From Algoriphagus machipongonensis (GTDB taxonomy: Bacteria > Bacteroidota > Bacteroidia > Cytophagales > Cyclobacteriaceae): a stretch of 64,000 nt of DNA. Numbering within the stretch: position 1 is the first letter of the stretch; every line of letters starts with the position of its first letter. The stretch lies in assembly GCF_000166275.1 (NCBI RefSeq), contig NZ_CM001023.1:3971001-4035000 (forward strand), in the 5' to 3' direction. The notes below the pieces were generated by a model that saw only the letters and a program-made list of their open reading frames with translations, had not been told where the DNA came from and made no database searches. A program made the position numbers and the translations under genes. This document shows, piece after piece, positions 1 to 64,000 of the stretch.

Positions 1-843
1 CGGGTGATCCTCAAATCCTGGCCAGTACACTTTATCTACTTTAGGATGCGTCTTTAAATAAGCTGCAATGGTTTTGCCATTTTGGCTATGACGCTCCATT
101 CGCAAATGCAGGGTTTTGATGCCTCGAAGGACCAAGAAACAATCCTGAGGACCTGGTGTAGCACCGCAGGCATTCTGTATAAAGACCAGTTGGTCTGCAA
201 TTTCATCATCATTCAATACCAAGGCTCCCATCACCACATCAGAGTGCCCTCCCAAATATTTGGTTACAGAATGCATCACGATATCCGCTCCCTGATCCAA
301 AGGGTTTTGAAGGTAGGGGGAAGCAAAAGTGTTATCCACTGCAAGCAGGACTTTATGTGCTTTGGCCACTTTAGCCACTCCTGCCACATCTATGATATTC
401 ATCATTGGGTTAGTTGGAGTCTCTACCCAAATCATTTTTGTCTTTTCGTTGATATACTCGGTGATGGATTCTGGATCGCCCATGGGAACGAAGTGGAATT
501 TGATTCCATATCGCTCAAAAACCTTGGTAAACAGACGGTAGGTTCCACCATAAAGGTCATTGGTGGAAATAATCTCATCCCCTGGATTGAAGAGTTTCAC
601 CACGGCATCAATAGCACCTAAACCGGAGGAGAAGCAAATTCCATGTTTTCCATTTTCCAGCGCAGCCAGGTTATTCTGTAATGCAGTTCGGGTTGGGTTG
701 TGCGTTCGGGAGTACTCATACCCATTATGATCGCCTGGAGAGCGCTGCACATAAGTGGAAGTCTGATAAATCGGAGTCATAATGGCTCCGGTGCTTGGAT
801 CTGGCTCTACTCCTGCGTGGATGGCTTTGGTTCCAAATTTCAT
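1..843 (-). CDS. Cystathionine gamma-synthase/lyase family PLP enzyme (C-terminus cut by window edge)
   Basis: Reading the minus strand from the ATG at 843 gives 281 residues that run off the window. The start (MKFGTKAIHAG), the SSGLGAID and ETPTNPMMN stretches and the PLP-lysine motif SVTKYLGGHSD (Lys195) identify the Cys/Met-metabolism PLP family, cytosolic enzymes of trans-sulfuration. Full-length members have about 380 residues, so roughly 100 C-terminal residues are missing. Whether it makes cystathionine (synthase) or cleaves it (lyase) cannot be decided from this part; the family split is subtle. No SAM riboswitch was recognised in the 130 bases upstream. Confidence 0.93.
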   Translation of the reverse strand, partial: MKFGTKAIHAGVEPDPSTGAIMTPIYQTSTYVQRSPGDHNGYEYSRTHNPTRTALQNNLAALENGKHGICFSSGLGAIDAVVKLFNPGDEIISTNDLYGGTYRLFTKVFERYGIKFHFVPMGDPESITEYINEKTKMIWVETPTNPMMNIIDVAGVAKVAKAHKVLLAVDNTFASPYLQNPLDQGADIVMHSVTKYLGGHSDVVMGALVLNDDEIADQLVFIQNACGATPGPQDCFLVLRGIKTLHLRMERHSQNGKTIAAYLKTHPKVDKVYWPGFEDHP

Positions 844-973
844 ATCTATCTGGGGTTTTATTCTTTTTGAATCTTGTTAAAGGAATTTTTCCTTCCTAAT
901 AGGGTGTATTCGGGTTTCACTTGCTAAACTTGCAAGCGCTGGGAAGAATACTCTTTCCCAAAGCTGATCAAAG

Positions 974-1675
974 ATGACAAAAAAGGGCAGTATTTTCAAA
1001 ACAATTTCCTCCTACTTTGGACATCACCCTACGGGCATCCTAGCCTGGCTTTGGGTCACATGTATGCCATTTATCGGCTCTGCGATTTTTGCGGTGAACT
1101 ATGATTTCCTATCAAAATATAGCCTTAGCCAAGCCATAGATTTCTTAGTATATGTCATTATCGGAGCATTACTTATGGGATTGGCCTTGCTTCCCACCAC
1201 ATTGATCGCTTTAGCTTCAGGCTTTTATTTCGGTTGGGTTTCCCTACCTTTTTTAATTTTAGGTTACTCCTTGGCTTCCGTAATAGGTTATGGTATAGGT
1301 AAATTGATCAATACTGATCTCTCAGAAAAAGTCTTTAAGAAAAATCCCAAGTTCAAAGCAGAGGTTGAGGCACGAAAAGAAAAAGAAGGTTCCTTAGTGT
1401 TTTTTGTACGTATCAGTCCTGTCGTACCTTTTGCTATTTCCAATTTCCTTTTTGCTTCCCTAAAAGTCAGTATTGCAAAAGTGCTGATTTATGGAATTCC
1501 TGGGATGCTCACCCGAACTGTCATTGCATTCAGCTTGGGAGTAGCTGCAAGTTCCTATCTCGCCGCCAAAGAATCTCTAAACACTCCTCTTCAATGGGCA
1601 ATAGGATTGGGTCTATTGATAGTCGGAGTATGGGGGATTTATGGATATGTGAAAAAGAGTAAGCGACCTCAGTAA
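974..1675 (+). CDS. VTT-domain (DedA/TVP38/TMEM64-like) integral membrane protein
   Basis: 233 residues with about six hydrophobic segments. The central part, with FYFGWVSLPFLILGYSLASVIGYGIGK followed by RISPVVPFAISNFLFA, has the re-entrant-loop pattern of the VTT (SNARE-associated Golgi) domain: a glycine-rich GY.LG segment, then an arginine next to a proline-rich turn. Such proteins sit in the inner membrane; family members act in lipid scrambling or membrane homeostasis, but the substrate here is unknown. The C-terminus ends in a basic tail (YVKKSKRPQ). It is monocistronic and divergent from the trans-sulfuration gene. Family call strong, function inferred. Confidence 0.82.
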   Translation: MTKKGSIFKTISSYFGHHPTGILAWLWVTCMPFIGSAIFAVNYDFLSKYSLSQAIDFLVYVIIGALLMGLALLPTTLIALASGFYFGWVSLPFLILGYSLASVIGYGIGKLINTDLSEKVFKKNPKFKAEVEARKEKEGSLVFFVRISPVVPFAISNFLFASLKVSIAKVLIYGIPGMLTRTVIAFSLGVAASSYLAAKESLNTPLQWAIGLGLLIVGVWGIYGYVKKSKRPQ

Positions 1676-1867
1676 GCAGCTTGCCTACTGGAGGTAGGTT
1701 GCAGTAAGCAGTAATCAGTCATTCTAAATGTCAGCCTGAGCACTGGAGCGACAAAAGTCGCGTATATCGAAGGCATTATTGATGTCGGTCGCAGTAGGCA
1801 TCTTGAAGATTTTAAAATCTCTGCAAATCAAAACGTATTTGGGATCGCGAAAGGAGAAAGATAATCA
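1676..1867. other. Intergenic region with dispersed repeat
   Basis: No credible gene. It carries short copies of CAGTAAGCAG-type sequence just after the VTT gene and the dispersed 46-bp repeat described separately (1729-1774). The 77-residue reading frame that crosses this area runs into the palindromic repeat and has no protein-like features. Confidence 0.6.
1729..1774 (+). repeat. Dispersed intergenic repeat, copy 1
   Basis: TGTCAGCCTGAGCACTGGAG followed by a variable middle and CGTATATCGAAGGC. A second copy with the same two ends lies at 34263-34308, where the middle differs. Both are intergenic. It resembles the abundant TGTCAGGCTGAGC...TCGAAGGC intergenic repeats of Bacteroidota; its function is unknown. 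Confidence 0.7.
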
Positions 1868-2005
1868 CGCTTTAACGGTAAATTGTATGAGTAGTGGCAG
1901 ATTCCGTGGTACTTTCTTGTCAAACTACTATGTGGTTATAGTTGGCTACAAACTTTACTATTTGCCGTATTGCCTACCATTACTTATACAAAATGTTAGC
2001 AAACG
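1868..2005 (-). repeat. Long imperfect palindrome, attC-like, copy 1
   Basis: On the minus strand it follows the stop of the lipoprotein gene at 2039. It starts TTTGCTAACATTTTG and ends CATACAATTTACCGTTAAAG. The inner arms TGTATAAGTAATGGTAG and CTGCCACTACTCATACA pair over 17 positions, three of them G-T, giving one long hairpin about 130 bases across. A related copy (3161-3290) follows the paralogous gene. The AAC...GTT outer ends, size, single-strand foldability and 3'-of-gene position recall integron attC sites, but the boxes do not match the RYYYAAC/GTTRRRY consensus exactly and no integrase is present. Confidence 0.6.
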
Positions 2006-2038
2006 TTTCTAACTTGGTCTATTTGTGTAGACTATTAA

Positions 2039-3118
2039 TTATTTAACTGTTGGTAGTATATATTCACCATCGATGATAGATTGCCCGGGCATATATACAC
2101 GAAAGTTTATCCAAAATGTCTCTGTAGGAATGACCAATTGATTTTCTGAATTATCAAAATCCTCTTGAAAAACATATGTTATAGTGAATGATTTTCCATC
2201 AGGATTTAACTTGATATCCCTGTTACTAAGAGTAGAACCCATATCTGTTTTTAGGTACTGGTCATCACCATACACTGTAATAGAATAAAAGCCCAATTCA
2301 GGATTGACCATTTCAGGTACTGCATAGGTCACTTGATATTTGTTTCCTTTATTCACATCATACTTGCCCGTTAAATACACCGCATCTTTATCAGGTAAAA
2401 GTCCGGTGCCAATAGCAACACCTCTGTTGCGGTCTTCTAACGAAACCGGATTATCTATAGTGCCCATTGTGCCCATGATACCTTGCTGGTTGGCAATCTC
2501 AACATATTTCTGATGAATTTTATTGAACTCGTCCATGTTCCACTTAGTCGCCCTAAATGGTTTTGGTTGATATCCGTCTAAGTATTCAATTTTCAATTGA
2601 TTCTGGAATTCACTTGATTTTTTTACATCTTCAGGGTCTTTAGAATCTACCTGTGTTCTTACATTGGCTACAAAATAGTCACTAGTAACCGATGCCGGAA
2701 TAACATATCGTCCGGGTCCATAGAAAACTTTGTAAGTTACGTGATCGTGATTCCATATGTGCAATGACATATAACGTCCATCAGTTTCCGGTAGGGTAAT
2801 TGCTACATCACCACCTCCATCTAAAATGGAAAATGAATATTTCGTATCACGGTTCATCATCGGAGCAGGTTGCTTATCCAGCTCCATGATATCATAATGA
2901 TGATGCCAATTGGTGTTATTTGCTCCTTGCTCAAACTCTCTTTGCATGGCCATGTCTGCCATCGCCAATGCATAATTCTCTTCGTTTACACTAACGGTAG
3001 CTTGGTCATCTGTCATTTCTTTAACATCAGACAGTTTTTCAGTTTTGTTCTTTTTATTTGATGAATTACATCCGCTCAATAGCTGAGCTAAGATTGAAAA
3101 AAGGATTAAGATTCTCAT
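2039..3118 (-). CDS. DUF1254/DUF1214-type lipoprotein, paralogue A
   Basis: 359 residues with a lipoprotein signal (lipobox LLSGC, Cys17) and a low-complexity polar spacer, so probably a lipid-anchored envelope protein. The middle (YSFSILDGGGDVAITLPETD then YMSLHIWNHDH) and the C-terminal part (ELGFYSITVYGDDQYL, then KSFTITYVF) match the DUF1254-then-DUF1214 layout of proteins whose biochemical role is not established. It is paralogous to the gene at 3293, same length and strand, and each is followed by the same palindrome, as expected for a duplicated gene-plus-repeat unit. Domain names are from recognition of the pattern, not a search. Confidence 0.75.
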   Translation of the reverse strand: MRILILFSILAQLLSGCNSSNKKNKTEKLSDVKEMTDDQATVSVNEENYALAMADMAMQREFEQGANNTNWHHHYDIMELDKQPAPMMNRDTKYSFSILDGGGDVAITLPETDGRYMSLHIWNHDHVTYKVFYGPGRYVIPASVTSDYFVANVRTQVDSKDPEDVKKSSEFQNQLKIEYLDGYQPKPFRATKWNMDEFNKIHQKYVEIANQQGIMGTMGTIDNPVSLEDRNRGVAIGTGLLPDKDAVYLTGKYDVNKGNKYQVTYAVPEMVNPELGFYSITVYGDDQYLKTDMGSTLSNRDIKLNPDGKSFTITYVFQEDFDNSENQLVIPTETFWINFRVYMPGQSIIDGEYILPTVK

Positions 3119-3160
3119 AATTTCAAGTTTTAATGTATAAAATATTCAATTATTTTCTGT

Positions 3161-3290
3161 TTTGAAATGTATGAGTAGTGGCAGATTGTAGGCTTCTTCC
3201 CTGCCAAACCGCTTTGCAGTAAAAGTGGGCTACAAACCTTGATATTTAGCACTTTCCCTGCCATTACTTATTCAAAATGTTGGCAAGAGT
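3161..3290 (-). repeat. Long imperfect palindrome, attC-like, copy 2
   Basis: Begins right after the stop of the gene at 3293 on the minus strand. It shares CCAACATTTTGAATAAGTAA-type and AATCTGCCACTACTCATACA ends with copy 1, while the centre has diverged. Arms TGAATAAGTAATGGCAG and CTGCCACTACTCATACA pair with few mismatches. Conserved arms with a variable centre is the pattern seen in attC sites. Confidence 0.6.
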
Positions 3291-3292
3291 TT

Positions 3293-4372
3293 TTATTCTT
3301 CTAACAATTCAAATTTTATGGTTTCGGTAGCAGTTTTCATATAGTCCAAAATTGCTTCTTTACTTTCTGGACGATAAAGCCTTATTAGAATTGCCCATCC
3401 ATCAACTACGTCGATATTGTTTTTAGCATCAGGACAGTTGAAATGGAAGGTGTAGGTGCCATCTGCATTTGCTTCAGCCATTCTGTTGTTTAGCGCAAAG
3501 TTGTCAGTAGCAATCCACCCTTCTTTATTATAAGTAGTAACAGAGAAGAATCCTCCTTTATCAAATTGTATAGGTGGAACGGGGAGTGTTAAGGAGGCAC
3601 ATTTTCCTTCTTGAATTTCATTACTTGGTTGAATCGTATTAAGATATGCAGCATGTTCTACCGGCAGACCAAAAATGCCAACAGCAGAAGCTATTAAAAA
3701 TTGTAATGAGTCAACTTCTTCTTTGGAGCCGAAATAAAACTCCGGTTTATTTGCTTCAGCCATTCTGCCTTTCAATCTTACTCTTGTTTCGTCCAAAGTT
3801 TTTGTATCAAATCCTTTGGCTTGGTAAGGTTTACTTGAGTTGGCTAAAATCTGAACTTTGTTTTGGTGTTCATGTGCTTCTGCATAACCCAATGAGTCTA
3901 GGGTTCGAACACCTGTTCTCATATTAAGGAATATGTGATTTCCAAGAGCTACATCTTTTGTAGTAAAGGTTTTGGATTCGCCAGGATAAACGACTCCAAT
4001 AGTGTACTCATTTTCATCAATAACCTGAATGACAGAATAGACATCCCAATCAGGATTGACCAACGTCGCACCTTCGGAAATATCTACTACTGCGTGAGAA
4101 TACATGACGTCTTGATTCTCTCTAACTACGAATTGATTGTCTTTATCTGACATTTTTCTGGAATGCCTGAAAGTGTTTACCTCATATTCTTTAGAGTGAT
4201 TGACCATGTATAAGTCGGTCTCTGCGATGGTAAAGTTGATTTCATCCACCAAAATTTTACCGTCTTCCGTGTATTCTTTTGCATAGGCTGGTTTTTCATT
4301 TTCTTTTGTTTTCTTCCCGCTATTGCAGGAAAGTAGAGCTAAACCAATTAAGGCAATTGCTAATTTTTTCAT
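3293..4372 (-). CDS. DUF1254/DUF1214-type lipoprotein, paralogue B
   Basis: 359 residues. The signal MKKLAIALIGLALLSCNSG has a clear lipobox (LLSC, Cys16). The layout matches paralogue A: an N-terminal segment with QDVMYSHAVVDISEGATLVN then VYSVIQVIDEN, and a C-terminal GGFFSVTTYNKEGWI then TYTFHFNC. Periplasmic or outer-membrane lipoprotein of unknown role. The two copies are only moderately similar, so the duplication is old. The genes lie tandem on the minus strand separated by the palindrome at 3161-3290. Confidence 0.75.
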   Translation of the reverse strand: MKKLAIALIGLALLSCNSGKKTKENEKPAYAKEYTEDGKILVDEINFTIAETDLYMVNHSKEYEVNTFRHSRKMSDKDNQFVVRENQDVMYSHAVVDISEGATLVNPDWDVYSVIQVIDENEYTIGVVYPGESKTFTTKDVALGNHIFLNMRTGVRTLDSLGYAEAHEHQNKVQILANSSKPYQAKGFDTKTLDETRVRLKGRMAEANKPEFYFGSKEEVDSLQFLIASAVGIFGLPVEHAAYLNTIQPSNEIQEGKCASLTLPVPPIQFDKGGFFSVTTYNKEGWIATDNFALNNRMAEANADGTYTFHFNCPDAKNNIDVVDGWAILIRLYRPESKEAILDYMKTATETIKFELLEE

Positions 4373-4721
4373 CGTAATAATCTTTTAATGAATAACTGTA
4401 ATTAATTACTTCGGGTAAAGCAAAATCACCATCAAGCACAGATTTTTCCCGTCAGTATATTCTTGTTGTTTAATTTAATTCTGACTAATGGTAAAATTAC
4501 TAAATCCTAAAAAATTGTATATGAGAATTATACGGATTTATAGAAAGTGGGAGAAATTCAATAGCTCTTGTAGGAATTGATACCTTTTCTTCATCAAATT
4601 CGGGCGGGCTAGTGTGGGGAATGTTTGCCAACTTATTTATTGTCACTACAAAACCATCTTTATTTTCCTGATTCGGGTAAATAGTTACTGTTTTCTCTGC
4701 TATTATTTTTTTTCTTCTCAA
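4373..4721. other. Intergenic region with an in-frame post-stop reading frame
   Basis: 349 bases between the lipoprotein genes and porU2. On the minus strand the porU2 frame stays open for 73 codons after its TAG (4721 down to 4500), with no ATG or GTG; the first codon is TTG. The peptide looks moderately protein-like but has no recognised domain. The rest is AT-rich with no clear terminator. Confidence 0.4.
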
Positions 4722-7700
4722 CTATCGTAACAAATACATCTTTCCATAACCTTTCTTAAAGGCCTTGTCACCGGCAGTAGGTCGATGCTCCATAAACTGC
4801 CCATCTTTTCTAACTAGAACGCGGTAGATATAAACCCCATTTGCTAGTTGATCACCGAATTCATCTTTCCCATCCCAGGCATATTCTGTGATATTATTTC
4901 CGATTCTTAAAGGTCCCAGTTCGTTTTGCAAAATCTCCCGAACCACCTTTCCAGTCACAGTCATAATCTGAATCTTGATTTCGTCGGGTACCTCAGCACC
5001 TGTTACTGTAAACACAAAGCGAACGCTCGTACTAAATGGATTAGGATAGGGATAGAAATTAGTAATCTGGGACTCATTGATCACCTCAAAACTTATTTCA
5101 TAGGGCTCCTCGGAATCCGCATTTGCCACCCTCAGGGTGTACATCCCATCTTCTAAAGGTCCAGGCAAAAAGGAAACTTTAAAGCGGGCATCTTCAGAAG
5201 CTGGAGACCAATTGAGATTAGGATCAGAAAAATTCACTCGCTTGTACTCACAGCTCTCACAGTTTTGCTTGAGGAAAATATCCAAGCCCACAGTATCCTT
5301 TTTATAAAGTAGCGTTTGATCATTGATCAACTGGGCTGTCACCATTACAGTTGGAGAAACGATATCTCCATCCATAATGTAAATACCATCAAAATTCACA
5401 TCCAATACAGAGCTACTTTCATCAGCCTCCACCAAAACATAGGGACCAAAGTCCACCTGATTATTCCTAAAAGTCTGCTCCTGCTGAATCCTTGGATTGG
5501 CAAAGACTTCCAGTTCGTTTACTCCTCCCTTTCCTATAGAGCTAAAATCAATGGCAAATTCGAAAGACTCTCCTGCTTTGAGCGCAGGGAATTTTTTGGA
5601 GAATTCCTCCACCTTTTTAGAAGCTACGTTTGTCCACTTCCAGTTTACCTGAATGGAATCCAAGAAATTGTATTTAGAAATATTTTTAAAGCTCATTCCA
5701 ATACTGGTCTGCTCCCCTTCCCTCAAATTGATTTGTTCCTGGGATGTATTCACCGTCAAAGCTCCCTCTGGAACGCCAGAATAATTCACCTGCCACCTAT
5801 CGAGTTGAGCCGGAGCTGTGGAGTTTGGGTCATTCATTCTATATCTCAGCCTCAAATAAGGATAGGTTTCTGCATCAATGAAATCCAAGGCTATTTCCTC
5901 TTCATAAGTGTTTTCCAAGATCAGCTCTTCGCTTCCGTCATTTTTGACACCCAATACATCGAAATAGGTGAATTCCTCTTCGTTGATCCAAGTTCTTGCA
6001 TTGACATTTTGAAAAAATCGTTCCCAATTAGAAGCCGGACCTACTCTAGGAGTAATGATCATGCCTTGTGTGAAATAACCTTCCAGATCGGTCTTAAAGG
6101 ATAGGGTCTGTTGATTTGGAGGAAATTCCTGATTTGATTTACCGATGATCTCCATCGCCTCTCCAGGATTCATTCCTTTCTGCCCATACAGAATATAAGG
6201 GTCACCAGTTTGTAAATTTCTTAGTGTAGCTTCATTAGCTCCAAACTCTTTGAGCAAAGCATAAGCTTCATCTGGCCAAGCATCAAAAGTTACATTTCCA
6301 ACAGAAAAAATCACTACAAAATCTCCTTCTTTGACGCCTTTCACATATTGCTCCAAGACGGTTTGACCTGGTGTAGTTATCCAAGAATTCTGAATACTCT
6401 GAATCACCTGAGGAACTCTACCACAAGCTCGCGAATCAAGAATATCGAAACCCGGAACCGGAATAGCGAGGTAAGGCATCAGGCTTTTTTGATCAAAAGC
6501 CACCAAGCCCAACGAACCGTTCGGGCAGAGTCTGCTATTCGCATTATTAACATTATCGATAATCTGAGGCACCTGATCCAGATAAAACTGGGTATTTCTA
6601 AAACTCAAGGTATCCACACCTGCACCGACGGTAAACACCTCAAAACCCAACTTCTTATCCACGTATTTAAAGGCGTTCCGCTGTGGGTTCACCTCCAGGT
6701 TTTCCAATTGATTTTCTTCCAACTGGGAAATCGTTCTTTGTGTCCATCCTGATGGGCCATTGGGTATCAAGGAAAAACTGGATTGGGTCCAGGCATCATT
6801 TTCTCCCGCCTGTGGTTCCTGAAATTTACTTCTCCAGAAATAGGTTGCAGAATCCCCTGAGCTCATCAAACTCACAGGCCAATCGACCAAACCACTAGTG
6901 GTAATACGAATCTCTTTTCTAAAGGCCGAATTGAAGTTGGATGTGGAGTCTAACTGCAGGATGATTGTCCTTTCCTCATTGGTTTTGCCCGGAATCTGAG
7001 AGACTAAATTGACATCAGTTTCAGAGACTATTCCATAGTTTAATGGATATAAATTCATCGTTCCGCTCAAAGGAATAAACTCTGTCACAGAAATAGAATT
7101 ATTGGTGTAAGTCAGTTCAGGAATTGACCTGGCTTTGTTTACTTCCAGCGTAAAAACATTGTCACCAGCTGCGTTGATCCCAATGTTTGGTACAGAAAAA
7201 ACCAGCGTATCCTTTCTCGATACATAAGGAATTTCAATGGCATCGTAAGAAAATTCGGTCCCGTCAGGAAGCTTTCTTTTAATTTGATAGGTTACAGAAT
7301 CCGTATTGACAATCCCGATATTTCTCAAAACAAAAGTCAGCTTGATACTATCCGAAAGTGCATTGAGTGGATCCTCATTAAAGCTTTCGAAGAAAACCTC
7401 GGTCTCATCCAGAGAATAATCCGCTTTGTCCGCGGGGAACATACGAACGCCAGGGTCTCCCAAAAGCACCATTTGCTCCATATGTGAATAACTCAAAGGC
7501 GAGGTTCCATAGCGATTTACAAAATCAATCTCGCCAAGCTGCTTTACCTCTCCTACTGTCTTATAAATACTGCTGCTATCAGCAAAAGCTGTGGAATAGA
7601 AAGAATCAGAATATCGATTTAGGATGACATCTACTCCAATTGCGGTATTTGCCATCACATTGGAAGCGCCTTTCTCCGGAGTAATCACCCAGTCCTCACT

Positions 7701-9746
7701 TTGGGTGTACACGGTTCCATATGCATTTCCATAATCACAGCCATTGAAAAGCATCACAGGATACTTTCCTCTGTTTTGATAATTTAGTGTAGGGTCTGAG
7801 GCAAATCCGATTTCAATATCGATCACAGTCGGCGAACCATGACCAAAAAAAGTCACTAATGATCTACCCTCATTAAGATCCCCGGTGATATCAATCAATT
7901 CCACTGTAGAGTTCGACCTCTTTCTGTAGGTGGTTACATTTCCTCCCAAGTACAGTCCTTCAGCGATGGTTTTATAATTATTGAGAAAGTTGAAATAACG
8001 GTTGAGCTCAAATTCAGAAACCCCGCCACTCAGGTGAATCAACTCTTTTTGCCAAGGTTCGCTGACACCCACAGCATCTTTTTCTATGGCTTTACTAAGG
8101 TAATCGGCCAGGTGCTGGGAATTCTTTGCCGGAATTCTTCCCACTGCCATCGCAGGAACCAGGGGCTGACTTGGATCCAGCCCAACCACAAAATTATTAT
8201 CGGCTGTAGGATATCCCCCGGGAGGCACTAAGTTTTGAAAAGAAAAAGCAGATGGATTATTTCTGTAAAAATAGTTGACGCCATTTTGCCTAGCTGTGGA
8301 ATACATTGTCAATGACCTTCCCGCCAAAAGTAAATGAGTAGGCTGATGTGCAGGGTAATAGGTTCTCAAAAACTCAAACAAAGCCGTTGGCCCCTCTTCT
8401 CCATAGCCATATTGATCATAGATCTCTTCCATAAAAATGGTAAGAGTTTTATATCCCCCTCCCAAAGGAGAAGCTCTATGTTCGGCATAGGATTGTAATG
8501 GATTTTGAAATTGATCCGCAGGAATCTCCAAGGCATGATGCCCCACCAAAATATAGTCTGCTTCCTGTGAAAGGTAATTCTTAAAATTCACCGTTTTCAT
8601 TCTTTCTACAGGAATCAAAGAAGCTTCACTTTGAACCCAAACCTTACTGCTATCGCCTACTATCGCTCCTTGGAAACTCAACTCTCCCCCCGATTGTAAA
8701 AGCTCAACTTTCTCAGGCTGGTAGTAATCAGAAATCTCCAACGCCTCATAGTTTCCAGTCACCTGAGGAATCTTTATTTGCTGATTTCCTGGAGGCAGAA
8801 TAAATAGCTCGGTATCAAACTCTCCATTGACAACATTCTCTTGGTATACAATTTTGGCGTATGCAATAGACTGATTATCCGCTCCTTCTGTCCCGATTGA
8901 TTCCAGAGTAATCACCAAAGATCCATCTGGATTAAAATCACTCATGTTGAGCGGAATTGTCAATTGGGGATACTCATAACCATAGTAATTTTGGGTCTGT
9001 ATCACTCGTTGGGAATTGGCATTTGGACCTGCAGAAATACGAGCAACGTGATTATGTAAAGATCTTCCTACTAGCCCAATTTCCAGTTGAGCAGTTCCTG
9101 AATTTCTTGGGCTTCCCAAACCAGAAAATGTCACCTGTCTTGAATCTCCTTTTCTAATTAAAGTACTCATCCAGCCCTGCCCTTGATCATATGATGAAAG
9201 TCGAAAATCAAATGCATAACCTACACCCAGAGAATACTGCTCTCCAAAAACCTCCAGCTTTTCAGAAGCATAGGAATTAACAATGGGTTGATTGGCCTGG
9301 GGAGCATTTCGTTGATTCATCCTCATTCCTTGTTGACCTAATGAGACTGTCAGGAAAAAAGCTGTGGTATCAGAATGGGTGTTAAAATATGGGTTGGGAA
9401 GTTTATCAAACTTGGTGTAAAGTAAACTATCTAAAGTCCCGTCATTTCTTATTCCATAAAAATCAATGTAATCGCTTGGATCTAGCTTCCCATCATCTTC
9501 CCCTGAAATATAAATTGCTACCTCTTTGCCCCTGTGGAATAGCTGAATATTTCGGGGATCAAGGTTATTAATATCAATACCTGAGGCTGTTAAAACATCA
9601 GGTGAAATTCTATAAATCCCATCTTTTGCGGTAGGTATTTTATAATAAGTTTGATCGTAAGAATACCAAGCTACTTGCTGAGCAAAAGCTTCTGAGGAAA
9701 GAAGCAACAATAATATTGGGAGAATATGAATCAGTGCTTTTTTCAT
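4722..9746 (-). CDS. porU2: Type IX secretion C25-family sortase-like protein, PorU2 type
   Basis: 1674 residues with an N-terminal signal (cleavage near AFAQ). A gingipain/C25 cysteine peptidase fold covers about residues 390-770, with the catalytic pair in FFGHGSP (His636) and FNGCDYGN (Cys670). Immunoglobulin-like, CARDB-type repeats follow, and the end holds an FlgD/CHU-type beta domain (YPYPNPFSTSVRF...WDGKDEFGDQLANGVYIYRV). In type IX secretion, PorU removes the C-terminal signal of cargo at the cell surface and attaches it to a lipid. Being much longer than PorU (about 1100-1300) and paired with a PorV-like protein fits the variant called PorU2. Its ATG overlaps the stop of the upstream gene (ATGA), so the two are translationally coupled. 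Confidence 0.88.
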   Translation of the reverse strand: MKKALIHILPILLLLLSSEAFAQQVAWYSYDQTYYKIPTAKDGIYRISPDVLTASGIDINNLDPRNIQLFHRGKEVAIYISGEDDGKLDPSDYIDFYGIRNDGTLDSLLYTKFDKLPNPYFNTHSDTTAFFLTVSLGQQGMRMNQRNAPQANQPIVNSYASEKLEVFGEQYSLGVGYAFDFRLSSYDQGQGWMSTLIRKGDSRQVTFSGLGSPRNSGTAQLEIGLVGRSLHNHVARISAGPNANSQRVIQTQNYYGYEYPQLTIPLNMSDFNPDGSLVITLESIGTEGADNQSIAYAKIVYQENVVNGEFDTELFILPPGNQQIKIPQVTGNYEALEISDYYQPEKVELLQSGGELSFQGAIVGDSSKVWVQSEASLIPVERMKTVNFKNYLSQEADYILVGHHALEIPADQFQNPLQSYAEHRASPLGGGYKTLTIFMEEIYDQYGYGEEGPTALFEFLRTYYPAHQPTHLLLAGRSLTMYSTARQNGVNYFYRNNPSAFSFQNLVPPGGYPTADNNFVVGLDPSQPLVPAMAVGRIPAKNSQHLADYLSKAIEKDAVGVSEPWQKELIHLSGGVSEFELNRYFNFLNNYKTIAEGLYLGGNVTTYRKRSNSTVELIDITGDLNEGRSLVTFFGHGSPTVIDIEIGFASDPTLNYQNRGKYPVMLFNGCDYGNAYGTVYTQSEDWVITPEKGASNVMANTAIGVDVILNRYSDSFYSTAFADSSSIYKTVGEVKQLGEIDFVNRYGTSPLSYSHMEQMVLLGDPGVRMFPADKADYSLDETEVFFESFNEDPLNALSDSIKLTFVLRNIGIVNTDSVTYQIKRKLPDGTEFSYDAIEIPYVSRKDTLVFSVPNIGINAAGDNVFTLEVNKARSIPELTYTNNSISVTEFIPLSGTMNLYPLNYGIVSETDVNLVSQIPGKTNEERTIILQLDSTSNFNSAFRKEIRITTSGLVDWPVSLMSSGDSATYFWRSKFQEPQAGENDAWTQSSFSLIPNGPSGWTQRTISQLEENQLENLEVNPQRNAFKYVDKKLGFEVFTVGAGVDTLSFRNTQFYLDQVPQIIDNVNNANSRLCPNGSLGLVAFDQKSLMPYLAIPVPGFDILDSRACGRVPQVIQSIQNSWITTPGQTVLEQYVKGVKEGDFVVIFSVGNVTFDAWPDEAYALLKEFGANEATLRNLQTGDPYILYGQKGMNPGEAMEIIGKSNQEFPPNQQTLSFKTDLEGYFTQGMIITPRVGPASNWERFFQNVNARTWINEEEFTYFDVLGVKNDGSEELILENTYEEEIALDFIDAETYPYLRLRYRMNDPNSTAPAQLDRWQVNYSGVPEGALTVNTSQEQINLREGEQTSIGMSFKNISKYNFLDSIQVNWKWTNVASKKVEEFSKKFPALKAGESFEFAIDFSSIGKGGVNELEVFANPRIQQEQTFRNNQVDFGPYVLVEADESSSVLDVNFDGIYIMDGDIVSPTVMVTAQLINDQTLLYKKDTVGLDIFLKQNCESCEYKRVNFSDPNLNWSPASEDARFKVSFLPGPLEDGMYTLRVANADSEEPYEISFEVINESQITNFYPYPNPFSTSVRFVFTVTGAEVPDEIKIQIMTVTGKVVREILQNELGPLRIGNNITEYAWDGKDEFGDQLANGVYIYRVLVRKDGQFMEHRPTAGDKAFKKGYGKMYLLR

Positions 9747-10891
9747 CTATCCCAACCTTTAAATTTTCTAAATTCTGGATCCAGTTTCTCCAAACTTACT
9801 TTCACGCTAAAGACATGTGAATAAGGAGTATCAGACACATTACCAATGTCAGAAAGAGCATAATCAATTTGAAATTTTTGGCTTAGCACTACCCCAAGCC
9901 CCATACTTGGCTGTATATTCAAGCTCTTACTTCCGTCAAAATCCTTGATATACTGAAAATTTCCAAGACCTGCTCTTAGATAGGCAATTCCTTGAAATCC
10001 AGCTTCTATCCCTATTTTGGGATCAATACTCATAAAGGAAGTGCTGATAATGGTATTTCTCTCTCCATCAAAAGTCATATCTAAATCAGCCACAGTAAGC
10101 AGATTGAAGTTGCTACCCAATTTCCAATCATAGGCTATGCTGGCAATCGCCCGAGGTAAAGTCAATTCAACGGAGTTAATCGGAACCTCATTATCAGTTT
10201 GAGCATAAATCTCCTTGACCAATTCTGCATTATGTGACCAGGCATTAAAGGTGGAAGTAATATCTCTAATCATTAATCCAGCTGTCAATCGATCTTTCAC
10301 ATAAATACCTCCTACATCCAATCCAAATCCCCAAGCTTGGGCGAATTTCCCTACATTTCTATGGATGATTTTGGCATTCATACCCACTTTAAATTTATCA
10401 GATAAATCCCGGGCATAGCTCAATAACAAGGCATAATCGGCCGCATTGAAGAATTGAATATTATTATAATTCAGGGCCCCGTTGGCATCATATAAAAATC
10501 GAGTATCAGGAATGTCATCCACTCCAAATCGGATCAGAGATACTGCTACCTGGCTTTCTGATTTGATGGGGGTAGAAAAGCCCAGATAATCGTATTGTGC
10601 TACTCCTGCAAAATATTCGGAGTGCATTAAGGTAAACTCATATTTATGCTGGATACCAAGCAGCCCGGCAGGATTCCAATAGGCTGCAGTCACATCTCTT
10701 GCCGCTGCGGCTTGTGCTCCTCCCATCCCAAGGGCTCTTGCTCCCACTCCAATACTTAAGAATTCATTGGAATATTTCGGGGCAATTGATTGGGATTTTA
10801 CGTCTTTTGGCAAACAAAACATACAAGCCAAAAGCATCAAAAAGTAAATTATTCCTAGTTGCTTTTCCTTCACAAAACCAAAATAAAGCAA
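9743..10891 (-). CDS. porV2: PorV/PorQ-family outer membrane barrel, PorV2 type
   Basis: 382 residues with a signal peptide ending near VKSQS. The first mature part, SNEFLSIGVGARALGMGGAQAAAARDVTAAYWNPAGL, is the FadL/PorV start motif; beta-strand repeats follow to the C-terminus. In type IX systems PorV is an outer-membrane shuttle that brings cargo to the PorU sortase. The 4-base overlap with porU2 argues that this barrel serves that particular sortase. The other Por genes (porK, L, M, N, P, sov) are not in the window. Confidence 0.87.
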   Translation of the reverse strand: MLYFGFVKEKQLGIIYFLMLLACMFCLPKDVKSQSIAPKYSNEFLSIGVGARALGMGGAQAAAARDVTAAYWNPAGLLGIQHKYEFTLMHSEYFAGVAQYDYLGFSTPIKSESQVAVSLIRFGVDDIPDTRFLYDANGALNYNNIQFFNAADYALLLSYARDLSDKFKVGMNAKIIHRNVGKFAQAWGFGLDVGGIYVKDRLTAGLMIRDITSTFNAWSHNAELVKEIYAQTDNEVPINSVELTLPRAIASIAYDWKLGSNFNLLTVADLDMTFDGERNTIISTSFMSIDPKIGIEAGFQGIAYLRAGLGNFQYIKDFDGSKSLNIQPSMGLGVVLSQKFQIDYALSDIGNVSDTPYSHVFSVKVSLEKLDPEFRKFKGWDR

Positions 10892-11230
10892 ATATCTAAG
10901 TCCTTGTTATTCCTAGGCTTTTTTCTTTTTCAAAATCAGAAAGTGTGTACGTCCCCGAACACAATTCTGTTCATAATTTTGCACTATTTAGGGAAGATTG
11001 AAAATGTTACACTTTGGGTCATTTTTTTTTAAAAGATTTTTAAAATTCAGAAAACTGCATTAAAAGCAAACAGATGAGGTTTTTTAGATAATAGGCAATG
11101 GAAAGCCCCTCTTTATCGCAAGGAATTAGGTTATACAAGGTAGCTTGGAAAAGATTGGTATCATTTTTCTATTAAAAAGATCAAACGGAAATAAAATTTT
11201 CCATTTGAAAGGAAAATAAATCACCTAAAT
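10892..11230. other. Intergenic region between divergent operons
   Basis: 339 AT-rich bases between porV2 (minus) and padR (plus). It must hold both promoters but no convincing TTTG-N19-21-TAnnTTTG pair was found for either. GAACACAATTCTGTTC near 10970 is a short inverted repeat that might bind a regulator. No gene was seen. Confidence 0.5.
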
Positions 11231-11560
11231 ATGAATGTCGCCAACACACAGATTCAAATGCGCAAAGGGCTTCTCGAATTTTGCGTTTTGCACATTATCT
11301 CTCGGGGCGAGGTGTATACTTCAGACTTAATAGATGAACTGACTCAAGTGCAGATGATCGTGGTCGAGGGCACACTTTACCCGCTACTCAACAGACTGAA
11401 ATCTGCCTCATTAGTTCAATACCGATGGGTAGAATCAGAATCAGGTCCACCTCGGAAATATTATTCGATCACCGAGGAAGGTAAAGAATTTCTAGGTACG
11501 CTTTCTACTACCTGGACTTCATTAGTCAATTCCACCGAACAAATCACCTCTAAGAATTGA
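11231..11560 (+). CDS. PadR-family transcriptional regulator
   Basis: 109 residues. MRKGLLEFCVLHIISRGEVYTSDLIDEL, then VVEGTLYPLLNRLKSASLVQYRW and PPRKYYSITEEGKEFL form the PadR winged helix (recognition helix GTLYPLLNRL, wing SESGPPRKYY). A cytoplasmic dimeric DNA-binding repressor. Its place directly before a PspC-domain membrane protein is the common Bacteroidota arrangement and suggests it represses its own operon. No ligand can be read from the sequence. Confidence 0.92.
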   Translation: MNVANTQIQMRKGLLEFCVLHIISRGEVYTSDLIDELTQVQMIVVEGTLYPLLNRLKSASLVQYRWVESESGPPRKYYSITEEGKEFLGTLSTTWTSLVNSTEQITSKN

Positions 11561-11564
11561 ACCT

Positions 11565-11651
11565 ATGAAATTGAGTAGCACATATACGGATCAAGCTTTC
11601 TCTATCACCCGCGAGATCCCATGTGGCAACCTTAAAATGAACAACACATGA
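11565..11651 (+). CDS. Possible 28-residue small ORF overlapping the PspC gene start
   Basis: It starts four bases after the padR stop and ends in a TGA that overlaps the ATG of the PspC gene (ATGA). The peptide MKLSSTYTDQAFSITREIPC... has no recognised motif. The overlap would let ribosomes pass from padR to the PspC gene, so it may be a coupling ORF, or a remnant of a longer gene. Existence as a protein is unproven. Confidence 0.3.
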   Translation: MKLSSTYTDQAFSITREIPCGNLKMNNT

Positions 11652-13600
11652 AAAAGACGATAAGCATCAACATCAGTGGAATTCTCTTCCACATCGAAGA
11701 AGACGGGTACGATTCCCTTCGGAAGTATCTCGACGCGATCAATAAGCATTTCTCTTCTTATAAAGACAATCACGAAATCATTTCGGATATAGAGAATCGT
11801 ATTGCCGAAATTTTCCTGAGCAACCTCAAGAACAATAAGCAGGTAATCACCGCAGAAAATGTGGAGAAACTCATTGAAAAAATGGGGACCATTGCTGATT
11901 TTGCCACTGTGGAAGAAGAAAAGATTGAGGAAGAATATGAAAAAGCAGGGCCAAAGTCTGAAGATTATTATAAATATGTGACCCCTCCACATTCTGAAAA
12001 AGGAGGTTATAAAAAACTGGTCAGATTAGAGAATAAGAAAATTCTGGGTGGAGTTTGTGCTGGTATAGCTCATTATTTTGCCATAGACCCGCTTTGGACT
12101 CGTCTGATCGGAATCCTTTTGTTATTCAGTGGAAATATCCGCTTTAACTCAGGATTCTTTGACATTTTCCCTTTTGACAATTTCCGATTCGGTTTAAGTT
12201 TCGGCGTCATAGCGGTTATTGCATACATCGTCCTTTGGGTAATTTTACCAGTTTCCTATGAAATCAATGAGGATAAAAACATCAAAAAACTCTATAGAAA
12301 CCCAGATGATAAAGTGTTGGGTGGAGTTGCTTCCGGACTGGGAGCCTACTTTGGCGTAGAAGTAATATGGACAAGACTTGCCTTTGTACTTCTAATTTTA
12401 GCTGGAGGAAGTGGATTCCTGATCTATTTGGTGCTGTGGATAATCACTCCTGTAGCGAGTTCTATCACCGAGCGAATCCAGATGAAAGGTGGAGAAATCA
12501 CCTTGGATAATATTGACACGACGGTAAAGGAAAGTCAAAACCCAATCCCTCCAGTACCAGAATCTAATACCAGAAAAATTCTTCTTACGCCTTTCCGAGT
12601 TATTGGACAGGTGATTGAAGCTATCGGAAAAGCACTAGGCCCTGTTGGCCGTGCAATCTTAGCTGTGATTCGAGTGCTCTTTGGACTCTTTGTATTCTTC
12701 TTGGGATTAGCAATAACCATTGCTCCTTTGATTGCAATGGCAGTATACTTCGGTATTTTCACCAATGATGATTACGGAGTGATGATGGATAATTTCCCGA
12801 TAGAGCTTTTCTCTAACCTGATCCCCGTATGGCTAGTAGTAGCAGCATCTTTCTTATTGATAATTCCAGGAATCATCATCTTGCTATTAGGACTTAGTGT
12901 TTTGGCAAAAAAGAATATCATCGGAGGAAGAATGGGCTTGGTAGCATTGGGACTTTGGTTGCTATGCGTAGGTATCTGTGGATTCCAGATTCCAAGAATA
13001 GTAGCCCTCTTCAAATCTGAAAACTGGTATAAGAGTGAAGAGGTGCTTCCGGTAGATGAAGGGGTTATGATATTGAAACTGAACCCAATCAGCGATGATG
13101 CAAGCTTTAATAAAGTTTCACTAAAACTTGTTGGAACTTCTGACACCCTAGTGAGCATAACCAAAGACTCTTTCTCTAGAGGTAGATCTAAAGCTGAAGC
13201 TATGGAGAACGCAGAGCATATTGCTTATAACTATGCAGTTTCAGACTCTGTAGTCACATTTGACGAAGGTTTTGACGTGAATTCTCTCGACAGCTTTAGA
13301 GATCAAAAAGTGAATCTGATTCTGAACATACCCTATGATAGACCTTTCATCATGGAAAGATCACTTCTCGAAATTATCAGAAACACGATTTATAGAAATG
13401 GATATCGCTCCTCGGATGTGAACCAGCGAAATGTCTGGGTATTTAACCAAGCAGGCTTAGTATGTATCACCTGTCAGGATAAAGACGAAGAGGATTACGA
13501 TGAAGAGGAGGGTGTGGAAATGTTGGATTCGCTCAGTCGGTCCCAACTGGACAGCATTACCAGACTTAAATTTGCAGATAGTTACTTTTTAAAGGACTAA
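11648..13600 (+). CDS. PspC-domain envelope stress membrane protein with two PspC modules
   Basis: 650 residues. A conserved N-terminal cytoplasmic segment (KTISINISGILFHIEEDGY...) is followed by two PspC modules: KILGGVCAGIAHYFAIDPLWTRL (about residue 133 on) and KVLGGVASGLGAYFGVEVIWTRL (about 225 on), each with a membrane helix, then two or three more helices near residues 335-450 and a soluble C-terminal domain. PspC proteins sense envelope stress in the phage-shock response; the PadR partner suggests a Bacteroidota form of that control. The gene ends at a strong hairpin terminator (13605). Confidence 0.88.
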   Translation: MKKTISINISGILFHIEEDGYDSLRKYLDAINKHFSSYKDNHEIISDIENRIAEIFLSNLKNNKQVITAENVEKLIEKMGTIADFATVEEEKIEEEYEKAGPKSEDYYKYVTPPHSEKGGYKKLVRLENKKILGGVCAGIAHYFAIDPLWTRLIGILLLFSGNIRFNSGFFDIFPFDNFRFGLSFGVIAVIAYIVLWVILPVSYEINEDKNIKKLYRNPDDKVLGGVASGLGAYFGVEVIWTRLAFVLLILAGGSGFLIYLVLWIITPVASSITERIQMKGGEITLDNIDTTVKESQNPIPPVPESNTRKILLTPFRVIGQVIEAIGKALGPVGRAILAVIRVLFGLFVFFLGLAITIAPLIAMAVYFGIFTNDDYGVMMDNFPIELFSNLIPVWLVVAASFLLIIPGIIILLLGLSVLAKKNIIGGRMGLVALGLWLLCVGICGFQIPRIVALFKSENWYKSEEVLPVDEGVMILKLNPISDDASFNKVSLKLVGTSDTLVSITKDSFSRGRSKAEAMENAEHIAYNYAVSDSVVTFDEGFDVNSLDSFRDQKVNLILNIPYDRPFIMERSLLEIIRNTIYRNGYRSSDVNQRNVWVFNQAGLVCITCQDKDEEDYDEEEGVEMLDSLSRSQLDSITRLKFADSYFLKD

Positions 13601-13604
13601 TTCT

Positions 13605-13634
13605 AGAGGCATCCAATTGGATGCCTCTTTTTTT
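13605..13634 (+). terminator. Rho-independent terminator after the PspC gene
   Basis: Perfect stem AGAGGCATCC / GGATGCCTCT with a four-base AATT loop, followed by a T run. It starts four bases after the PspC stop and overlaps the longest possible start of the next gene, which argues for the later start there. Confidence 0.92.
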
Positions 13635-13664
13635 GTAACTTCTGTTCTCAAAACATTTAGAGAT

Positions 13665-15065
13665 ATGGATGTAACCGTTAAATTTTTAGGAGGTGCCGGA
13701 GCAGTTACTGGCTCCAAGTATTTAATAGACCTCGGGGACTTTGAGTTTCTGGTAGATTGTGGGCTTTATCAAGGTGCCAAAAATCTGCGAAAGCGAAACT
13801 GGGACAAATTCCCTATGCCCCCCACAGATATGGAGGCAATAATCCTCACCCATGCTCATTTAGATCATGTAGGTTACCTTCCTAAATTAGTAAAGCAAGG
13901 TTTTAAAGGCCCCATCTATTGCACAGAAGCGACCGCGGAGCTTGCGAAAATCCTACTCTTAGATTCTGGAAAACTTCAGGAAGAAGAGGCAGAGTATGCC
14001 CGAAAGAAAGGCTATTCCAGACATGAATCCCCAGAACCCCTTTACACCAGAGATGATGCGGAGTCAGTTTTTCCGCAGCTAGTTCCCCAACAATTTGAAA
14101 CACCCTTTCAGATCAACCCGAATGTAAGTGTAACCTATTACCATGCAGGGCATATTTTAGGAGCTGCCATTGTCAAAGTCATCGTCAAAGGAGATACACA
14201 GGAGAAAAAGCTAGTCTTCTCCGGAGACTTGGGAAGATACCATGATCCTATACTTTACCCTCCCACCCGTATCCCAAAAGCCGACATATTGTGGATAGAA
14301 TCCACTTATGGGGACCGGGTAAGCCCGCCAGTCAAAGCGGAGGAGGAATTAGGAAGAGCTATCAGAGATACTTTTGATCGGGACGGACTAGTCATTATTC
14401 CCGCATTTGCTTTGGGAAGAACACAGTTAGTCATGTATTACCTATATCAACTGATGGAAAAAGGGAAGATTCCCAAGGTGCCTATATTCTTGGACTCTCC
14501 TATGGCAATTAATGCCACCAAGCTCTACTTAGATTACAAAAATGACCATCAGCTCACCGCTTGTTTGGAAGAGGAAGATCATCACTTATTTGATCATCCT
14601 CAACTGCATTATTTTCGGAAGCAAGAGGAATCCCGCTCTCTAAATGAGTACAGAGGTAATGCAATCATTATCTCTGCCAGTGGTATGGCCACTGGAGGTC
14701 GTGTACTACACCATTTATTCCATCACCTTCCGAATGAGAAAAATAGTGTGATATTCGTGGGATATCAAGCCTATGGGACCAGAGGAAGGAGACTCGTGGA
14801 TGGAGAAAACGAGGTGAGAATCTATGGTCGTGAAGTTCCTGTCAAAGCCAAAATATATCAAATTGATGGCTTATCCGCTCATGCAGACCAAGAGGAGCTG
14901 ATGGATTGGGCAGAAGGTTTTACAGACAGACCTAAAATCACTTTTATTATTCATGGTGAAGAACAAAGTGCTACCGTTTTAGGTCAGAAACTTCATGATG
15001 AATTAGGCTGGCAAACTGTCATCCCTCAATATCTGGAATCATTTATGCTGTTTAAAAACATATAG
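13665..15065 (+). CDS. MBL-fold beta-CASP RNA-processing exonuclease-like protein
   Basis: 466 residues from the ATG at 13665. An upstream in-frame ATG at 13617 lies within the terminator hairpin and adds a non-conserved stretch, so the later start is preferred. VKFLGGAGAVTGSKYLI opens the metallo-beta-lactamase fold; THAHLDHVGYL is the HxHxDH zinc motif; SGDLGRYHDPI and ESTYGDR follow, then a beta-CASP domain (PAFALGRTQ, ISASGMATGGR) and the RMMBL end with LSAHADQEEL. This is the CPSF-like/RNA-specificity family, predicted cytoplasmic ribonuclease. Physiological RNA targets are unknown. Confidence 0.9.
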   Translation: MDVTVKFLGGAGAVTGSKYLIDLGDFEFLVDCGLYQGAKNLRKRNWDKFPMPPTDMEAIILTHAHLDHVGYLPKLVKQGFKGPIYCTEATAELAKILLLDSGKLQEEEAEYARKKGYSRHESPEPLYTRDDAESVFPQLVPQQFETPFQINPNVSVTYYHAGHILGAAIVKVIVKGDTQEKKLVFSGDLGRYHDPILYPPTRIPKADILWIESTYGDRVSPPVKAEEELGRAIRDTFDRDGLVIIPAFALGRTQLVMYYLYQLMEKGKIPKVPIFLDSPMAINATKLYLDYKNDHQLTACLEEEDHHLFDHPQLHYFRKQEESRSLNEYRGNAIIISASGMATGGRVLHHLFHHLPNEKNSVIFVGYQAYGTRGRRLVDGENEVRIYGREVPVKAKIYQIDGLSAHADQEELMDWAEGFTDRPKITFIIHGEEQSATVLGQKLHDELGWQTVIPQYLESFMLFKNI

Positions 15066-15089
15066 CTGACCAGTAATTTATTAATCAAA

Positions 15090-15548
15090 ATGAAACGACT
15101 TGCTAACCTATTCTTACTTGCTACTCTATTTTTGAGTTTGTTTCAATGCACTCCCTACCAACCCGAAGGGCAAGGGGTCGTGGGCACCATCACCTGGATA
15201 GAAGGAAATCAAATGCCTAAAATTGGTGATGAGAAAGAAGAAGATGCAAGTGAGGTTTTGGTAAAAAGGAAAGTTCAAGTGTATCCAATAACGAATATCT
15301 CTGATGTAAAAGTTGAGAATGGCTTAATCACCGGTATTGCTACTGAGATGGTTAAAGAAGTTACTTCAGATGAAGAAGGGAAGTATGCCTTAGACTTAAG
15401 TCCTGGTAGATATACCGTTGTAACGGTAGAAGAGGATGGATTATTTGCCAACATTTTTGATGGAGAGGGAAATATACAGCCTGTTACCATTAAGGAGAAT
15501 GAGTGGGTTTTGCTAGATATCCTGATCAATTACAAGGCGGTGTATTAA
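15090..15548 (+). CDS. Small lipoprotein with carboxypeptidase-regulatory-like fold (tentative)
   Basis: 152 residues. Signal MKRLANLFLLATLFLSLFQC with lipobox LFQC (Cys20). The mature part has a G-GVVGTITWIEGNQ strand, then TSDEEGKYALDLSPGRYTVV and KENEWVLLDI, the pattern of a transthyretin-like regulatory fold (EGKY...L.PG.Y.V). Probably a lipid-anchored envelope protein of unknown function. It follows the nuclease gene by 24 bases and may be cotranscribed with it. Confidence 0.75.
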   Translation: MKRLANLFLLATLFLSLFQCTPYQPEGQGVVGTITWIEGNQMPKIGDEKEEDASEVLVKRKVQVYPITNISDVKVENGLITGIATEMVKEVTSDEEGKYALDLSPGRYTVVTVEEDGLFANIFDGEGNIQPVTIKENEWVLLDILINYKAVY

Positions 15549-15730
15549 TTTGGATTAGAAATTCAAAAAATATTTTCACCCAACACAATATTTTTTTTTA
15601 TCACAACCTTCTGATTTTAAATATTTTAACTTCCTTCGTAAAAGAAAAAGAAAAAAACATTAACTTTTTTTATCAACCCAAGCAACCATTTTTGATAGCT
15701 GCGCATCTACCTAAATGAAAGCCACTAATA

Positions 15731-16300
15731 ATGTTCAGCAGAACCAATTTTTCTACCGAAACAGGAATAATACAAGGTTGCCTAAAAGGCGATCGGTCAG
15801 CCCAGCGTCACCTGTATGATACCTATTCGGGAAAATTCTTGGCCATCTGCATCCGATACCTAAAAGATCGGGAACATGCAGAGGATGTGATGATAGAAGG
15901 CTTCATGAAGATCTTTGAAAAACTTTCCCAGTATCAACACAAAGGAAGTTTTGAAGGATGGATGAAGCGGATCATTGTCACCCAGGCTCTCATGACATTA
16001 AGAAGCAATAGGCACTTGATGATGGAAGTAAACATGGAGAATGAATCTCAGTTTGAGGATCAAAACTATGAGCTAACTCATCTCGAAACCCAAGAGCTAC
16101 TGGAAATGGTCAAAAGTCTCCCTGTGGGATACCGAACAGTCTTCAACTTGTATGCAATAGAAGGCTACTCACACCAGGAAATCGCAGACCTACTTGGAAT
16201 CAGCGTAAGTACTTCCAAATCTCAGCTCAACAGGGCCCGAAATGTCTTAAAAGAAAAAATTGCCAGTCTAACACCAAATGAAAGGAGAAACAATGGCTAA
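15731..16300 (+). CDS. ECF RNA polymerase sigma factor
   Basis: 189 residues. Region 2: RDRSAQRHLYDTYSGKFLAICIRYLKDREHAEDVMIEGFMKIF; region 4: MVKSLPVGYRTVFNLYAIEGYSHQEIADLLGISVSTSKSQLNRARNVL. This is the sigma-70 ECF type, a cytoplasmic promoter-specificity factor. It is the first gene of a five-gene plus-strand run (to 19952) of membrane and outer-membrane proteins, so it probably controls an envelope operon that includes itself. The next gene starts inside its end. Confidence 0.93.
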   Translation: MFSRTNFSTETGIIQGCLKGDRSAQRHLYDTYSGKFLAICIRYLKDREHAEDVMIEGFMKIFEKLSQYQHKGSFEGWMKRIIVTQALMTLRSNRHLMMEVNMENESQFEDQNYELTHLETQELLEMVKSLPVGYRTVFNLYAIEGYSHQEIADLLGISVSTSKSQLNRARNVLKEKIASLTPNERRNNG

Positions 16301-17108
16301 ATCATCACAAAAGTTGGATCAGGTTTTCAAAGAAAAACTAGATCAACATAGCATCAAGCCCAGCGCTTTAGCCTGGGAAAGATTAGAAAAGGAGCTTCCC
16401 AAAGAATCAAAATCCAATCAAAGGATTTGGTGGGCTGCGGCAGCTTCAGTGGTGATCTTGCTTTCTGCTGGCTATTTCTTATACCCAGAAAACCAGAGTG
16501 CGGATACAGGTGAAATGCTTGCAAACAATCAAGTAACCGAAACTCCTGCAACTGAAGGAACACTCAATGAAATTCCTACAATAGCAGAAGTTACTCCAAA
16601 AGAAGAAACCATTACACAGGATGAAAATGCTCAAGAAAATACGCTAGAGCCTAAACAGCCTGAAGTCAAAAAGAATACTAAAACCAACTTAAACAAACCA
16701 ACTACTATTCAGCAAGAAGCTAAAAATGAAGCACCTCAAAACCTGATTGCGATGACCGAAACGCAGGAAGAAACTAAGGTGACAGAAACCCAAAAAGTAG
16801 AAGTACCTGAAGTAACACTCGAAAAAGAATTGCCCCAACCAGAAATGCAGATTACAGCACCTGATTTGGATAAGACTATAGCAGAAGCTCAAGTGACCGA
16901 CGAGGCTCCAGCTTATCGTGTGAAAATTTATTCTGATGGACTTAAAGAGAAGCCTAAAGACAAAAGTTTGATTGCCGGTATCGGAAAAACAGTCAATGAA
17001 GTTGAGGGACTACTCGACAAAGTAGATCAGGGATTTGCAGACCTTCAGGATGCTAAGAATAATCTCTTTACAAGTATGGTTTCTAAAAAAGAGCGAGCTG
17101 ATAAATAG
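16293..17108 (+). CDS. Single-pass membrane protein coupled to the sigma factor (possible anti-sigma)
   Basis: 271 residues from the ATG at 16293; AAAGGAG sits just upstream of it and decides this start over 16278. An N-terminal cytoplasmic part (KLDQVFKEKLDQHSIKPSALAWERLEKEL) is followed by one membrane helix (IWWAAAASVVILLSAGYFLY, about residues 51-70) and a long Glu/Thr/Gln/Pro-rich periplasmic stretch. The position, overlap with the sigma gene and topology are those of an anti-sigma factor, but the N-terminal part shows no recognised anti-sigma zinc motif (HxxxCxxC), so the role is inferred from context. Confidence 0.72.
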   Translation: MAKSSQKLDQVFKEKLDQHSIKPSALAWERLEKELPKESKSNQRIWWAAAASVVILLSAGYFLYPENQSADTGEMLANNQVTETPATEGTLNEIPTIAEVTPKEETITQDENAQENTLEPKQPEVKKNTKTNLNKPTTIQQEAKNEAPQNLIAMTETQEETKVTETQKVEVPEVTLEKELPQPEMQITAPDLDKTIAEAQVTDEAPAYRVKIYSDGLKEKPKDKSLIAGIGKTVNEVEGLLDKVDQGFADLQDAKNNLFTSMVSKKERADK

Positions 17109-17139
17109 ACCCACCACCCATAGAAAACGACACCAAATC

Positions 17140-18180
17140 ATGAAAAAATACATATTATTATTTTGCCTGATGGCCATCGTGCAAATAGGATTTGCCGGAA
17201 GCATGCCATCCAATGATACCTACAAAACCGTCATGAGTGACAGTGTTGTTGTAGAATTCGGAAAATCTGGAAAAGTAGTTATCATCGTGGATAGCAAAGA
17301 GGATTTCGAAAAGCTTAAACTGATGAATATCAACCAGATCATCAGAGAATTGGACCTGGAGGAAAACGAAGACACAGGGGATATGACGATCGTCGAAATC
17401 AAGAAAAAAGACGGTTCTACCAAAGAAGTGGTTAAAGTCAGAGAGGACTGGGATGAAACAGAAGTCTATATCGGTGGAATGAGAATTCTGGTCGATGAAT
17501 CTGGTGCAAACACCAAAGTCAGGGTGGAGCCCGGAAACAACAAAAGGAAAGATCCCTCCTTCCGCACCTATTTCAATGTGGATCTTGGAGTCAACAATTA
17601 CCTGAATAGCGACGGGAAGTTTCCTACTTCCGACAATCCTTATGCTGTTAAAGGCTGGGGAAGCTGGAATGTAGGATTAAACTTCATGGCAGCACAAAAG
17701 CTCTCCAAAGGCTTTTATTGGAACTTTGGTCTAGGCTTTCAATTCTACAACTTCAAATTTGAAAACAGAGATTTTCAGGCTGTTAGAGGCGATAATATGA
17801 TCGACTTTATCCAAAGAACGGATGTTGACGGATTTAAAAGTAAAGTCTCTGCTTCGTACATCATGGGTACTACCATGCTTGAACTTGACTTCGGGAAAAT
17901 GAATGACAACGGAAGAAGAGGACTTAGAATAGCTGCAGGACCTTATGCTGGATACCGATTGGGTGGGCAGTCTAAATATGTCTATAGAGAACTAGGCGGT
18001 TCGGGACGTAAAAAAGACAAGCAAAACACCGGGTTATACTTAAACAACTTCAGGTATGGTGTAAGAGGTGAAGTAGGAATAGGAAGAATAACATTCTTTA
18101 GTACCTACGACCTTAACACACTGTTTCAGGATGAAAAAGGCCCTGAGTTAAACCCAATCACTTTTGGGATAGTATTCTAA
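17140..18180 (+). CDS. Outer membrane beta-barrel protein, paralogue 1 of the sigma operon
   Basis: 346 residues from the ATG at 17140, which opens a clean signal peptide (MKKYILLFCLMAIVQIGFAG). An earlier in-frame start would place the signal inside the chain. An N-terminal soluble part (about residues 25-125, charged) precedes alternating beta strands (FNVDLGVNNYL, WGSWNVGLNFM, FYWNFGLGFQFYNFKFENR, LRIAAGPYAGYRLGG, YGVRGEVGIGRITFF) ending in aromatic residues, as in outer-membrane barrels. The barrel is paralogous to that of the next gene. Function unknown. Confidence 0.75.
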   Translation: MKKYILLFCLMAIVQIGFAGSMPSNDTYKTVMSDSVVVEFGKSGKVVIIVDSKEDFEKLKLMNINQIIRELDLEENEDTGDMTIVEIKKKDGSTKEVVKVREDWDETEVYIGGMRILVDESGANTKVRVEPGNNKRKDPSFRTYFNVDLGVNNYLNSDGKFPTSDNPYAVKGWGSWNVGLNFMAAQKLSKGFYWNFGLGFQFYNFKFENRDFQAVRGDNMIDFIQRTDVDGFKSKVSASYIMGTTMLELDFGKMNDNGRRGLRIAAGPYAGYRLGGQSKYVYRELGGSGRKKDKQNTGLYLNNFRYGVRGEVGIGRITFFSTYDLNTLFQDEKGPELNPITFGIVF

Positions 18181-18203
18181 TATCACTATAGCAATTTTTA
18201 CCG

Positions 18204-19001
18204 ATGAAAAACCAACTATTATTTCTTTTACTCTTCGTTTTTTCGATCTCTACAGCAGTCGCACAAAACGAACCAGACACGGTGATTTACACCAAAGATA
18301 AAGTCATAAAAATCTTCGGAAACACTTGGAGATATACCAAAAATGACAATGACAAATGGACTCTTGAAATAGAAGAAGACGATAAAGTCGAAGTTAAAAC
18401 TAGATACAGAAACAGAAAATTTGATGTTGACTTTAATACGGAACTGGGAATCAACCTCGTCACTCCTACCGATCAAATGCCTGAAGTAAAACCTTGGGGA
18501 TCTTGGTACTATGCGATGAACTTAGAGGGAAATTACAAACCAGCCAGAAACTTCCACCTGATCTCAAATATTGGGGTCAGCTGGTACAACTTCAAGTTGG
18601 AGGATCGAAGCTTGATCGCTGTTAAAAACCCTGATGGAATTACCTGGGAAGAATTTGAAGATGGAACAGGAACCAAGTCCAAAATTTCGGCTTCTTACCT
18701 AAACTTCACTTTAGTCCCTACGGTCTTGACTAACAATCAAAAATTGAGATTAGGACTTGGAGGCTATGTGGGGGTTAGAATCGGCGGCCGAGGGAAATTC
18801 GTTTACGATGACGAAAATGGAAACAAGCAGAAGCAATTTGAAAAATCCAATATGTACGTCGAAAACTTTCGGTATGGTGCCAGAGGGGAAATAGGAGTCG
18901 GTGATGTGACACTATTCTTCAACTATGATCTAAACAACCTGTTTCAGGAAAACTTAGGTCCAACAGTAAATGCTATGAGTTTTGGGGTGACCCTTCGATA
19001 A
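18204..19001 (+). CDS. Outer membrane beta-barrel protein, paralogue 2 of the sigma operon
   Basis: 265 residues with signal peptide (cleavage after AVAQ). Strands match those of the upstream gene: WGSWYYAMNLEG, VSWYNFKLEDRSL, LRLGLGGYVGVRIGGRGKF, FRYGARGEIGVGDVTLFFNYDLNNLFQ. The N-terminal soluble part is much shorter. 23 bases separate it from the gene before and 18 from the gene after, so it belongs to the same operon. Probably in the outer membrane; function unknown. Confidence 0.75.
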   Translation: MKNQLLFLLLFVFSISTAVAQNEPDTVIYTKDKVIKIFGNTWRYTKNDNDKWTLEIEEDDKVEVKTRYRNRKFDVDFNTELGINLVTPTDQMPEVKPWGSWYYAMNLEGNYKPARNFHLISNIGVSWYNFKLEDRSLIAVKNPDGITWEEFEDGTGTKSKISASYLNFTLVPTVLTNNQKLRLGLGGYVGVRIGGRGKFVYDDENGNKQKQFEKSNMYVENFRYGARGEIGVGDVTLFFNYDLNNLFQENLGPTVNAMSFGVTLR

Positions 19002-19019
19002 CAGAAAATCAAACAAACT

Positions 19020-19952
19020 ATGAAAACACTTTATTTAAAATTTAGCCCTCTTATGGTTGCCATGCTATTATTTGCATCTGCAGCCTTTGCCCAAGAGGTG
19101 ATCGTCGACACCAATAAAACTTATTCTAATATCAGTAAGGTAGAAGTGAGTGGGGGATGGCTTGATGTAAGCTATGATGGAAGATCTGGTACTGATGTGG
19201 ATGTTCAGGCTTATTTAGAGTCCAATAACAGCGACCAAGACATCATTTTTGTGACAGTAGGCGATGTATTGAAAATCTCTTACGAAAAAAGTAGCCGAAA
19301 TAGCTCATGGGGAAACAACAGAAACAAGGGCTTTATTAAAATCTCTGGTCCAATGGCAATGGAATTGGATATCAGAAACAGCTCAGGAACCATCAGCGTT
19401 GATGGGGTAACCAATGATGAAACGAACCTTCGTGTCAGCTCAGGAAAAATATCCGCTTCAAACATCATAGGTGACCTTCGAGTGAAAGCTAGTTCTGGAA
19501 ATTTGGTTCTGGATGAAATTGATGGTGATGTAGTAGCAGGCGTAACATCTGGAAATGCTGATATTTCAAATGTATCTGGAAACGTAGATTATGAATCAAC
19601 TAGTGGATCGTTAGAAGCAGAAAATGTAGATGGAGAGTTGAGTGCTTCACTAACTTCTGGTAATGCCAAATTAAATAACATTGGCTCTTTAGGTTCTCTA
19701 AAATTCACTTCTGGAAACATTAGAGCTTCCAATTCCGGACTATCTGGCAATACAAGATTCAACGGTACTTCTGGTTCATTTAAGATTCAGAGTCCAACAG
19801 ATCTAAAGTCTTTGAATTTTTCTCTTAGAGCATCTTCCGGACGCTTGAAAGTGGGAGGAATAAACACAGGCAGAAACCTTGAAATAGATAATGGTAATTC
19901 CGAATGGGTGAAAGGCTCTATTTCATCGGGAAACATAACTATAGAAAACTAA
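19020..19952 (+). CDS. DUF4097-type secreted beta-helix repeat protein
   Basis: 310 residues with a signal peptide ending AFAQ. From about residue 110 on it is a series of short repeats of the type SSG.I...NI.GDL.VKASSGNL.LDEIDGDV, rich in Gly, Ser and Asn. This is the DUF4097/head-GIN right-handed beta-fold of bacterial surface proteins, with unknown activity. It is the last gene of the sigma-factor operon and ends just before a bidirectional terminator. Confidence 0.8.
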   Translation: MKTLYLKFSPLMVAMLLFASAAFAQEVIVDTNKTYSNISKVEVSGGWLDVSYDGRSGTDVDVQAYLESNNSDQDIIFVTVGDVLKISYEKSSRNSSWGNNRNKGFIKISGPMAMELDIRNSSGTISVDGVTNDETNLRVSSGKISASNIIGDLRVKASSGNLVLDEIDGDVVAGVTSGNADISNVSGNVDYESTSGSLEAENVDGELSASLTSGNAKLNNIGSLGSLKFTSGNIRASNSGLSGNTRFNGTSGSFKIQSPTDLKSLNFSLRASSGRLKVGGINTGRNLEIDNGNSEWVKGSISSGNITIEN

Positions 19953-19971
19953 ACCAACTCTATAAAAAAGT

Positions 19972-20007
19972 AAAGCGCCAAAATATTGAATTTTGGCGCT
20001 TTTTTTA
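19972..20007. terminator. Bidirectional rho-independent terminator
   Basis: Stem AAAGCGCCAAAAT / ATTTTGGCGCTTT with a short ATTGA loop; T run on the plus side and A run before it. It lies between two convergent genes and can end both the sigma operon and the minus-strand gene at 20005. Confidence 0.92.
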
Positions 20008-20487
20008 TTCCGGTCTGGAAGCTTGCCGAATCAGTTCTTTTTCTTCTTTTTTCAGTTTTAGGAGTCTTGCCATCCGATCTGGAGTCGGCTTTGCCAAAGA
20101 GAAAAACACAAGAGTTGCAGCAAAAAGTAAGACATAATAAGGGTTTTCGAAAAACACCAAACCCACTGTCGATATCAAAGAGCAGACAAGAAGTAGTATC
20201 ACTCGCTCTCTCGTCGCATTTGCATAGACTTCCACTTTCTTCAATAGCTCCTCATACTCAAAAGAGAGCTTAATTTTCCTGTGAAAGAGAAAATACTGAA
20301 TCACAAGAAGTGCCGTTCCTGCTCCAGACAATAATCCATCTACAAAATCAGGGAGAACAGGTAATCCCCAATCCAGATTACCCGAATTATAGTAAAGATA
20401 GACCATCCCAAATAAGGGCAAGGCAATCATCAACAGGATCAAAACTAGTTGCTCCAGTTTTTTATAAATTTTACGGATTTCTTCCAC
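20005..20487 (-). CDS. Small membrane protein of unknown function
   Basis: 160 residues. Four likely helices: LVLILLMIALPLFGMVYLYY, DFVDGLLSGAGTALLVIQYFLF, VILLLVCSLISTVGLVFF and VLLFAATLVFFSLA, with a charged loop between the second and third and a basic tail (RMARLLKLKKEEKEL). No recognised family. It follows the ferredoxin-reductase gene with only two bases between, so the two are cotranscribed. Confidence 0.7.
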   Translation of the reverse strand: MEEIRKIYKKLEQLVLILLMIALPLFGMVYLYYNSGNLDWGLPVLPDFVDGLLSGAGTALLVIQYFLFHRKIKLSFEYEELLKKVEVYANATRERVILLLVCSLISTVGLVFFENPYYVLLFAATLVFFSLAKPTPDRMARLLKLKKEEKELIRQASRPE

Positions 20488-20489
20488 TC

Positions 20490-21578
20490 CTATTCGATGC
20501 TGATTTTCACGTCACTGGTTTGAGGTCTCCCTACACAGCAAAGCACATATCCTTCCTTAATTTCATTTTCGCTAAGGCCAGCATCCTCATCCATTTTCAC
20601 TTCCCCGCTTATCAGCTTACCTCTACAAGCAGTGCATAGACCACTTTGGCAACTAAATGGCATATTGAGGTTCTTGTCCAAGCCAGCTTCCAGAATTGTC
20701 GTGTCAGGAGCTACAGACACCAAATGCTCCTCCCCTTCCAATAAAATTGTCACATCTCTGGTCAAGGCACCTTCATGGCTTTCATGCTGAGCGGCCTCTG
20801 CTGCCGCTGAATAAAAGCTCTCTTTATGAACCTTGGAAGAATCAATAGTTAAAGAGTCCAAAACCTCTATGGATGTTTCTAAAATCCCTTCAGGGCCACA
20901 GATGAAATATTCAGTCTGAAATTCTCCTTCTGCCTCAGCCTTTTTCACAAAATCAGAAATGGTTTCTCTAGTAAGACGGCCTTTCAACCCGGTCCAAGCC
21001 TCTGTTGGCTGACTCAGGTTATGAATTACTGTCAGTTGTTCATACTTTTCCTCCAAAGCATCCAATTCCTTCTTAAAAATGATATGTTCCTCATGTCGGC
21101 TACAATAGAGCAAAGTAACCTTGGATTTAGGCTCATTCGCTATAACTGACTTAAGAATTCCCATCAAAGGAGTGATACCACTACCTCCGCCGATAAGGAA
21201 GAAGTGTTTTTGATTTTTTGAATGAAAATCTGTCGTGAAATTCCCCAGTGGCTTTAAAACATTCAATGTTTTACCAGGATGAATTTTTTCATTTAAAAAG
21301 TTGGAAAATAAACCTCCTGGAACGCGTTTTACTGAAATCCCAGGAAAAGGGTCTACATAAGGAGAAGTACACAGACTATAAGATCTCCGTTGCTCCTTAC
21401 CCTCAAAATCCATAACCAAGGTCAAAAACTGACCGGGTTTATAGTCCAGATATGGATCTGGCTGTTCAAAATATATACTGACAGTATCAGCTGTTTCTTT
21501 TACTACCTCCCTCACTTTAAGTGGCAAGTAAGAAGGTTTCTTAGGTGCCTCTTTCTTTTTCTTAAATAAATTGAACAT
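20490..21578 (-). CDS. FAD/2Fe-2S oxidoreductase (ferredoxin-NADP reductase / PaaE-like)
   Basis: 362 residues: a FAD-binding barrel (RRSYSLCTSP, flavin motif RxYS), an NAD(P) domain (FFLIGGGSGITPLMGIL; CGPEGILETS), and a C-terminal plant-type 2Fe-2S domain (CQSGLCTACRGKL plus a last ligand in YVLCCVGRP). Such fusion reductases pass electrons from NAD(P)H to oxygenases or desaturases in the cytoplasm. No oxygenase subunit lies next to it, so the acceptor is unknown; PaaE of phenylacetyl-CoA epoxidase is the nearest named relative but other paa genes are absent. Confidence 0.87.
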   Translation of the reverse strand: MFNLFKKKKEAPKKPSYLPLKVREVVKETADTVSIYFEQPDPYLDYKPGQFLTLVMDFEGKEQRRSYSLCTSPYVDPFPGISVKRVPGGLFSNFLNEKIHPGKTLNVLKPLGNFTTDFHSKNQKHFFLIGGGSGITPLMGILKSVIANEPKSKVTLLYCSRHEEHIIFKKELDALEEKYEQLTVIHNLSQPTEAWTGLKGRLTRETISDFVKKAEAEGEFQTEYFICGPEGILETSIEVLDSLTIDSSKVHKESFYSAAAEAAQHESHEGALTRDVTILLEGEEHLVSVAPDTTILEAGLDKNLNMPFSCQSGLCTACRGKLISGEVKMDEDAGLSENEIKEGYVLCCVGRPQTSDVKISIE

Positions 21579-21793
21579 CCGAAATAATCTGGTTTTGTAC
21601 TTGACTCTGTGCGCAAAATTAACCTCTCAGCCCAAATAATTGTCTTCTAGGGCGAGATTTTCGAAGACTTAACCCCAATTAACTGAAGTGGGTTCGGAAA
21701 AAGCCCATAAATGTTTTGAAATCGAATGATGAAGGCCCGAATTTTAGAGGCAAAAGCCTAAATTGCAGGCTCCAAAAACAAACGGAAATTCTA

Positions 21794-23137
21794 ATGGAAT
21801 TAAATGCACTGACTGCGGTCACCTCTGTGGATGGACGCTATGCTGGCAAAACTGCCCCTCTAAGAGCTTATTTTTCTGAATTCGCCCTGATAAAATATAG
21901 AGTTCATGTGGAAGTCGAATACTTTATCGCCCTATGTGAATTGCCTTTACCGCAATTAAAAGATTTTGATAAGAGTCTATTTTCAGACTTGAGATTAATT
22001 GTGGATAAATTCTCACTGGAAGATGCAGAAAAGATCAAAGCCACTGAGCGTATCACCAATCACGATGTAAAAGCAGTTGAATATTTCCTTAAGGAAAAAT
22101 TTGACCTTTTGGGATTAGAGCCATTCAAAGAGTTTATTCATTTTGGTCTGACTTCTCAGGATATCAATAACACCTCCACGCCTCTGATGATGAAAGCAGG
22201 AATGCAGGAGGTAATTCTTCCACAGCTGGAGGCAGTTATGTTAAAACTAGAGCAAAAAGCTGAATCTTGGAAGGCCGTGCCTATGCTTGCAAAAACTCAT
22301 GGGCAACCGGCATCTCCCACGCGTTTAGGTAAAGAAATCAATGTTTTTGTAGTGAGAATTGAAAAGCAGTTAGAACTATTAAATCAAATTCCTTACACTG
22401 CAAAGTTTGGTGGTGCCACAGGAAATATGAATGCACACCAGGTAGCCTATCCAGAAATTGTCTGGAATGAATTTGCTGTCAAGTTTGTCAAAGATTATTT
22501 AGGATTGGTTCGTAGTTTTCCAACTACCCAAATCGAACATTACGATAATTTAGCTGCTCTTTTTGACGGCCTTAAGCGCATCAACACCATTCTTCTCGAT
22601 CTTGCAAAAGATGTATGGCAGTACGTCGCCATGAATTATTTCAAACAAAAGATCAAAGCTGGAGAAATTGGTTCTTCTGCAATGCCTCATAAGGTCAACC
22701 CAATTGATTTTGAAAATGCTGAAGGGAATCTAGGTATTGCCAATGCACTTTTAGAGCACTTATCAGCCAAATTACCTATCAGTAGACTTCAGCGTGACTT
22801 GACCGATAGTACTGTTTTAAGAGTGATAGGTGTACCTCTTGGTCATATGGTGATTGCATTGGAATCGCTGGCCAAAGGACTTGACAAATTAGAACTTAAT
22901 GAAGCGGCAATCCACGCCGACCTAGATGACAACTGGGCTGTGGTCGCAGAAGCTATTCAAACAGTTTTGAGAAGGGAAGCTTTCCCAAAACCCTACGAAG
23001 CTTTAAAAGACCTGACAAGGACCAATACAAAAATCACAGAGACTTCCATCCGAGAATTTATTTCCAACTTACCCATTTCGGATGAGCTGAAAGCTGAATT
23101 AAACCAAATCACCCCCTTTAATTACACAGGGATTTAA
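21794..23137 (+). CDS. purB: Adenylosuccinate lyase
   Basis: 447 residues from the ATG at 21794 (MELNALTAVTSVDGRYAGKT), the usual length and start in Bacteroidota; a longer frame from 21716 adds a non-conserved piece. The fumarase/lyase signature GSSAMPHKVNPIDFENAEGN is present, as are TSQDINNTS and KTHGQPASPTRLGKE. It cleaves adenylosuccinate and SAICAR in purine synthesis, as a cytosolic homotetramer. It stands alone and ends at a strong terminator. Confidence 0.96.
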   Translation: MELNALTAVTSVDGRYAGKTAPLRAYFSEFALIKYRVHVEVEYFIALCELPLPQLKDFDKSLFSDLRLIVDKFSLEDAEKIKATERITNHDVKAVEYFLKEKFDLLGLEPFKEFIHFGLTSQDINNTSTPLMMKAGMQEVILPQLEAVMLKLEQKAESWKAVPMLAKTHGQPASPTRLGKEINVFVVRIEKQLELLNQIPYTAKFGGATGNMNAHQVAYPEIVWNEFAVKFVKDYLGLVRSFPTTQIEHYDNLAALFDGLKRINTILLDLAKDVWQYVAMNYFKQKIKAGEIGSSAMPHKVNPIDFENAEGNLGIANALLEHLSAKLPISRLQRDLTDSTVLRVIGVPLGHMVIALESLAKGLDKLELNEAAIHADLDDNWAVVAEAIQTVLRREAFPKPYEALKDLTRTNTKITETSIREFISNLPISDELKAELNQITPFNYTGI

Positions 23138-23160
23138 TCGACTTCTTACAGCAATTAACA

Positions 23161-23200
23161 AAGGAAAACCAAGGCAAGATGTCTTGGTTTTCCTTTTTTT
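23161..23200 (+). terminator. Terminator after purB
   Basis: Stem AGGAAAACCAAG / CTTGGTTTTCCT with a GCAAGATGT loop and seven following T's, 24 bases after the purB stop. Confidence 0.92.
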
Positions 23201-23307
23201 AGGCAAGGAGTTCTATACGAATTTTAAGACTTATTAAGACTATTTTAATCTTAAGAGACTTTGAGGTTTTCTAGATGCTGACTAAATTCATCTTTCACTA
23301 TAAATAT

Positions 23308-23757
23308 ATGATCAAAACGCTCCGTACAGATTCCACGAATTCAGACTTTCAAAAACTAGTCGAAAAACTAGATGCCTATCTGGCAGAGATTGACGGAGAA
23401 GAAACCGCTTTTTATTCCCAGTATAATAAAATTGACAGCTTAAAGAGTGCCGTAGTCATTTTTGAAAATGAAAAAGCTGTTGCCTGCGGGGCATTTAAGA
23501 AACTGAATGAAAACTCGGTGGAAATAAAAAGAATGTACACCGAAAAATCGGCCCGAGGAAAGGGATTTGCAAGAAAGGTTTTATCGGAGCTTGAAGTTTG
23601 GGCCAAAGAAGTTGGCTTTGAATCCTGCGTATTGGAAACCGGCAAGAGACAGCCAGATGCTGTTGCTCTTTACCATAAATGCGGCTACCAAGTCATCCCT
23701 AATTATGGACAATACAAGGGAGTTGAAAATAGTCTTTGTTTCGAGAAAAAAATCTGA
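23308..23757 (+). CDS. GNAT-family N-acetyltransferase
   Basis: 149 residues from the ATG at 23308; the longer frame from 23275 adds eleven non-conserved residues. Contains the acetyl-CoA loop in RMYTEKSARGKGFARKVLSELEVWAKEVG (RGKGFA form of the Q/RxxGxG/A motif) and the C-terminal ALYHKCGYQVIPNYGQY. A small cytosolic acetyltransferase; substrate unknown. Four bases separate it from the next gene. Confidence 0.88.
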   Translation: MIKTLRTDSTNSDFQKLVEKLDAYLAEIDGEETAFYSQYNKIDSLKSAVVIFENEKAVACGAFKKLNENSVEIKRMYTEKSARGKGFARKVLSELEVWAKEVGFESCVLETGKRQPDAVALYHKCGYQVIPNYGQYKGVENSLCFEKKI

Positions 23758-23761
23758 ATGA

Positions 23762-24085
23762 ATGGCCACATTAGAACTTTTTAGATCCATTTGCATGATT
23801 TTACCTCGAGTGGAAGAGGTTAAACACTTTGAGATAATTTCTTTTCGGGTAAAAAAAAGAGTTTTTGCTACCATTGACCCTAAACAGGACAAAGCTTCAT
23901 TAAAATTTAGTTTAGAAGATCAGACAACATTTGGGCTTATCGATAAATCCATGATTTACCCAGTCCCTAATAAATGGGGAAAGGAGGGCTGGACAACTGT
24001 GGAGCTAAAAAAAGTAAATATTGACTTATTGAAAGAACTATTATCCACAGCATATCAGACAGTTATAACTTCCGAACAAGGTTAG
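23762..24085 (+). CDS. MmcQ/YjbR-family protein
   Basis: 107 residues. KHFEIISFRVKKRVFATIDPKQDKASLKFS, then YPVPNKWGKEGWTTVELKKVNIDLLKELLSTAYQTV are typical of this CyaY-like double-wing fold (the W..EGW..V.L..V....L..LL..AY end). Small cytoplasmic proteins, sometimes called DNA-binding; role unclear. Probably cotranscribed with the acetyltransferase gene. Confidence 0.87.
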   Translation: MATLELFRSICMILPRVEEVKHFEIISFRVKKRVFATIDPKQDKASLKFSLEDQTTFGLIDKSMIYPVPNKWGKEGWTTVELKKVNIDLLKELLSTAYQTVITSEQG

Positions 24086-24128
24086 CATCTTAACAAACAT
24101 TTAATTCTTTTCAAGTAAACACTCCGAT

Positions 24129-24524
24129 ATGAAAAAGCATCTTTTTTACAACTTCCTATTTTTAATGTTTTTGCCCCTTTTCTCTTTCGCTCAATCTGAG
24201 ATCGGTAATAATAAAGATGAAAGAGAAACAACCAAACATTACAGTCTGATGTATTCCCCTTATTTTGTTATCTCATCCATTGAGGGCGAATCAGAATATG
24301 TTTATAAATCTCATGAGTTTGAAAATGGTGATAGGCAAATAGACTGGATTATTCCAGAATCAATTGAATCCATGGAGGTCTTGAAAGGGAAAAAAGCAAC
24401 TGACAAATATGGATTAAATGGTAGTAATGGGGTGATTGAGATTCAAATTAAATCCGAATTTTATTTGAATCTTTCAGAAGAAATTAAAGCTAAATTCATA
24501 GAATCGAAAATTTCTAAGAAATAG
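24129..24524 (+). CDS. Secreted short protein resembling a TonB-receptor plug fragment
   Basis: 131 residues with a signal peptide (cleavage near SFAQ). The segment IESMEVLKGKKATDKYGLNGSNGVIEIQIK matches the last part of a TonB-dependent receptor plug (I.S.EVLKG..A...YG..G.NGVI.I.TK), but no barrel and no carboxypeptidase-like domain is present. Such stand-alone plug-like proteins are seen in Bacteroidota; function unknown. It may also be a degraded receptor, but the frame is clean with a signal and a stop. Confidence 0.65.
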   Translation: MKKHLFYNFLFLMFLPLFSFAQSEIGNNKDERETTKHYSLMYSPYFVISSIEGESEYVYKSHEFENGDRQIDWIIPESIESMEVLKGKKATDKYGLNGSNGVIEIQIKSEFYLNLSEEIKAKFIESKISKK

Positions 24525-24540
24525 AGCTCCCAATAAAAAA

Positions 24541-24900
24541 ATGGTACTAAAAGACATTGAGCAATTCTTTTTTAGGCAACCTGAGCCGAATCAAAGTTGC
24601 TTTTTGGCTTTGAGAAATTTGATATTAGCTCATGATCCCGCGATCACTGAAACCGTCAAATACAGCATGCCTTGCTTTTGCTATTTAAAAAAGGCTTTAT
24701 GCTACCTCTGGCTGGATAAGAAATCACAAGAGCCATACATCCTTTTTGTAGATGGAAAAGCGCTTCAGCACCCTATGTTAGAGTCCGGAGATCGGGCTAA
24801 AATGAAGATACTTAGAATCGACCCTGAAAAGGACCTCCCAAAGGAATTAATATCGGAAATCCTATTAGAAGCAATAAGCGTCCGTCAAATAGCTAAGTGA
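24541..24900 (+). CDS. DUF1801-family protein
   Basis: 119 residues. ALRNLILAHDPAITETVKYSMPCFCYLKKALCYLWLDKK, later MKILRIDPEKDLPKELISEILLEAI, fit DUF1801/YdhG (E..KY.MP.F.Y). Function unknown. It begins 16 bases after the previous stop. Confidence 0.75.
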   Translation: MVLKDIEQFFFRQPEPNQSCFLALRNLILAHDPAITETVKYSMPCFCYLKKALCYLWLDKKSQEPYILFVDGKALQHPMLESGDRAKMKILRIDPEKDLPKELISEILLEAISVRQIAK

Positions 24901-25107
24901 ATTATGGCACCGCGCTTCTCAAGGAGCGGAATAAAAAGACCTGAAATTTTGCAATAGAGAAGAGCCTCATTTTTTTTGATTAATCCATATTTAAAGCATC
25001 AAATTTTCAGGTTAAAATTTCTCCTTTTGCATAGGTAAGCATATTTTGTGATCTTGAAGAATTAACAATGTATTTATCAAGTCAATTTGACCCTAGAATA
25101 AAACCAT

Positions 25108-25761
25108 ATGAACCTTTATCAAAAAGTTTTTGAAAACAACGAAGAGTGGGTATCCTCTAAACTTGCTTTAGACAAGGATTATTTTAGCAATCTCTCCAAA
25201 GGACAAAGCCCAGAAATCCTGTACATAGGATGTAGTGACAGTAGGGTTTCGGCAGAAGAAATGACTGGTATTGCTCCCGGAGAAATGTTTGTTCACCGAA
25301 ATGTAGCCAACCTAGTCCCCAATAATGATGGAAACTCTGCGGCTGTCATTGAGTATGCAGTAGACCACTTAAAAGTTGGACATATTGTAGTTTGTGGACA
25401 TTATTTTTGTGGAGGTGTCAAAGCTGCTATGCAAGCCCAGGATTTAGGAATCTTAAACCCTTGGCTAAGAAATATCAGAGATGTTTATCGTACCCACAGT
25501 CAGGAGCTAAACAAGATTCAAGATGAAGAAAGTAGATACAAGAGGCTCGTCGAACTCAATGTACAGGAACAATGCACCAATGTGATCAAAATGGCTGTAT
25601 GGCAAAAAAACCACTTGACTCGCCAAGGCCCAACGATCCACGGATGGGTGTTTGATATCGAAAGTGGAAAGATTATTGACCTAAATATAGATGTTCCCAA
25701 GATCTTAAAAGGCATTCAAGAAATTTACGATCTAGGAATGGTCAAAGGAGCAGAATTATAA
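25108..25761 (+). CDS. Beta-class carbonic anhydrase
   Basis: 217 residues. Zinc ligands Cys42 (GCSDSR), His98 and Cys101 (CGHYFCGG); the Asp44/Arg46 dyad is present. Interconverts CO2 and bicarbonate in the cytoplasm. The last codons (VKGAEL) and the terminator after it are repeated at 27261, at the far side of the RAYT/REP cluster. No transporter is beside it. Confidence 0.95.
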   Translation: MNLYQKVFENNEEWVSSKLALDKDYFSNLSKGQSPEILYIGCSDSRVSAEEMTGIAPGEMFVHRNVANLVPNNDGNSAAVIEYAVDHLKVGHIVVCGHYFCGGVKAAMQAQDLGILNPWLRNIRDVYRTHSQELNKIQDEESRYKRLVELNVQEQCTNVIKMAVWQKNHLTRQGPTIHGWVFDIESGKIIDLNIDVPKILKGIQEIYDLGMVKGAEL

Positions 25762-25819
25762 TTCATTCCCATTCGTCTTACGGCGAATGGGTTTTATTTT
25801 TTTTGGTAAAAAGATTTCT
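25736..25819 (+). repeat. 84-bp direct repeat, left copy: gene end plus terminator plus ctlX end
   Basis: Contains the last eight codons of the carbonic anhydrase, the hairpin terminator, and a copy of the last codons of ctlX in antisense (AAGAAATC...). It matches 27261-27343 except for one substitution and one T in the T run. The two copies bracket the whole RAYT/REP cluster. Confidence 0.92.
25768..25804 (+). terminator. Terminator of the carbonic anhydrase gene
   Basis: Stem CCCATTCG / CGAATGGG, TCTTACGG loop, then TTTTA and eight T's. A second copy at 27293 ends the ctlX gene region. Confidence 0.9.
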
Positions 25820-25829
25820 TTTTTAACGA

Positions 25830-26100
25830 GCTTTTTTATTCTAAAATGGCCCGCATTCGTGTCTCCACGAATGATTCTTCAACAATTCTCTCAAAATTTC
25901 AATATCGGCGAGTGAAGACACTCGCTTAGGCGATAGAGAAAACTTTTTATTCTAAAATTGTTCTCATTTGTGTCTCTACGAATGATTCTTCAACCTTCCC
26001 CTTAAAGTTTCTTTACCAGCGAGTGAAGACACTCGCTCAGGGAATAGAGAAAACTTTTTACCCTAAAATCGTCCTCATTCGTGTCTCCACGAATGACTTT
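25830..26100. repeat. REP-pair repeat units, left block (two full units and a part)
   Basis: Units with a 110-111 bp period; marker CTAAAAT at 25841, 25952 and 26063. Each holds hairpin A (CATTCGTGTCTCCACGAATG or CATTTGTGTCTCTACGAATG) and hairpin B (GCGAGTGAAGACACTCGC). The core GTGTCTCCAC of A is the reverse complement of GTGGAGACAC in B, so each unit is a pair of REP elements in opposite orientation, a REPIN layout. They lie right beside a RAYT gene. Confidence 0.85.
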
Positions 26101-26147
26101 AAGATTCTAAATCAAAATAAACTGGTATTTGGACAATAAATCACTCT

Positions 26148-26672
26148 TTAAAAAATCCTTTCAGAGATATTATTTAGAAACCCAAATCTATCTTTACCTG
26201 TCTCATAAAACTGAAAAGATGAGTAATCATACGATATAGGATCTTCAGAAAGCATCCACTTTTTCTGACATGGATTATTATGAATATAGTCTAATTTTTG
26301 AATTGCAATTTCAGGAGAATAAAGCTCTATTTTCATGGAATCTTCTTTCCAGAATTCATAATTTTTCTTTGTGCTCTTTACCCTAAATTTTTCCAAAATA
26401 GTATATGAATTAGCACGAATTAATTTCAAACATTCATGCCCGGTAAACTTCAAAAAGCTTGCATGTGGCATTTCCTTGCCATTAAGTTTTAAGCACTCTA
26501 TTATTAGATGAATATGGTTTGGCATCACCACAAATCCGTATACTTTAATACAGTTCTTATCAGAAAGGTGTTTTAAGCTTGAAATGATTATGTCTTTCCT
26601 AAAATCACTTTTTAAAAATGGAATCCAATTTCTAATAGTGGAAGTAAAAAAATATACTTTATTAAGTTCCAT
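26148..26672 (-). CDS. REP-associated tyrosine transposase (RAYT), Y1/IS200-like
   Basis: 174 residues. HUH motif at His53 and His55 (VMPNHIHLII), nucleophile Tyr129 in KLDYIHNNPC, followed by the PISYDYSSFQFY region, all typical of RAYT. It is a single-strand DNA endonuclease thought to act on REP hairpins. Complete, with no frame break, and flanked by REP-pair repeats on both sides. It lacks the long C-terminal part of classic IS200/IS605 accessory genes, and no terminal imperfect palindrome set of an IS was seen. Confidence 0.92.
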   Translation of the reverse strand: MELNKVYFFTSTIRNWIPFLKSDFRKDIIISSLKHLSDKNCIKVYGFVVMPNHIHLIIECLKLNGKEMPHASFLKFTGHECLKLIRANSYTILEKFRVKSTKKNYEFWKEDSMKIELYSPEIAIQKLDYIHNNPCQKKWMLSEDPISYDYSSFQFYETGKDRFGFLNNISERIF

Positions 26673-26759
26673 TTGACAATTTCAGTAATAATTAAATCAA
26701 ATAAAAGATTAGTATTCAATAATAGAGAATGGGTACATTCAAATGGGTTAAGCGAGAAT

Positions 26760-27260
26760 AGTTTCGCCTCCAAGTGTCTTCACGAATGATCCCTCTCAAA
26801 GTATCATTACACACGAGTGGAGACACTCGCTTCGGCGATAGAGAAAACTTTTTATTCTAAAATTGCTCTCATTTGTGTCTCTACGAATGATTCTTCAACC
26901 TTTCCCTTAAAGTTTCATTACCAGCAAGTAGAGACACTCGCTTCGGCGATAGAGAAAACTTGTTTATCCTAAAATTGATCTCATTCTTGTCTCCACGAAT
27001 GATTTTTCAACCTTCCTCTTAAAGTTTCTTTACCAGCGAGTGGAGAAACTCGCTTAGGCGATAGAGAAAACTTTTTATTCTAAAATTGCTCTCATTTGTG
27101 TCTCTACGAATGATTCTTCAACCTTCCCCTTAAAGTTTCTTTACCAACGAGTGAAGACACTCGCTTAAACGATAGAGAAAACTTGTTTATCCTAAAATTG
27201 ATCATATTCGTATCTCCACGAAGGATTTTTCAACCTTCCCCTCAAAGTCTTATTTCCAGC
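26760..27260. repeat. REP-pair repeat units, right block (about four units)
   Basis: Marker CTAAAATTG at 26857, 26969, 27080 and 27192 (period 111-112 bases). A-type hairpins near 26774, 26870, 26982, 27094 and 27208; B-type near 26814, 26926, 27037 and 27149. Units differ by a few substitutions and some stems have decayed (GCAAGTAGAGACACTCGC, CATTCTTGTCTCC). The last unit is cut off in its B hairpin exactly where the 83-bp repeat begins (27261). Confidence 0.85.
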
Positions 27261-27343
27261 GAATGGTCAAAGGAGCAGAATTATAATTAATTCCCATTCG
27301 TCTTACGGCGAATGGGTTTTATTTTTTTGGTAAAAAGATTTCT
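27261..27343 (+). repeat. 83-bp direct repeat, right copy
   Basis: Right copy of the repeat at 25736-25819. It contains a broken copy of the carbonic anhydrase 3' end, the hairpin terminator, and the true end of ctlX (EIFLPKK and stop). Because each flanking gene keeps an intact end and terminator, the insertion or duplication has cost neither gene anything. Confidence 0.92.
27293..27328. terminator. Terminator of ctlX (duplicate of the carbonic anhydrase terminator)
   Basis: Same CCCATTCG / CGAATGGG stem as at 25768. It lies at the ctlX 3' end. On the minus strand the run after the stem is not a T run, so termination of ctlX is less certain than of carbonic anhydrase. Confidence 0.75.
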
Positions 27344-28254
27344 GCAATCATACATCGAGCACTTCCACCTCCTAGTTTTTCTATGGTTGGGATTTGTGGA
27401 CTGATGATAGTAGTATATTTTTCAATTAATTGAATTTGTCCTGGATTGAGGGAATCATAGGCCGTTTGAGACATAATGGTGAATTTTTCTCCCCCATCAT
27501 TACTTAATTCCAGCATGTTTCCTGCAAAATTAAACTTTTGCTTCGGGGTAATTGGGATCACTTTTTTACCATTATTAGTCAAAGTCCTTTGAACCAATTG
27601 CTTTTCTGAGGCTTTGGGAATACTATCCAAACAAACCACAGCCAGATCACGCCCAATATGCATCATCACATTCGTATGATAAATAGGACTTTGAACACCT
27701 TCTATTTCCTGCACTGAATGAAATCCAACCACCTTGTAATCGAGTAACTCAGCCACATATTGCAGAGGAAAAGGATGTGTTCTCTCGGAGTAACAGGCAA
27801 ATATCGTTTTGCTTTCATGATCCATAACCATGCTTCCCGTTCCCTCTAGATATTGACCGTCATTTTCAAAAAAGCTTAAATCTAAAATATCAGAAACCTG
27901 ATATCCTTTATGCATCAACATCTCTATCAGATCCTTACGTCGCTCCAACCTTCGGTTAGGAGAAAACATGGGGTACATAATCAACTTTCCATCTGAATGA
28001 GTACTGAACCAGTTATTAGGAAAAACAGCATCTGTTTTCACTGGGTTCTCAGTATCTTCTACCACTTCCACATTCACTCTCTGGTCCCTTAAAAGCGCCA
28101 CAAAACCATCAAACTCTTTTCTCGCCAACTCTTGAATCTCTTTTCCGCTTCTATCGTCCATCTGCTGATAAAAGTTATTTGCAGCAGTCTCCGTATTGAA
28201 GCCAAAATTGGCAGGTCTTACCATCAGAATGTTTGGGGAAGTTTGCATAGGCAT
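27319..28254 (-). CDS. ctlX: Citrulline-utilization hydrolase CtlX (amidinotransferase/DDAH fold)
   Basis: 311 residues. ILMVRPANFGFNTETAANNFYQ at the start, FPNNWFSTH, IYHTNVMMHIG with the catalytic His, and GGGSARCMIAEIF with the catalytic Cys near the end are the hallmarks of this guanidine-modifying family. It is related to arginine deiminase and dimethylarginine hydrolase; CtlX is reported to act on citrulline. Cytosolic. Its ATG overlaps the stop of the upstream gene (TAATG), so they form an operon. Two near starts exist (28254 and 28248). Substrate here is inferred from family. Confidence 0.9.
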   Translation of the reverse strand: MPMQTSPNILMVRPANFGFNTETAANNFYQQMDDRSGKEIQELARKEFDGFVALLRDQRVNVEVVEDTENPVKTDAVFPNNWFSTHSDGKLIMYPMFSPNRRLERRKDLIEMLMHKGYQVSDILDLSFFENDGQYLEGTGSMVMDHESKTIFACYSERTHPFPLQYVAELLDYKVVGFHSVQEIEGVQSPIYHTNVMMHIGRDLAVVCLDSIPKASEKQLVQRTLTNNGKKVIPITPKQKFNFAGNMLELSNDGGEKFTIMSQTAYDSLNPGQIQLIEKYTTIISPQIPTIEKLGGGSARCMIAEIFLPKK

Positions 28255-29120
28255 TAGTCTTTTGTAAAACGATAAAGAATAGGCTCCACCTCAAACCGCA
28301 CCTCACTGACCGTGTAAAAAGCGTCCCCTTTCATAGTAAAACCAATAGCCTCGCCTTGTGGTTCAGGAACATAAGGCAACCGAACAGGTTTTCGGGAAAG
28401 AGTTTGAATCACAGACTCTCCTTCTTTTACCTGCCAATAATAGATTTCAAGGTAATTTTTAATGACTATTTGCTTCCCATCTTTTGAGATATCCCCAGCC
28501 ACAGCACTTGTAATAGGCAGTTTCATTACTTCTTCTAACTCTGCTTCCTTCTCCTCAAATTTGGAGGCCGGCAGCCGAAAAAGGGTATTCATTTTATCTC
28601 TCTTAGAAAGAATTAAAATATCACCAGTCAATGGATCAATCATCAGTGTTTCTGCATCCATTGGCCCATCGGGATAGGTTAGCTTAATTTTTTCTACCGA
28701 AACTTCCACCTCTTTTTTTATCTGTTCAGGCTCTGGAAATCTGTAAAGAATTATCTCATCTCGCTTCGCCGAATTGTCTCCAATATCCCCTACATAAATA
28801 GTGGCTTGACCATCTTTCCCGGGGCCTACAGCGATATCTTCCCAATCTTGATTATTGGCCCCCTTCAATTTAACCTCCCCTATTTCATTGCCTAATGAAT
28901 CTAAAACATAAACTATCGATTTTCCTCCACTATCATTGTGAACGTAGATGAATTCTGGGTGGATCTGACCAAAGGCCAAACCACTAATTTCATTGAGTGT
29001 TTTTGACTCCACGGTATTAATGGATATGCCCTCTCCATAAATGGAAACAACAGGAAAATCCTGAGCAGTAGCTGCCCTTAAACAAAAAACACCGAATAGT
29101 AATAGCCCTAATTTTTTCAT
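28254..29120 (-). CDS. Exported beta-propeller-like protein upstream of ctlX
   Basis: 288 residues from the ATG at 29120, where a signal peptide MKKLGLLLFGVFCLRAATAQ begins; a longer frame from 29156 would bury it. Repeats such as LNEISGLAFGQIHPEFIYVHNDSGG, NNQDWEDIAVGPGKDGQATIYVGDIGDNSAKRDEI and PMDAETLMIDPLTGDILILSKRD look like propeller blades (SdiA-regulated/SMP-30-like). Predicted periplasmic. Function unknown; the overlap with ctlX suggests co-expression but not necessarily a shared pathway. Confidence 0.75.
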   Translation of the reverse strand: MKKLGLLLFGVFCLRAATAQDFPVVSIYGEGISINTVESKTLNEISGLAFGQIHPEFIYVHNDSGGKSIVYVLDSLGNEIGEVKLKGANNQDWEDIAVGPGKDGQATIYVGDIGDNSAKRDEIILYRFPEPEQIKKEVEVSVEKIKLTYPDGPMDAETLMIDPLTGDILILSKRDKMNTLFRLPASKFEEKEAELEEVMKLPITSAVAGDISKDGKQIVIKNYLEIYYWQVKEGESVIQTLSRKPVRLPYVPEPQGEAIGFTMKGDAFYTVSEVRFEVEPILYRFTKD

Positions 29121-29300
29121 ATTTGAATTAAAGAGCCCTAAAATAGACAAAATCATTCAGCCTATTACAGGCTTCATCATTTGGTAAATTAAATAGGGAT
29201 AACATCAAAAATAGATAACGTTCAGAAATCTATTTCGAATGTGAAAAATTTACGTTCTCTCCACAAACAGAAAAACTACTGAGCCTCAAAACCTATCTTC

Positions 29301-31583
29301 TCACACCTTGAACGGCAATTTATAGATTCTTTGTCCATTCATTTGGTACATGGCATTCGCCAATGCAGGGATAAATGGCGGCACAGGCGGTTCTCCCACA
29401 CCTGTCGGTTTGATTTGACTTTCTATGATATGAACATTGATTTTTTTCGGAGAAGCAGGCATTCTAATAATCTGATAGGTATCAAAATTATTTTGCTGAA
29501 CCTGACCGTTTTCAAAGGTGATCTCCGAAGTAGTGGCCAAACTCGTGGCAAATTGGGAACCTCCTTCAAATTGTGAGCGAATCCGGTCTGTATTTACTGC
29601 TACCCCACAATCCACTACATAGTGCACCTCAGGAATACTGATTTTACCATCATCTCCTTTTTCTAAGACTACCACACATCCAACATAGGTCAGAAAGCTT
29701 TTATGGGCAGCAAAACCCATGATTTTACCTGCTGCTTTGTTGGCTGACCAATTGGATTTTTCTTTTAAGGTCTGGATGACATTTTTCATCCTCCCTGTAT
29801 TCCAAGGAAAGTCGGCTATGTTTTCTCCATAATTCTCATATTGACCTTCCACCATTTCTGATTGAAAAGTGATGTCTCTGTCTGCCCCCAAAAGTTCTAT
29901 TGCATTATCGAAAGGGTCTTTACCTCTTGCTTCCGCTATTTCATCCATCATAGTATGAATAGCAAAAGCATGGTGAATATTACTTACAGACCTTAACCAC
30001 CCCACACGGGTATTTCCGGTAGATTCATGCGATTCAATTCGGATATTTGGCACATCAAATGGAAAGTCAACACAACCTAGGCCCATTTCACCACCCGAAG
30101 GGTGCAATTCTTCTTTGCTACTGGTAGAACCGATTGCAGGAAATACAGTATGGTGATTCCAACCGGTCAACCCCCCATTGGAATCCAGAGTCGCAATAAT
30201 TCTTTGAGCACTATGAGAATGAAAAAAGTCAAAATGAAGATCATCCTCTCTTGTCCACTGTACCCGTACCGGGGCATTTACAGCTTTGGAAATCAAGGCG
30301 GCTTCCACCACAAAATCAGGCTTGGATTTTCTTCCAAATCCTCCTCCCAATAAGGTCACATTTACTTTTACATTTGCCACATCCGAACCTATTGCTGCGG
30401 CAACAGCCCCTCTGGCCCATTGTGGGTGCTGGCTAGGTGCCCACACCTCACATGATCCATCTGCTTTTACATGAGCTATAGCTGCTGGGGGTTCGATGGT
30501 GGCATGAGCGTAAAATGGAGCTTCAAAGGTCCTTTCAATTTTCCTTGCTGCTGTACGGTTAACTGCATCAAAGTCCCCTCTTACTCTTCTTGGTTTTCCA
30601 TTGCTTCGGGTGCTTTGAAGCATGTCCGCAAGTTGCTCAGCAGAGTTATAATTTTGATTCTCTCCGAGATCCCATTCTATTTCCAATACTTCTCGTCCCT
30701 TCATGGCTGACCAAGTATTTTCAGCCACTACAGCAACCCCTTCCAATGCCTTATCCAACCCTGGAGGGTTACCAGAACCTTCAATCTTCACGACTTGAAC
30801 AACTCCTGGAACAGCCAATGCTTTCTCATCATTATAAGAAATAATTTTTGCCCCAATTACAGGTGATCTCTTAATAACGGCAATTTTCATATTGGGGAGA
30901 TCCACATCCGCTCCAAAAACAGCCTTTCCAATAGTTATATTCTTTAAATCATAAATGGGAACATCTTTTCCTATGAGATTGTAGCCAGAAAATTCTCGCA
31001 ACTTCACACTTTCCGCTGCTGGAACAGGCATGTCTTTCAGCTTTCCAATCAAATCCCCGAAACTGACACTTTTACCTCCGGAATGTTTAACCATACCGTC
31101 TTTGGAATCACATTCCCCTTCATCGACTCCCCAGTCCGCTGCTGCTGCTGCAATCAACATTTGTCTGGCGGTAGCTCCAGCTTTCCTCATGGGTTCATAA
31201 AACATTCTGACAGAGAAGGAACCATCTGTGTTCTGATTCCCATATTTTTCTTCATCACCTTCTGCCTGAACAATTTTTATTTTTGACCAATCAGCTCCTA
31301 ATTCATCTGCTAAAATCTGTGGTAGAGTGGTACGAATACCTGTCCCCATCTCAGATCTATGCGCAACCAAGGTCACTTGATTGTCAGAATTGATGCTTAT
31401 GTAAACATTAGGTGCAAAAGTGATGGTTTCTCCTTTCGGTCCAGCACATTGAAAATTCACACCAAGGATCAGCCCTCCTGTAGCAAGAGAGCCCAATTTT
31501 AAAAAATCTCTTCTGGATGGAACAAAGACTTGACTTTGATCCTTACCCTTGAGTTTTTTTAGGAATGGAAGATTTGGAAGCAT
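29301..31583 (-). CDS. Molybdopterin-binding subunit of a xanthine dehydrogenase/isoquinoline oxidoreductase-type enzyme
   Basis: 760 residues. A Tat-type leader (SRRDFLKLGSLATGGLILGVNFQC) points to export, with a possible lipid anchor at Cys. The aldehyde oxidase/xanthine dehydrogenase fold is seen in SDNQVTLVAHRSEMGTGIRTTLPQILADEL, LPNMKIAVIKRSPVIGAK, FGRKSKPDFVVEAALISK and GVGEPPVPPFIPALANA. It is the large subunit of a periplasmic molybdenum hydroxylase acting on N-heterocycles or aldehydes, paired with the 2Fe-2S subunit 28 bases upstream. No cytochrome or XdhC-type gene is nearby. Confidence 0.9.
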   Translation of the reverse strand: MLPNLPFLKKLKGKDQSQVFVPSRRDFLKLGSLATGGLILGVNFQCAGPKGETITFAPNVYISINSDNQVTLVAHRSEMGTGIRTTLPQILADELGADWSKIKIVQAEGDEEKYGNQNTDGSFSVRMFYEPMRKAGATARQMLIAAAAADWGVDEGECDSKDGMVKHSGGKSVSFGDLIGKLKDMPVPAAESVKLREFSGYNLIGKDVPIYDLKNITIGKAVFGADVDLPNMKIAVIKRSPVIGAKIISYNDEKALAVPGVVQVVKIEGSGNPPGLDKALEGVAVVAENTWSAMKGREVLEIEWDLGENQNYNSAEQLADMLQSTRSNGKPRRVRGDFDAVNRTAARKIERTFEAPFYAHATIEPPAAIAHVKADGSCEVWAPSQHPQWARGAVAAAIGSDVANVKVNVTLLGGGFGRKSKPDFVVEAALISKAVNAPVRVQWTREDDLHFDFFHSHSAQRIIATLDSNGGLTGWNHHTVFPAIGSTSSKEELHPSGGEMGLGCVDFPFDVPNIRIESHESTGNTRVGWLRSVSNIHHAFAIHTMMDEIAEARGKDPFDNAIELLGADRDITFQSEMVEGQYENYGENIADFPWNTGRMKNVIQTLKEKSNWSANKAAGKIMGFAAHKSFLTYVGCVVVLEKGDDGKISIPEVHYVVDCGVAVNTDRIRSQFEGGSQFATSLATTSEITFENGQVQQNNFDTYQIIRMPASPKKINVHIIESQIKPTGVGEPPVPPFIPALANAMYQMNGQRIYKLPFKV

Positions 31584-31610
31584 GGGTTTATGTTTTAATG
31601 GGAGAAAATA

Positions 31611-32066
31611 TTAGGAATTTGATGCGGTAAGAATAGCCTCTTTGATTCGATTATATGTACCACATCGACAAAGGTTTCCAGCCATTGCTTCCTCAATCTC
31701 TTCTTCACTAGGATTAGAATTTGAATTCAATAATGCTGCGGCATTCATTATTTGACCAGACTGGCAGTAGCCACATTGAGGCACAATATGCTTAACCCAA
31801 GCTTTTTGAACGGGATGATCTCCATTTTCAGAAAGCCCCTCAATGGTAGTGATTTTACCTTCACCAACAGCTGAAACCTGCAAAGAGCAGGACCTTACGG
31901 CAACTCCATCCAAATGAACAGTGCATGCTCCACAAAATGACTGGCCACATCCAAACTTTGTACCTTTCATTCCTAGTAGGTCTCGGATTACCCATAGAAG
32001 CGGCATATCCTCCATGGCATCCACCTCCTTAATTTCACCATTAATATTCAGGTTGTACGTAGGCAT
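31611..32066 (-). CDS. 2Fe-2S subunit of the molybdenum hydroxylase
   Basis: 151 residues. First cluster CGQSFCGACTVHLDGVAVRSC (C-x4-CxxC, last Cys 11 on), second cluster CGYCQSGQ...LCRCGTY, the usual CoxS/IorA plan. No signal peptide of its own, so it would be exported folded together with its Tat-tagged partner. Transcribed with the large subunit. Confidence 0.93.
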   Translation of the reverse strand: MPTYNLNINGEIKEVDAMEDMPLLWVIRDLLGMKGTKFGCGQSFCGACTVHLDGVAVRSCSLQVSAVGEGKITTIEGLSENGDHPVQKAWVKHIVPQCGYCQSGQIMNAAALLNSNSNPSEEEIEEAMAGNLCRCGTYNRIKEAILTASNS

Positions 32067-32115
32067 ATTTTTATGATTTAGGGTTTATTCTTTATATAAG
32101 TTACATCTAGAAAAT

Positions 32116-33405
32116 TCAAGCTCCAATTAAATTCCATTTTTCACGATAAGGTCGGAAGAGCAATTGATTTGCTTCTTCACTATTCTTAAAAAGTTCTTTC
32201 TTAGAATCCCATTTAAGCTCCACTTTTAGTTTATAAGAAATCAAAGCCAGATGCATGGGCATGGTCATTTTTCTGGCATACTCAAGATAGGACTCCGGCT
32301 GAGTTCTTGACTTAATCGCATCGATAAAGTTCTGCTGATGGCCCGGAGAACGTGCAATACTCTTTGGGATTTCCGGAATATCTTCCATCACTTTCCCATC
32401 AATTCGAATCTCCCTACTAGAATAATCACAAATAAGAGTTCCTTTACTTCCTTCAAAATAAGCTCCAATATGTCTATCAGCTGCACCTGGCACATTTGGA
32501 GGTACAGAGGTCCAGTGAAGATTTAATCTCTTGAACTTAAAATCTACATCAATCCATTTGGGAGTATCCCCTACCCCATCTGACTCCTCTCCCACCGCAG
32601 AGATCTTTTTCAAACCCGAGGGATTCATAGACCACCAGACGATATCCGCGATATGACACCAGAAATCTTGAAACACCCCTCCCGAATATTCCAAAAAATA
32701 CCTGTAGCTGAAATGGCATTTTTCAGGTGCATAGTCGGATAAGGGAGCGGGCCCCAACCACATATCCCAATCAAGGTGTGATGGAGGAGTTTGGTAACTC
32801 AACTTTTCAATCAATGGCGGTTCGCCCGTTTTCCAAAGTCTTACCGTTTTTATTTTACCCAATACTCCAGATTGAATAATTTCTGCAACCCGATGATAAT
32901 TATCCCCAGCATGAATTTGAGTTCCTAATTGAAAAATTCTTCCTGTTTCTTGTTGGGATTGGAGCATTAGTTTTCCTTCCCTTTGAGAATAAGAAAGAGG
33001 TTTTTCACTATACACATCTTTTCCTGCTTGAAAAGCCAATATTGCAATCTGAGCATGCCAATGATCGGGTGTGGCAATAGTCACAGCATCTATCTCTTTA
33101 TTTTCGAGTACTTTTCGGAAATCAGAATAGATTTTAGCCTTAGTTTCTGGATGTATTTCCTTCAATTTCGATAAGGCGATTTCCGCATGCTCTTGGTCTA
33201 CATCACATATTCCGACCACTTCAACATCTGAAAGATTTGCAAACCAATTTAAGTGGTTTAACCCCATCCCTCCCAATCCTATATGTGCAACCCTAACTCT
33301 GTCAGAAGCTGCTGCTTTGACTCCTTGAAAGGGAAGAAACTGAAGCCCTAGGGTAGTGAGAGCAGAATACTTGACAAATTTTCTTCTATTCATGTGGAGA
33401 TTCAT
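32116..33405 (-). CDS. Gfo/Idh/MocA-family oxidoreductase with a Tat leader
   Basis: 429 residues, or 425 from an ATG at 33393. NRRKFVKYSALTTLGLQFLPF is a twin-arginine-like leader, unusual for NAD(P) enzymes but common in Bacteroidota members. The Rossmann part is VRVAHIGLGGMGLNHLNWF, then DAVTIATPDHWHAQIAILAFQAGKDVYSEKPLSY with the EKP motif. Acts on sugars or related polyols; exact substrate unknown. It stands upstream of the molybdenum hydroxylase genes with a 49-base gap, so may share their transcript. Confidence 0.88.
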   Translation of the reverse strand: MNLHMNRRKFVKYSALTTLGLQFLPFQGVKAAASDRVRVAHIGLGGMGLNHLNWFANLSDVEVVGICDVDQEHAEIALSKLKEIHPETKAKIYSDFRKVLENKEIDAVTIATPDHWHAQIAILAFQAGKDVYSEKPLSYSQREGKLMLQSQQETGRIFQLGTQIHAGDNYHRVAEIIQSGVLGKIKTVRLWKTGEPPLIEKLSYQTPPSHLDWDMWLGPAPLSDYAPEKCHFSYRYFLEYSGGVFQDFWCHIADIVWWSMNPSGLKKISAVGEESDGVGDTPKWIDVDFKFKRLNLHWTSVPPNVPGAADRHIGAYFEGSKGTLICDYSSREIRIDGKVMEDIPEIPKSIARSPGHQQNFIDAIKSRTQPESYLEYARKMTMPMHLALISYKLKVELKWDSKKELFKNSEEANQLLFRPYREKWNLIGA

Positions 33406-33572
33406 ATGCTTAGGTTATTGGGTTTAAAAAATTTGAAAAATAAATTAATAAAAGCATTCTATATTCAGTGAAGAAATTAACAAAACATTCGGGTTTTTCA
33501 TCTTTTTTGAAAAAATAAGTCTCTGATTTTTAAGCAGGAATGTATTAAGGCAAAAGATTTTTTTGGCTGGGG

Positions 33573-33604
33573 TTTGGATTAAAAGATTCAGCCTCCTACA
33601 TTTG
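33573..33604 (+). promoter_or_regulatory. Bacteroidota-type promoter of tRNA-Asn
   Basis: TTTG at 33573 and TACATTTG at 33597 with 20 bases between match the TTTG-N19-21-TAnnTTTG promoter of this phylum. It ends about 40 bases before the tRNA. Confidence 0.8.
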
Positions 33605-33644
33605 CAACACCAATTCGGAAAACGCTCCGAATGAAACACAAAAT

Positions 33645-33718
33645 TCCTTCTTAGCTCAGTTGGTTAGAGCATCTGACTGTTAATCAGAGGGTCCTTGGTT
33701 CGAGCCCAAGAGAAGGAG
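33645..33718 (+). tRNA. tRNA-Asn (anticodon GTT)
   Basis: 74 nt fold: acceptor TCCTTCT / AGAAGGA with discriminator G, D arm GCTC/GAGC, anticodon stem TCTGA/TCAGA with loop CTGTTAA, T arm CTTGG-TTCGAGC-CCAAG. CCA is not encoded. The last 31 bases recur at 34084 with the element between them. Confidence 0.97.
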
Positions 33719-33720
33719 CA
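33688..33720 (+). repeat. 33-bp direct repeat, left copy (3' third of tRNA-Asn)
   Basis: From the last base of the anticodon stem through variable loop, T arm, acceptor and two bases beyond. It is identical to 34084-34116, the right copy; the GIY-YIG gene lies between. Confidence 0.95.
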
Positions 33721-33724
33721 TATA

Positions 33725-33756
33725 AAGCCTCATTTCGAAAGATCTGAGGCTTTTTT
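33725..33756 (+). terminator. Terminator between tRNA-Asn and the GIY-YIG gene
   Basis: Stem AAGCCTCA / TGAGGCTT with a loop of about 12 bases, then six T's, five bases after the tRNA repeat. It should separate tRNA transcription from the GIY-YIG gene. Confidence 0.85.
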
Positions 33757-33773
33757 GGTTTTAAAGATATGCC

Positions 33774-34067
33774 ATGGATTTTTCAGTATATATCCTATAT
33801 TCCAGGAGTTTGGACAAATTCTACATTGGATATTCAGCCAATTTCACAGCAAGGTTGGCTTATCACAACAGTACCCAAAATAAAATCTGGACGAAAAGAG
33901 GGCAGCCTTGGGAAGTTCATCTGCTAATTGATAGGCTAGAAAAACACCAAGCTTTGAAGATGGAAAAACACCTGAAAAAAATGAAGTCCAGAAATTATCT
34001 CATTAAACTAAAAGCCGATCCTTCGGCAATCGTTGCGCTGATACAAAGATTTAGGAAAAGCATCTGA
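33774..34067 (+). CDS. GIY-YIG nuclease, gene inserted between two copies of a tRNA 3' end
   Basis: 97 residues. Motif VYILYS...KFYIGYS (Tyr6, Tyr17, Gly19), Arg27 in TARLAYHN and Glu64 in LKMEKHLKKMKSRNYL are the catalytic set of the GIY-YIG (UvrC/URI-like) fold. The end of the gene, AGC ATC TGA, is itself the anticodon-stem sequence of tRNA-Asn (AGCATCTGA in 33668-33676), so the tRNA-derived copy supplies the stop codon. A terminator precedes the gene and another follows the right tRNA copy, so it looks like a self-contained unit. Small free-standing GIY-YIG proteins are widespread and their role is not well known. Confidence 0.88.
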   Translation: MDFSVYILYSRSLDKFYIGYSANFTARLAYHNSTQNKIWTKRGQPWEVHLLIDRLEKHQALKMEKHLKKMKSRNYLIKLKADPSAIVALIQRFRKSI

Positions 34068-34116
34068 TCCCGATTCATCGGGAAGGGTCCTTGGTTCGAG
34101 CCCAAGAGAAGGAGCA
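34059..34116 (+). pseudogene. Partial tRNA-Asn copy with a foreign hairpin in the anticodon arm
   Basis: AGCATCTGA (5' anticodon stem) is followed not by the anticodon loop but by a perfect 16-nt hairpin (TCCCGAT, TC, ATCGGGA; 34068-34083), then 33 bases identical to the tRNA from 33688 on. The 5' half of the tRNA is missing. Looks like the right end of an element that carries its own tRNA 3' part. Confidence 0.9.
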
Positions 34117-34146
34117 AAACCTGATACGAAAGTGTCAGGTTTTTTT
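34117..34146 (+). terminator. Terminator after the right tRNA copy
   Basis: AAACCTGA-TACGAAAG-TGTCAGGTTT and seven T's. It directly follows the 33-bp repeat, in the place held by the other terminator (33725) after the intact tRNA. The stem sequences differ. Confidence 0.85.
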
Positions 34147-34573
34147 ATGCCAACATTTTTTCTAATGATCAGAATTTCCTTAAATAATATTCAAGACAAT
34201 GCTAACACAACTGAACCGGGTAGGTATTGCTCGATCTGAAAGTTAAAAAGATTTGTATTCTTTGTCAGGCTGAGCACTGGAGCTACGGTAGTAGCGTATA
34301 TCGAAGGCTTTGGAACTATATAATAGCAAAAATTAATAATTCTAATAAGTTCTCGACTACGCTCGAACTGACATACATGATGATTTGATTTACATTTCTG
34401 AGTTCTCGACCACCTGACTACCGGACTGGAAGGAAAAGCAAAAGCCACACATTTCTTAGAAGATTTTTACCTCACTTCCTACATTACGTTTTCACTTTCC
34501 TCCCCTGCTTTCCTACAAAATCCTTATTTTTATTCATCTTAACTTTTAAGAATTACCTAACCCAGCTTCGACT
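34147..34573. other. Intergenic region with dispersed repeats
   Basis: 427 bases without a gene. Holds the second copy of the dispersed repeat (34263-34308), an inverted related piece TTCTCGACTACGCTCGAACT at about 34350-34375 and a further partial piece TTCTCGACCACCTGACTACC near 34402. These are mosaics of the Bacteroidota TGTCAGTTCGAGC...TCGAGAA type. Confidence 0.6.
34263..34308 (+). repeat. Dispersed intergenic repeat, copy 2
   Basis: TGTCAGGCTGAGCACTGGAG...CGTATATCGAAGGC; same ends as 1729-1774 with a different middle (CTACGGTAGTAG). Confidence 0.7.
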
Positions 34574-35014
34574 ATGAAAAAATCACTTTTATGCCTCATA
34601 ACACTTACTCTCATTTTTCTTGGAAATGAAACCTGTTTTAGTCAGACAATCCTTAAAAAAGAAACTATTAGCGACCTCAGTAAAACGCCCAACTACGTAT
34701 TCGGCGTAAAAGATGAAGATGGTTTCAAAAGCGCATTAACAGTATATGATACCTTCATAGAAAATGGAGTAGAGATTGAAAATTTTGAAATTGTAATGAA
34801 AGGCCCAGTCGTCAAAACGATGATGAAAGAATCTGAACTTGAAAAGTATTTTGAGAAATATCAAGGCAAGGTTCGGGTTAGTATTTGTAGTGTAGCGATG
34901 AAAAGACTTGGAGTTTCCAAAGAACAGCTTTTCCCGGGATTGGATGTCGTAGAAACATACACGATACGCATTCTTCAATTACAGGCTTTGGGCTATAATT
35001 GGATCACATACTGA
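34574..35014 (+). CDS. Exported DsrE/DsrF-like protein
   Basis: 146 residues with a signal peptide ending near CFSQ. The C-terminal half (FEIVMKGPVVKTMMKESELEKYFEKYQGKVRVSICSVAMKRLGVSKEQLFPGLDVVETYTIRILQLQALGYNWI) has the DsrE pattern: a V.G.....L section, a lone Cys before KRLGV, a LFPG..VV element and a QA.GY.YI end. Such proteins are small sulfur-trafficking or related proteins. Predicted periplasmic; the partner is unknown and no sulfur genes are adjacent. Confidence 0.75.
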   Translation: MKKSLLCLITLTLIFLGNETCFSQTILKKETISDLSKTPNYVFGVKDEDGFKSALTVYDTFIENGVEIENFEIVMKGPVVKTMMKESELEKYFEKYQGKVRVSICSVAMKRLGVSKEQLFPGLDVVETYTIRILQLQALGYNWITY

Positions 35015-35307
35015 GAAAAAAACATCACTCCGCTAAAGGTAATTCTTAGATAAAATTTAACCCGAGTTTTAAAATTTCCTGAAAAACTCCTTTTAACTTT
35101 TGAAGAATACCTATTCGGATTCCTAGGAAGCATTCCACTTTACCTGAACTATTTTATCTGACTGATTTCAAAATGAAGTCAAAATCGATGATTTGATGCT
35201 TGAAATAGCTTACAAACTGACTTTGAATATTTTCAATCTTGAAAAGCAAATTCCTTGTCTTTGAAAAAATATTTCAGACAACAAATCACACTTGATTTCA
35301 AACTCTC
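35015..35307. other. Intergenic region, nothing recognised
   Basis: 293 AT-rich bases between convergent genes. No repeat, RNA or hairpin of note was seen. Confidence 0.5.
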
Positions 35308-35997
35308 CTAGCCCAGCAACTTATTTAACTCAGCTCTATAAGTCTGCCCGATTGGGATTTCATTCCTATCAATTTTGATTCGATTACCCTCGATAGTTTG
35401 GATTTTGGCGGTATTGACCAAATAGGATTTATGGACCCTTAGGAATTTTCCTTTTGCCAATTTCTCTTCTAACTCAGAGATTTTCTCAGGGCAAATTAGC
35501 ATTCCCGATTGATGGAACACCTTGCAGTAATTCCCCAAAGCCTCCACGTAGAGAATATCCTGTAACTCTAATTGGATGTGCTTTTTATCTGATTTAAGAA
35601 AAATCCGCTCTGGTTCATCCTCTTTTTTGGAAGCTGGAGCATTTGAAGAGCACACCTTATTGATTGCCTTGATAAACCGATCCAGACTGAATGGTTTCAG
35701 CAAGTAATCGGCAATATCCAGTTCATAACCTTGGAGGGCAAACTCCTGATGAGCAGAAGTTACAATCACCTTGGGAGGGTTTGGCAGAGATTTTAAAAGC
35801 TCAAAACCTGTGAGTTTTGGCATGTTGATATCTAAAAAAATCAGATCTACCTGATTACTCCTGAAATACTCCAAAGCCTCAAATCCATTGTAGAAATTGC
35901 CCGCTTTTGCCAAAAATGAAAAGTTCTCACAATAGCCTTCAATAATACGATGCGCAATAGGCTCATCATCCAAAATCACGTAGGTTACCTGCTCCAT
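35308..35997 (-). CDS. LytTR-family response regulator
   Basis: 229 residues. Receiver domain with phospho-acceptor Asp56 (LIFLDINMP) and Lys in YLLKPF, then a LytTR DNA-binding domain (YVEALGNYCKVFHQSGML...FLRVHKSYLVNTAKIQTIEGNRIKI). It is downstream of, and overlaps by 13 bases, the histidine kinase gene, so the two are one two-component system. Probably regulates the divergent ABC transporter operon. Confidence 0.95.
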   Translation of the reverse strand: MEQVTYVILDDEPIAHRIIEGYCENFSFLAKAGNFYNGFEALEYFRSNQVDLIFLDINMPKLTGFELLKSLPNPPKVIVTSAHQEFALQGYELDIADYLLKPFSLDRFIKAINKVCSSNAPASKKEDEPERIFLKSDKKHIQLELQDILYVEALGNYCKVFHQSGMLICPEKISELEEKLAKGKFLRVHKSYLVNTAKIQTIEGNRIKIDRNEIPIGQTYRAELNKLLG

Positions 35998-37175
35998 AAG
36001 ATTTCCAAAACCAAAGTATAGATACCGTTCTTTTGAGTGATTTGCAAGGAATGTCCCCCTGGATAGGTTAATTCCAGTCTTCTCTTTAAGTTCTCCAACC
36101 CGATTCCATTTTCCTCATCTTTACCCTCTAAATCATAATTATTAACCACTTTCAGGCTAAGCTTATCCAGATTTACATACAGATCAATAGTAACAAAAGC
36201 ACCTTCAGTAAGTTTTTCCACCCCATGTTTAAAAGCATTCTCAACCGGAACAATAAAAAGCAAAGGGGCGATTTTTAAACCATCAATGACATCTACTTTA
36301 AATTTAATGTCAGGTGCATTCCGGTGTCGCAATTTGTGCAAGGCCAAAAAACTCTCAAGGTATTCCACTTCCTTGCTCAGCAAGACCTCATTTTCTTTTC
36401 CTTCATAAATGGTATACCGCATCATATCCGATAGCTTTAGCACCACCTCAGGCGCAGCATCAGATTTTTCCACACTTAGTCCATAGAGGTTATTAAGTGT
36501 ATTAAAGAGAAAATGCGGATTGATCTGGTTTTTCAGCATAGCCAGTTCAGCCTGATTTTTCTGGTTTTCCAGATCTCTCATCCTTTTCCATTGCTCAAAT
36601 ACCCAAAGCAGCAGGAAAAACGGAATCGGAATCAACAACATGAAAATTGCCAATTCATGGTGTTCTCTCAAGTAAGTTTCATTCCATCTAAGCAAAGAAA
36701 ACCCCACCCAAATCAGCCCATAAACAAGAAAAATGACCTTTTGAAATTTTTTGAAAAATGCGGGAGCAACAAATTGGGCTATGCCCATCCAAAATAGGAT
36801 CAGCAAAAATATAGAAACAGGATTATCAGGAATCGACATCCATTGATCCAAAAGCAAAGTTCCAGTGAGAAATAGTGCCAAATAGAGAATCCTGAGTAAA
36901 CTCTGCTTTCGAAGGCGAATCTTTCGACTGTAGTAAAAAACCAAACTGCACAACATCCACCATGAACCAAGAATCAGGATATTTTCAAGGTATTCATCAA
37001 AGTCAATTTTGATAAACCCCACCCTCTGAAGTAAAAAGCTGACGAGTACCGTCACAGCGAAACCCCATGCCAGTGCCTTGAAAAAAGATGATTTTGGAAA
37101 CATCCTTCTAAGATAAGGAAGCCGGGATTGTTTGAAAATATTGATGACCAACCTCAGCATTTTGATGACGAACAC
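35985..37175 (-). CDS. LytS/YehU-type sensor histidine kinase
   Basis: 396 residues. Six likely N-terminal membrane helices (from about residue 35 to 190), a coiled linker, then the His_kinase motif NQINPHFLFNTLNNLYGL and an ATPase part with VPVENAFKHGVEK and GIGLENLKRRLELTYPGG. No extracellular sensor domain is visible; signal may be perceived in the membrane. Pairs with the LytTR regulator at 35308. Confidence 0.93.
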   Translation of the reverse strand: MFVIKMLRLVINIFKQSRLPYLRRMFPKSSFFKALAWGFAVTVLVSFLLQRVGFIKIDFDEYLENILILGSWWMLCSLVFYYSRKIRLRKQSLLRILYLALFLTGTLLLDQWMSIPDNPVSIFLLILFWMGIAQFVAPAFFKKFQKVIFLVYGLIWVGFSLLRWNETYLREHHELAIFMLLIPIPFFLLLWVFEQWKRMRDLENQKNQAELAMLKNQINPHFLFNTLNNLYGLSVEKSDAAPEVVLKLSDMMRYTIYEGKENEVLLSKEVEYLESFLALHKLRHRNAPDIKFKVDVIDGLKIAPLLFIVPVENAFKHGVEKLTEGAFVTIDLYVNLDKLSLKVVNNYDLEGKDEENGIGLENLKRRLELTYPGGHSLQITQKNGIYTLVLEILWSR

Positions 37176-37304
37176 TAAGAAACCTAGGTTCAGGCTTCCT
37201 TTTTCATTTTTTCCATGTTCATCCTCGAAACGAACCTGTTCGACATTTTAATTATTTGAATCCCTACCGATTGCTAAGATTTGCCGAAGCTAAAAACACA
37301 GGCC

Positions 37305-38183
37305 ATGAACCAACTCGAAATCTGCACTCTCAGCAAAACCTATCCCAACGGTGTGAAAGCTCTAAATGATATTTCCATCACCATCAACAATGGAATGTTT
37401 GGTCTTTTAGGTCCTAATGGAGCCGGAAAATCCAGTTTGATGCGAACACTTGCCATGCTTCAGGAAGCGGGTTCAGGGGAGATACTTTTTAACGGCCAAG
37501 CTGTACAAAAGAATCCAGAAGCAATCCGATCTGTATTAGGCTATTTACCTCAAGAGTTTGGAGTTTATCCCAAAGTTTCTGCCTTGGAATTATTAGATCA
37601 TATCGCAGTCCTCAAAGGGATCACGGATTATGGACAGCGAAAGGAACAGGTGAATTTTCTTTTGCAACAAACCAATCTCTACGAACATAGAAAAAAGGCT
37701 GTGCATTCCTATTCGGGCGGGATGAAACAACGATTTGGAATTGCTCAGGCGCTTCTTGGTGACCCCAAACTGATTATAGTGGATGAACCCACCGCAGGTC
37801 TTGATCCTGAAGAAAGAAATCGATTCCTAAATCTTCTGAGCGAAATCGGTGAAAACATCATCGTCATTCTTTCTACCCATTTGGTGGATGATGTGTTGGA
37901 GCTTTGTCCTCAAATGGCAATTATGAATCAAGGTAAAATCCTTGTTCAGGGAAATCCAGTCTTGCTCACTGCAAGTTTGAAGGGCAAAATATGGTGTAAA
38001 AAAATCACCAAATCAGAGTTGCCCCAGTATCAGGAAAAGCTGAATATCATCTCTTCAAAATTGATTGCCGGAGAAACTCTGATTCATGTAAAAGCTGATG
38101 AATTACCAGCTGCTGGTTTTGAATCTACCATTCCCAATCTGGAAGATTTCTATTTCACCACCCTTAAAACTTTTAAGAAATGA
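37305..38183 (+). CDS. ABC transporter ATP-binding protein
   Basis: 292 residues from the ATG at 37305 (MNQLEICTLSKTYPNG); the frame opens eight codons earlier. Walker A GPNGAGKSS, signature YSGGMKQRFGIAQ, Walker B LIIVDEPTAGLDP and the switch His (LSTHLVDD) are all intact. The stop overlaps the start of the permease gene (ATGA). This is the ATPase of a transporter whose membrane part carries a peptidase. The substrate is not evident. Confidence 0.95.
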   Translation: MNQLEICTLSKTYPNGVKALNDISITINNGMFGLLGPNGAGKSSLMRTLAMLQEAGSGEILFNGQAVQKNPEAIRSVLGYLPQEFGVYPKVSALELLDHIAVLKGITDYGQRKEQVNFLLQQTNLYEHRKKAVHSYSGGMKQRFGIAQALLGDPKLIIVDEPTAGLDPEERNRFLNLLSEIGENIIVILSTHLVDDVLELCPQMAIMNQGKILVQGNPVLLTASLKGKIWCKKITKSELPQYQEKLNIISSKLIAGETLIHVKADELPAAGFESTIPNLEDFYFTTLKTFKK

Positions 38184-41100
38184 AAGGCCCCAAATTTTTA
38201 TCCCTGCTTCGATTTGAGCTCAGCTACCAACTCAGAACCAAAGCAGTGTACCTCTTTGGCCTGATCTACTTTGGCTTTGCCTGCTTGATGGGAAGTCAAG
38301 GTGCCACCCCAGCTGGCGTGAATTACAATTCGGAATATGAGCTGTTCTTCAAAATGGGCTTGATCAGTTTGGGAGCGGTTTTTTCCATCATGTTTTTTGT
38401 AGTGACGGCAGTTCAGAGAGATAGCAAATATGGAATGGAAGAACTTATTTTTTCCAGTCCACTTTCCAAATCAACATTCTTTTTCAGTCGTTTCTTGGGT
38501 GCCTGGCTTGTAGGAATACTGGTGATTATACTAGCAATTCCAGGCTTTTACCTTGGAGTTAATATCTCCGATCTAGATCCAAGTAGAGTAGCAATCTTTC
38601 AGATTCAGGATAGCATTGCTGTAGCAGGGATGCTTCTGATTCCATCAGTTAGCATCTGCACTGTCCTGCTGTTTTCCGTTTGCCTCCTTACCAAAAACTC
38701 TTTGGCTACCTATTCCGTGGCGGTTTTAATTTATGCTTTGTATTTCATCTCTGCCATTTTCCTGAACTCACCGCTCTTGGCAAATGCGGCTCCAGTTTCC
38801 AGCGAAAACTTATTCCTAGCAGCTCTGGCGGACCCTTTTGGGCTATCAGCTTTCTTCGAGCAAACTAATCTTTGTACTCCTTTTCAAAAAAATCAGGAGC
38901 GAATTTCATTTATCAGTTTGCTGGGGTTGAACAGGTTGATCTGGTTAGGGATCAGCGGATTTATTTTGGTAGCTTGCTATCGCAAATTCTCTTTTAGACC
39001 CTCCCATCAAAAACAGCAAAAAACTGACCTCCTCAAAGAAACTGAAGGTCTAAATAGTCTTTCATTCCCCAAACCAAAAAAGGCTACCATTTCAATCCGT
39101 AATTATTTCCCAATCCTAACTTCTCTGATCCGAATGGATCTGAAATTCATATTTCAAAGTATCGCTTTTTGGGCTGTATTGGGAACTTGGGTAATACTGG
39201 CTGTAACCGAAATCTATTCTAAACTCTATGCTGGAGGAACCTATGATGAGAATTACTTTCCTGCCAGCCAACTCCTTTTAGAGCAGGTTCAGCAACCTTT
39301 GTATTTGTTTGGAATCTTGCTTCTGGTGTTTTTTTCTCGTGAATTGGTTTGGAGAATGAAAAATGGGAAGTTCCATGAAATCATAGGTGCCACACCTATT
39401 CCAAACACCTATTTTTTCATCTCAAAACTTGGCACACTTTCAATTCTAGTGATACTTTTGATCGGTGCCACAATGGTAATTTCATACAGCTTCCAGTTGG
39501 TTCAAGGCTATTTGGATTCAGACAGCTTCGCAATATTTAGTCTTTTGCTCTTTCCGGGAATCCCACTACTCTTCTATGCTTGCCTCTTTCTCCTAATTCA
39601 GAATTTCTCTCGAAGCAATTACCTTGGAATGGGACTTTCAGTCCTTGCATTCGCCTTATTTGCTGGGCCTTTGGGAACCGCAATAGGATTAAATCATCCT
39701 TTATGGCAAATGGGCGATCTACCTCCTCTAAACTACAGCCAGCAAGCAGGATGGGAAATGAACAGTCCAGGATTTTGGATTTTTGCTTTGCTTTGGTCAG
39801 TTCTGGCCCTGTCGGCAATTCTGCTTTTGGCCAAACATTGGACCGGCGGATTGAATAGAATCAAAGTCATTCAAGCCTGGAATAAATCCACATTTTTCGG
39901 ACTTGGGGCTTTGCTGGCATTCTTCGCTTTATCGGGTTTCTGTGCGTATCAGATCAACATTATCGAGGGATATCAAAGTAGCGATCAACTGCTGGATAAG
40001 CAGGAAGCCTATGAATTAACTTACAAGCGATTCGAAAATGCTCCGGTACTGAGTTATTCTTCCATTCAATTGAAAGTCGATCTTTTCCCTTCAAAAGGAA
40101 CCTACCATGCTTTGGTAAAAGGAAAATTAAAGAATAACTCAGAGGAAGTCATAGATAAAATGCTCCTCACGGAGAAAGAGTTTTTGGAAAATCTCTGGAT
40201 TGACCAAGCTTCTAATCTCGAGAAAAACGAGCTCCTGAAAGTCTACGAAATAGAATTTGAAAACCCGGTATTGCCAGAGCAAGAGATAGAATTCTCTTTT
40301 GAGGTAAAAACTAACCCAACACTATTCAAGTATGATCCAGCCATTATTCAAGACGGTTCATATCTCAATTTAAGGGATTTTGCCCCCTACTTCGGATATT
40401 CTGAAGGAAGAGAAATCAGTAATAATCAGGAAAGAAAAAAACGAAACCTTCCTCTCAAGCCTGACAGCTTTTCTTCTCAAGATCATCTCGAACAGCTCGA
40501 AGTCAATCTAATGAAAGTGGAATTTGAAGCCGAGATCAGCACCGAATCAGGACAAACAGCGTTAACCTCCGGCGATTTAATTACGAAGAAAACGGAAGGA
40601 AATAGGGAGATTTTCTTTTACAAAAGCCCTGAGAAAATTATGCCTGCTATCGCTATTTTTTCAGGAAATTATCAAGTAGAATCCCTCTTAACAGATAATC
40701 TTCAGCTTCAAGTTTATACAATTCCTGCCCATCGCTTTGCATCCAAGGAAACACTAAACACCATGAAATTGAGTTTGGAATATCTATCCAAAACCTTTGG
40801 TGATTATCCTTTTTCATCGCTTAAAATCGTAGAAATCCCTTCTTTCTGGGGATTTGGGGGATTTGCCCATCCCGGCATCATCAGCATGGTGGAAGACAAT
40901 TATTTTCTGGTAAAGCCACAGCCTGAAAATCAGTTCGACTTGCGTCGCAAACGTGCGATCCACGAAGTTGCACATCAATGGTTCGGGCATTTGTTGGCAC
41001 CTAGAAATATCCCTGGAGCTTCCTTCTTTGTAGAAGGTTGGGCAAAATATTCAGAGGCATTGGTCTTGAAAGAAACGGTAGGAAAACCGGCCATTTGGAA

Positions 41101-41743
41101 TCTAACAGATAATGCTAGCCGAACCTATTTTTCAGGAAGAGCATTTGCCACTGAAACCGAGCCTCCACTCAGCGAAATGGAAAGCCAAAACTACTTGGCT
41201 TATGGAAAAAGTATCTTGAGTTTATTGGCAATTGAGGACTTAATAGGACCAGAAAGACTGAACACAGTTATCCGGAAAATGGTCGATCAAAGCCGAAATA
41301 AAAGTGTTCCTAGCATCGCTTTTCAGGATTTTCTCAACGAATTAAATCTCACTTGCAATGCTACTGAATGGACACTAATCCAGGATTGGCTGGAAAAAGT
41401 AATTCATTACGACATCAAAATCGAGTCTGCTCAATCTAGCGAACTTGACAATGGAAGTTTCGAGACCAGAGTAACCTATTCTGCAAATAAACTCGAAACC
41501 CGGCCTGATGGATCCATCAGGGAAATAGAATTGAATGAGCCGATAAGAATTGCTTCTTTTGAGAACCACCCAAATGAAAACATCTTGGAGAAAGATATTA
41601 TTTCATCAGAAATATTTACCCTAGAAAGTGGCAAAACCGAGCTAATCCTACATTCTAAAGTAAAACCAAAATGGGTAGGAATCGACCCTTGGGGAACCAG
41701 ACCTGATCAAGATAGAAGGGATAATTTCATCAGGCTAGATTGA
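38180..41743 (+). CDS. ABC-2-type permease fused to an M1-family aminopeptidase
   Basis: 1187 residues. The first 590 or so carry about twelve membrane helices of an ABC-2 permease duplicated in two halves (residues 1-270 and 310-590). From about residue 610 the chain is an M1 metallopeptidase-like domain with HEVAHQWFGH (zinc-binding HExxH) and the downstream zinc Glu in FFVEGWAKYSEAL. Fused permease-peptidases of this plan occur in Bacteroidota; they may process a peptide substrate of the transporter. Coupled to the ATPase gene upstream. Confidence 0.92.
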   Translation: MKGPKFLSLLRFELSYQLRTKAVYLFGLIYFGFACLMGSQGATPAGVNYNSEYELFFKMGLISLGAVFSIMFFVVTAVQRDSKYGMEELIFSSPLSKSTFFFSRFLGAWLVGILVIILAIPGFYLGVNISDLDPSRVAIFQIQDSIAVAGMLLIPSVSICTVLLFSVCLLTKNSLATYSVAVLIYALYFISAIFLNSPLLANAAPVSSENLFLAALADPFGLSAFFEQTNLCTPFQKNQERISFISLLGLNRLIWLGISGFILVACYRKFSFRPSHQKQQKTDLLKETEGLNSLSFPKPKKATISIRNYFPILTSLIRMDLKFIFQSIAFWAVLGTWVILAVTEIYSKLYAGGTYDENYFPASQLLLEQVQQPLYLFGILLLVFFSRELVWRMKNGKFHEIIGATPIPNTYFFISKLGTLSILVILLIGATMVISYSFQLVQGYLDSDSFAIFSLLLFPGIPLLFYACLFLLIQNFSRSNYLGMGLSVLAFALFAGPLGTAIGLNHPLWQMGDLPPLNYSQQAGWEMNSPGFWIFALLWSVLALSAILLLAKHWTGGLNRIKVIQAWNKSTFFGLGALLAFFALSGFCAYQINIIEGYQSSDQLLDKQEAYELTYKRFENAPVLSYSSIQLKVDLFPSKGTYHALVKGKLKNNSEEVIDKMLLTEKEFLENLWIDQASNLEKNELLKVYEIEFENPVLPEQEIEFSFEVKTNPTLFKYDPAIIQDGSYLNLRDFAPYFGYSEGREISNNQERKKRNLPLKPDSFSSQDHLEQLEVNLMKVEFEAEISTESGQTALTSGDLITKKTEGNREIFFYKSPEKIMPAIAIFSGNYQVESLLTDNLQLQVYTIPAHRFASKETLNTMKLSLEYLSKTFGDYPFSSLKIVEIPSFWGFGGFAHPGIISMVEDNYFLVKPQPENQFDLRRKRAIHEVAHQWFGHLLAPRNIPGASFFVEGWAKYSEALVLKETVGKPAIWNLTDNASRTYFSGRAFATETEPPLSEMESQNYLAYGKSILSLLAIEDLIGPERLNTVIRKMVDQSRNKSVPSIAFQDFLNELNLTCNATEWTLIQDWLEKVIHYDIKIESAQSSELDNGSFETRVTYSANKLETRPDGSIREIELNEPIRIASFENHPNENILEKDIISSEIFTLESGKTELILHSKVKPKWVGIDPWGTRPDQDRRDNFIRLD

Positions 41744-41837
41744 ATTATGTAATGAGATTTATAACATTCAATTCCTATTTAAGTATGGTATGATCTTAGC
41801 AATTCAATTATCTTCAAGCTGCAATTGGATCTAATTT

Positions 41838-42683
41838 ATGTACAGACTAATCCTCATTCTCCTACTATTTACTCCGCTTTGCTCTCAAGCCCAGACTGTC
41901 TGCACCTTAGAAAGCCGTGAAAAACTGGAAGGCTTTTTGGATCAGCTTTCTCAAAATGATTATTCTGAAAAATCCCCAAATGAACTGAATATTGAAATTG
42001 GGAAATGGTTTCTAGCAACTCCCTATGTGGAGAAAACACTGGAATTGCCAGGCACCGAAAAATTAGTCATCAATACCACTGGTGTTGACTGCACCACTTT
42101 TTTGGAAACAGTGGTCACACTGACCCGAATTTCCAAATCAGGTTCGGTTTCCTTTGAGGGCTTTGAAGAAGAATTGGAGAATCTCCGCTATCGAGGAGGG
42201 GAAAATCAGGGTTATCCTTCTAGACTTCATTATTTCTCAGATTGGATTTTCGATAACCAGGAAAAAGGAATCATCGAAGATGTGACTTCGAAAGTCGGAG
42301 GAAGCCCCTACCCAAATGCTCCAACTTTCATGTCTGAAAACCCACAATTTTACAGACAGTTGAGTGAATCTGAAAACCTAGAAGCCATTAAAGAGGCGGA
42401 AACAAAAATTGAAAAACGTGGATATTTCTACATTCCTAAAGCGGAAATTGCATCGCTCGAAAAGAATATCCAATCGGGCGATTTGATCGCAATTACGACC
42501 TCCATGCCTAATCTGGATATCGTGCACACAGGTTTTGCCATTGAGAAAAATGGAAGAATTCATCTCCTACATGCTAGTTCGAAGAATATGGAAGTGGAGA
42601 TATCCGAAAAGCCACTAAGCGATTATCTTGCTGGAAATAAAAGTCAATCCGGAATCATGGTGGCTAGGTTGAAAACTCAATAA
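41838..42683 (+). CDS. DUF1460 amidase-like (NlpC/P60-related) exported protein
   Basis: 281 residues with a signal peptide (cleavage near SQAQ). The motif GVDCTTFLETVVTL places the catalytic Cys; the HTGFAIEK...HLLHASS section has the His. Family members are N-acetylmuramoyl-L-alanine amidase-like or related cell-wall peptidases. Predicted periplasmic. It ends at the T run of the terminator for the opposite gene. Confidence 0.88.
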   Translation: MYRLILILLLFTPLCSQAQTVCTLESREKLEGFLDQLSQNDYSEKSPNELNIEIGKWFLATPYVEKTLELPGTEKLVINTTGVDCTTFLETVVTLTRISKSGSVSFEGFEEELENLRYRGGENQGYPSRLHYFSDWIFDNQEKGIIEDVTSKVGGSPYPNAPTFMSENPQFYRQLSESENLEAIKEAETKIEKRGYFYIPKAEIASLEKNIQSGDLIAITTSMPNLDIVHTGFAIEKNGRIHLLHASSKNMEVEISEKPLSDYLAGNKSQSGIMVARLKTQ

Positions 42684-42723
42684 AAAAGCCCTCCCCTCTG
42701 GGATAATTCCCATACAGGAAGGG
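42684..42723 (-). terminator. Terminator of the minus-strand YaiO gene
   Basis: Read on the minus strand, GCCCTTCC ... GGGGAGGGC is followed by six T's. It lies 26 bases after the YaiO stop and touches the end of the DUF1460 gene. Confidence 0.8.
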
Positions 42724-42749
42724 CAGGGTGATCAGAACAACTTTCTTAC

Positions 42750-44375
42750 TTATTTAAAGTTTTTAGACACTTTCAAGGTGAAATATTGGAATTTGTAGCC
42801 TGTTCCAGAGGCAGCTGCTACGTTGGAAAATTGGCCGTTTAGTCCAAAATCAAATCCGCTGACCCTATAATTCAATTCAGCCTGAGCTCTGAAGGATGGA
42901 TCCAAACTCTGTTTTTCTATTTGCTGAAAACCGGCAGCAGCTTGGAGTTTAAGAGCCATTTTGGATACCAGAGGCATTGGGGTGCTGTAATCCACAAAAA
43001 TCTCAGTACTCATAAATCGTTTGGGTGCGAAATACAAAGTAGTCTCCGAATCACTATAACTCAATGCCGAGAAATTGACTCCGGTTTTTAAAGTGGGTTC
43101 TGTTCTCAGAAGTCGATAAATCGATCCGAAAAACTGAATTCTCGAATTCTGATCGTTGAGCAAACCGTAGCTTCCTTGTGAGTAAAACCCGGTTTTTCCT
43201 CCAAACATAATGTGAGTCAGATAACCTAAATTTTGACTCCTGATATTTTTCCCGAGCAAATCGGCAGTAAAGTTCAATAGATCAGATCCATAGGTAAGAC
43301 CAAACATCCTTCTATCATTGGGTTGGAATTTGGTTTCAAATTTCCCCGTCACTCCGATAAATGAATCAACATCACCAGATTTTACCTGCTGCACGGTTAG
43401 TTCGGCACTACTTTGCCAAGCCTGACTCCAAATTATGCTTGCTCCACCGGCTACAAAACTGGATTTAGTCTGCTGTCCTTCGGGAGCTTTCACCTGGCTG
43501 GCTCCTGCTCGAATTCCAACTTGTACAGGAGCATTTCGTTGATTTTGCCAAAAAACTGACTGTTCAGTCCTGGTATTTTTGGCGATATCTGCAAAATACC
43601 CCACAATCACTCCTGCAGTTTGAACAGAACGGTCACTGATAATGCCATTCAGTTTTTGAAGTTGAGACTCTGATAATTCTCCCCTGTATTTTTCAATGGT
43701 TGCCTCTGCTTTTTTCCATTGCTTTTTGCCAAGCAAAACCTCCACGTATTCCTGGATGTAATAGGGTTTTGGAAATTCTTGTACCAAAGTGTCGTAATAG
43801 GCCAAGCCTTGGGAATAATTACCCGCGGTAGTAAACAGCCTAGCTTTCATGACCAAGGATTGATCCGGATCTACCAGCTCAATATTCTCTGAAAGAAATG
43901 CTTCTGCCTCTTTGGTTTTGATGTTCCAAAGCATGGCATTGAAGTAATTGACAGTCGCACTTTTATTGACAGAATCTTGACTCCATGCTCTATAGGCCGC
44001 TTCCAGTGCTTTGGAAGGCTTTTTATTCATAAAAAGAGCATAGGAAAGATTGATTTTGACAATGGTAGGCTCGTAATCCAATGGAATCAATTGATTAAAA
44101 ACAGCTACAGCCTGAGCAAAATCCTGATTCTGAAGACAGAGATCTCCTTTGAACAAAAGGATCTGGGAATCCTCTGGATTATGAAGAAGAATGCTATCCA
44201 ATTGACTGATTGCATCCCCGTACTTCTCTTGAGTTCTGAACTCGCTGGCTTTCTGGATATACTGTTCCCGCGTTGCAGGATCTAAGGCATTGTTCTGTCC
44301 ATTAGCCATGAAAGGAATTAAAATTAATCCCAAAAAGCCTATAAGTTTAAAAGGAGTATTGATATATTTCTTCAA
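42750..44375 (-). CDS. YaiO-family outer membrane barrel with TPR repeats (alternative start TTG)
   Basis: 541 residues from the TTG at 44375, which begins a normal signal peptide (KKYINTPFKLIGFLGLILIPFMANG). Residues about 30-260 are TPR-like (YGDAISQLDSILLHNPEDSQILLFKGDLC...). The C-terminal part is a beta-barrel (GKFETKFQPNDRRMFGLTYG..., ending in KVSKNFK with aromatic Phe). YaiO-like barrels sit in the outer membrane beside polysaccharide-export genes. Start is a choice: no ATG gives a signal. Confidence 0.75.
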   Translation of the reverse strand: MKKYINTPFKLIGFLGLILIPFMANGQNNALDPATREQYIQKASEFRTQEKYGDAISQLDSILLHNPEDSQILLFKGDLCLQNQDFAQAVAVFNQLIPLDYEPTIVKINLSYALFMNKKPSKALEAAYRAWSQDSVNKSATVNYFNAMLWNIKTKEAEAFLSENIELVDPDQSLVMKARLFTTAGNYSQGLAYYDTLVQEFPKPYYIQEYVEVLLGKKQWKKAEATIEKYRGELSESQLQKLNGIISDRSVQTAGVIVGYFADIAKNTRTEQSVFWQNQRNAPVQVGIRAGASQVKAPEGQQTKSSFVAGGASIIWSQAWQSSAELTVQQVKSGDVDSFIGVTGKFETKFQPNDRRMFGLTYGSDLLNFTADLLGKNIRSQNLGYLTHIMFGGKTGFYSQGSYGLLNDQNSRIQFFGSIYRLLRTEPTLKTGVNFSALSYSDSETTLYFAPKRFMSTEIFVDYSTPMPLVSKMALKLQAAAGFQQIEKQSLDPSFRAQAELNYRVSGFDFGLNGQFSNVAAASGTGYKFQYFTLKVSKNFK

Positions 44376-45443
44376 ACTCTTACAAGCATGGAAATACAAT
44401 TCAGCAATTTTTCGATAACCGGTTCGGAAAAACCCGCCTTGAAAGTAGAAGTGATCGGCGAAGCCAAAGGCAGTGCCACGGAAATATTGAGAGGCAAATT
44501 GCCCGAAATATTGGCGAATGAGGCTGATCTCGTCTATTTGGATATCAGAGGGCTGACTGATAATGACCTGGGATTTGTCAATGAGATAATTCACATGCAT
44601 TACACGCTTGCCGAACAATCCAAAAAACTGATCTTGCTTTATAAAAAGGGATCTACTTTTGAACCTTGGATTAACACTTCTGGAATCGACAAATTCGTTG
44701 AACTTGCGATTACGGCTTAGTGTGAATTGATCTAGGATGGAAGCGAGAATTAGTCCATAAATCAAGGATCCAACACCCATCATAAATACATCCCAAAACG
44801 AGATAAAGTCCGGAAAGAAGAATATCCTATACAAAATCGCCATTCCTATTCCAGGAAGCGTCAACCACCAAAACCTCCTTTTTTTAGAGTCTGAGGGTGT
44901 TAATATTGGTTGAGTTTCCAGATGAATCATAAAATGAATCACCCAAAGCAATCCAAGTAAACTGAACCCATACTGTAGAAAATCATAGACTGGAAAGCCA
45001 TAGATCCCCTTAAGGATGGATGTCTGAAATACTGGAAATAACTCCACGACCCAGCCATCATAATGGGTCATCCCATCCAGCACCAAATGGGTACCTATCC
45101 CCAACATGATCGACAACAGAATCCCAATCCAGTTTTTTTTCAGGGCCAAAAGCCAATTAAATTTTAGGTATTGAACTGTTCTGGATTGGAACCATTTCGG
45201 AGATGCCTTAAATAGCGGCATCTTAATCAGACAATGGAAAATCAAGGCAATTGCAAAAGCAACTGGCAAGTCAAATAGGAAAATCCCTGTAATCTTATGC
45301 CCGATATTTTCGCTCAGTTTAAGTTGAAGATAAAACTCCAAATCAGGCACCACACTTCCTACGACAAGACCAGTCTGGGAAAGACGCTTGGAAGTTTTGG
45401 AAAAAGGCAAAATCGCTGCTGGATGTGAAAAGGTAAAAGGCAT
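42750..45443 (-). CDS. Continuous 897-codon ORF: DUF4184 part, antisense linker, YaiO part
   Basis: One open frame spans three zones. Residues 1-about 245: DUF4184 membrane protein (MPFTFSHPAAILPFS..., HPAA-type histidine start, eight hydrophobic helices), probably cytoplasmic-membrane. Residues about 242-350: rich in Phe and Arg, no known fold, and exactly antisense to the STAS gene at 44388. Residues about 357-897: YaiO barrel with its own signal peptide. The middle is best read as non-coding shadow, so two proteins (DUF4184 and YaiO) are more likely than one fusion. A DUF4184 gene of this kind would end near 44700 but has no stop there. Confidence 0.5.
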   Translation of the reverse strand: MPFTFSHPAAILPFSKTSKRLSQTGLVVGSVVPDLEFYLQLKLSENIGHKITGIFLFDLPVAFAIALIFHCLIKMPLFKASPKWFQSRTVQYLKFNWLLALKKNWIGILLSIMLGIGTHLVLDGMTHYDGWVVELFPVFQTSILKGIYGFPVYDFLQYGFSLLGLLWVIHFMIHLETQPILTPSDSKKRRFWWLTLPGIGMAILYRIFFFPDFISFWDVFMMGVGSLIYGLILASILDQFTLSRNRKFNEFVDSRSVNPRFKSRSLFIKQDQFFGLFGKRVMHVNYLIDKSQVIISQPSDIQIDEISLIRQYFGQFASQYFRGTAFGFADHFYFQGGFFRTGYRKIAELYFHACKSLKKYINTPFKLIGFLGLILIPFMANGQNNALDPATREQYIQKASEFRTQEKYGDAISQLDSILLHNPEDSQILLFKGDLCLQNQDFAQAVAVFNQLIPLDYEPTIVKINLSYALFMNKKPSKALEAAYRAWSQDSVNKSATVNYFNAMLWNIKTKEAEAFLSENIELVDPDQSLVMKARLFTTAGNYSQGLAYYDTLVQEFPKPYYIQEYVEVLLGKKQWKKAEATIEKYRGELSESQLQKLNGIISDRSVQTAGVIVGYFADIAKNTRTEQSVFWQNQRNAPVQVGIRAGASQVKAPEGQQTKSSFVAGGASIIWSQAWQSSAELTVQQVKSGDVDSFIGVTGKFETKFQPNDRRMFGLTYGSDLLNFTADLLGKNIRSQNLGYLTHIMFGGKTGFYSQGSYGLLNDQNSRIQFFGSIYRLLRTEPTLKTGVNFSALSYSDSETTLYFAPKRFMSTEIFVDYSTPMPLVSKMALKLQAAAGFQQIEKQSLDPSFRAQAELNYRVSGFDFGLNGQFSNVAAASGTGYKFQYFTLKVSKNFK
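44388..44720 (+). CDS. STAS-domain-like protein, antisense to the minus-strand ORF
   Basis: 110 residues. The pattern ADLVYLDIRGLTDNDLGFVNEIIHMHY, then KKLILLYKKGSTFEPWINTSGIDKFVEL matches STAS/anti-sigma-factor antagonists (VYLDI.G..., L.L.Y..., TGI...). The usual phospho-serine is not apparent. The reading frame is codon-aligned with the opposite strand and avoids TTA, CTA and TCA, which explains the opposite open frame. It begins 12 bases from the YaiO start, divergent. Could act with the neighbouring receivers in signalling. Confidence 0.65.
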   Translation: MEIQFSNFSITGSEKPALKVEVIGEAKGSATEILRGKLPEILANEADLVYLDIRGLTDNDLGFVNEIIHMHYTLAEQSKKLILLYKKGSTFEPWINTSGIDKFVELAITA

Positions 45444-45453
45444 GTGATTGGGA

Positions 45454-45855
45454 TTAGGCTACTTTGGCAGTTTGAGAATTTGAGACAATTTCTACCACGA
45501 GTTCTTCAGTGACATTACTTTTAAGCAAGTACTCCACTGAGCCATATTCCATGGCAGCAATCGCTACTTCCAGGTTTTCCATGGCAGTGCAAAAAACCAC
45601 TTCGATTCCTGGATAATATCCTTTTACTTCTTTGAGGATATCCAGCCCATTTGAATGCTCCATTTGATAATCCAAAAAGATCATCCCCGGATTTAGGTGG
45701 ATATTTTTCAAGCAGGTCTCTCCGTCCTCAAATGTGTGGATTTTGGAAAAGCCAATCTTGGCTAGAATTTGTCTTAAGACTTCAGTCCAGAAAGGGTCGT
45801 CGTCGACAATAAAGGCGGGTAAGTGTTTGATGTTTTTCATTCTTATTTTTTTCAA
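45454..45855 (-). CDS. Single-domain response regulator
   Basis: 133 residues, REC only. Acidic pair DDD near the start, phospho-Asp in MIFLDYQMEHSNG, Thr in FCTAMEN, Lys in YLLKSN. No output domain, so it probably acts by protein contact or as a phosphate sink. A second ATG five codons in (MKNIKHLPAF) is the likelier start. Ends ten bases before the DUF4184 start, so in one operon. Confidence 0.9.
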   Translation of the reverse strand: MKKIRMKNIKHLPAFIVDDDPFWTEVLRQILAKIGFSKIHTFEDGETCLKNIHLNPGMIFLDYQMEHSNGLDILKEVKGYYPGIEVVFCTAMENLEVAIAAMEYGSVEYLLKSNVTEELVVEIVSNSQTAKVA

Positions 45856-45885
45856 ACAACTATTTCACATATGAGACCAAAATAA

Positions 45886-45916
45886 AAAAGTGCCTTAGAA
45901 CGACTCTAAGACACTT
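45886..45916 (-). terminator. Hairpin between the cupin operon and the regulator gene
   Basis: AAAAAAGTGCCTTAGA ... TCTAAGACACTTTTT, stem with one mismatch and T runs on both strands. Likely terminator of the H-NOX operon on the minus strand. Confidence 0.8.
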
Positions 45917-45980
45917 TTTACAAATTTAAATTCCATATTTTGGAATGCTGTTCTAAAAACAGGAATATCTTTAGGTTAAA

Positions 45981-46475
45981 TCATCTTCCAAAATCATCTT
46001 GTAACCTGACTATATCTTCTTCATCTGAAGGATTTGCAGCATCAGTGTGTTGCCAAATCTCGGCTACAACACCCCAATCTTCCAAACCAATTAATCGGTG
46101 TCTTTCTCCTTGAGTCAATTTGATTTTATCGCCCTTACTCAGGGTTTTTATCTCTCTTTCGGTATCGTCATTACTTGTTGCTACTGCCACATTTCCTGCG
46201 ATACATCTCCAGATTTCAGCTCTTCTGAAATGGTACTGCCAGCTCAACCTTTTATTTGGTGCTACCAACAGAATTTTAGGGCTCAATTTTTCCGAGATTT
46301 TTAATGCTTCAAAATCTTCCTCCGGAAAAAATTCCTGGGCAAACTGAGATGCCTGACTCTCTTCCAAAACCAGAAAACCTCCCCATGGACGATCTCGGTC
46401 TTGCTTTACAATTTGTAATTCCAGATCATTCATCAAAGACTCTGCATATTCAAATATCTCCTCTTTTGTTTTCAT
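45981..46475 (-). CDS. Cupin-fold protein (sugar-phosphate isomerase-like)
   Basis: 164 residues. RPWGGFLVLEE, then NKRLSWQYHFRRAEIWRCIAGNVAVA and GERHRLIGLEDWGVVAEIWQHTD have the cupin pattern of type II mannose-6-phosphate isomerase-like proteins (H.RR.E.W...G; GE.HRL.G). It has only the cupin part and may bind a sugar phosphate. Its ATG overlaps the hybrid-kinase stop, so it is in the NO-sensing operon, beside mannose-related glycan genes. Confidence 0.82.
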   Translation of the reverse strand: MKTKEEIFEYAESLMNDLELQIVKQDRDRPWGGFLVLEESQASQFAQEFFPEEDFEALKISEKLSPKILLVAPNKRLSWQYHFRRAEIWRCIAGNVAVATSNDDTEREIKTLSKGDKIKLTQGERHRLIGLEDWGVVAEIWQHTDAANPSDEEDIVRLQDDFGR

Positions 46476-49400
46476 TTGTTTGTTGATTTCAAATCCTTGG
46501 CTACTAAATGAAGGACCTGATCTAAATGATTCATCAAATAAATCATCCTTTCTGATTTTTGTTGGTTTACTATTTCTGTTTCTATCTCTATTACTTCCTC
46601 GCTGATCTCCTGGACCCTCATCATCTTAATCGATGGTTTTATTTTATGGACCAACTTCCTTACTTCATCAAAGTTCCCTTTTTCAAATTCTTTCATTGCC
46701 TGCCTGGCAGATACCATGACGCTAGTATGGAATAAATGAATCATTTTATCCATAAAATCGGCATTCCCTTTTGCAATATTTTCCAGTTCGTCCAAGGAGT
46801 ATAAAGGCTTCGATGAAGTAGCTTTTTCTGGAATTTTCGAAACGGTTTCTTGGCTTCCTATTAACAATCGAGAAATCATGTTCAACAAGTCCTTTTCCTG
46901 AAATGGCTTTGCCAAAAAATCATCCATTCCATGTGAAAGATATTTTTCTCGATCCCCTTTCATTGCAAAAGCAGTCAAAGCAATAATTGGAATTTTTGAT
47001 TGTAAATCGTCTCGAATCACTTTTGTAGCCATCATACCATCCATGACAGGCATTTGAACATCCATCAAAATCAAATCAAGCGAATGATCTTTTGCAGCCT
47101 GAATAGCTTCCTCACCATTGTTTGCAGTGATGGTCAACATCTCATTTTGTTCCAGGATAGTCGTAGCAACCAATCGATTAAATTCATTATCATCAACAAC
47201 CAGTATTTTTTTACCTTTCAGCAAAGCTTCGTTGATCGAGGAAGAGTCTTCAACTGGAAGGTCACTTTCTTGACCTTTTGGCAATTTGAAATTGACTGAC
47301 ACGATTGTTCCTAATCCTTTTTGGGACTCGATTTTCATTTGCCCTCCCATCAGTTGCACTAGTTCTTTGCTGATGCTCAAACCTAGGCCTGTTCCACCGA
47401 ATTTTCTTGTGATCGTAGTATCTTCTTGTACGTACTTTTCAAAATTGCTATTGACAAAGTCATCATCCATTCCAATCCCTGTGTCAATGACTGAAAATTT
47501 AATTTCCTGATGACTTTCAGTTTCAGAAATAGAATGACATTGAAGTACTACTTTTCCTTTTTCTGTAAACTTGATTGCATTGGAAAGTAGGTTTAGCAAA
47601 ATCTGACTTATCCTGATAGGGTCACCTATCAGAACTTCATTGATTCTGGAATCATAATTTAAAATAGAATAGTCCAAGCCTTTACTTTCAGCTTTGGCTT
47701 TCATCATTTCAAACGTATGCTCAATAATGTTTTTAGGTTTAAACCCAATGGCTTCTATGGTCATTTTTCCAGCTTCCAATTTTGATAGGTCCAAAATATC
47801 TTTGATAATCACCATAAGATGACTAGCGGAATCCTGGATTGCTTTAATGTATTTATTTTGCTGGTCGTTTAATGCTGATTTCGCCAATTGCTCACCCATG
47901 CCTACAATCGCATTCATTGGTGTTCTGATTTCATGGCTCATATTGGCAAAGAAGATTTCCTTAGCTCGCTTTGATTTTTCAGCCTCCTCCCTCTGCCGGA
48001 TAAGCTCTTCCTCCAGTCTTTTTTGATCAGTGATATCCAAGTGAATCCCGATGGATCCGATCAGTTCATTTTTATCATTATAATTTGGAGCTCCGCTGAT
48101 AAACCACCATCGATATTCTCCATTGGGTCTTTTATATTTCAATTCATAAGAGTCCGAAACCCCACTTTTCCTACTTTCGGACTTGATTAATAATTTTTCT
48201 TTATCTGATTCATTGAGCAGCAAATCTGTTGCTTTCCTACCGATGAAATCCTCCAATTCGTATCCTGCCATCTGGCAAAAAGTCTGATTGGCATGGAGGA
48301 CATGTTCATTTAAATCAACTTCCAAAAGTCCCAAATTCATATTGGAGATGATATTTCTGAACTTCTCCTCCTGCTGAAACAACCGCATTTCTGATTGCTT
48401 TCTCTTCTGGATATTGACCAACATCTGCGCAAAGACAAACAAAAGTTCAATCTCTTTATGAGAATAGGTGTGTTGATGATTAACAGAATCAAATCCCACA
48501 AATCCCATAAGATCTTCTTTGAACATCATAGGAATGGCTATCAAACTTTTGATTCCCTGAGGCTCAAGAATATCATACAGCCCATCAAAGCCCAATTCTT
48601 TCAGTGTGGAAACGTCATTTACCGAAAATGGCTTTCCTTGAGCATGGGCATCTAGCCACTGGGGAACATATTCTAAAGGTACATCTTGGGTATTTTCTAT
48701 TTCACGGGAAATTCCTGGGCCACACCATTCATGAGTACAAGAACAGGTGAAGGCATCGAGATCATATGAAAATATATAAGCTCTATCAGCATTGACGAAC
48801 TCTCCTATTTTTTTCAACGAGGCATCAATATTGGTATCCACCTCGTCCAAATCGATATTGATGTAGGTAGAAGAAATATCTATCAAAATGTTTTTGAGTT
48901 TCTCCTGATTTTCCAAAAGAGCTTCAGTCTTTTTTCGTTCGGAGATATCTACTAAAATCCCATTTATTCTTACGGGTTTTCCATCTTCAAAAATCAATTT
49001 CCCTTTATCCTGAACCCACTTCACTTTTTTAGATGGAGTAATGATTCTGTATTCCTGAATGTATTCATTGTTTTCTTGGACATCTTCCAAAATAGTATCC
49101 AAAACATGAAGATCATCAGGATGTATAGTTTTGCTTCTCCATGAATTATCTTCCAAGAGAATATCCATATCCAGCTCAAATAGGTCTTCCGCTGATGGTG
49201 TAAAAAATATCCCAGAAAGATCAGGATAGCTAACTGACCAAATCACATCTTTGAGTTCATTTAGAACACTTCCCAGCTTTTTATTAAGGGATACCAACTC
49301 TTTCTCGGCATTTTTTTGTTCTGTGATATCAGAATGTGTCCCAATAATTTTTAGAGGAATTCCCTGTGGGTCTTTTTCGATAACTATGCCCCTATCCTTG

Positions 49401-50542
49401 ACCCATTTGATACTGCCATCTTCATGAAGCATTCGGTATTCCAATTGGTGAGAAGATATTTCTCCCCGCTTATACCTCAAATCATTTTCAACCAAAATTG
49501 GATAGTCTTCCTGATGTATATGGGAATTCCAGACTTCTCCCACGTTGACAGACTGATCAAATGTAAGTCCTAGGAAATTTTTAGCCTTATTAGAAAAGCT
49601 AGTTTTATTAGTTCTAAAATCATGCTCCCACACATTATCACCGGAAAATTCCAGAACCTGTCTGAAGGTCTTCTCAAATTCCTGAATTTTATTTTTAGAG
49701 ATCTTCTCTTCGGTTACATCCTCTACCAAGGTGAAGTAGTGAAGGAACTCTCCATTTTTATCAGATACTGCCTGACCATTTACCCTTGCCCAAAACCATG
49801 TTCCATCCTTTTTGTAATGTTTCAACTCAACTTTATAGGGTTCTTTTTTAAAAAAAGAATCAAGCATTTTTTTTAATTCTTCCTTCTGGGTTTCTTCACC
49901 TCTTCCCAATTCAAGGGGAGTTTTCCCAATAATCTCAGATAAATCATATTGGGTCTGTCTTAGGTATCCCTCATTGGCATAGGTAATATATCCTTCCTCA
50001 TCAGTATAAATGATCCCATCTAAGTTGGCACTAGCCACATAGGATAGATTTTCCAAACTTTCTTTTTGATGCGAGATGGTTTCGATCAGTTCTTTGAGAT
50101 CTGCAGTAACCAATTCTTGGTTTTTGATCAGATGGAGCAAATCCACCAATGGATCAAGCGCCGCAAAATCAGAAATTGAAAGGTCATTGGAAACCAATTC
50201 CTCTATAGAACTAAACCAGGGAGAACCCAAAAACAAGAGTAATTCCTGATCTTCAAAATATTCAAACTGTCCTCTGAAAAGCGTGGCATTATCCTTTTTC
50301 CTTTTTAAAAGAACCGTTTTTGAGGAGTTTTGAGATAATATTTCAAATTCAAAATCAGTTTCTTTTGGTCTTTCAATAAGAAATAAGTCTTCCACAGATT
50401 TTCCTTGGATATCACCCAGCATTTTTAAAAGGCTTGGACCAAAAAACTTGATTTTTTTGTCCTTGGAAAACGCAAAATGAAACGGAAACGTCGTGTCCAG
50501 ATGCTTCTTTTTGAGGTCTATATGTGGTTCATTTTTGTTCAC
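46472..50542 (-). CDS. HNOBA-domain hybrid histidine kinase with PAS, GAF, REC and Hpt
   Basis: 1356 residues, no membrane helix. Order: HNOBA heme-NO-associated domain (about 17-165; FPFHFAFSKDKKIKFFG, RGQFEYFEDQELLLFLGSPWFSS), PAS (170-290), PAS (292-425), PAS (428-550), GAF (553-725), PAS (730-855), HisKA with His about 870 (NMSHEIRTPMNAIVG), HATPase (GTGLGLSISKELVQLMGG), REC with Asp about 1158 (LILMDVQMPVMDG), Hpt with His about 1298 (KLVHKIKPS). An HNOBA kinase next to H-NOX is the known NO-responsive pair: NO-bound H-NOX inhibits or changes the kinase. Partner regulators are probably the REC proteins at 51224 and 45454. Confidence 0.95.
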   Translation of the reverse strand: MNKNEPHIDLKKKHLDTTFPFHFAFSKDKKIKFFGPSLLKMLGDIQGKSVEDLFLIERPKETDFEFEILSQNSSKTVLLKRKKDNATLFRGQFEYFEDQELLLFLGSPWFSSIEELVSNDLSISDFAALDPLVDLLHLIKNQELVTADLKELIETISHQKESLENLSYVASANLDGIIYTDEEGYITYANEGYLRQTQYDLSEIIGKTPLELGRGEETQKEELKKMLDSFFKKEPYKVELKHYKKDGTWFWARVNGQAVSDKNGEFLHYFTLVEDVTEEKISKNKIQEFEKTFRQVLEFSGDNVWEHDFRTNKTSFSNKAKNFLGLTFDQSVNVGEVWNSHIHQEDYPILVENDLRYKRGEISSHQLEYRMLHEDGSIKWVKDRGIVIEKDPQGIPLKIIGTHSDITEQKNAEKELVSLNKKLGSVLNELKDVIWSVSYPDLSGIFFTPSAEDLFELDMDILLEDNSWRSKTIHPDDLHVLDTILEDVQENNEYIQEYRIITPSKKVKWVQDKGKLIFEDGKPVRINGILVDISERKKTEALLENQEKLKNILIDISSTYINIDLDEVDTNIDASLKKIGEFVNADRAYIFSYDLDAFTCSCTHEWCGPGISREIENTQDVPLEYVPQWLDAHAQGKPFSVNDVSTLKELGFDGLYDILEPQGIKSLIAIPMMFKEDLMGFVGFDSVNHQHTYSHKEIELLFVFAQMLVNIQKRKQSEMRLFQQEEKFRNIISNMNLGLLEVDLNEHVLHANQTFCQMAGYELEDFIGRKATDLLLNESDKEKLLIKSESRKSGVSDSYELKYKRPNGEYRWWFISGAPNYNDKNELIGSIGIHLDITDQKRLEEELIRQREEAEKSKRAKEIFFANMSHEIRTPMNAIVGMGEQLAKSALNDQQNKYIKAIQDSASHLMVIIKDILDLSKLEAGKMTIEAIGFKPKNIIEHTFEMMKAKAESKGLDYSILNYDSRINEVLIGDPIRISQILLNLLSNAIKFTEKGKVVLQCHSISETESHQEIKFSVIDTGIGMDDDFVNSNFEKYVQEDTTITRKFGGTGLGLSISKELVQLMGGQMKIESQKGLGTIVSVNFKLPKGQESDLPVEDSSSINEALLKGKKILVVDDNEFNRLVATTILEQNEMLTITANNGEEAIQAAKDHSLDLILMDVQMPVMDGMMATKVIRDDLQSKIPIIALTAFAMKGDREKYLSHGMDDFLAKPFQEKDLLNMISRLLIGSQETVSKIPEKATSSKPLYSLDELENIAKGNADFMDKMIHLFHTSVMVSARQAMKEFEKGNFDEVRKLVHKIKPSIKMMRVQEISEEVIEIETEIVNQQKSERMIYLMNHLDQVLHLVAKDLKSTNK

Positions 50543-51081
50543 CAGCTTACTTTAAATGCTTCATGGTCATGACCATTTTCCCTTCCATAGAGATGAATGA
50601 TTTCTACAGGAGTTTCAAATAATTTACCTAAACCAGATAACAATCCTTCCATAAATCCCACTAAACCTTCTCTTTTTGAAAAATAATGAACGACCAAAGA
50701 TTGGTCCTCAATACCATCAATTTTGAACTCAGGTGGAGTCAACTTAGGATAGATCAGCATGATTCGGTCATGAAATAAGGGAAGATTGATCAAGAAGTCC
50801 TTCAGATTAGTTCCTCCTGCCTTCATTAAACCTCCATATTTTTCATTTCCTGTTTTAAGAATCCACCATTCTCCAAATGTAAACAAGACCTCATCGACCG
50901 AGATATTGAGCTCTTCAGAAGCTGCTATTGCCAGTTGGTAAGTGACTGAGTCATCATATGGTTCGGTGCTGATGAAATAATCGATGTTTATATCGCTTTT
51001 CAATTTGATGATTTCCCACTTTTCCTTACCAAAATTGGTAGTAATCAATTCTTGAATCGATTTATTTACGAGTCCGTACAT
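50539..51081 (-). CDS. H-NOX heme nitric-oxide sensor
   Basis: 180 residues from the ATG at 51081 (MYGLVNKSIQELI, the family start), with AGGAA upstream; a longer frame from 51123 adds 14 residues. Heme-proximal His104 (FHDRIMLIYP) and the YxSxR propionate motif (Tyr133, Ser135, Arg137 in YFSKREG) are both intact. Soluble, binds heme and NO. It overlaps the start of the HNOBA kinase, forming a translationally coupled sensor-kinase pair. Confidence 0.95.
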   Translation of the reverse strand: MYGLVNKSIQELITTNFGKEKWEIIKLKSDINIDYFISTEPYDDSVTYQLAIAASEELNISVDEVLFTFGEWWILKTGNEKYGGLMKAGGTNLKDFLINLPLFHDRIMLIYPKLTPPEFKIDGIEDQSLVVHYFSKREGLVGFMEGLLSGLGKLFETPVEIIHLYGRENGHDHEAFKVSW

Positions 51082-51190
51082 AGGTTCCTTTTTTAAAGAA
51101 TCAGATAACAATCTAAAAATCAAGCCAAATCAAAAACCACTTTTAAGAGCTAAAAAGAGCGTATTTAAAACTAAATAGTATTTATTTATT

Positions 51191-51221
51191 CCTAATTCTG
51201 GAAAAATTTTCCAGAATTAGG
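51191..51221. promoter_or_regulatory. Perfect palindrome upstream of the H-NOX operon
   Basis: Arms CCTAATTCTGGAAAA and TTTTCCAGAATTAGG with one base between, no T run, so not an obvious terminator. Its core TGGAA-N5-TTCCA recurs as TGGAATTAATTCCA at 52630-52643, upstream of the sigma-54 regulator. Possible operator for that regulator. Confidence 0.5.
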
Positions 51222-51223
51222 AA

Positions 51224-52576
51224 TTATTCCGCTTTGATTTCACCCTCTTGAATCATTTTGTAAATCGTACTTTTCCCGATGTCCAATGCTTTCGCTGTCT
51301 CGATCACATCTCCATTATTCTTTTTAAGATAATGATTGACAATATCGCAGGTATGCTGCCTCAAAGTCTTGTTTTCCATCAAAAACATATTTTCCTTTTG
51401 CACTGAAAAATAGCTGATGTCTTGTGCTTTGATTTCCTGTCCATCTGCCATCACTGCTGCCAGCTCAATAACCGCTTTTAGCTCTCGAATATTCCCTGGA
51501 AAAGGGTATTTCAAGAGTTTGTCTTTGGCATCAGCTGCGAGTGAAAGGGAAGAGATCTTATTCGTCTTGACAAAATCATCCAAAAAATGCTTTGCCAAAA
51601 TCAAGACATCTGAACCTCTCTCGCGTAAAGGAGGTAAATCGATCGGCAAACCCATCACCCTGAAAAATAAATCTTCCCGAAAATTCCCTTTTCTGACTTC
51701 ATCCGACAGATTTTTATGGGTAGCAGAGATGACTCTGACATCTAGCTTCACCGATTCATTTCCTCCCACTCTGGTTAGCTCACGCTCCTGAAGAACTCTG
51801 AGAAGTTTTGACTGGAGATTAAGATCCATTTCAGCAATCTCATCCAAAAAGATGGTTCCGCCATTGGCTTCTTCAAACTTTCCGATCTTCCTACTTACTG
51901 CTCCGGTAAAGGCTCCTTTTTCATATCCAAAAAGCTCACTTTCTATTAGGTCTTTTGGAATAGCGGCCATGTTAACCGCCACAAAGCTTTTCTTCTTTCT
52001 ATCACTATTATAATGAATCGCTTTTGCTACCACTTCCTTTCCTGTCCCAGTCTCACCAGTAATCGACACATTGATATTGGTCTTGATCGCCTTTTCGATC
52101 AAGGAAAAAACACTTTTGAGAACGGGACTATTTCCTAAAATAGTTTTTTCAAAAGTGTACTTCTGCCCCAGTTCCTCCTTAAGAGTTTCTACCTCCTTTT
52201 TTAAGGATTGATTTTCCCGGATCTTAATGACACTGTTCCAAAGCAAATCTTTGGTAGCCTCATCTTTGACCAGATAATCACTTACACCGGCTTTGAGCAA
52301 ACCAACAGCTACACTGATATCTTCTTGGGAACTGATCACCACTACCGGAATGCTGGGATTGTATTCTTTGATCTTTTGAAAAAGTTTGTCCCCCGGTAAA
52401 TCTGGTAAGGAAAAATCGACAGTGATCAAGTCAGGTTTTTCCTGAAGCTTTAATAAACAGGCTTTGGCTGTAGCAAATAAATGAACTTCATAGTCCGGGT
52501 TTAAACCTAAGTGATACTCCAGAATCTGCCCGTACCAAGGATCATCTTCTACAATAAATATTTTAAACTGGCTCAT
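51224..52576 (-). CDS. Sigma-54-dependent response regulator (NtrC-type)
   Basis: 450 residues: receiver with Asp54 (LITVDFSLPDL), AAA+ sigma-54 activation domain (about 145-380) with GETGTGKE, the sigma-54 contact ESELFGYEKGAFTGA and GGTIFLDEI, and a C-terminal Fis-type helix-turn-helix (AKALDIGKSTIYKMIQEG). It should activate sigma-54 promoters after phosphorylation. Divergent from the glycosyltransferase operon and upstream of the H-NOX operon, so likely the response regulator of the NO kinase; pairing is inferred. Confidence 0.95.
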   Translation of the reverse strand: MSQFKIFIVEDDPWYGQILEYHLGLNPDYEVHLFATAKACLLKLQEKPDLITVDFSLPDLPGDKLFQKIKEYNPSIPVVVISSQEDISVAVGLLKAGVSDYLVKDEATKDLLWNSVIKIRENQSLKKEVETLKEELGQKYTFEKTILGNSPVLKSVFSLIEKAIKTNINVSITGETGTGKEVVAKAIHYNSDRKKKSFVAVNMAAIPKDLIESELFGYEKGAFTGAVSRKIGKFEEANGGTIFLDEIAEMDLNLQSKLLRVLQERELTRVGGNESVKLDVRVISATHKNLSDEVRKGNFREDLFFRVMGLPIDLPPLRERGSDVLILAKHFLDDFVKTNKISSLSLAADAKDKLLKYPFPGNIRELKAVIELAAVMADGQEIKAQDISYFSVQKENMFLMENKTLRQHTCDIVNHYLKKNNGDVIETAKALDIGKSTIYKMIQEGEIKAE

Positions 52577-52629
52577 AGCATTTCATTATTCCCTTAAGGT
52601 ACAAAAAGGTTTTCTAACAATACAATTTT

Positions 52630-52643
52630 TGGAATTAATTCCA
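52630..52643. promoter_or_regulatory. 14-bp palindrome between the regulator and the glycan operon
   Basis: TGGAATTAATTCCA, perfect. About 100 bases upstream of a TTGGCAC (52729-52735) that looks like a sigma-54 -24 element, the usual distance of an activator site, but the -12 part (TTGC) is not found (AAAC), and the implied start would be at the ATG of the gene. Confidence 0.45.
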
Positions 52644-52753
52644 TTTTCTGGAAAATAAAGAAACATGAAAATATTTAATAATCTGATTTTCAATGACTTA
52701 AAATAATGGATTATGATTTGACTAATTGTTGGCACATCGAAAACCCAACAAGG

Positions 52754-53632
52754 ATGAAAACATTACAGAATCAAAAAAGGGAAAACGTGATCAGTGAGTT
52801 GCTTCAAAGTGCATTGAATTATGACCCGGAAATTCAGCACCATTACGCCATCGTAATTCCATGCTACAACGAAGAAAAAAGATTTGCTTATCAGGAATTC
52901 AAAACATTTGCCCTGCAGCATCCAGAGGTTTTGCTATGCTTGGTCAATGATGGTAGCAAAGACAGAACATTAGCTGTACTCAGAGGCATTCAGACCGAAA
53001 GCCCAAGCAACATTGCAGTTTATGACATGCCTCAAAACGGAGGAAAATCAGAAGCTGTAAGGCAGGGAATGTTGTTTGTCCATAGAAATTACGATTCAAA
53101 ATTGATCGGATTTTTGGATGCTGATTTGGCTACGCACCCTGAAGAATGGTTGCTAATGGCAAAATACAAAGAGGCACATCCAAAATATGGTGCAATCGTG
53201 GGAAGCAGAATCCAGCGATTAGGAGCTGACATTAACCGCGACGACAGCAGATCCCTTGTCAGCAGCATGATCAAAAAAATCATCAAAGCCATTTTGCGCG
53301 CCAACTTCCAGGATACTCAGTGCGGAGCCAAAATTTTCCAGAGAAACCTGGTTCCTTTTTTATTCAAAAATCAATTCGAAACTCCTTGGCTCTTTGATGT
53401 CGAGATCTTCTTGAGACTTCAGCAAAAATTCGGGAAGACCACCTTACAAAAAGGAGTGTTGGAGTACCCTCTTCTACACTGGTCAGAAATCGGAGATTCC
53501 AGATTAAAACTAAAAGACACCATCAAAATCCCATTGCAATTATTGGGACTCTATTATCACTATCAAATTAAAAGAAAACCAAAGAGCATCCTGAATAACA
53601 AACAGTTAAAGCTTGCCCTTCAATCAAACTAA
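52754..53632 (+). CDS. Family 2 glycosyltransferase (dolichyl-phosphate sugar type)
   Basis: 292 residues from the ATG at 52754, which follows CAAGG; the longer frame from 52706 adds 16 residues. GT-A fold: YAIVIPCYNEEKRF, CLVNDGSKDRT, FLDADLATHPEEW (DxD). No C-terminal membrane helices. Probably adds a sugar from a nucleotide sugar to a lipid carrier in surface-glycan synthesis. Next gene makes GDP-mannose, so mannose is a guess. Confidence 0.88.
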   Translation: MKTLQNQKRENVISELLQSALNYDPEIQHHYAIVIPCYNEEKRFAYQEFKTFALQHPEVLLCLVNDGSKDRTLAVLRGIQTESPSNIAVYDMPQNGGKSEAVRQGMLFVHRNYDSKLIGFLDADLATHPEEWLLMAKYKEAHPKYGAIVGSRIQRLGADINRDDSRSLVSSMIKKIIKAILRANFQDTQCGAKIFQRNLVPFLFKNQFETPWLFDVEIFLRLQQKFGKTTLQKGVLEYPLLHWSEIGDSRLKLKDTIKIPLQLLGLYYHYQIKRKPKSILNNKQLKLALQSN

Positions 53633-53646
53633 AAATCAAACAACCC

Positions 53647-54732
53647 ATGAAAAATCAAAATAACTACGTAGCCATCATGGCAGGTGGAGTCGGAAGCAGA
53701 TTCTGGCCAATGAGCAAAACAAGCTATCCAAAGCAATTCTTGGATATTCTGAACACTGGAAGAACATTGATCCAGTCTACCTATGACAGGTTCTCTACTT
53801 TCATTCCAGCCGAAAACATTTTTGTAGTTACCTCTACAGAATATGTATCCATCGTAAAAGAGCAATTACCTCACTTGCCAGAAGGTAACATCGTGGCTGA
53901 GCCAGAGAGAAAAAACACGGCAGCCTGCGTGGCTTACATTTCTTTCAAGTTGAAGAAAATGAATCCAAATGCCAATATGATTGTGGCTCCAAGTGATCAC
54001 TTGATCGGGGATTTGGATCTTTTTACAAATACCTGCAAAAAGGCATTGGATTTCACTGCAAAGCAATATGCTTTCGTCACGCTAGGTATAAGGCCTACTC
54101 ATCCCAATACCGGATATGGCTACATCCAATTCGATCTAGAAAAAAGTAAGTCTGGAGTATTTAAAGTAAACAGATTCACTGAAAAGCCGGATTTAAGCAC
54201 TGCCAAAGAATTTCTTTCTGAAGGTAACTACCTATGGAATTCAGGGATTTTCATCTGGAAAGCAGAGGATATCGTGGCTGCTTTTTGGGAGCATTTCCCA
54301 TACATGTTTGACCTTTTCCAAGACAGAATCACTGATTTGAATACCTCAAACGAGGCACAGGCAATTCGGGAAATCTACGAAAAATGCCCTTCTACTTCCA
54401 TTGATTACGCCATCATGGAAAAAGCTAAAAATGTCCATTTGATCCCTTCTGACTTCACTTGGAATGACCTAGGAACCTGGAACAGTGCCTATGAGAATTT
54501 CCGAAAAGACGAAGAAATGAATGCCAACAATAGCAAAAGCGCCATTCTGGTTGACAGTAAAGGATGCTTGGTTCACTCCAACGAGCAAAAACTGATGGTG
54601 ATAGGTGGTTTGGAGGATCTCATCATTGTGAATACACCTGAGGCACTATTGATCTGTAAAAAAGAAAACGAGCAACAGATCAAAGAATATGTAGCCAAAG
54701 TGAAGGAAGTACAAGGAGTTTTATACATCTAA
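53647..54732 (+). CDS. manC: Mannose-1-phosphate guanylyltransferase
   Basis: 361 residues. Nucleotide-binding start AIMAGGVGSRFWPMSKTSYPKQFLDIL, then APSDHLIGD, RFTEKPDL, NYLWNSGIFIWKAEDI and DYAIMEKAKNVHLIPSDFTWNDLGTW. It makes GDP-mannose from mannose-1-phosphate, for mannose- or fucose-containing polymers. No isomerase domain is fused to it; the cupin protein at 45981 might be related. It follows the glycosyltransferase by 14 bases. Confidence 0.95.
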   Translation: MKNQNNYVAIMAGGVGSRFWPMSKTSYPKQFLDILNTGRTLIQSTYDRFSTFIPAENIFVVTSTEYVSIVKEQLPHLPEGNIVAEPERKNTAACVAYISFKLKKMNPNANMIVAPSDHLIGDLDLFTNTCKKALDFTAKQYAFVTLGIRPTHPNTGYGYIQFDLEKSKSGVFKVNRFTEKPDLSTAKEFLSEGNYLWNSGIFIWKAEDIVAAFWEHFPYMFDLFQDRITDLNTSNEAQAIREIYEKCPSTSIDYAIMEKAKNVHLIPSDFTWNDLGTWNSAYENFRKDEEMNANNSKSAILVDSKGCLVHSNEQKLMVIGGLEDLIIVNTPEALLICKKENEQQIKEYVAKVKEVQGVLYI

Positions 54733-54749
54733 TCAAACCTGACAGTCAA

Positions 54750-57700
54750 GTGAAAAATCAAGATCATATGCTTTGGAGTGAATTTCTAGGGAAAAGGCTT
54801 CTTCTAGTGGCCTTGTCCCTAGGACTCCTTACTCATGGGATCATTGTGTACTTCACTTTGCCGCAAACTTATGATGCCTATGTGCACATGTTTTTTGCGG
54901 ATCACTATTCCAGATTCTGGTTCGAACCATGGGAATATCGCTGGTACACCGGCTTTTTGACCATCAGCTATCCTCCTTTAGTTCATCAGTTAATAGCACT
55001 GATCAGTAAGATTTTCCCTTTGAAGATCGCTTTTGCCATCTATGCCATCTGCATCTTCGAAGCACTGATACAAGGAGTTTACAGGTTCACAAAAATGTTC
55101 TACTCTAAGCAAACTGCCGGAGTAGCTGCCATCTTAGCAGTAGTATTGAGTTCCTTGGTAGAAACCCTGCATGTTTATGGACAGGTACCTACACTGACTG
55201 GGCTTGCATTTCTCTTGAATGCATTACCCTTCCTTTACCAATACATCAAAACCTCCGATTGGAGATACCTGTTGATGTCATTGGCTTTCATTGCTGTGAC
55301 TGTGAGTTCACATCATGTGACTGCGATATTCGGGATGGTTTTCTTCATCGCTCCGACCATGTTGATGGCAGGTATTGATGGCAACCCGGAGCTGGGAAAG
55401 AAAAGCCTTTTCGGAGGATTTCTTCCTGGTCTTATCGTTGTGGTTTGGAAGAAAAAGAAAGAAATCCTGCTTTTCGGATTCTCGACGATCTTTCTAGCCA
55501 TTTCATTGATCTTCCCTTATTGGTACTGGAGTCGTACTGACCCTATTACTCAAGTTTCTATTCCTCATGGATCCAGAGACAATTTTCTGGAAGAAACCAG
55601 CTCAGGACTTGTATTTTATATCATTCCGCTTTTGCTGATTTTCGCTCTCATTCCGGCAATCTCTTTCCTTATTACCCGCAAGAAAAGACATTTGGGTTGG
55701 GCAGTTTCTTTCTACACCTGCTTGCTTTTGGGAAGCGGTGGCACCACTCCATTACCGAAAATGATTTTGGGAGAAAATGCCTTCAACATTCTGACATTAG
55801 ACAGATTCGGGTTTTGGGCTTCTATTATCGCTATCCCTTACATCAGCCATTTCTTGGTATCCTTCATCGGAGGAACAGTCAAAAATTATTGGACTGCAAA
55901 ATATGGCGAGACTTCCCATTTCGTTATCTCAGGATTGAGTGGCTTTTCTTACCTACTATTCATTATCTACATCTTCCACTTGGCCAGCTTTCGTCCTTTG
56001 CAGCCGAAATCAGTTGAAATTGAGCCAATTATAAATTTCCTAAACCGTGATGATCATATGCGCTGGAGATACCTGACTTTAGGTTTTGGGGATCAAATGG
56101 CTTGGTTATCCTCCAATACCTTGGCGGCAACTATTGATGGAAATTACCATTCGGCAAGAAGGCTTCCTGAAATGACTTCCAGAGCAGTAGAGCGATTGGA
56201 AAACGCAAAATATTTGATGGAAGATGGAATGGCGTCTTTGAATGACTTCCTGACCCTAGCTGAAAAGTACCAACTTAAATATGTTTTCAGCAACGATCGA
56301 TACTATGATCCTTTGCTGTTTTATTCAGGATGGAATAGAACTATCCGTTTGGAAAATGGGATCATGGTTTGGGAAAAAGGCAATATCTCCACAATCCAAC
56401 CAATCAAGCCAACTGACCTGAATCCTCTACTTAAAAAACTTTGGGGAATTCTGCCATTGACTACACTTTCAGTGGCCATGCTTCTGACTTTGGTTTACTT
56501 GTTTTATTTCAAGAAAACCCAAAATGAATTGATCGCTGAAGAGGAAGTTTCTAATTATCCAAAGTCCGTCATTCATTCTTCAGCTTGGATTCCATTTGTC
56601 CTATTCAGCAGCTTTTTGATCTTCCAGATCTATGAGCTCTTGTTGATTGACGAGCAAAAAGACCCTACCACCACAATCTATTCCCATTTCAATCACCTGG
56701 ATTTCCAGCGATTTGAGGAAGCTTTCCAATTCTTTAAACCAGGGCCTGCTTATAGCTTGGATCAATATCTTTTGGAAAAATCTGTGAGCGACGGAGGCCT
56801 TTTGCCATCATTTGCCAAACTGGATCATCTGGAAATTGATACGCTTGAATTGAAAGATAATTCCGCAAAAATGAAGGTTCATACCTCTTGGAGAACTTCT
56901 CTTGGTCCAAGAGAAAAAGAAGAAGAAATGAGCTTGGAGAAGATGGATAACAAATGGTTTATCCTTCCTCCTCAGCTTGAACTGGAAATCCCTGAGGAGC
57001 AAGTCATCACCTATACTTACACGCTTTTCAAGAAAATGGGAAAGCGAGTAGTCAGCAGTTTCCCAACTGTCAAAGATGACCGGATCAAAAAACCATTTGC
57101 CGGCTTTTACCAGGCTAATTTGGTGCAAGTGGGAGAAGAATTCAACCTTACTGGTGAACTGATCAATGCTGATAATATTCCGATTACACTGGCAGTGAAA
57201 GCAGTAATCACCTATGAAAATGACAGTACTGTAAGCTTTTTCCCACAAAGAAAAATCCATTACAATCTGGCTCCAAAAGCTTCTACTTGGTTTGAAGTTC
57301 CATTGGGAGTTCAAGAAACAGAAGGCGACAAAAAGATCAAATCCATCTCTTTGGAACTGGAAACAGACATCAGTGAGCGCGGCTACATCAGAGGTGGAGA
57401 GCTTTCTTACAAAGTCTTGAATGAAGGAAGCCATTCTTCTCTTTTCGAGGCAACTATGAAAAACCCATTCACTGCCGAAATCACGATTCCAGGAGTATTA
57501 ATCTCAGAAAAGGATTCTTTGGGAAGAATTGTGCAAGTGGACCTTTGGACTTATCCAAAATCTATTAGAAGTGGACTTGAGGCAAATTTCGAGATCCCTT
57601 TCCAAAAAATTGAATCAATATCCAAGATCATTTCTGAGATCCCAATTCAACTAAAAATTAACGGCCAATCCCGTGAACTGCTGGAGAACAAAACTTCCTC

Positions 57701-57761
57701 CACTGAAAGGATCAGCTTCTTACCGCATTGCTTCATCTCACAAGAAATCTATTTACAATGA
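54750..57761 (+). CDS. Large polytopic membrane protein (PTPS-related) of the glycan cluster
   Basis: 1003 residues from GTG at 54750 (or 997 from ATG at 54768). The first 390 residues have about ten membrane helices; two more near 565-585 and 620-640; the last 350 residues are soluble, beta-rich. The N-terminal region (FADHYSRFWFEPWEYRWYTGFLTISYPPLVHQLIA) resembles the 6-pyruvoyl-tetrahydropterin-synthase-related membrane family, seen in polysaccharide clusters; the name does not imply pterin chemistry. It may flip or polymerise a lipid-linked sugar; this is inference. Ends overlapping the next gene (ATGA). Confidence 0.75.
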   Translation: MKNQDHMLWSEFLGKRLLLVALSLGLLTHGIIVYFTLPQTYDAYVHMFFADHYSRFWFEPWEYRWYTGFLTISYPPLVHQLIALISKIFPLKIAFAIYAICIFEALIQGVYRFTKMFYSKQTAGVAAILAVVLSSLVETLHVYGQVPTLTGLAFLLNALPFLYQYIKTSDWRYLLMSLAFIAVTVSSHHVTAIFGMVFFIAPTMLMAGIDGNPELGKKSLFGGFLPGLIVVVWKKKKEILLFGFSTIFLAISLIFPYWYWSRTDPITQVSIPHGSRDNFLEETSSGLVFYIIPLLLIFALIPAISFLITRKKRHLGWAVSFYTCLLLGSGGTTPLPKMILGENAFNILTLDRFGFWASIIAIPYISHFLVSFIGGTVKNYWTAKYGETSHFVISGLSGFSYLLFIIYIFHLASFRPLQPKSVEIEPIINFLNRDDHMRWRYLTLGFGDQMAWLSSNTLAATIDGNYHSARRLPEMTSRAVERLENAKYLMEDGMASLNDFLTLAEKYQLKYVFSNDRYYDPLLFYSGWNRTIRLENGIMVWEKGNISTIQPIKPTDLNPLLKKLWGILPLTTLSVAMLLTLVYLFYFKKTQNELIAEEEVSNYPKSVIHSSAWIPFVLFSSFLIFQIYELLLIDEQKDPTTTIYSHFNHLDFQRFEEAFQFFKPGPAYSLDQYLLEKSVSDGGLLPSFAKLDHLEIDTLELKDNSAKMKVHTSWRTSLGPREKEEEMSLEKMDNKWFILPPQLELEIPEEQVITYTYTLFKKMGKRVVSSFPTVKDDRIKKPFAGFYQANLVQVGEEFNLTGELINADNIPITLAVKAVITYENDSTVSFFPQRKIHYNLAPKASTWFEVPLGVQETEGDKKIKSISLELETDISERGYIRGGELSYKVLNEGSHSSLFEATMKNPFTAEITIPGVLISEKDSLGRIVQVDLWTYPKSIRSGLEANFEIPFQKIESISKIISEIPIQLKINGQSRELLENKTSSTERISFLPHCFISQEIYLQ

Positions 57762-58582
57762 AAAACACGAGCTACCTTTTCTTATTGGTTTTGAGCCTCT
57801 TTGCTTGTCAAAAAGAAGATATCAAACAGCCTGTTTTCATTAATCCAGAAATCATGCATTTGACCTATCAAGACAGTTTGAAGTTTGAGGTGGAAGGCGA
57901 AAACTGGTCTGTATACATCCAAACTCCTGTTCACATCATCTATCCAGAATTCACTCAGGAAAACGGACAACTCACAATTCTTTTGACACCAAAAGAAGGA
58001 GTTATCGAAGGCTCTGCTTATGTCACTCTTCATCATGAAGAACAGCATTTCAATTTTCCGATCTATTTGAAAAATCAGGGTTCTGAAATTCAATTGGAAG
58101 ATCTAAGAAGTCCAAAGACGGTAAATACAGATTCATCAATGGTTCAACAGCAAATCCTATATGCTTTTGATCAATCAGGAAATTTGACCGAAGTAAAAGA
58201 AGGATCCTATTTTCAGGAAAACTACCTGGAACTAAGCCCAAAGACAGGGATTTTCAAAGGGATCACAGGCACTGCAGTTTCCAGCTATTATGTAGATCCA
58301 GGAACTGTCAAAGAAATTCCTTTAAGCTATTCTGTAGACCAGATGAATCAAACTTTGACTATCAAAGCTGGACCCTTACTGGATCAATTTCAGAACACGG
58401 TTGCCAACGGAACATTAGTCATTTTCTTAGTTGAAAAAGAAGGAAAAACAACCCGCTTAGAGGCTGTAGTTCAAGAGGCTTACAGCCAATTAACCTTCCC
58501 CCTTTATAGAGCCAAAAACGCAAACGTAACTGCGAAAATCGCTCATATTTCTTCTTCCACCTTAACTCTGTCCCAGCCATGA
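57758..58582 (+). CDS. Lipoprotein of the glycan cluster
   Basis: 274 residues from the ATG at 57758, with lipoprotein signal MKNTSYLFLLVLSLFACQ (lipobox LFAC). The rest is beta-rich (INPEIMHLTYQDSLKFEVEGENWSVYIQTP...). No known domain. The ATG overlaps the previous stop and its own stop overlaps the next start, so the whole stretch is coupled. A surface-anchored or periplasmic partner of the membrane protein is likely. Confidence 0.75.
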   Translation: MKNTSYLFLLVLSLFACQKEDIKQPVFINPEIMHLTYQDSLKFEVEGENWSVYIQTPVHIIYPEFTQENGQLTILLTPKEGVIEGSAYVTLHHEEQHFNFPIYLKNQGSEIQLEDLRSPKTVNTDSSMVQQQILYAFDQSGNLTEVKEGSYFQENYLELSPKTGIFKGITGTAVSSYYVDPGTVKEIPLSYSVDQMNQTLTIKAGPLLDQFQNTVANGTLVIFLVEKEGKTTRLEAVVQEAYSQLTFPLYRAKNANVTAKIAHISSSTLTLSQP

Positions 58583-59115
58583 CCAGATGGATATTCTTAG
58601 GTTTCTTGCTGATAGTGGGAGTTCTTTTGGCTTCCATGGCTAGACTTCAGGAAAAGAATGACGACATCCCATATTTCCTTCGATATGATTCTTTGGCAGC
58701 AAATTCTAACCCTGCCATTCAATTGGAAGTGGTTTCCACTGAAATCCCAACCGAAGAGCAATTAGAAAAACTAAAGAAGGACCACGCTGCGATTTGGGCG
58801 CACCTAAATGAACTCTACCAGCATCCAAATCCAAAACCTAGCAAGGAAAGACTGACCGAAAGATTCTATATGCACCTCGCAAAAAATTACAAAGAGGGAC
58901 CTTCTGGAACTATCAAGAGAAAGGATTTAAGCCATTCACTTCAGATACAAACCTGGTCAAGAGATGGACTTTCCTGCAACATTCTGGATCAGGAAGCTCA
59001 ATTCAGACTAGAATTTCCCGACGGAACCACAAAAAACTTTACAACCAAAATTGCAATCAGTCTGCTGTTCCAAGGAGACAATTGGAGACTGGACGCTATC
59101 AGATTTATTGACTAA
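58579..59115 (+). CDS. Small membrane-anchored protein of the glycan cluster
   Basis: 178 residues. One N-terminal helix (WIFLGFLLIVGVLLASMA) and a soluble part with EEQLEKLKKDHAAIWAHLNELYQHPN and SLLFQGDNWRLDAIRFID. No recognised family. Its start overlaps the lipoprotein stop (ATGA). Confidence 0.72.
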   Translation: MTRWIFLGFLLIVGVLLASMARLQEKNDDIPYFLRYDSLAANSNPAIQLEVVSTEIPTEEQLEKLKKDHAAIWAHLNELYQHPNPKPSKERLTERFYMHLAKNYKEGPSGTIKRKDLSHSLQIQTWSRDGLSCNILDQEAQFRLEFPDGTTKNFTTKIAISLLFQGDNWRLDAIRFID

Positions 59116-59136
59116 AAACATCAAACATAAAAGACT

Positions 59137-60312
59137 ATGAAATTAGCATTTATTACTCCCTACCCACCAAGCCAGGTAACATTAAACGAATACGGTTACC
59201 ATTTGACCAGAAGTTTCCTTGGCAAAAAAGGAATTGAGAAAATCTATATCCTTACCAATAATCTGGAGGACAATTCGGAATATTCAAGATATGCCACCGA
59301 AGGTTTGGAAATCATCCCTTGCTGGGATTTTGATAGCGTGTTCACAGTATTGAATCTTAGAAAAAAACTAAAAGAACTTCAACCGGATGCAGTGATATTA
59401 AACCTCCAATTCATGACTTTCGGAGCAGGAAAAATCCCTGCAGCGCTGGGTCTCTTGACTCCTTGGATGTGCAAATTATTGGGAATCCCTTCTGTGACCA
59501 TTCTTCATAACATTACAGAAACTGTGAATTTGGAAACGATCGGCATGGCAAATAGCAAACTGAAAGGCAAGCTTTTCCTTTGGATCGGTGAGCAATTGAC
59601 CAAGTTTATCCTGAAGTCTGATTTGGTCGGAGTGACCATCTCCCAATACGTGACCATTTTGAAGGATAAATACAAAGCCGATAATGTCGTCCTCCTACCC
59701 CATGGCAATTTTGAACTACCAGAGAGAAATTATGCCTCGGAAGAATCTGAGGAAATCAACCTGATGGCATTTGGCAAATTCGGAACTTATAAGAAAGCGG
59801 AGGTAATGATTGATGCGATGGAAATCTTACAGGAGAAATATCCTCATCTGAAATTCACATCAACTGTAGCAGGAACAGATAACCCAAATGTCAAAGGCTA
59901 CATTGATGGAGTAAAAAGCAAATATGCTCATTTACCCAATGTAGAATATACTGGATACATTCCTGAAGAAAAAGTCTCTCAGATCTTCTGGGACAGCTCT
60001 TTTGTAATTTTCCCATACACTACGACCACAGGAAGCTCTGGAATTTTGCATCAGGCAGGAAGCTATGGAAGAGCTTGTATTTTACCAAAAATCGATGATC
60101 TGGAACGAGTGGTGGAAGAAGAAGGATATGGAGGAGCCTATTTTGAAACAGACAATGCAGAAAGTCTTGCTAATGCTGTTTCTCATTTGATTGAAAATCC
60201 CGAGGAGAGAAAAAGAATCGAAGATCAAAATTACAAAGCTGCTAAAGGACTACCTATGGGAGAGCTTTCACAATGGTATTTAAGTCATATCCACCAACTA
60301 ATCGAAAATTAA
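59137..60312 (+). CDS. GT4-type glycosyltransferase
   Basis: 391 residues. KLAFITPYPPSQVTLNEYGYHL at the start, a GT-B fold, and a C-terminal donor region with KFGTYKKAEVMIDAMEIL, YTGYIPEEKVSQIFWDSSFVIFPYTTTTGSSGILHQAGSYGRACIL. The usual EX7E motif is only partly preserved. Cytosolic enzyme at the membrane; linkage unknown. Twenty-one bases after the previous gene. Confidence 0.85.
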   Translation: MKLAFITPYPPSQVTLNEYGYHLTRSFLGKKGIEKIYILTNNLEDNSEYSRYATEGLEIIPCWDFDSVFTVLNLRKKLKELQPDAVILNLQFMTFGAGKIPAALGLLTPWMCKLLGIPSVTILHNITETVNLETIGMANSKLKGKLFLWIGEQLTKFILKSDLVGVTISQYVTILKDKYKADNVVLLPHGNFELPERNYASEESEEINLMAFGKFGTYKKAEVMIDAMEILQEKYPHLKFTSTVAGTDNPNVKGYIDGVKSKYAHLPNVEYTGYIPEEKVSQIFWDSSFVIFPYTTTTGSSGILHQAGSYGRACILPKIDDLERVVEEEGYGGAYFETDNAESLANAVSHLIENPEERKRIEDQNYKAAKGLPMGELSQWYLSHIHQLIEN

Positions 60313-60314
60313 CA

Positions 60315-60806
60315 ATGGTCTTACAATTAAACAGAGGTATTGAAAGTTTCCTTCAGCTATTCTATCCCATTTTCAAAAAATGGCTGGCTTATGATGTGTA
60401 TGCCTACCTGGCCGTTGGCGCAATCAATACAGCCTTAAACATTCTGCTATTTGCTGTGCTTTACGAAATGGTTCTTCCAAAAGAAGGTCTATTCTTAGCA
60501 GGATTTTATATCGCTTCCTATACGATCGCGTTATTATTAGCTTTCTTTATCACCATTCCTACTGGCTTTTGGTTGAGTAAGAATTTTGCTTTTCGAAGTG
60601 CTTCCACCGGAGCAAAAAAGACTGGGAAACAGCTCTTCAAATACATTCTTGTGGTTGGCCAAGGTCTGGGAAGTGATTATTTGATTCTAAAGGGTTTGAT
60701 CCTTTTTTTGAGCATGGAACCGACTTTAGCCAAAATATTCTCTACAATGATTGTTTTGACGGTCAACTTTCTGCTTCAGAAGTATTTCACTTTCAAAAAT
60801 GCGTAA
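60315..60806 (+). CDS. GtrA-family membrane protein
   Basis: 163 residues from the ATG at 60315; a longer frame from 60273 overlaps the glycosyltransferase. Four helices (YLAVGAINTALNILLFAVLY, GFYIASYTIALLLAFFITIP, QLFKYILVVGQGLGSDYLILKGLI, IFSTMIVLTVNFLLQKYFTF) with the GtrA end N.L.QK..TF. Proteins of this family help move lipid-linked sugars. Last gene of the glycan operon. Confidence 0.9.
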   Translation: MVLQLNRGIESFLQLFYPIFKKWLAYDVYAYLAVGAINTALNILLFAVLYEMVLPKEGLFLAGFYIASYTIALLLAFFITIPTGFWLSKNFAFRSASTGAKKTGKQLFKYILVVGQGLGSDYLILKGLILFLSMEPTLAKIFSTMIVLTVNFLLQKYFTFKNA

Positions 60807-60854
60807 TGAGAGCAATTTTCAAACTCTCAGCCTTTCATTGATTAATGAAATTTT

Positions 60855-61123
60855 CTATTCCAGAACTGTTGCAATAATTCGCAAAGGGCCTCCATGTTCA
60901 GGAGTGAGAATGGTGTAGGAAGAGTAATAATACCCCAAATGCGTCAAGCCTTCTGCATCCACTCTATGTTGAAATCCATCCGGGTTATTTGGCCAGTATA
61001 AAGTGTTAGAATCTAATGCATAGGACAAGTCAATCCATTCAAGATTTGCGAAAGGATCTGTTTTGGTGGCGGTAAACTTCTCTTCTTTTGCGGATCCACA
61101 TAAATCAAAAGGGATAAAATCAT
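60855..61123 (-). pseudogene. Cyclase-family (kynurenine formamidase-like) remnant with internal deletion
   Basis: Read on the minus strand: LCGSAKEEKFTATKTDPFANLEWIDLSYALDSNTLYWPNN...GYYYSSYTILTPEHGG, the typical N-terminal part of cyclase-family lipoproteins, is followed at once by PLRIIATVLE, the typical C-terminal end. About 150 residues between EHGG(THxD) and the GGPLRII end are gone, in frame, at a shared GG. The signal region also needs a frame change after MILSLLI. So non-functional. Confidence 0.78.
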
Positions 61124-61382
61124 CAACACCGCGCTATCAACTTAGAGTAATTCAAAAAATTTCATCTGTTAATTCGGTTCGTTTCTTTCAAAAAAAATGA
61201 GTTCCAAGAACTGATTAAAGTCTGCTTGAAAAAACCTACACGATAAAGCAAGCTCTTGCAAAGATACCAGCCCCTATTCTTAATTAGGAGTCATTTTAGA
61301 AAGGCCAATAAAAGAACGACTAATGCTTAAAACCCCATCTATTAGCTCGATAAGAATAAAAATGTAAATAAAACTTGACTTT

Positions 61383-61422
61383 TGTAAAGTCTTGTTTACA
61401 TTTGTAAAGTTAACTTTACAAA
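61383..61422 (+). promoter_or_regulatory. Double palindromic operator upstream of the membrane/XRE pair
   Basis: TGTAAAGTCTTGTTTACA (61383-61400) and a perfect 22-bp palindrome with half-site TTTGTAAAGTT (61401-61422) lie seven bases before the start at 61429. Probable binding site of the XRE regulator encoded in the operon. Confidence 0.75.
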
Positions 61423-61428
61423 AACAGT

Positions 61429-61830
61429 ATGGAAACGATGAAATTAGAACGAAAGAAAAGATTAAGAAAACTTGCCATTTGGAGCTGGTCATGGGTAGCC
61501 ACCTTGATGATCGCAACATTTGGACCTATGTTTATCTGGGAGGGAAATGCCTTCCTCACCTACTTCTTTATCGCAATTAATTTAGCGAATGGCGTATTGA
61601 TGATTCTAGCCAACAGAAACCTTTTCAATCATTTCGATGAATTAGAAAAGAAAATCCATCTGGAAAGCATGGCAATTTCCCTTGGTTTAGGAATTGTAGT
61701 CGGCATTACATTTTCTCTGCTAGGCACATTGCATTTAATCCCTTTTGAAGCAGATATTAGCTTTCTTGTCATGTTTATTGCAATCAGCTATATGATAGCC
61801 TTGTCTATAAGTAAAAAACGTTTTAAATGA
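61429..61830 (+). CDS. Four-helix membrane protein paired with an XRE regulator
   Basis: 133 residues (a second ATG at 61438). Helices: LAIWSWSWVATLMIATFGPMFIW, FLTYFFIAINLANGVLMILA, ISLGLGIVVGITFSLLGTLHLI and ISFLVMFIAISYMIALSIS, with a basic start (KLERKKRLRK). No family recognised. Its stop overlaps the XRE start (ATGA). Small membrane protein/XRE pairs are common in Bacteroidota and Firmicutes; function unknown. Confidence 0.75.
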   Translation: METMKLERKKRLRKLAIWSWSWVATLMIATFGPMFIWEGNAFLTYFFIAINLANGVLMILANRNLFNHFDELEKKIHLESMAISLGLGIVVGITFSLLGTLHLIPFEADISFLVMFIAISYMIALSISKKRFK

Positions 61831-62018
61831 AAAACCGTGTCAGAGATTTTCGCACAGCAAAAGGGATGACTCAGGAAGATTTGGCCGAAATAATCGGAGT
61901 CTCAAGGCAAACCATAAATGCCATCGAGAAAGAAAAATTTGATCCGAGTTTACCGACAGCCTTTAAGATGTCTAAATTATTTGAAAAGCCTATTGAAGAT
62001 ATTTTTCAATTTGAATGA
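61827..62018 (+). CDS. XRE/Cro-family small regulator
   Basis: 63 residues. VRDFRTAKGMTQEDLAEIIGVSRQTINAIEKEKFDPSLPTAFKMSKLF is a complete Cro helix-turn-helix (YozG-like). Cytosolic repressor, likely of its own operon by way of the palindromes at 61383-61422. Confidence 0.93.
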   Translation: MKNRVRDFRTAKGMTQEDLAEIIGVSRQTINAIEKEKFDPSLPTAFKMSKLFEKPIEDIFQFE

Positions 62019-62173
62019 ATCACCTAGTATTCGGATATAAAAACCTGTTTTTTAAGCATTTACAAAATCAATTTTTACCTTACATTTCTTTAGTGAATTT
62101 TGATATCATGTATTTTTATTCTGAATTTTACTTATACCACAGAATAAAAGATTAAATCCACTATTTTTGGGTC

Positions 62174-63517
62174 ATGGAAAAAAGTGGAATGAAATTCAAG
62201 TGGAAAGTAGCTTTCCTGATTACAATTGCCGCCCCGGTTTTAGGTTTATTTTGGAAACATGCCCAGCCTGTCCTTGAGAATTTTGGAACAGAAGAGGATT
62301 TGGTTTTTGCAGATATTGCCTGGCTTTTGACAGCCTCGTGTTTAGTTTTATTGATGACTCCAGGACTTTCTTTGTTTTATGGAGGGATGGTTAATAAGAA
62401 AAACCTGATTTCCACCATGCTCCAAAGTTTCATTTCCCTAGGAGTGATCACCATGCTTTGGGTGGTCGTTGGCTTTAGTCTCGCCTTCGGAGATCCAATT
62501 GGAATTACCATTGATGGCGTGAAATACGGTTTGATCGGTAATCCTTTTCAATATCTCTTCTTCGATCAAGTGGCCGAATTACCGCATAATACCCTCGGAC
62601 CCACCATCCCTTTTATTTTATTCGCCTTGTTCCAAATGAAATTCGCAGTGATCACTCCTGCTATCATCACAGGTTCATTTGCCGAGCGAGTAAGATTTAT
62701 TGGCTACCTCTTTTTTATCGGTATCTTCTCAATTTTTGTCTATGCACCACTTTGTCACATGGTTTGGCATCCCAATGGACTGATCGGATCTTATTTTGGA
62801 GTCCTCGATTTTGCAGGTGGTACAGTCGTTCATATTAGTGCAGGAATGGCCTCTCTGGCTGGAGCCTTATTTTTAGGCAAAAGAAACAAGCCCAATCATG
62901 AGCCTTCCAACATTACTTATGTACTTCTGGGAACAGGGATGCTATGGTTTGGCTGGTTCGGTTTTAATGCTGGTTCCTCTTTTGGTGCCAATGGAACTGC
63001 CGCTATCGCCTTTGCCACCACCACTATCAGTTCCGCCACGGCAATGATGACCTGGGTTCTTTTTGATAGAATTCAGGGAAGAAAAATTTCAGCTTTGCAG
63101 GCTTGTATAGGAGCCGTAGTCGGCTTGGTAGTGATCACTCCAGCAGCTGGATATATTACCGTACCGGAAAGCTTCTTCTTCGGAGCAATTGGAGCAATGG
63201 TTTCAAATTTGGCAATGAATGCCAAATCTCTTAAGAAAATCGATGACACTTTAGATGTTTTTGCCTGCCATGGAATAGGCGGAATTATGGGAATGATCCT
63301 GACAGCAATTTTCGCGGGAAAAGAAGGTTCCAGCTTACTGCATGGTGGAATCGGAGTATTTGCCTCACACATGTTGGTATTGATAGGAGTCTGTATTTTC
63401 TCCTTTGGGATGGGCTACATCATCTTCTTTGTTTTAAACAAATTCGTGACCCTGAGAGTACGTGAAGAGTATGAAGAAATCGGTCTGGATATGTCTCAGC
63501 ACGGGGAATCTTTATAG
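62174..63517 (+). CDS. amtB: Ammonium transporter
   Basis: 447 residues, eleven or twelve helices. DIAWLLTASCLVLLMTPGLSLFYGGMV is the Amt start; FAGGTVVHISAGMASLAGAL carries one pore histidine, HGIGGIMGMILTAIF the other region. A first helix (FLITIAAPVLGLFW) precedes. Inner-membrane NH4+/NH3 uptake. No glnK (PII) gene follows it. Confidence 0.94.
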   Translation: MEKSGMKFKWKVAFLITIAAPVLGLFWKHAQPVLENFGTEEDLVFADIAWLLTASCLVLLMTPGLSLFYGGMVNKKNLISTMLQSFISLGVITMLWVVVGFSLAFGDPIGITIDGVKYGLIGNPFQYLFFDQVAELPHNTLGPTIPFILFALFQMKFAVITPAIITGSFAERVRFIGYLFFIGIFSIFVYAPLCHMVWHPNGLIGSYFGVLDFAGGTVVHISAGMASLAGALFLGKRNKPNHEPSNITYVLLGTGMLWFGWFGFNAGSSFGANGTAAIAFATTTISSATAMMTWVLFDRIQGRKISALQACIGAVVGLVVITPAAGYITVPESFFFGAIGAMVSNLAMNAKSLKKIDDTLDVFACHGIGGIMGMILTAIFAGKEGSSLLHGGIGVFASHMLVLIGVCIFSFGMGYIIFFVLNKFVTLRVREEYEEIGLDMSQHGESL

Positions 63518-63613
63518 TCCATTTATCCTAAAAACGGATCGGTAATAAAAAGCTAAACCAAAATTAACCTTGGAAAATAGGTCAAATCCAATCCTTGCCC
63601 TTATTTTTCAACT

Positions 63614-64000
63614 ATGAATAATTCCAGGAGAGAGTTTCTCAAAAAGACCGCCTTATTAAGCGGAGCAGCAGGACTTTGGCAAGTTTTGCCAAGTTCAATA
63701 GAAAAAGCATTAGCTATCAGTCCTGATCCAGGGACAACTTTTGAAGATGCAGAACATGTGGTCATGTTGATGCAAGAAAACCGTTCTTTTGACCATTGCT
63801 TTGGTACACTTAGAGGTGTGAGAGGCTACAATGATCCAAGAGCGATCACCATTCCGGGAAACCTTCCTGTATGGATGCAAGCTGATAAAAAAGGCACCCA
63901 CTTTCCTCCTTTTCGTTTAGACATCAATGCCACAAAAGCTACCTGGATGCGTGATATCCCTCACTCTTGGGAAAATCAAGTTGATGCGAGGAATCGGGGG
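63614..64000 (+). CDS. Phospholipase C / acid phosphatase-type esterase with Tat leader (cut by window edge)
   Basis: First 129 residues only. Tat leader NNSRREFLKKTALLSGAAGLWQVL, then EDAEHVVMLMQENRSFDHCFGTLRGVRGYNDPRAI, the phosphoesterase family motif with the catalytic NRSFDH region (metal-binding Glu, Asn). Predicted exported folded to the periplasm; hydrolyses phospholipids or phosphate esters. Length and specificity cannot be judged here. Confidence 0.88.
   Translation, partial: MNNSRREFLKKTALLSGAAGLWQVLPSSIEKALAISPDPGTTFEDAEHVVMLMQENRSFDHCFGTLRGVRGYNDPRAITIPGNLPVWMQADKKGTHFPPFRLDINATKATWMRDIPHSWENQVDARNRG

Follow-up and report, generated by a model that had tools for sequence, protein, structure and literature searches.

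We found that small genes for GIY-YIG nucleases recur at many tRNA genes across the phylum Bacteroidota, which suggests a little-known kind of selfish element living off tRNA genes. One such unit lies at a tRNA-Asn gene of Algoriphagus machipongonensis, in the stretch of 64,000 nucleotides that was analysed (hereafter the window; contig NZ_CM001023.1, positions 3,971,001 to 4,035,000). It consists of the intact tRNA-Asn, a terminator, the nuclease gene and a tRNA copy that is split by a hairpin and whose far half is identical to the tRNA (Table 1; G and L numbers are our handles for genomes and loci, G000 being this genome).

Table 1. Parts of the tRNA-Asn unit, in window positions.
Feature	Position	Strand	Source
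Intact tRNA-Asn(GTT)	33645..33719	+	ARAGORN
Proximal copy of the 33-bp repeat, formed by the 3′ half of the intact tRNA	33688..33720	+	Repeat comparison
Terminator separating tRNA from ORF, GCCTCA...TGAGGC plus T run	33724..33756	+	Direct reading
GIY-YIG nuclease ORF, 97 aa	33774..34067	+	ORF call, Pfam
Relic of the tRNA 5′ part, AGCATCTGA	34059..34067	+	Alignment to tRNA
Perfect hairpin/palindrome TCCCGATTCATCGGGA, where the tRNA copy should have its anticodon loop and 3′ stem strand	34068..34083	+	Alignment
Distal exact copy of the tRNA 3′ half	34084..34116	+	Repeat comparison
Displaced native tRNA-Asn terminator	34116..34146	+	Directly 3′ of tRNA-Asn in G021, G025

The original prediction, made from the letters of the window, had described a tRNA-Asn gene, a terminator, a gene for a 97-residue GIY-YIG protein, a 33-bp copy of the tRNA 3′ end and another terminator, and we could confirm all coordinates of this layout. 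The direct repeat is exact, with 396 bp from start to start, but the second copy is longer than had been claimed, since AGCATCTGA and the hairpin TCCCGATTCATCGGGA had been overlooked. The 3′ end of the ORF, its two final codons and the stop codon, consists of the tRNA sequence AGCATCTGA, and the hairpin of the second terminator occupies positions 34116-34143. The sequence CCCGATNNATCGGG occurs once in the window (expected 0.00) and at six places in the 4.79-Mb genome, four of them within hairpin-split tRNA copies. As had also been proposed, the nuclease comes without an integrase: the unit, shorter than 400 bp, contains no integrase ORF, and its sole gene-like ORF is the GIY-YIG gene. A terminator resembling the proximal one is also present 3′ of tRNA-Asn in G019, with no ORF there before the contig end.

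The protein is a member of the GIY-YIG nuclease superfamily (Pfam GIY-YIG, E 2.4e-9, 37.8 bits with a cut-off of 22.6); NCBIfam has no family for it. Residues Y6, Y17, G19, R27, H31 and E64 are invariant in 22 aligned rows, and the Tyr, Arg and Glu among them are expected to have the catalytic roles known from I-TevI and UvrC. The predicted structure (pLDDT 92) is a single compact GIY-YIG domain with a short helical tail, and a separate DNA-binding module is absent from the model. The best sequence matches in the PDB are UPF0213 proteins and SLX1 (1zg2, 1ywl and 7cq2; E 6e-13 to 2e-9). The dN/dS ratio was 0.17 between the Asn nuclease and its G009 ortholog, and 0.12-0.35 in the 8 of 11 pairs that yielded a ratio (two pairs were saturated, with dS -1, the Thr units had a dS of 0, and the Ala unit L044 entered two pairs). 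Judged by codon sequence, these ratios show the nucleases to be under purifying selection.

Full-length matches to tRNA-Asn were present in 34 of 40 genomes of the genus, and at the 30 loci that we read the ORF region was matched in G009 alone, where the site is occupied, with the same downstream flank and a different upstream gene. After G009, the next protein match in the genus genomes was 40% identical and lay at tRNA-Thr; a close Asn-type nuclease is found in 2 of the 40 genomes, a patchy distribution. The nearest proteins come from A. halophytocola (96%, 89% and 87% identity), the latter two probably being two copies in one strain. The original prediction had called for a comparison of occupied and empty sites, and the relatives G021 and G038 did provide empty ones. 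Similar sequence flanks tRNA-Asn on both sides in G038, the downstream similarity beginning 56 bp past the tRNA versus 770 bp in the window, and in G021 the tRNA 3′ half runs directly into the terminator that is found after the distal copy in the window (63 bp, 96.8%). From these two layouts it follows that the extra DNA was inserted 3′ of the tRNA, ahead of the native terminator, which amounts to an insertion inside the tRNA together with a carried 3′ half. The comparison shows the Asn unit to be an insertion at a site that is uninterrupted in non-carriers. The intact tRNA-Asn is 100% identical in G009 and 99% identical in G021, G028 and G037. Relative to the latter three, which are free of the ORF, the carriers' tRNA-Asn differs by one D-loop base and nothing else, and no sequence-based self-protection is visible in this comparison; the split copy is disrupted by the hairpin.

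Relatives that keep both tRNA pieces without the gene, which the original prediction had named as an argument against insertion, were found in part: the tRNA-Asn loci of G028 and G001 have a second, hairpin-split tRNA copy and no ORF. Such pieces imply that parts of the tRNA persist or multiply in the absence of the nuclease gene. G025 carries a D-loop hairpin copy without an ORF upstream of tRNA-Asn, and psi-Asp and psi-Met copies without an ORF are found in G009. At another locus of G009 (L161, G009:C1:444300-446700) we observed eight ORF-less psi-Lys copies, in groups of three and five with a spacing of about 112 bp, each copy being the tRNA-Lys 5′ half with its anticodon arm swapped for TCCCGATTTTGATCGGGA; each group immediately precedes an intact tRNA-Lys, and a ninth copy follows a Lys-type GIY-YIG region. 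At L163 and L166 of the same genome TCCCGATGCATCGGGA follows GTACGGGTCT in similar contexts at separate places, possibly within another repeated element. Partial copies of tRNA-Asn also occur far from the tRNA-Asn gene (G026:C8:477003-477070, about 18.6 kb away; G035:C155:8858-8903; G005:C6:20688-20730; G022:C26:174579-174626), and these are probably attachment sites of ordinary integrative islands.

Elsewhere in the Algoriphagus genome, units come singly or in tandem. Its 23 GIY-YIG matches include 20 at 10 tRNA loci, with single units at Asn, Leu-caa, Leu-taa, Val, the second Met-cat gene and Arg, and several units at Asp and Thr (four each, the last truncated), Met and Pro (three each); the Pro array also contains 144-bp units without an ORF. 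The three matches away from tRNA genes are L013 (100 aa), L015 (a 611-codon frame) and L018 (a 460-codon frame). Chance adjacency could be ruled out, because small GIY-YIG genes adjoin a tRNA gene at 10 of their 11 loci though the genome has only 37 tRNA matches in total. Two layouts were seen in the genomes analysed. In the downstream type, typical of most isotypes, the order is tRNA, ORF, copy, and the copy retains the tRNA 3′ half; in the upstream type (Arg, Ser and some Met units) it is copy, ORF, tRNA, and the 5′ half is retained. In both, the far half of the copy is kept and the ORF-side half has decayed, and the copy beyond the ORF was broken in the units read, some broken copies being annotated as tRNAs by ARAGORN. 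Where no copy intervenes, the usual distance from tRNA to ORF start in downstream-type units is about 40-60 bp. The distal-most unit is the most divergent in five of nine arrays (and is truncated too in this genome's Asp and Thr arrays), and no trend of distal divergence was seen in the other four; array order fits growth at the tRNA side in the five and is uninformative in the four.

That this might be a general system of Bacteroidota was borne out, with units at Asn, Asp, Ala, Val, Thr, Pro, Lys, Leu, Met, Arg, Ser and Phe tRNAs. Profile A1, made from 22 tRNA-linked GIY-YIG proteins, matched at least 264 of 392 Bacteroidota genomes (at most 13 candidates scored per genome), a figure that covers any family member, tRNA-linked or otherwise, and is no tally of linked units. 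A same-strand tRNA gene lay within 1.5 kb at 46 of 50 sampled loci of the phylum, which is no unbiased rate, since the loci came from the best-scoring of the listed matches to a profile of linked proteins (30 chosen by the tool and 20 by hand, mostly on large contigs). Three of the 50 are from Algoriphagus (L095 in this genome, L100 and L111), and the arrays L173 and L174, the last units of which lie more than 1.5 kb from the tRNA, were each entered once. The four loci without a tRNA in reach are L093, L096, L110 and L177; three of them have tRNA pieces near the ORF, the queries here being the tRNAs of aligned units only rather than every isotype. A peculiarity of one strain is ruled out by G009 and by the occurrence across the phylum. 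In a separate scan of genome contigs one relative only, in Terrimonas, was found, and tblastn against phages (two members tried) and plasmids gave no match.

The nucleases were further compared in a tree of 109 rows and 92 columns, many forks of which are unresolved. The 69 linked rows, with 15 isotype labels, require 18 changes (minimum 14), versus at least 44 in 200 label shuffles; the shuffles ignore shared descent within a genus, but the Val and Met groups nevertheless span class or phylum distance. Exceptions are two separate Asn groups, two Met groups and an Ala unit (L117) in the Asp clade. As far as the tree goes, nuclease lineages are shown to keep mostly to one tRNA isotype. The original prediction had tied the distribution of GIY-YIG genes to tRNA genes, and this holds for the subfamily of the Asn unit but not for other small GIY-YIG clades of the genus: 17 small GIY-YIG proteins with no tRNA in their 3-kb loci form a clade of their own (98% SH-aLRT).

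When copies were aligned to their tRNAs, one arm was found to be replaced or split by a hairpin. The anticodon arm is mainly hit in Algoriphagus Asn, Asp, Ala, Val, Pro and Lys units, the T arm in Thr units, in Leu-taa (among the units listed) and in Asp units of other families, and the D arm in Phe units; in six of eight upstream-type Arg/Ser/Met loci a D-loop hairpin sits at 21/22 or 22/23 (L192, aligned alongside this set, proved to be of the downstream type and is outside the eight). A perfect stem of at least 6 bp was present in 56 of 72 units, compared with 628 of 3000 random windows and 8 of 47 intact tRNAs, although some of the 56 are other inverted repeats (for example L028, L037 and L108) and three L087 rows are not real units. 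The 72 were left from 87 aligned units after removal of weak tRNA alignments (score <40, Val excepted) and of identical copies.

The hairpins have conserved ends (TCC...GGA), and their inner pairs covary. In 42 hairpins, picked by their outer four bases (start TCC(C/G), end its complement), three inner positions were 82% Watson-Crick versus 42% with shuffled 3′ arms (maximum 58% in 2000 shuffles), and among 21 unique arm pairs inner pairing was 73% versus 30% (maximum 52%). Fixed ends with a covarying interior suggest that the folded strand, beyond the sequence alone, has mattered, either in the units or in a parent palindrome family. The palindrome TCCCGA(N2-8)TCGGGA occurs 22 times in this genome versus 4 for the reversed control, and 40, 51 and 59 times in G009, G021 and G037 (controls 1, 1 and 3), the G021 and G037 counts being genome totals unsorted by location. 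Only 11 of the 22 lie at GIY-YIG/tRNA loci, so the hairpin need not derive from the nuclease. The same palindrome was seen dispersed in seven genomes, G000, G009, G018, G021, G033, G034 and G037, with 10 to 59 occurrences each against 0 to 4 for the reversed control.

Separately, the 30 Algoriphagus tRNA-Asn genes (L123-L152) show unusual variation, with paired changes in the anticodon and T stems and a mean identity to G000 of 0.908 (30 genomes). tRNA-Trp (97-100%, 34 of 40 genomes) and tRNA-Tyr (96-100%, 37 of 40) hardly vary. The idea of a general arms race visible in tRNA sequence was dropped, because unit-linked Val, Asp and Lys tRNAs are conserved (0.986-0.991 identical, four genomes each) while the unlinked Gly(gcc) tRNA diverges (0.909, three genomes). 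Given these mixed values, the divergence of tRNA-Asn was left unused as evidence.

The reading that we prefer, and to which we would give only slightly less than an even chance, is that of a minimal selfish element of the homing type, which has a tRNA gene as its anchor and occupies the place in a tRNA arm that its nuclease would cut. The arm in which the tRNA gene would be cut differs between units, being mainly the anticodon arm in the Algoriphagus Asn, Asp, Ala, Val, Pro and Lys units, the T arm in Thr and Leu-taa units and in Asp units from other families, and the D loop in upstream-type Arg and Ser units. Repair of the break from the carrier chromosome would place the missing tRNA half, terminator, ORF and hairpin at the cut, the carried (near) half would rebuild a working tRNA, and the original half would remain beyond the hairpin. 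The hairpin may thus mark the insertion point and keep the far copy from being cut or from acting as a tRNA. Since the rebuilt tRNA would be a target again, units would accumulate as tandem arrays. Homing is favoured by the linkage to tRNA genes, the empty sites, isotype grouping, purifying selection, the kept far halves, the recurrent positions of the hairpins, array order (in five of nine arrays) and the precedent of SegB. Its main weakness is that the carriers' tRNA-Asn is so close to that of ORF-free relatives that it should be cut too, and nothing in the sequence explains survival. The bare domain without a module to read a long site, the structure-specific SLX1 as nearest PDB kin, the dispersed palindromes, the multiplication of ORF-free hairpin copies (eight psi-Lys in G009), the imperfect isotype fidelity, the four arrays without a distal trend and the G019 terminator also count against it.

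The main rival, unlikely in our view but with a real share of probability, is an Slx1-like structure-specific nuclease that cuts the extruded hairpin, with the tRNA pieces serving as homology arms. Repair from the same tRNA gene would give amplification, loss and isotype fidelity and would leave the intact tRNA uncut, so the self-cutting problem is avoided. The conserved ends and covarying inner pairs of the hairpins (82% versus 42% shuffled), their variable loop length, hard to reconcile with a rigid dsDNA dimer site, and the UPF0213 and SLX1 kin in the PDB are in line with this; yet the ORF-side tRNA piece is often decayed or absent, so that not every unit retains both homology arms, the nuclease would also attack dispersed hairpins that lack tRNA flanks, and the pairing signal could come from the dispersed palindrome family. 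A domesticated host function, in which the nucleases would help to maintain tRNA genes, multiply them or process hairpin DNA, with the hairpins simply silencing surplus copies, seems improbable. Purifying selection and isotype grouping would suit it, and tRNA amplification driven by SegB can benefit a phage (PMC13096335), but the close Asn-type nuclease is patchy (2 of the 40 genomes of the genus), some arrays are decayed distally, and amplification yields broken rather than working tRNA copies.

Lower still we place a small non-autonomous cassette moved in trans by an unrelated island, whose tyrosine recombinase would have the tRNA 3′ end as attachment site, with the nuclease as cargo (all our searches started from GIY-YIG genes). 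The 33-bp identity block and the restored tRNA do resemble attL/attR, and the tRNA-Asn 3′ copies that lie far off in other genomes have the look of att sites of ordinary islands; against this, upstream-type units (Arg, Ser, some Met) duplicate the tRNA 5′ part and precede the tRNA, and the hairpin occupies the would-be crossover. The tRNA copy as a plain integrase scar was ruled out by the hairpin and the 5′-type units. The least probable reading, to which we give very little credence, acts at the level of RNA: the protein would be a tRNA-cutting toxin and the hairpin-armed copies uncuttable RNA decoys, as in type III toxin-antitoxin systems. The replaced arm often contains the anticodon or T loop, psi-tRNAs form multi-copy groups (eight psi-Lys in G009) and a terminator separates tRNA and ORF; many copies, however, among them the Asn copy, the psi-Lys copies of G009 and those of the upstream type, lack one acceptor-stem half and are unable to fold into a tRNA, and we know of no established RNase activity of GIY-YIG domains.

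A bolder and more tentative proposal, whose chance we put somewhat below even, is a phylum-wide two-part system of isotype-specific minimal GIY-YIG nucleases and conserved hairpins in tRNA arms, which would be a categorically new class of prokaryotic element. Essential tRNA genes would serve as permanent homology anchors, the tRNA would be rebuilt by a carried half-gene (by neither intron, intein nor integrase), and arrays of hairpin-split copies would grow with or without the nuclease gene. If true, selfish elements would have a third means, next to self-splicing and att sites, of residing in an essential RNA gene and leaving it functional. It would help to explain the abundance in Bacteroidota of small 'GIY-YIG nuclease family' genes without an assigned role. 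Isotype-bound nucleases and natural empty and occupied alleles open it to direct tests, for which the recurrent hairpins offer a lead to the cut target. Tandem tRNA-linked arrays may also mislead tRNA annotation and shape the evolution of tRNA genes.

In our searches of the open-access PMC literature we found neither a description of a tRNA-linked GIY-YIG/hairpin system nor a counterpart of the hairpin-split tRNA copies. Several known systems share single features with the units. Islands integrated in tRNA genes use tyrosine recombinases; they too have a tRNA 3′ identity block and a restored tRNA, but the Asn unit has no integrase and is below 0.5 kb, and units also occur as the 5′ type, with a hairpin in the copy. 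REP palindromes with RAYT transposases and integron cassettes with attC likewise place a nuclease or cassette gene near a palindrome with variable stem pairs, whereas here the enzyme class is different, the palindromes are in tRNA arms and the unit is without an integrase. Type III toxin-antitoxin loci have tandem RNA repeats, transcribed and folded, upstream of the toxin; repeats do exist here (psi-Lys in G009), but many copies are incapable of a tRNA fold. UPF0213/SLX1-type GIY-YIG proteins are the best matches among solved structures, the difference being that the 17 tRNA-unlinked small GIY-YIG proteins of the genus fall in a separate clade.

The nearest known system is SegB, and the units appear SegB-like in their working, short of a proven member. 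SegB is a free-standing GIY-YIG homing endonuclease of T-even phages that lies beside tRNA genes (PMC13096335; PMC2988022). It cuts inside tRNA genes and drives tandem amplification of the segment, probably via homology between the tRNA and the segB end, and its motif is RAWTSGAAC (PMC13096335). By our own observation, this motif on the opposite strand resembles the tRNA T loop, one of the hairpin sites in the Bacteroidota units. Both systems have a GIY-YIG nuclease by tRNA genes and tRNA sequence common to the 3′ end of the nuclease gene (PMC13096335; PMC2988022). Unlike SegB, the Bacteroidota units are chromosomal, encode a bare domain of 80-100 aa in lineages that are mostly bound to a single isotype, and have their gene sandwiched between an intact tRNA and its hairpin-split copy.
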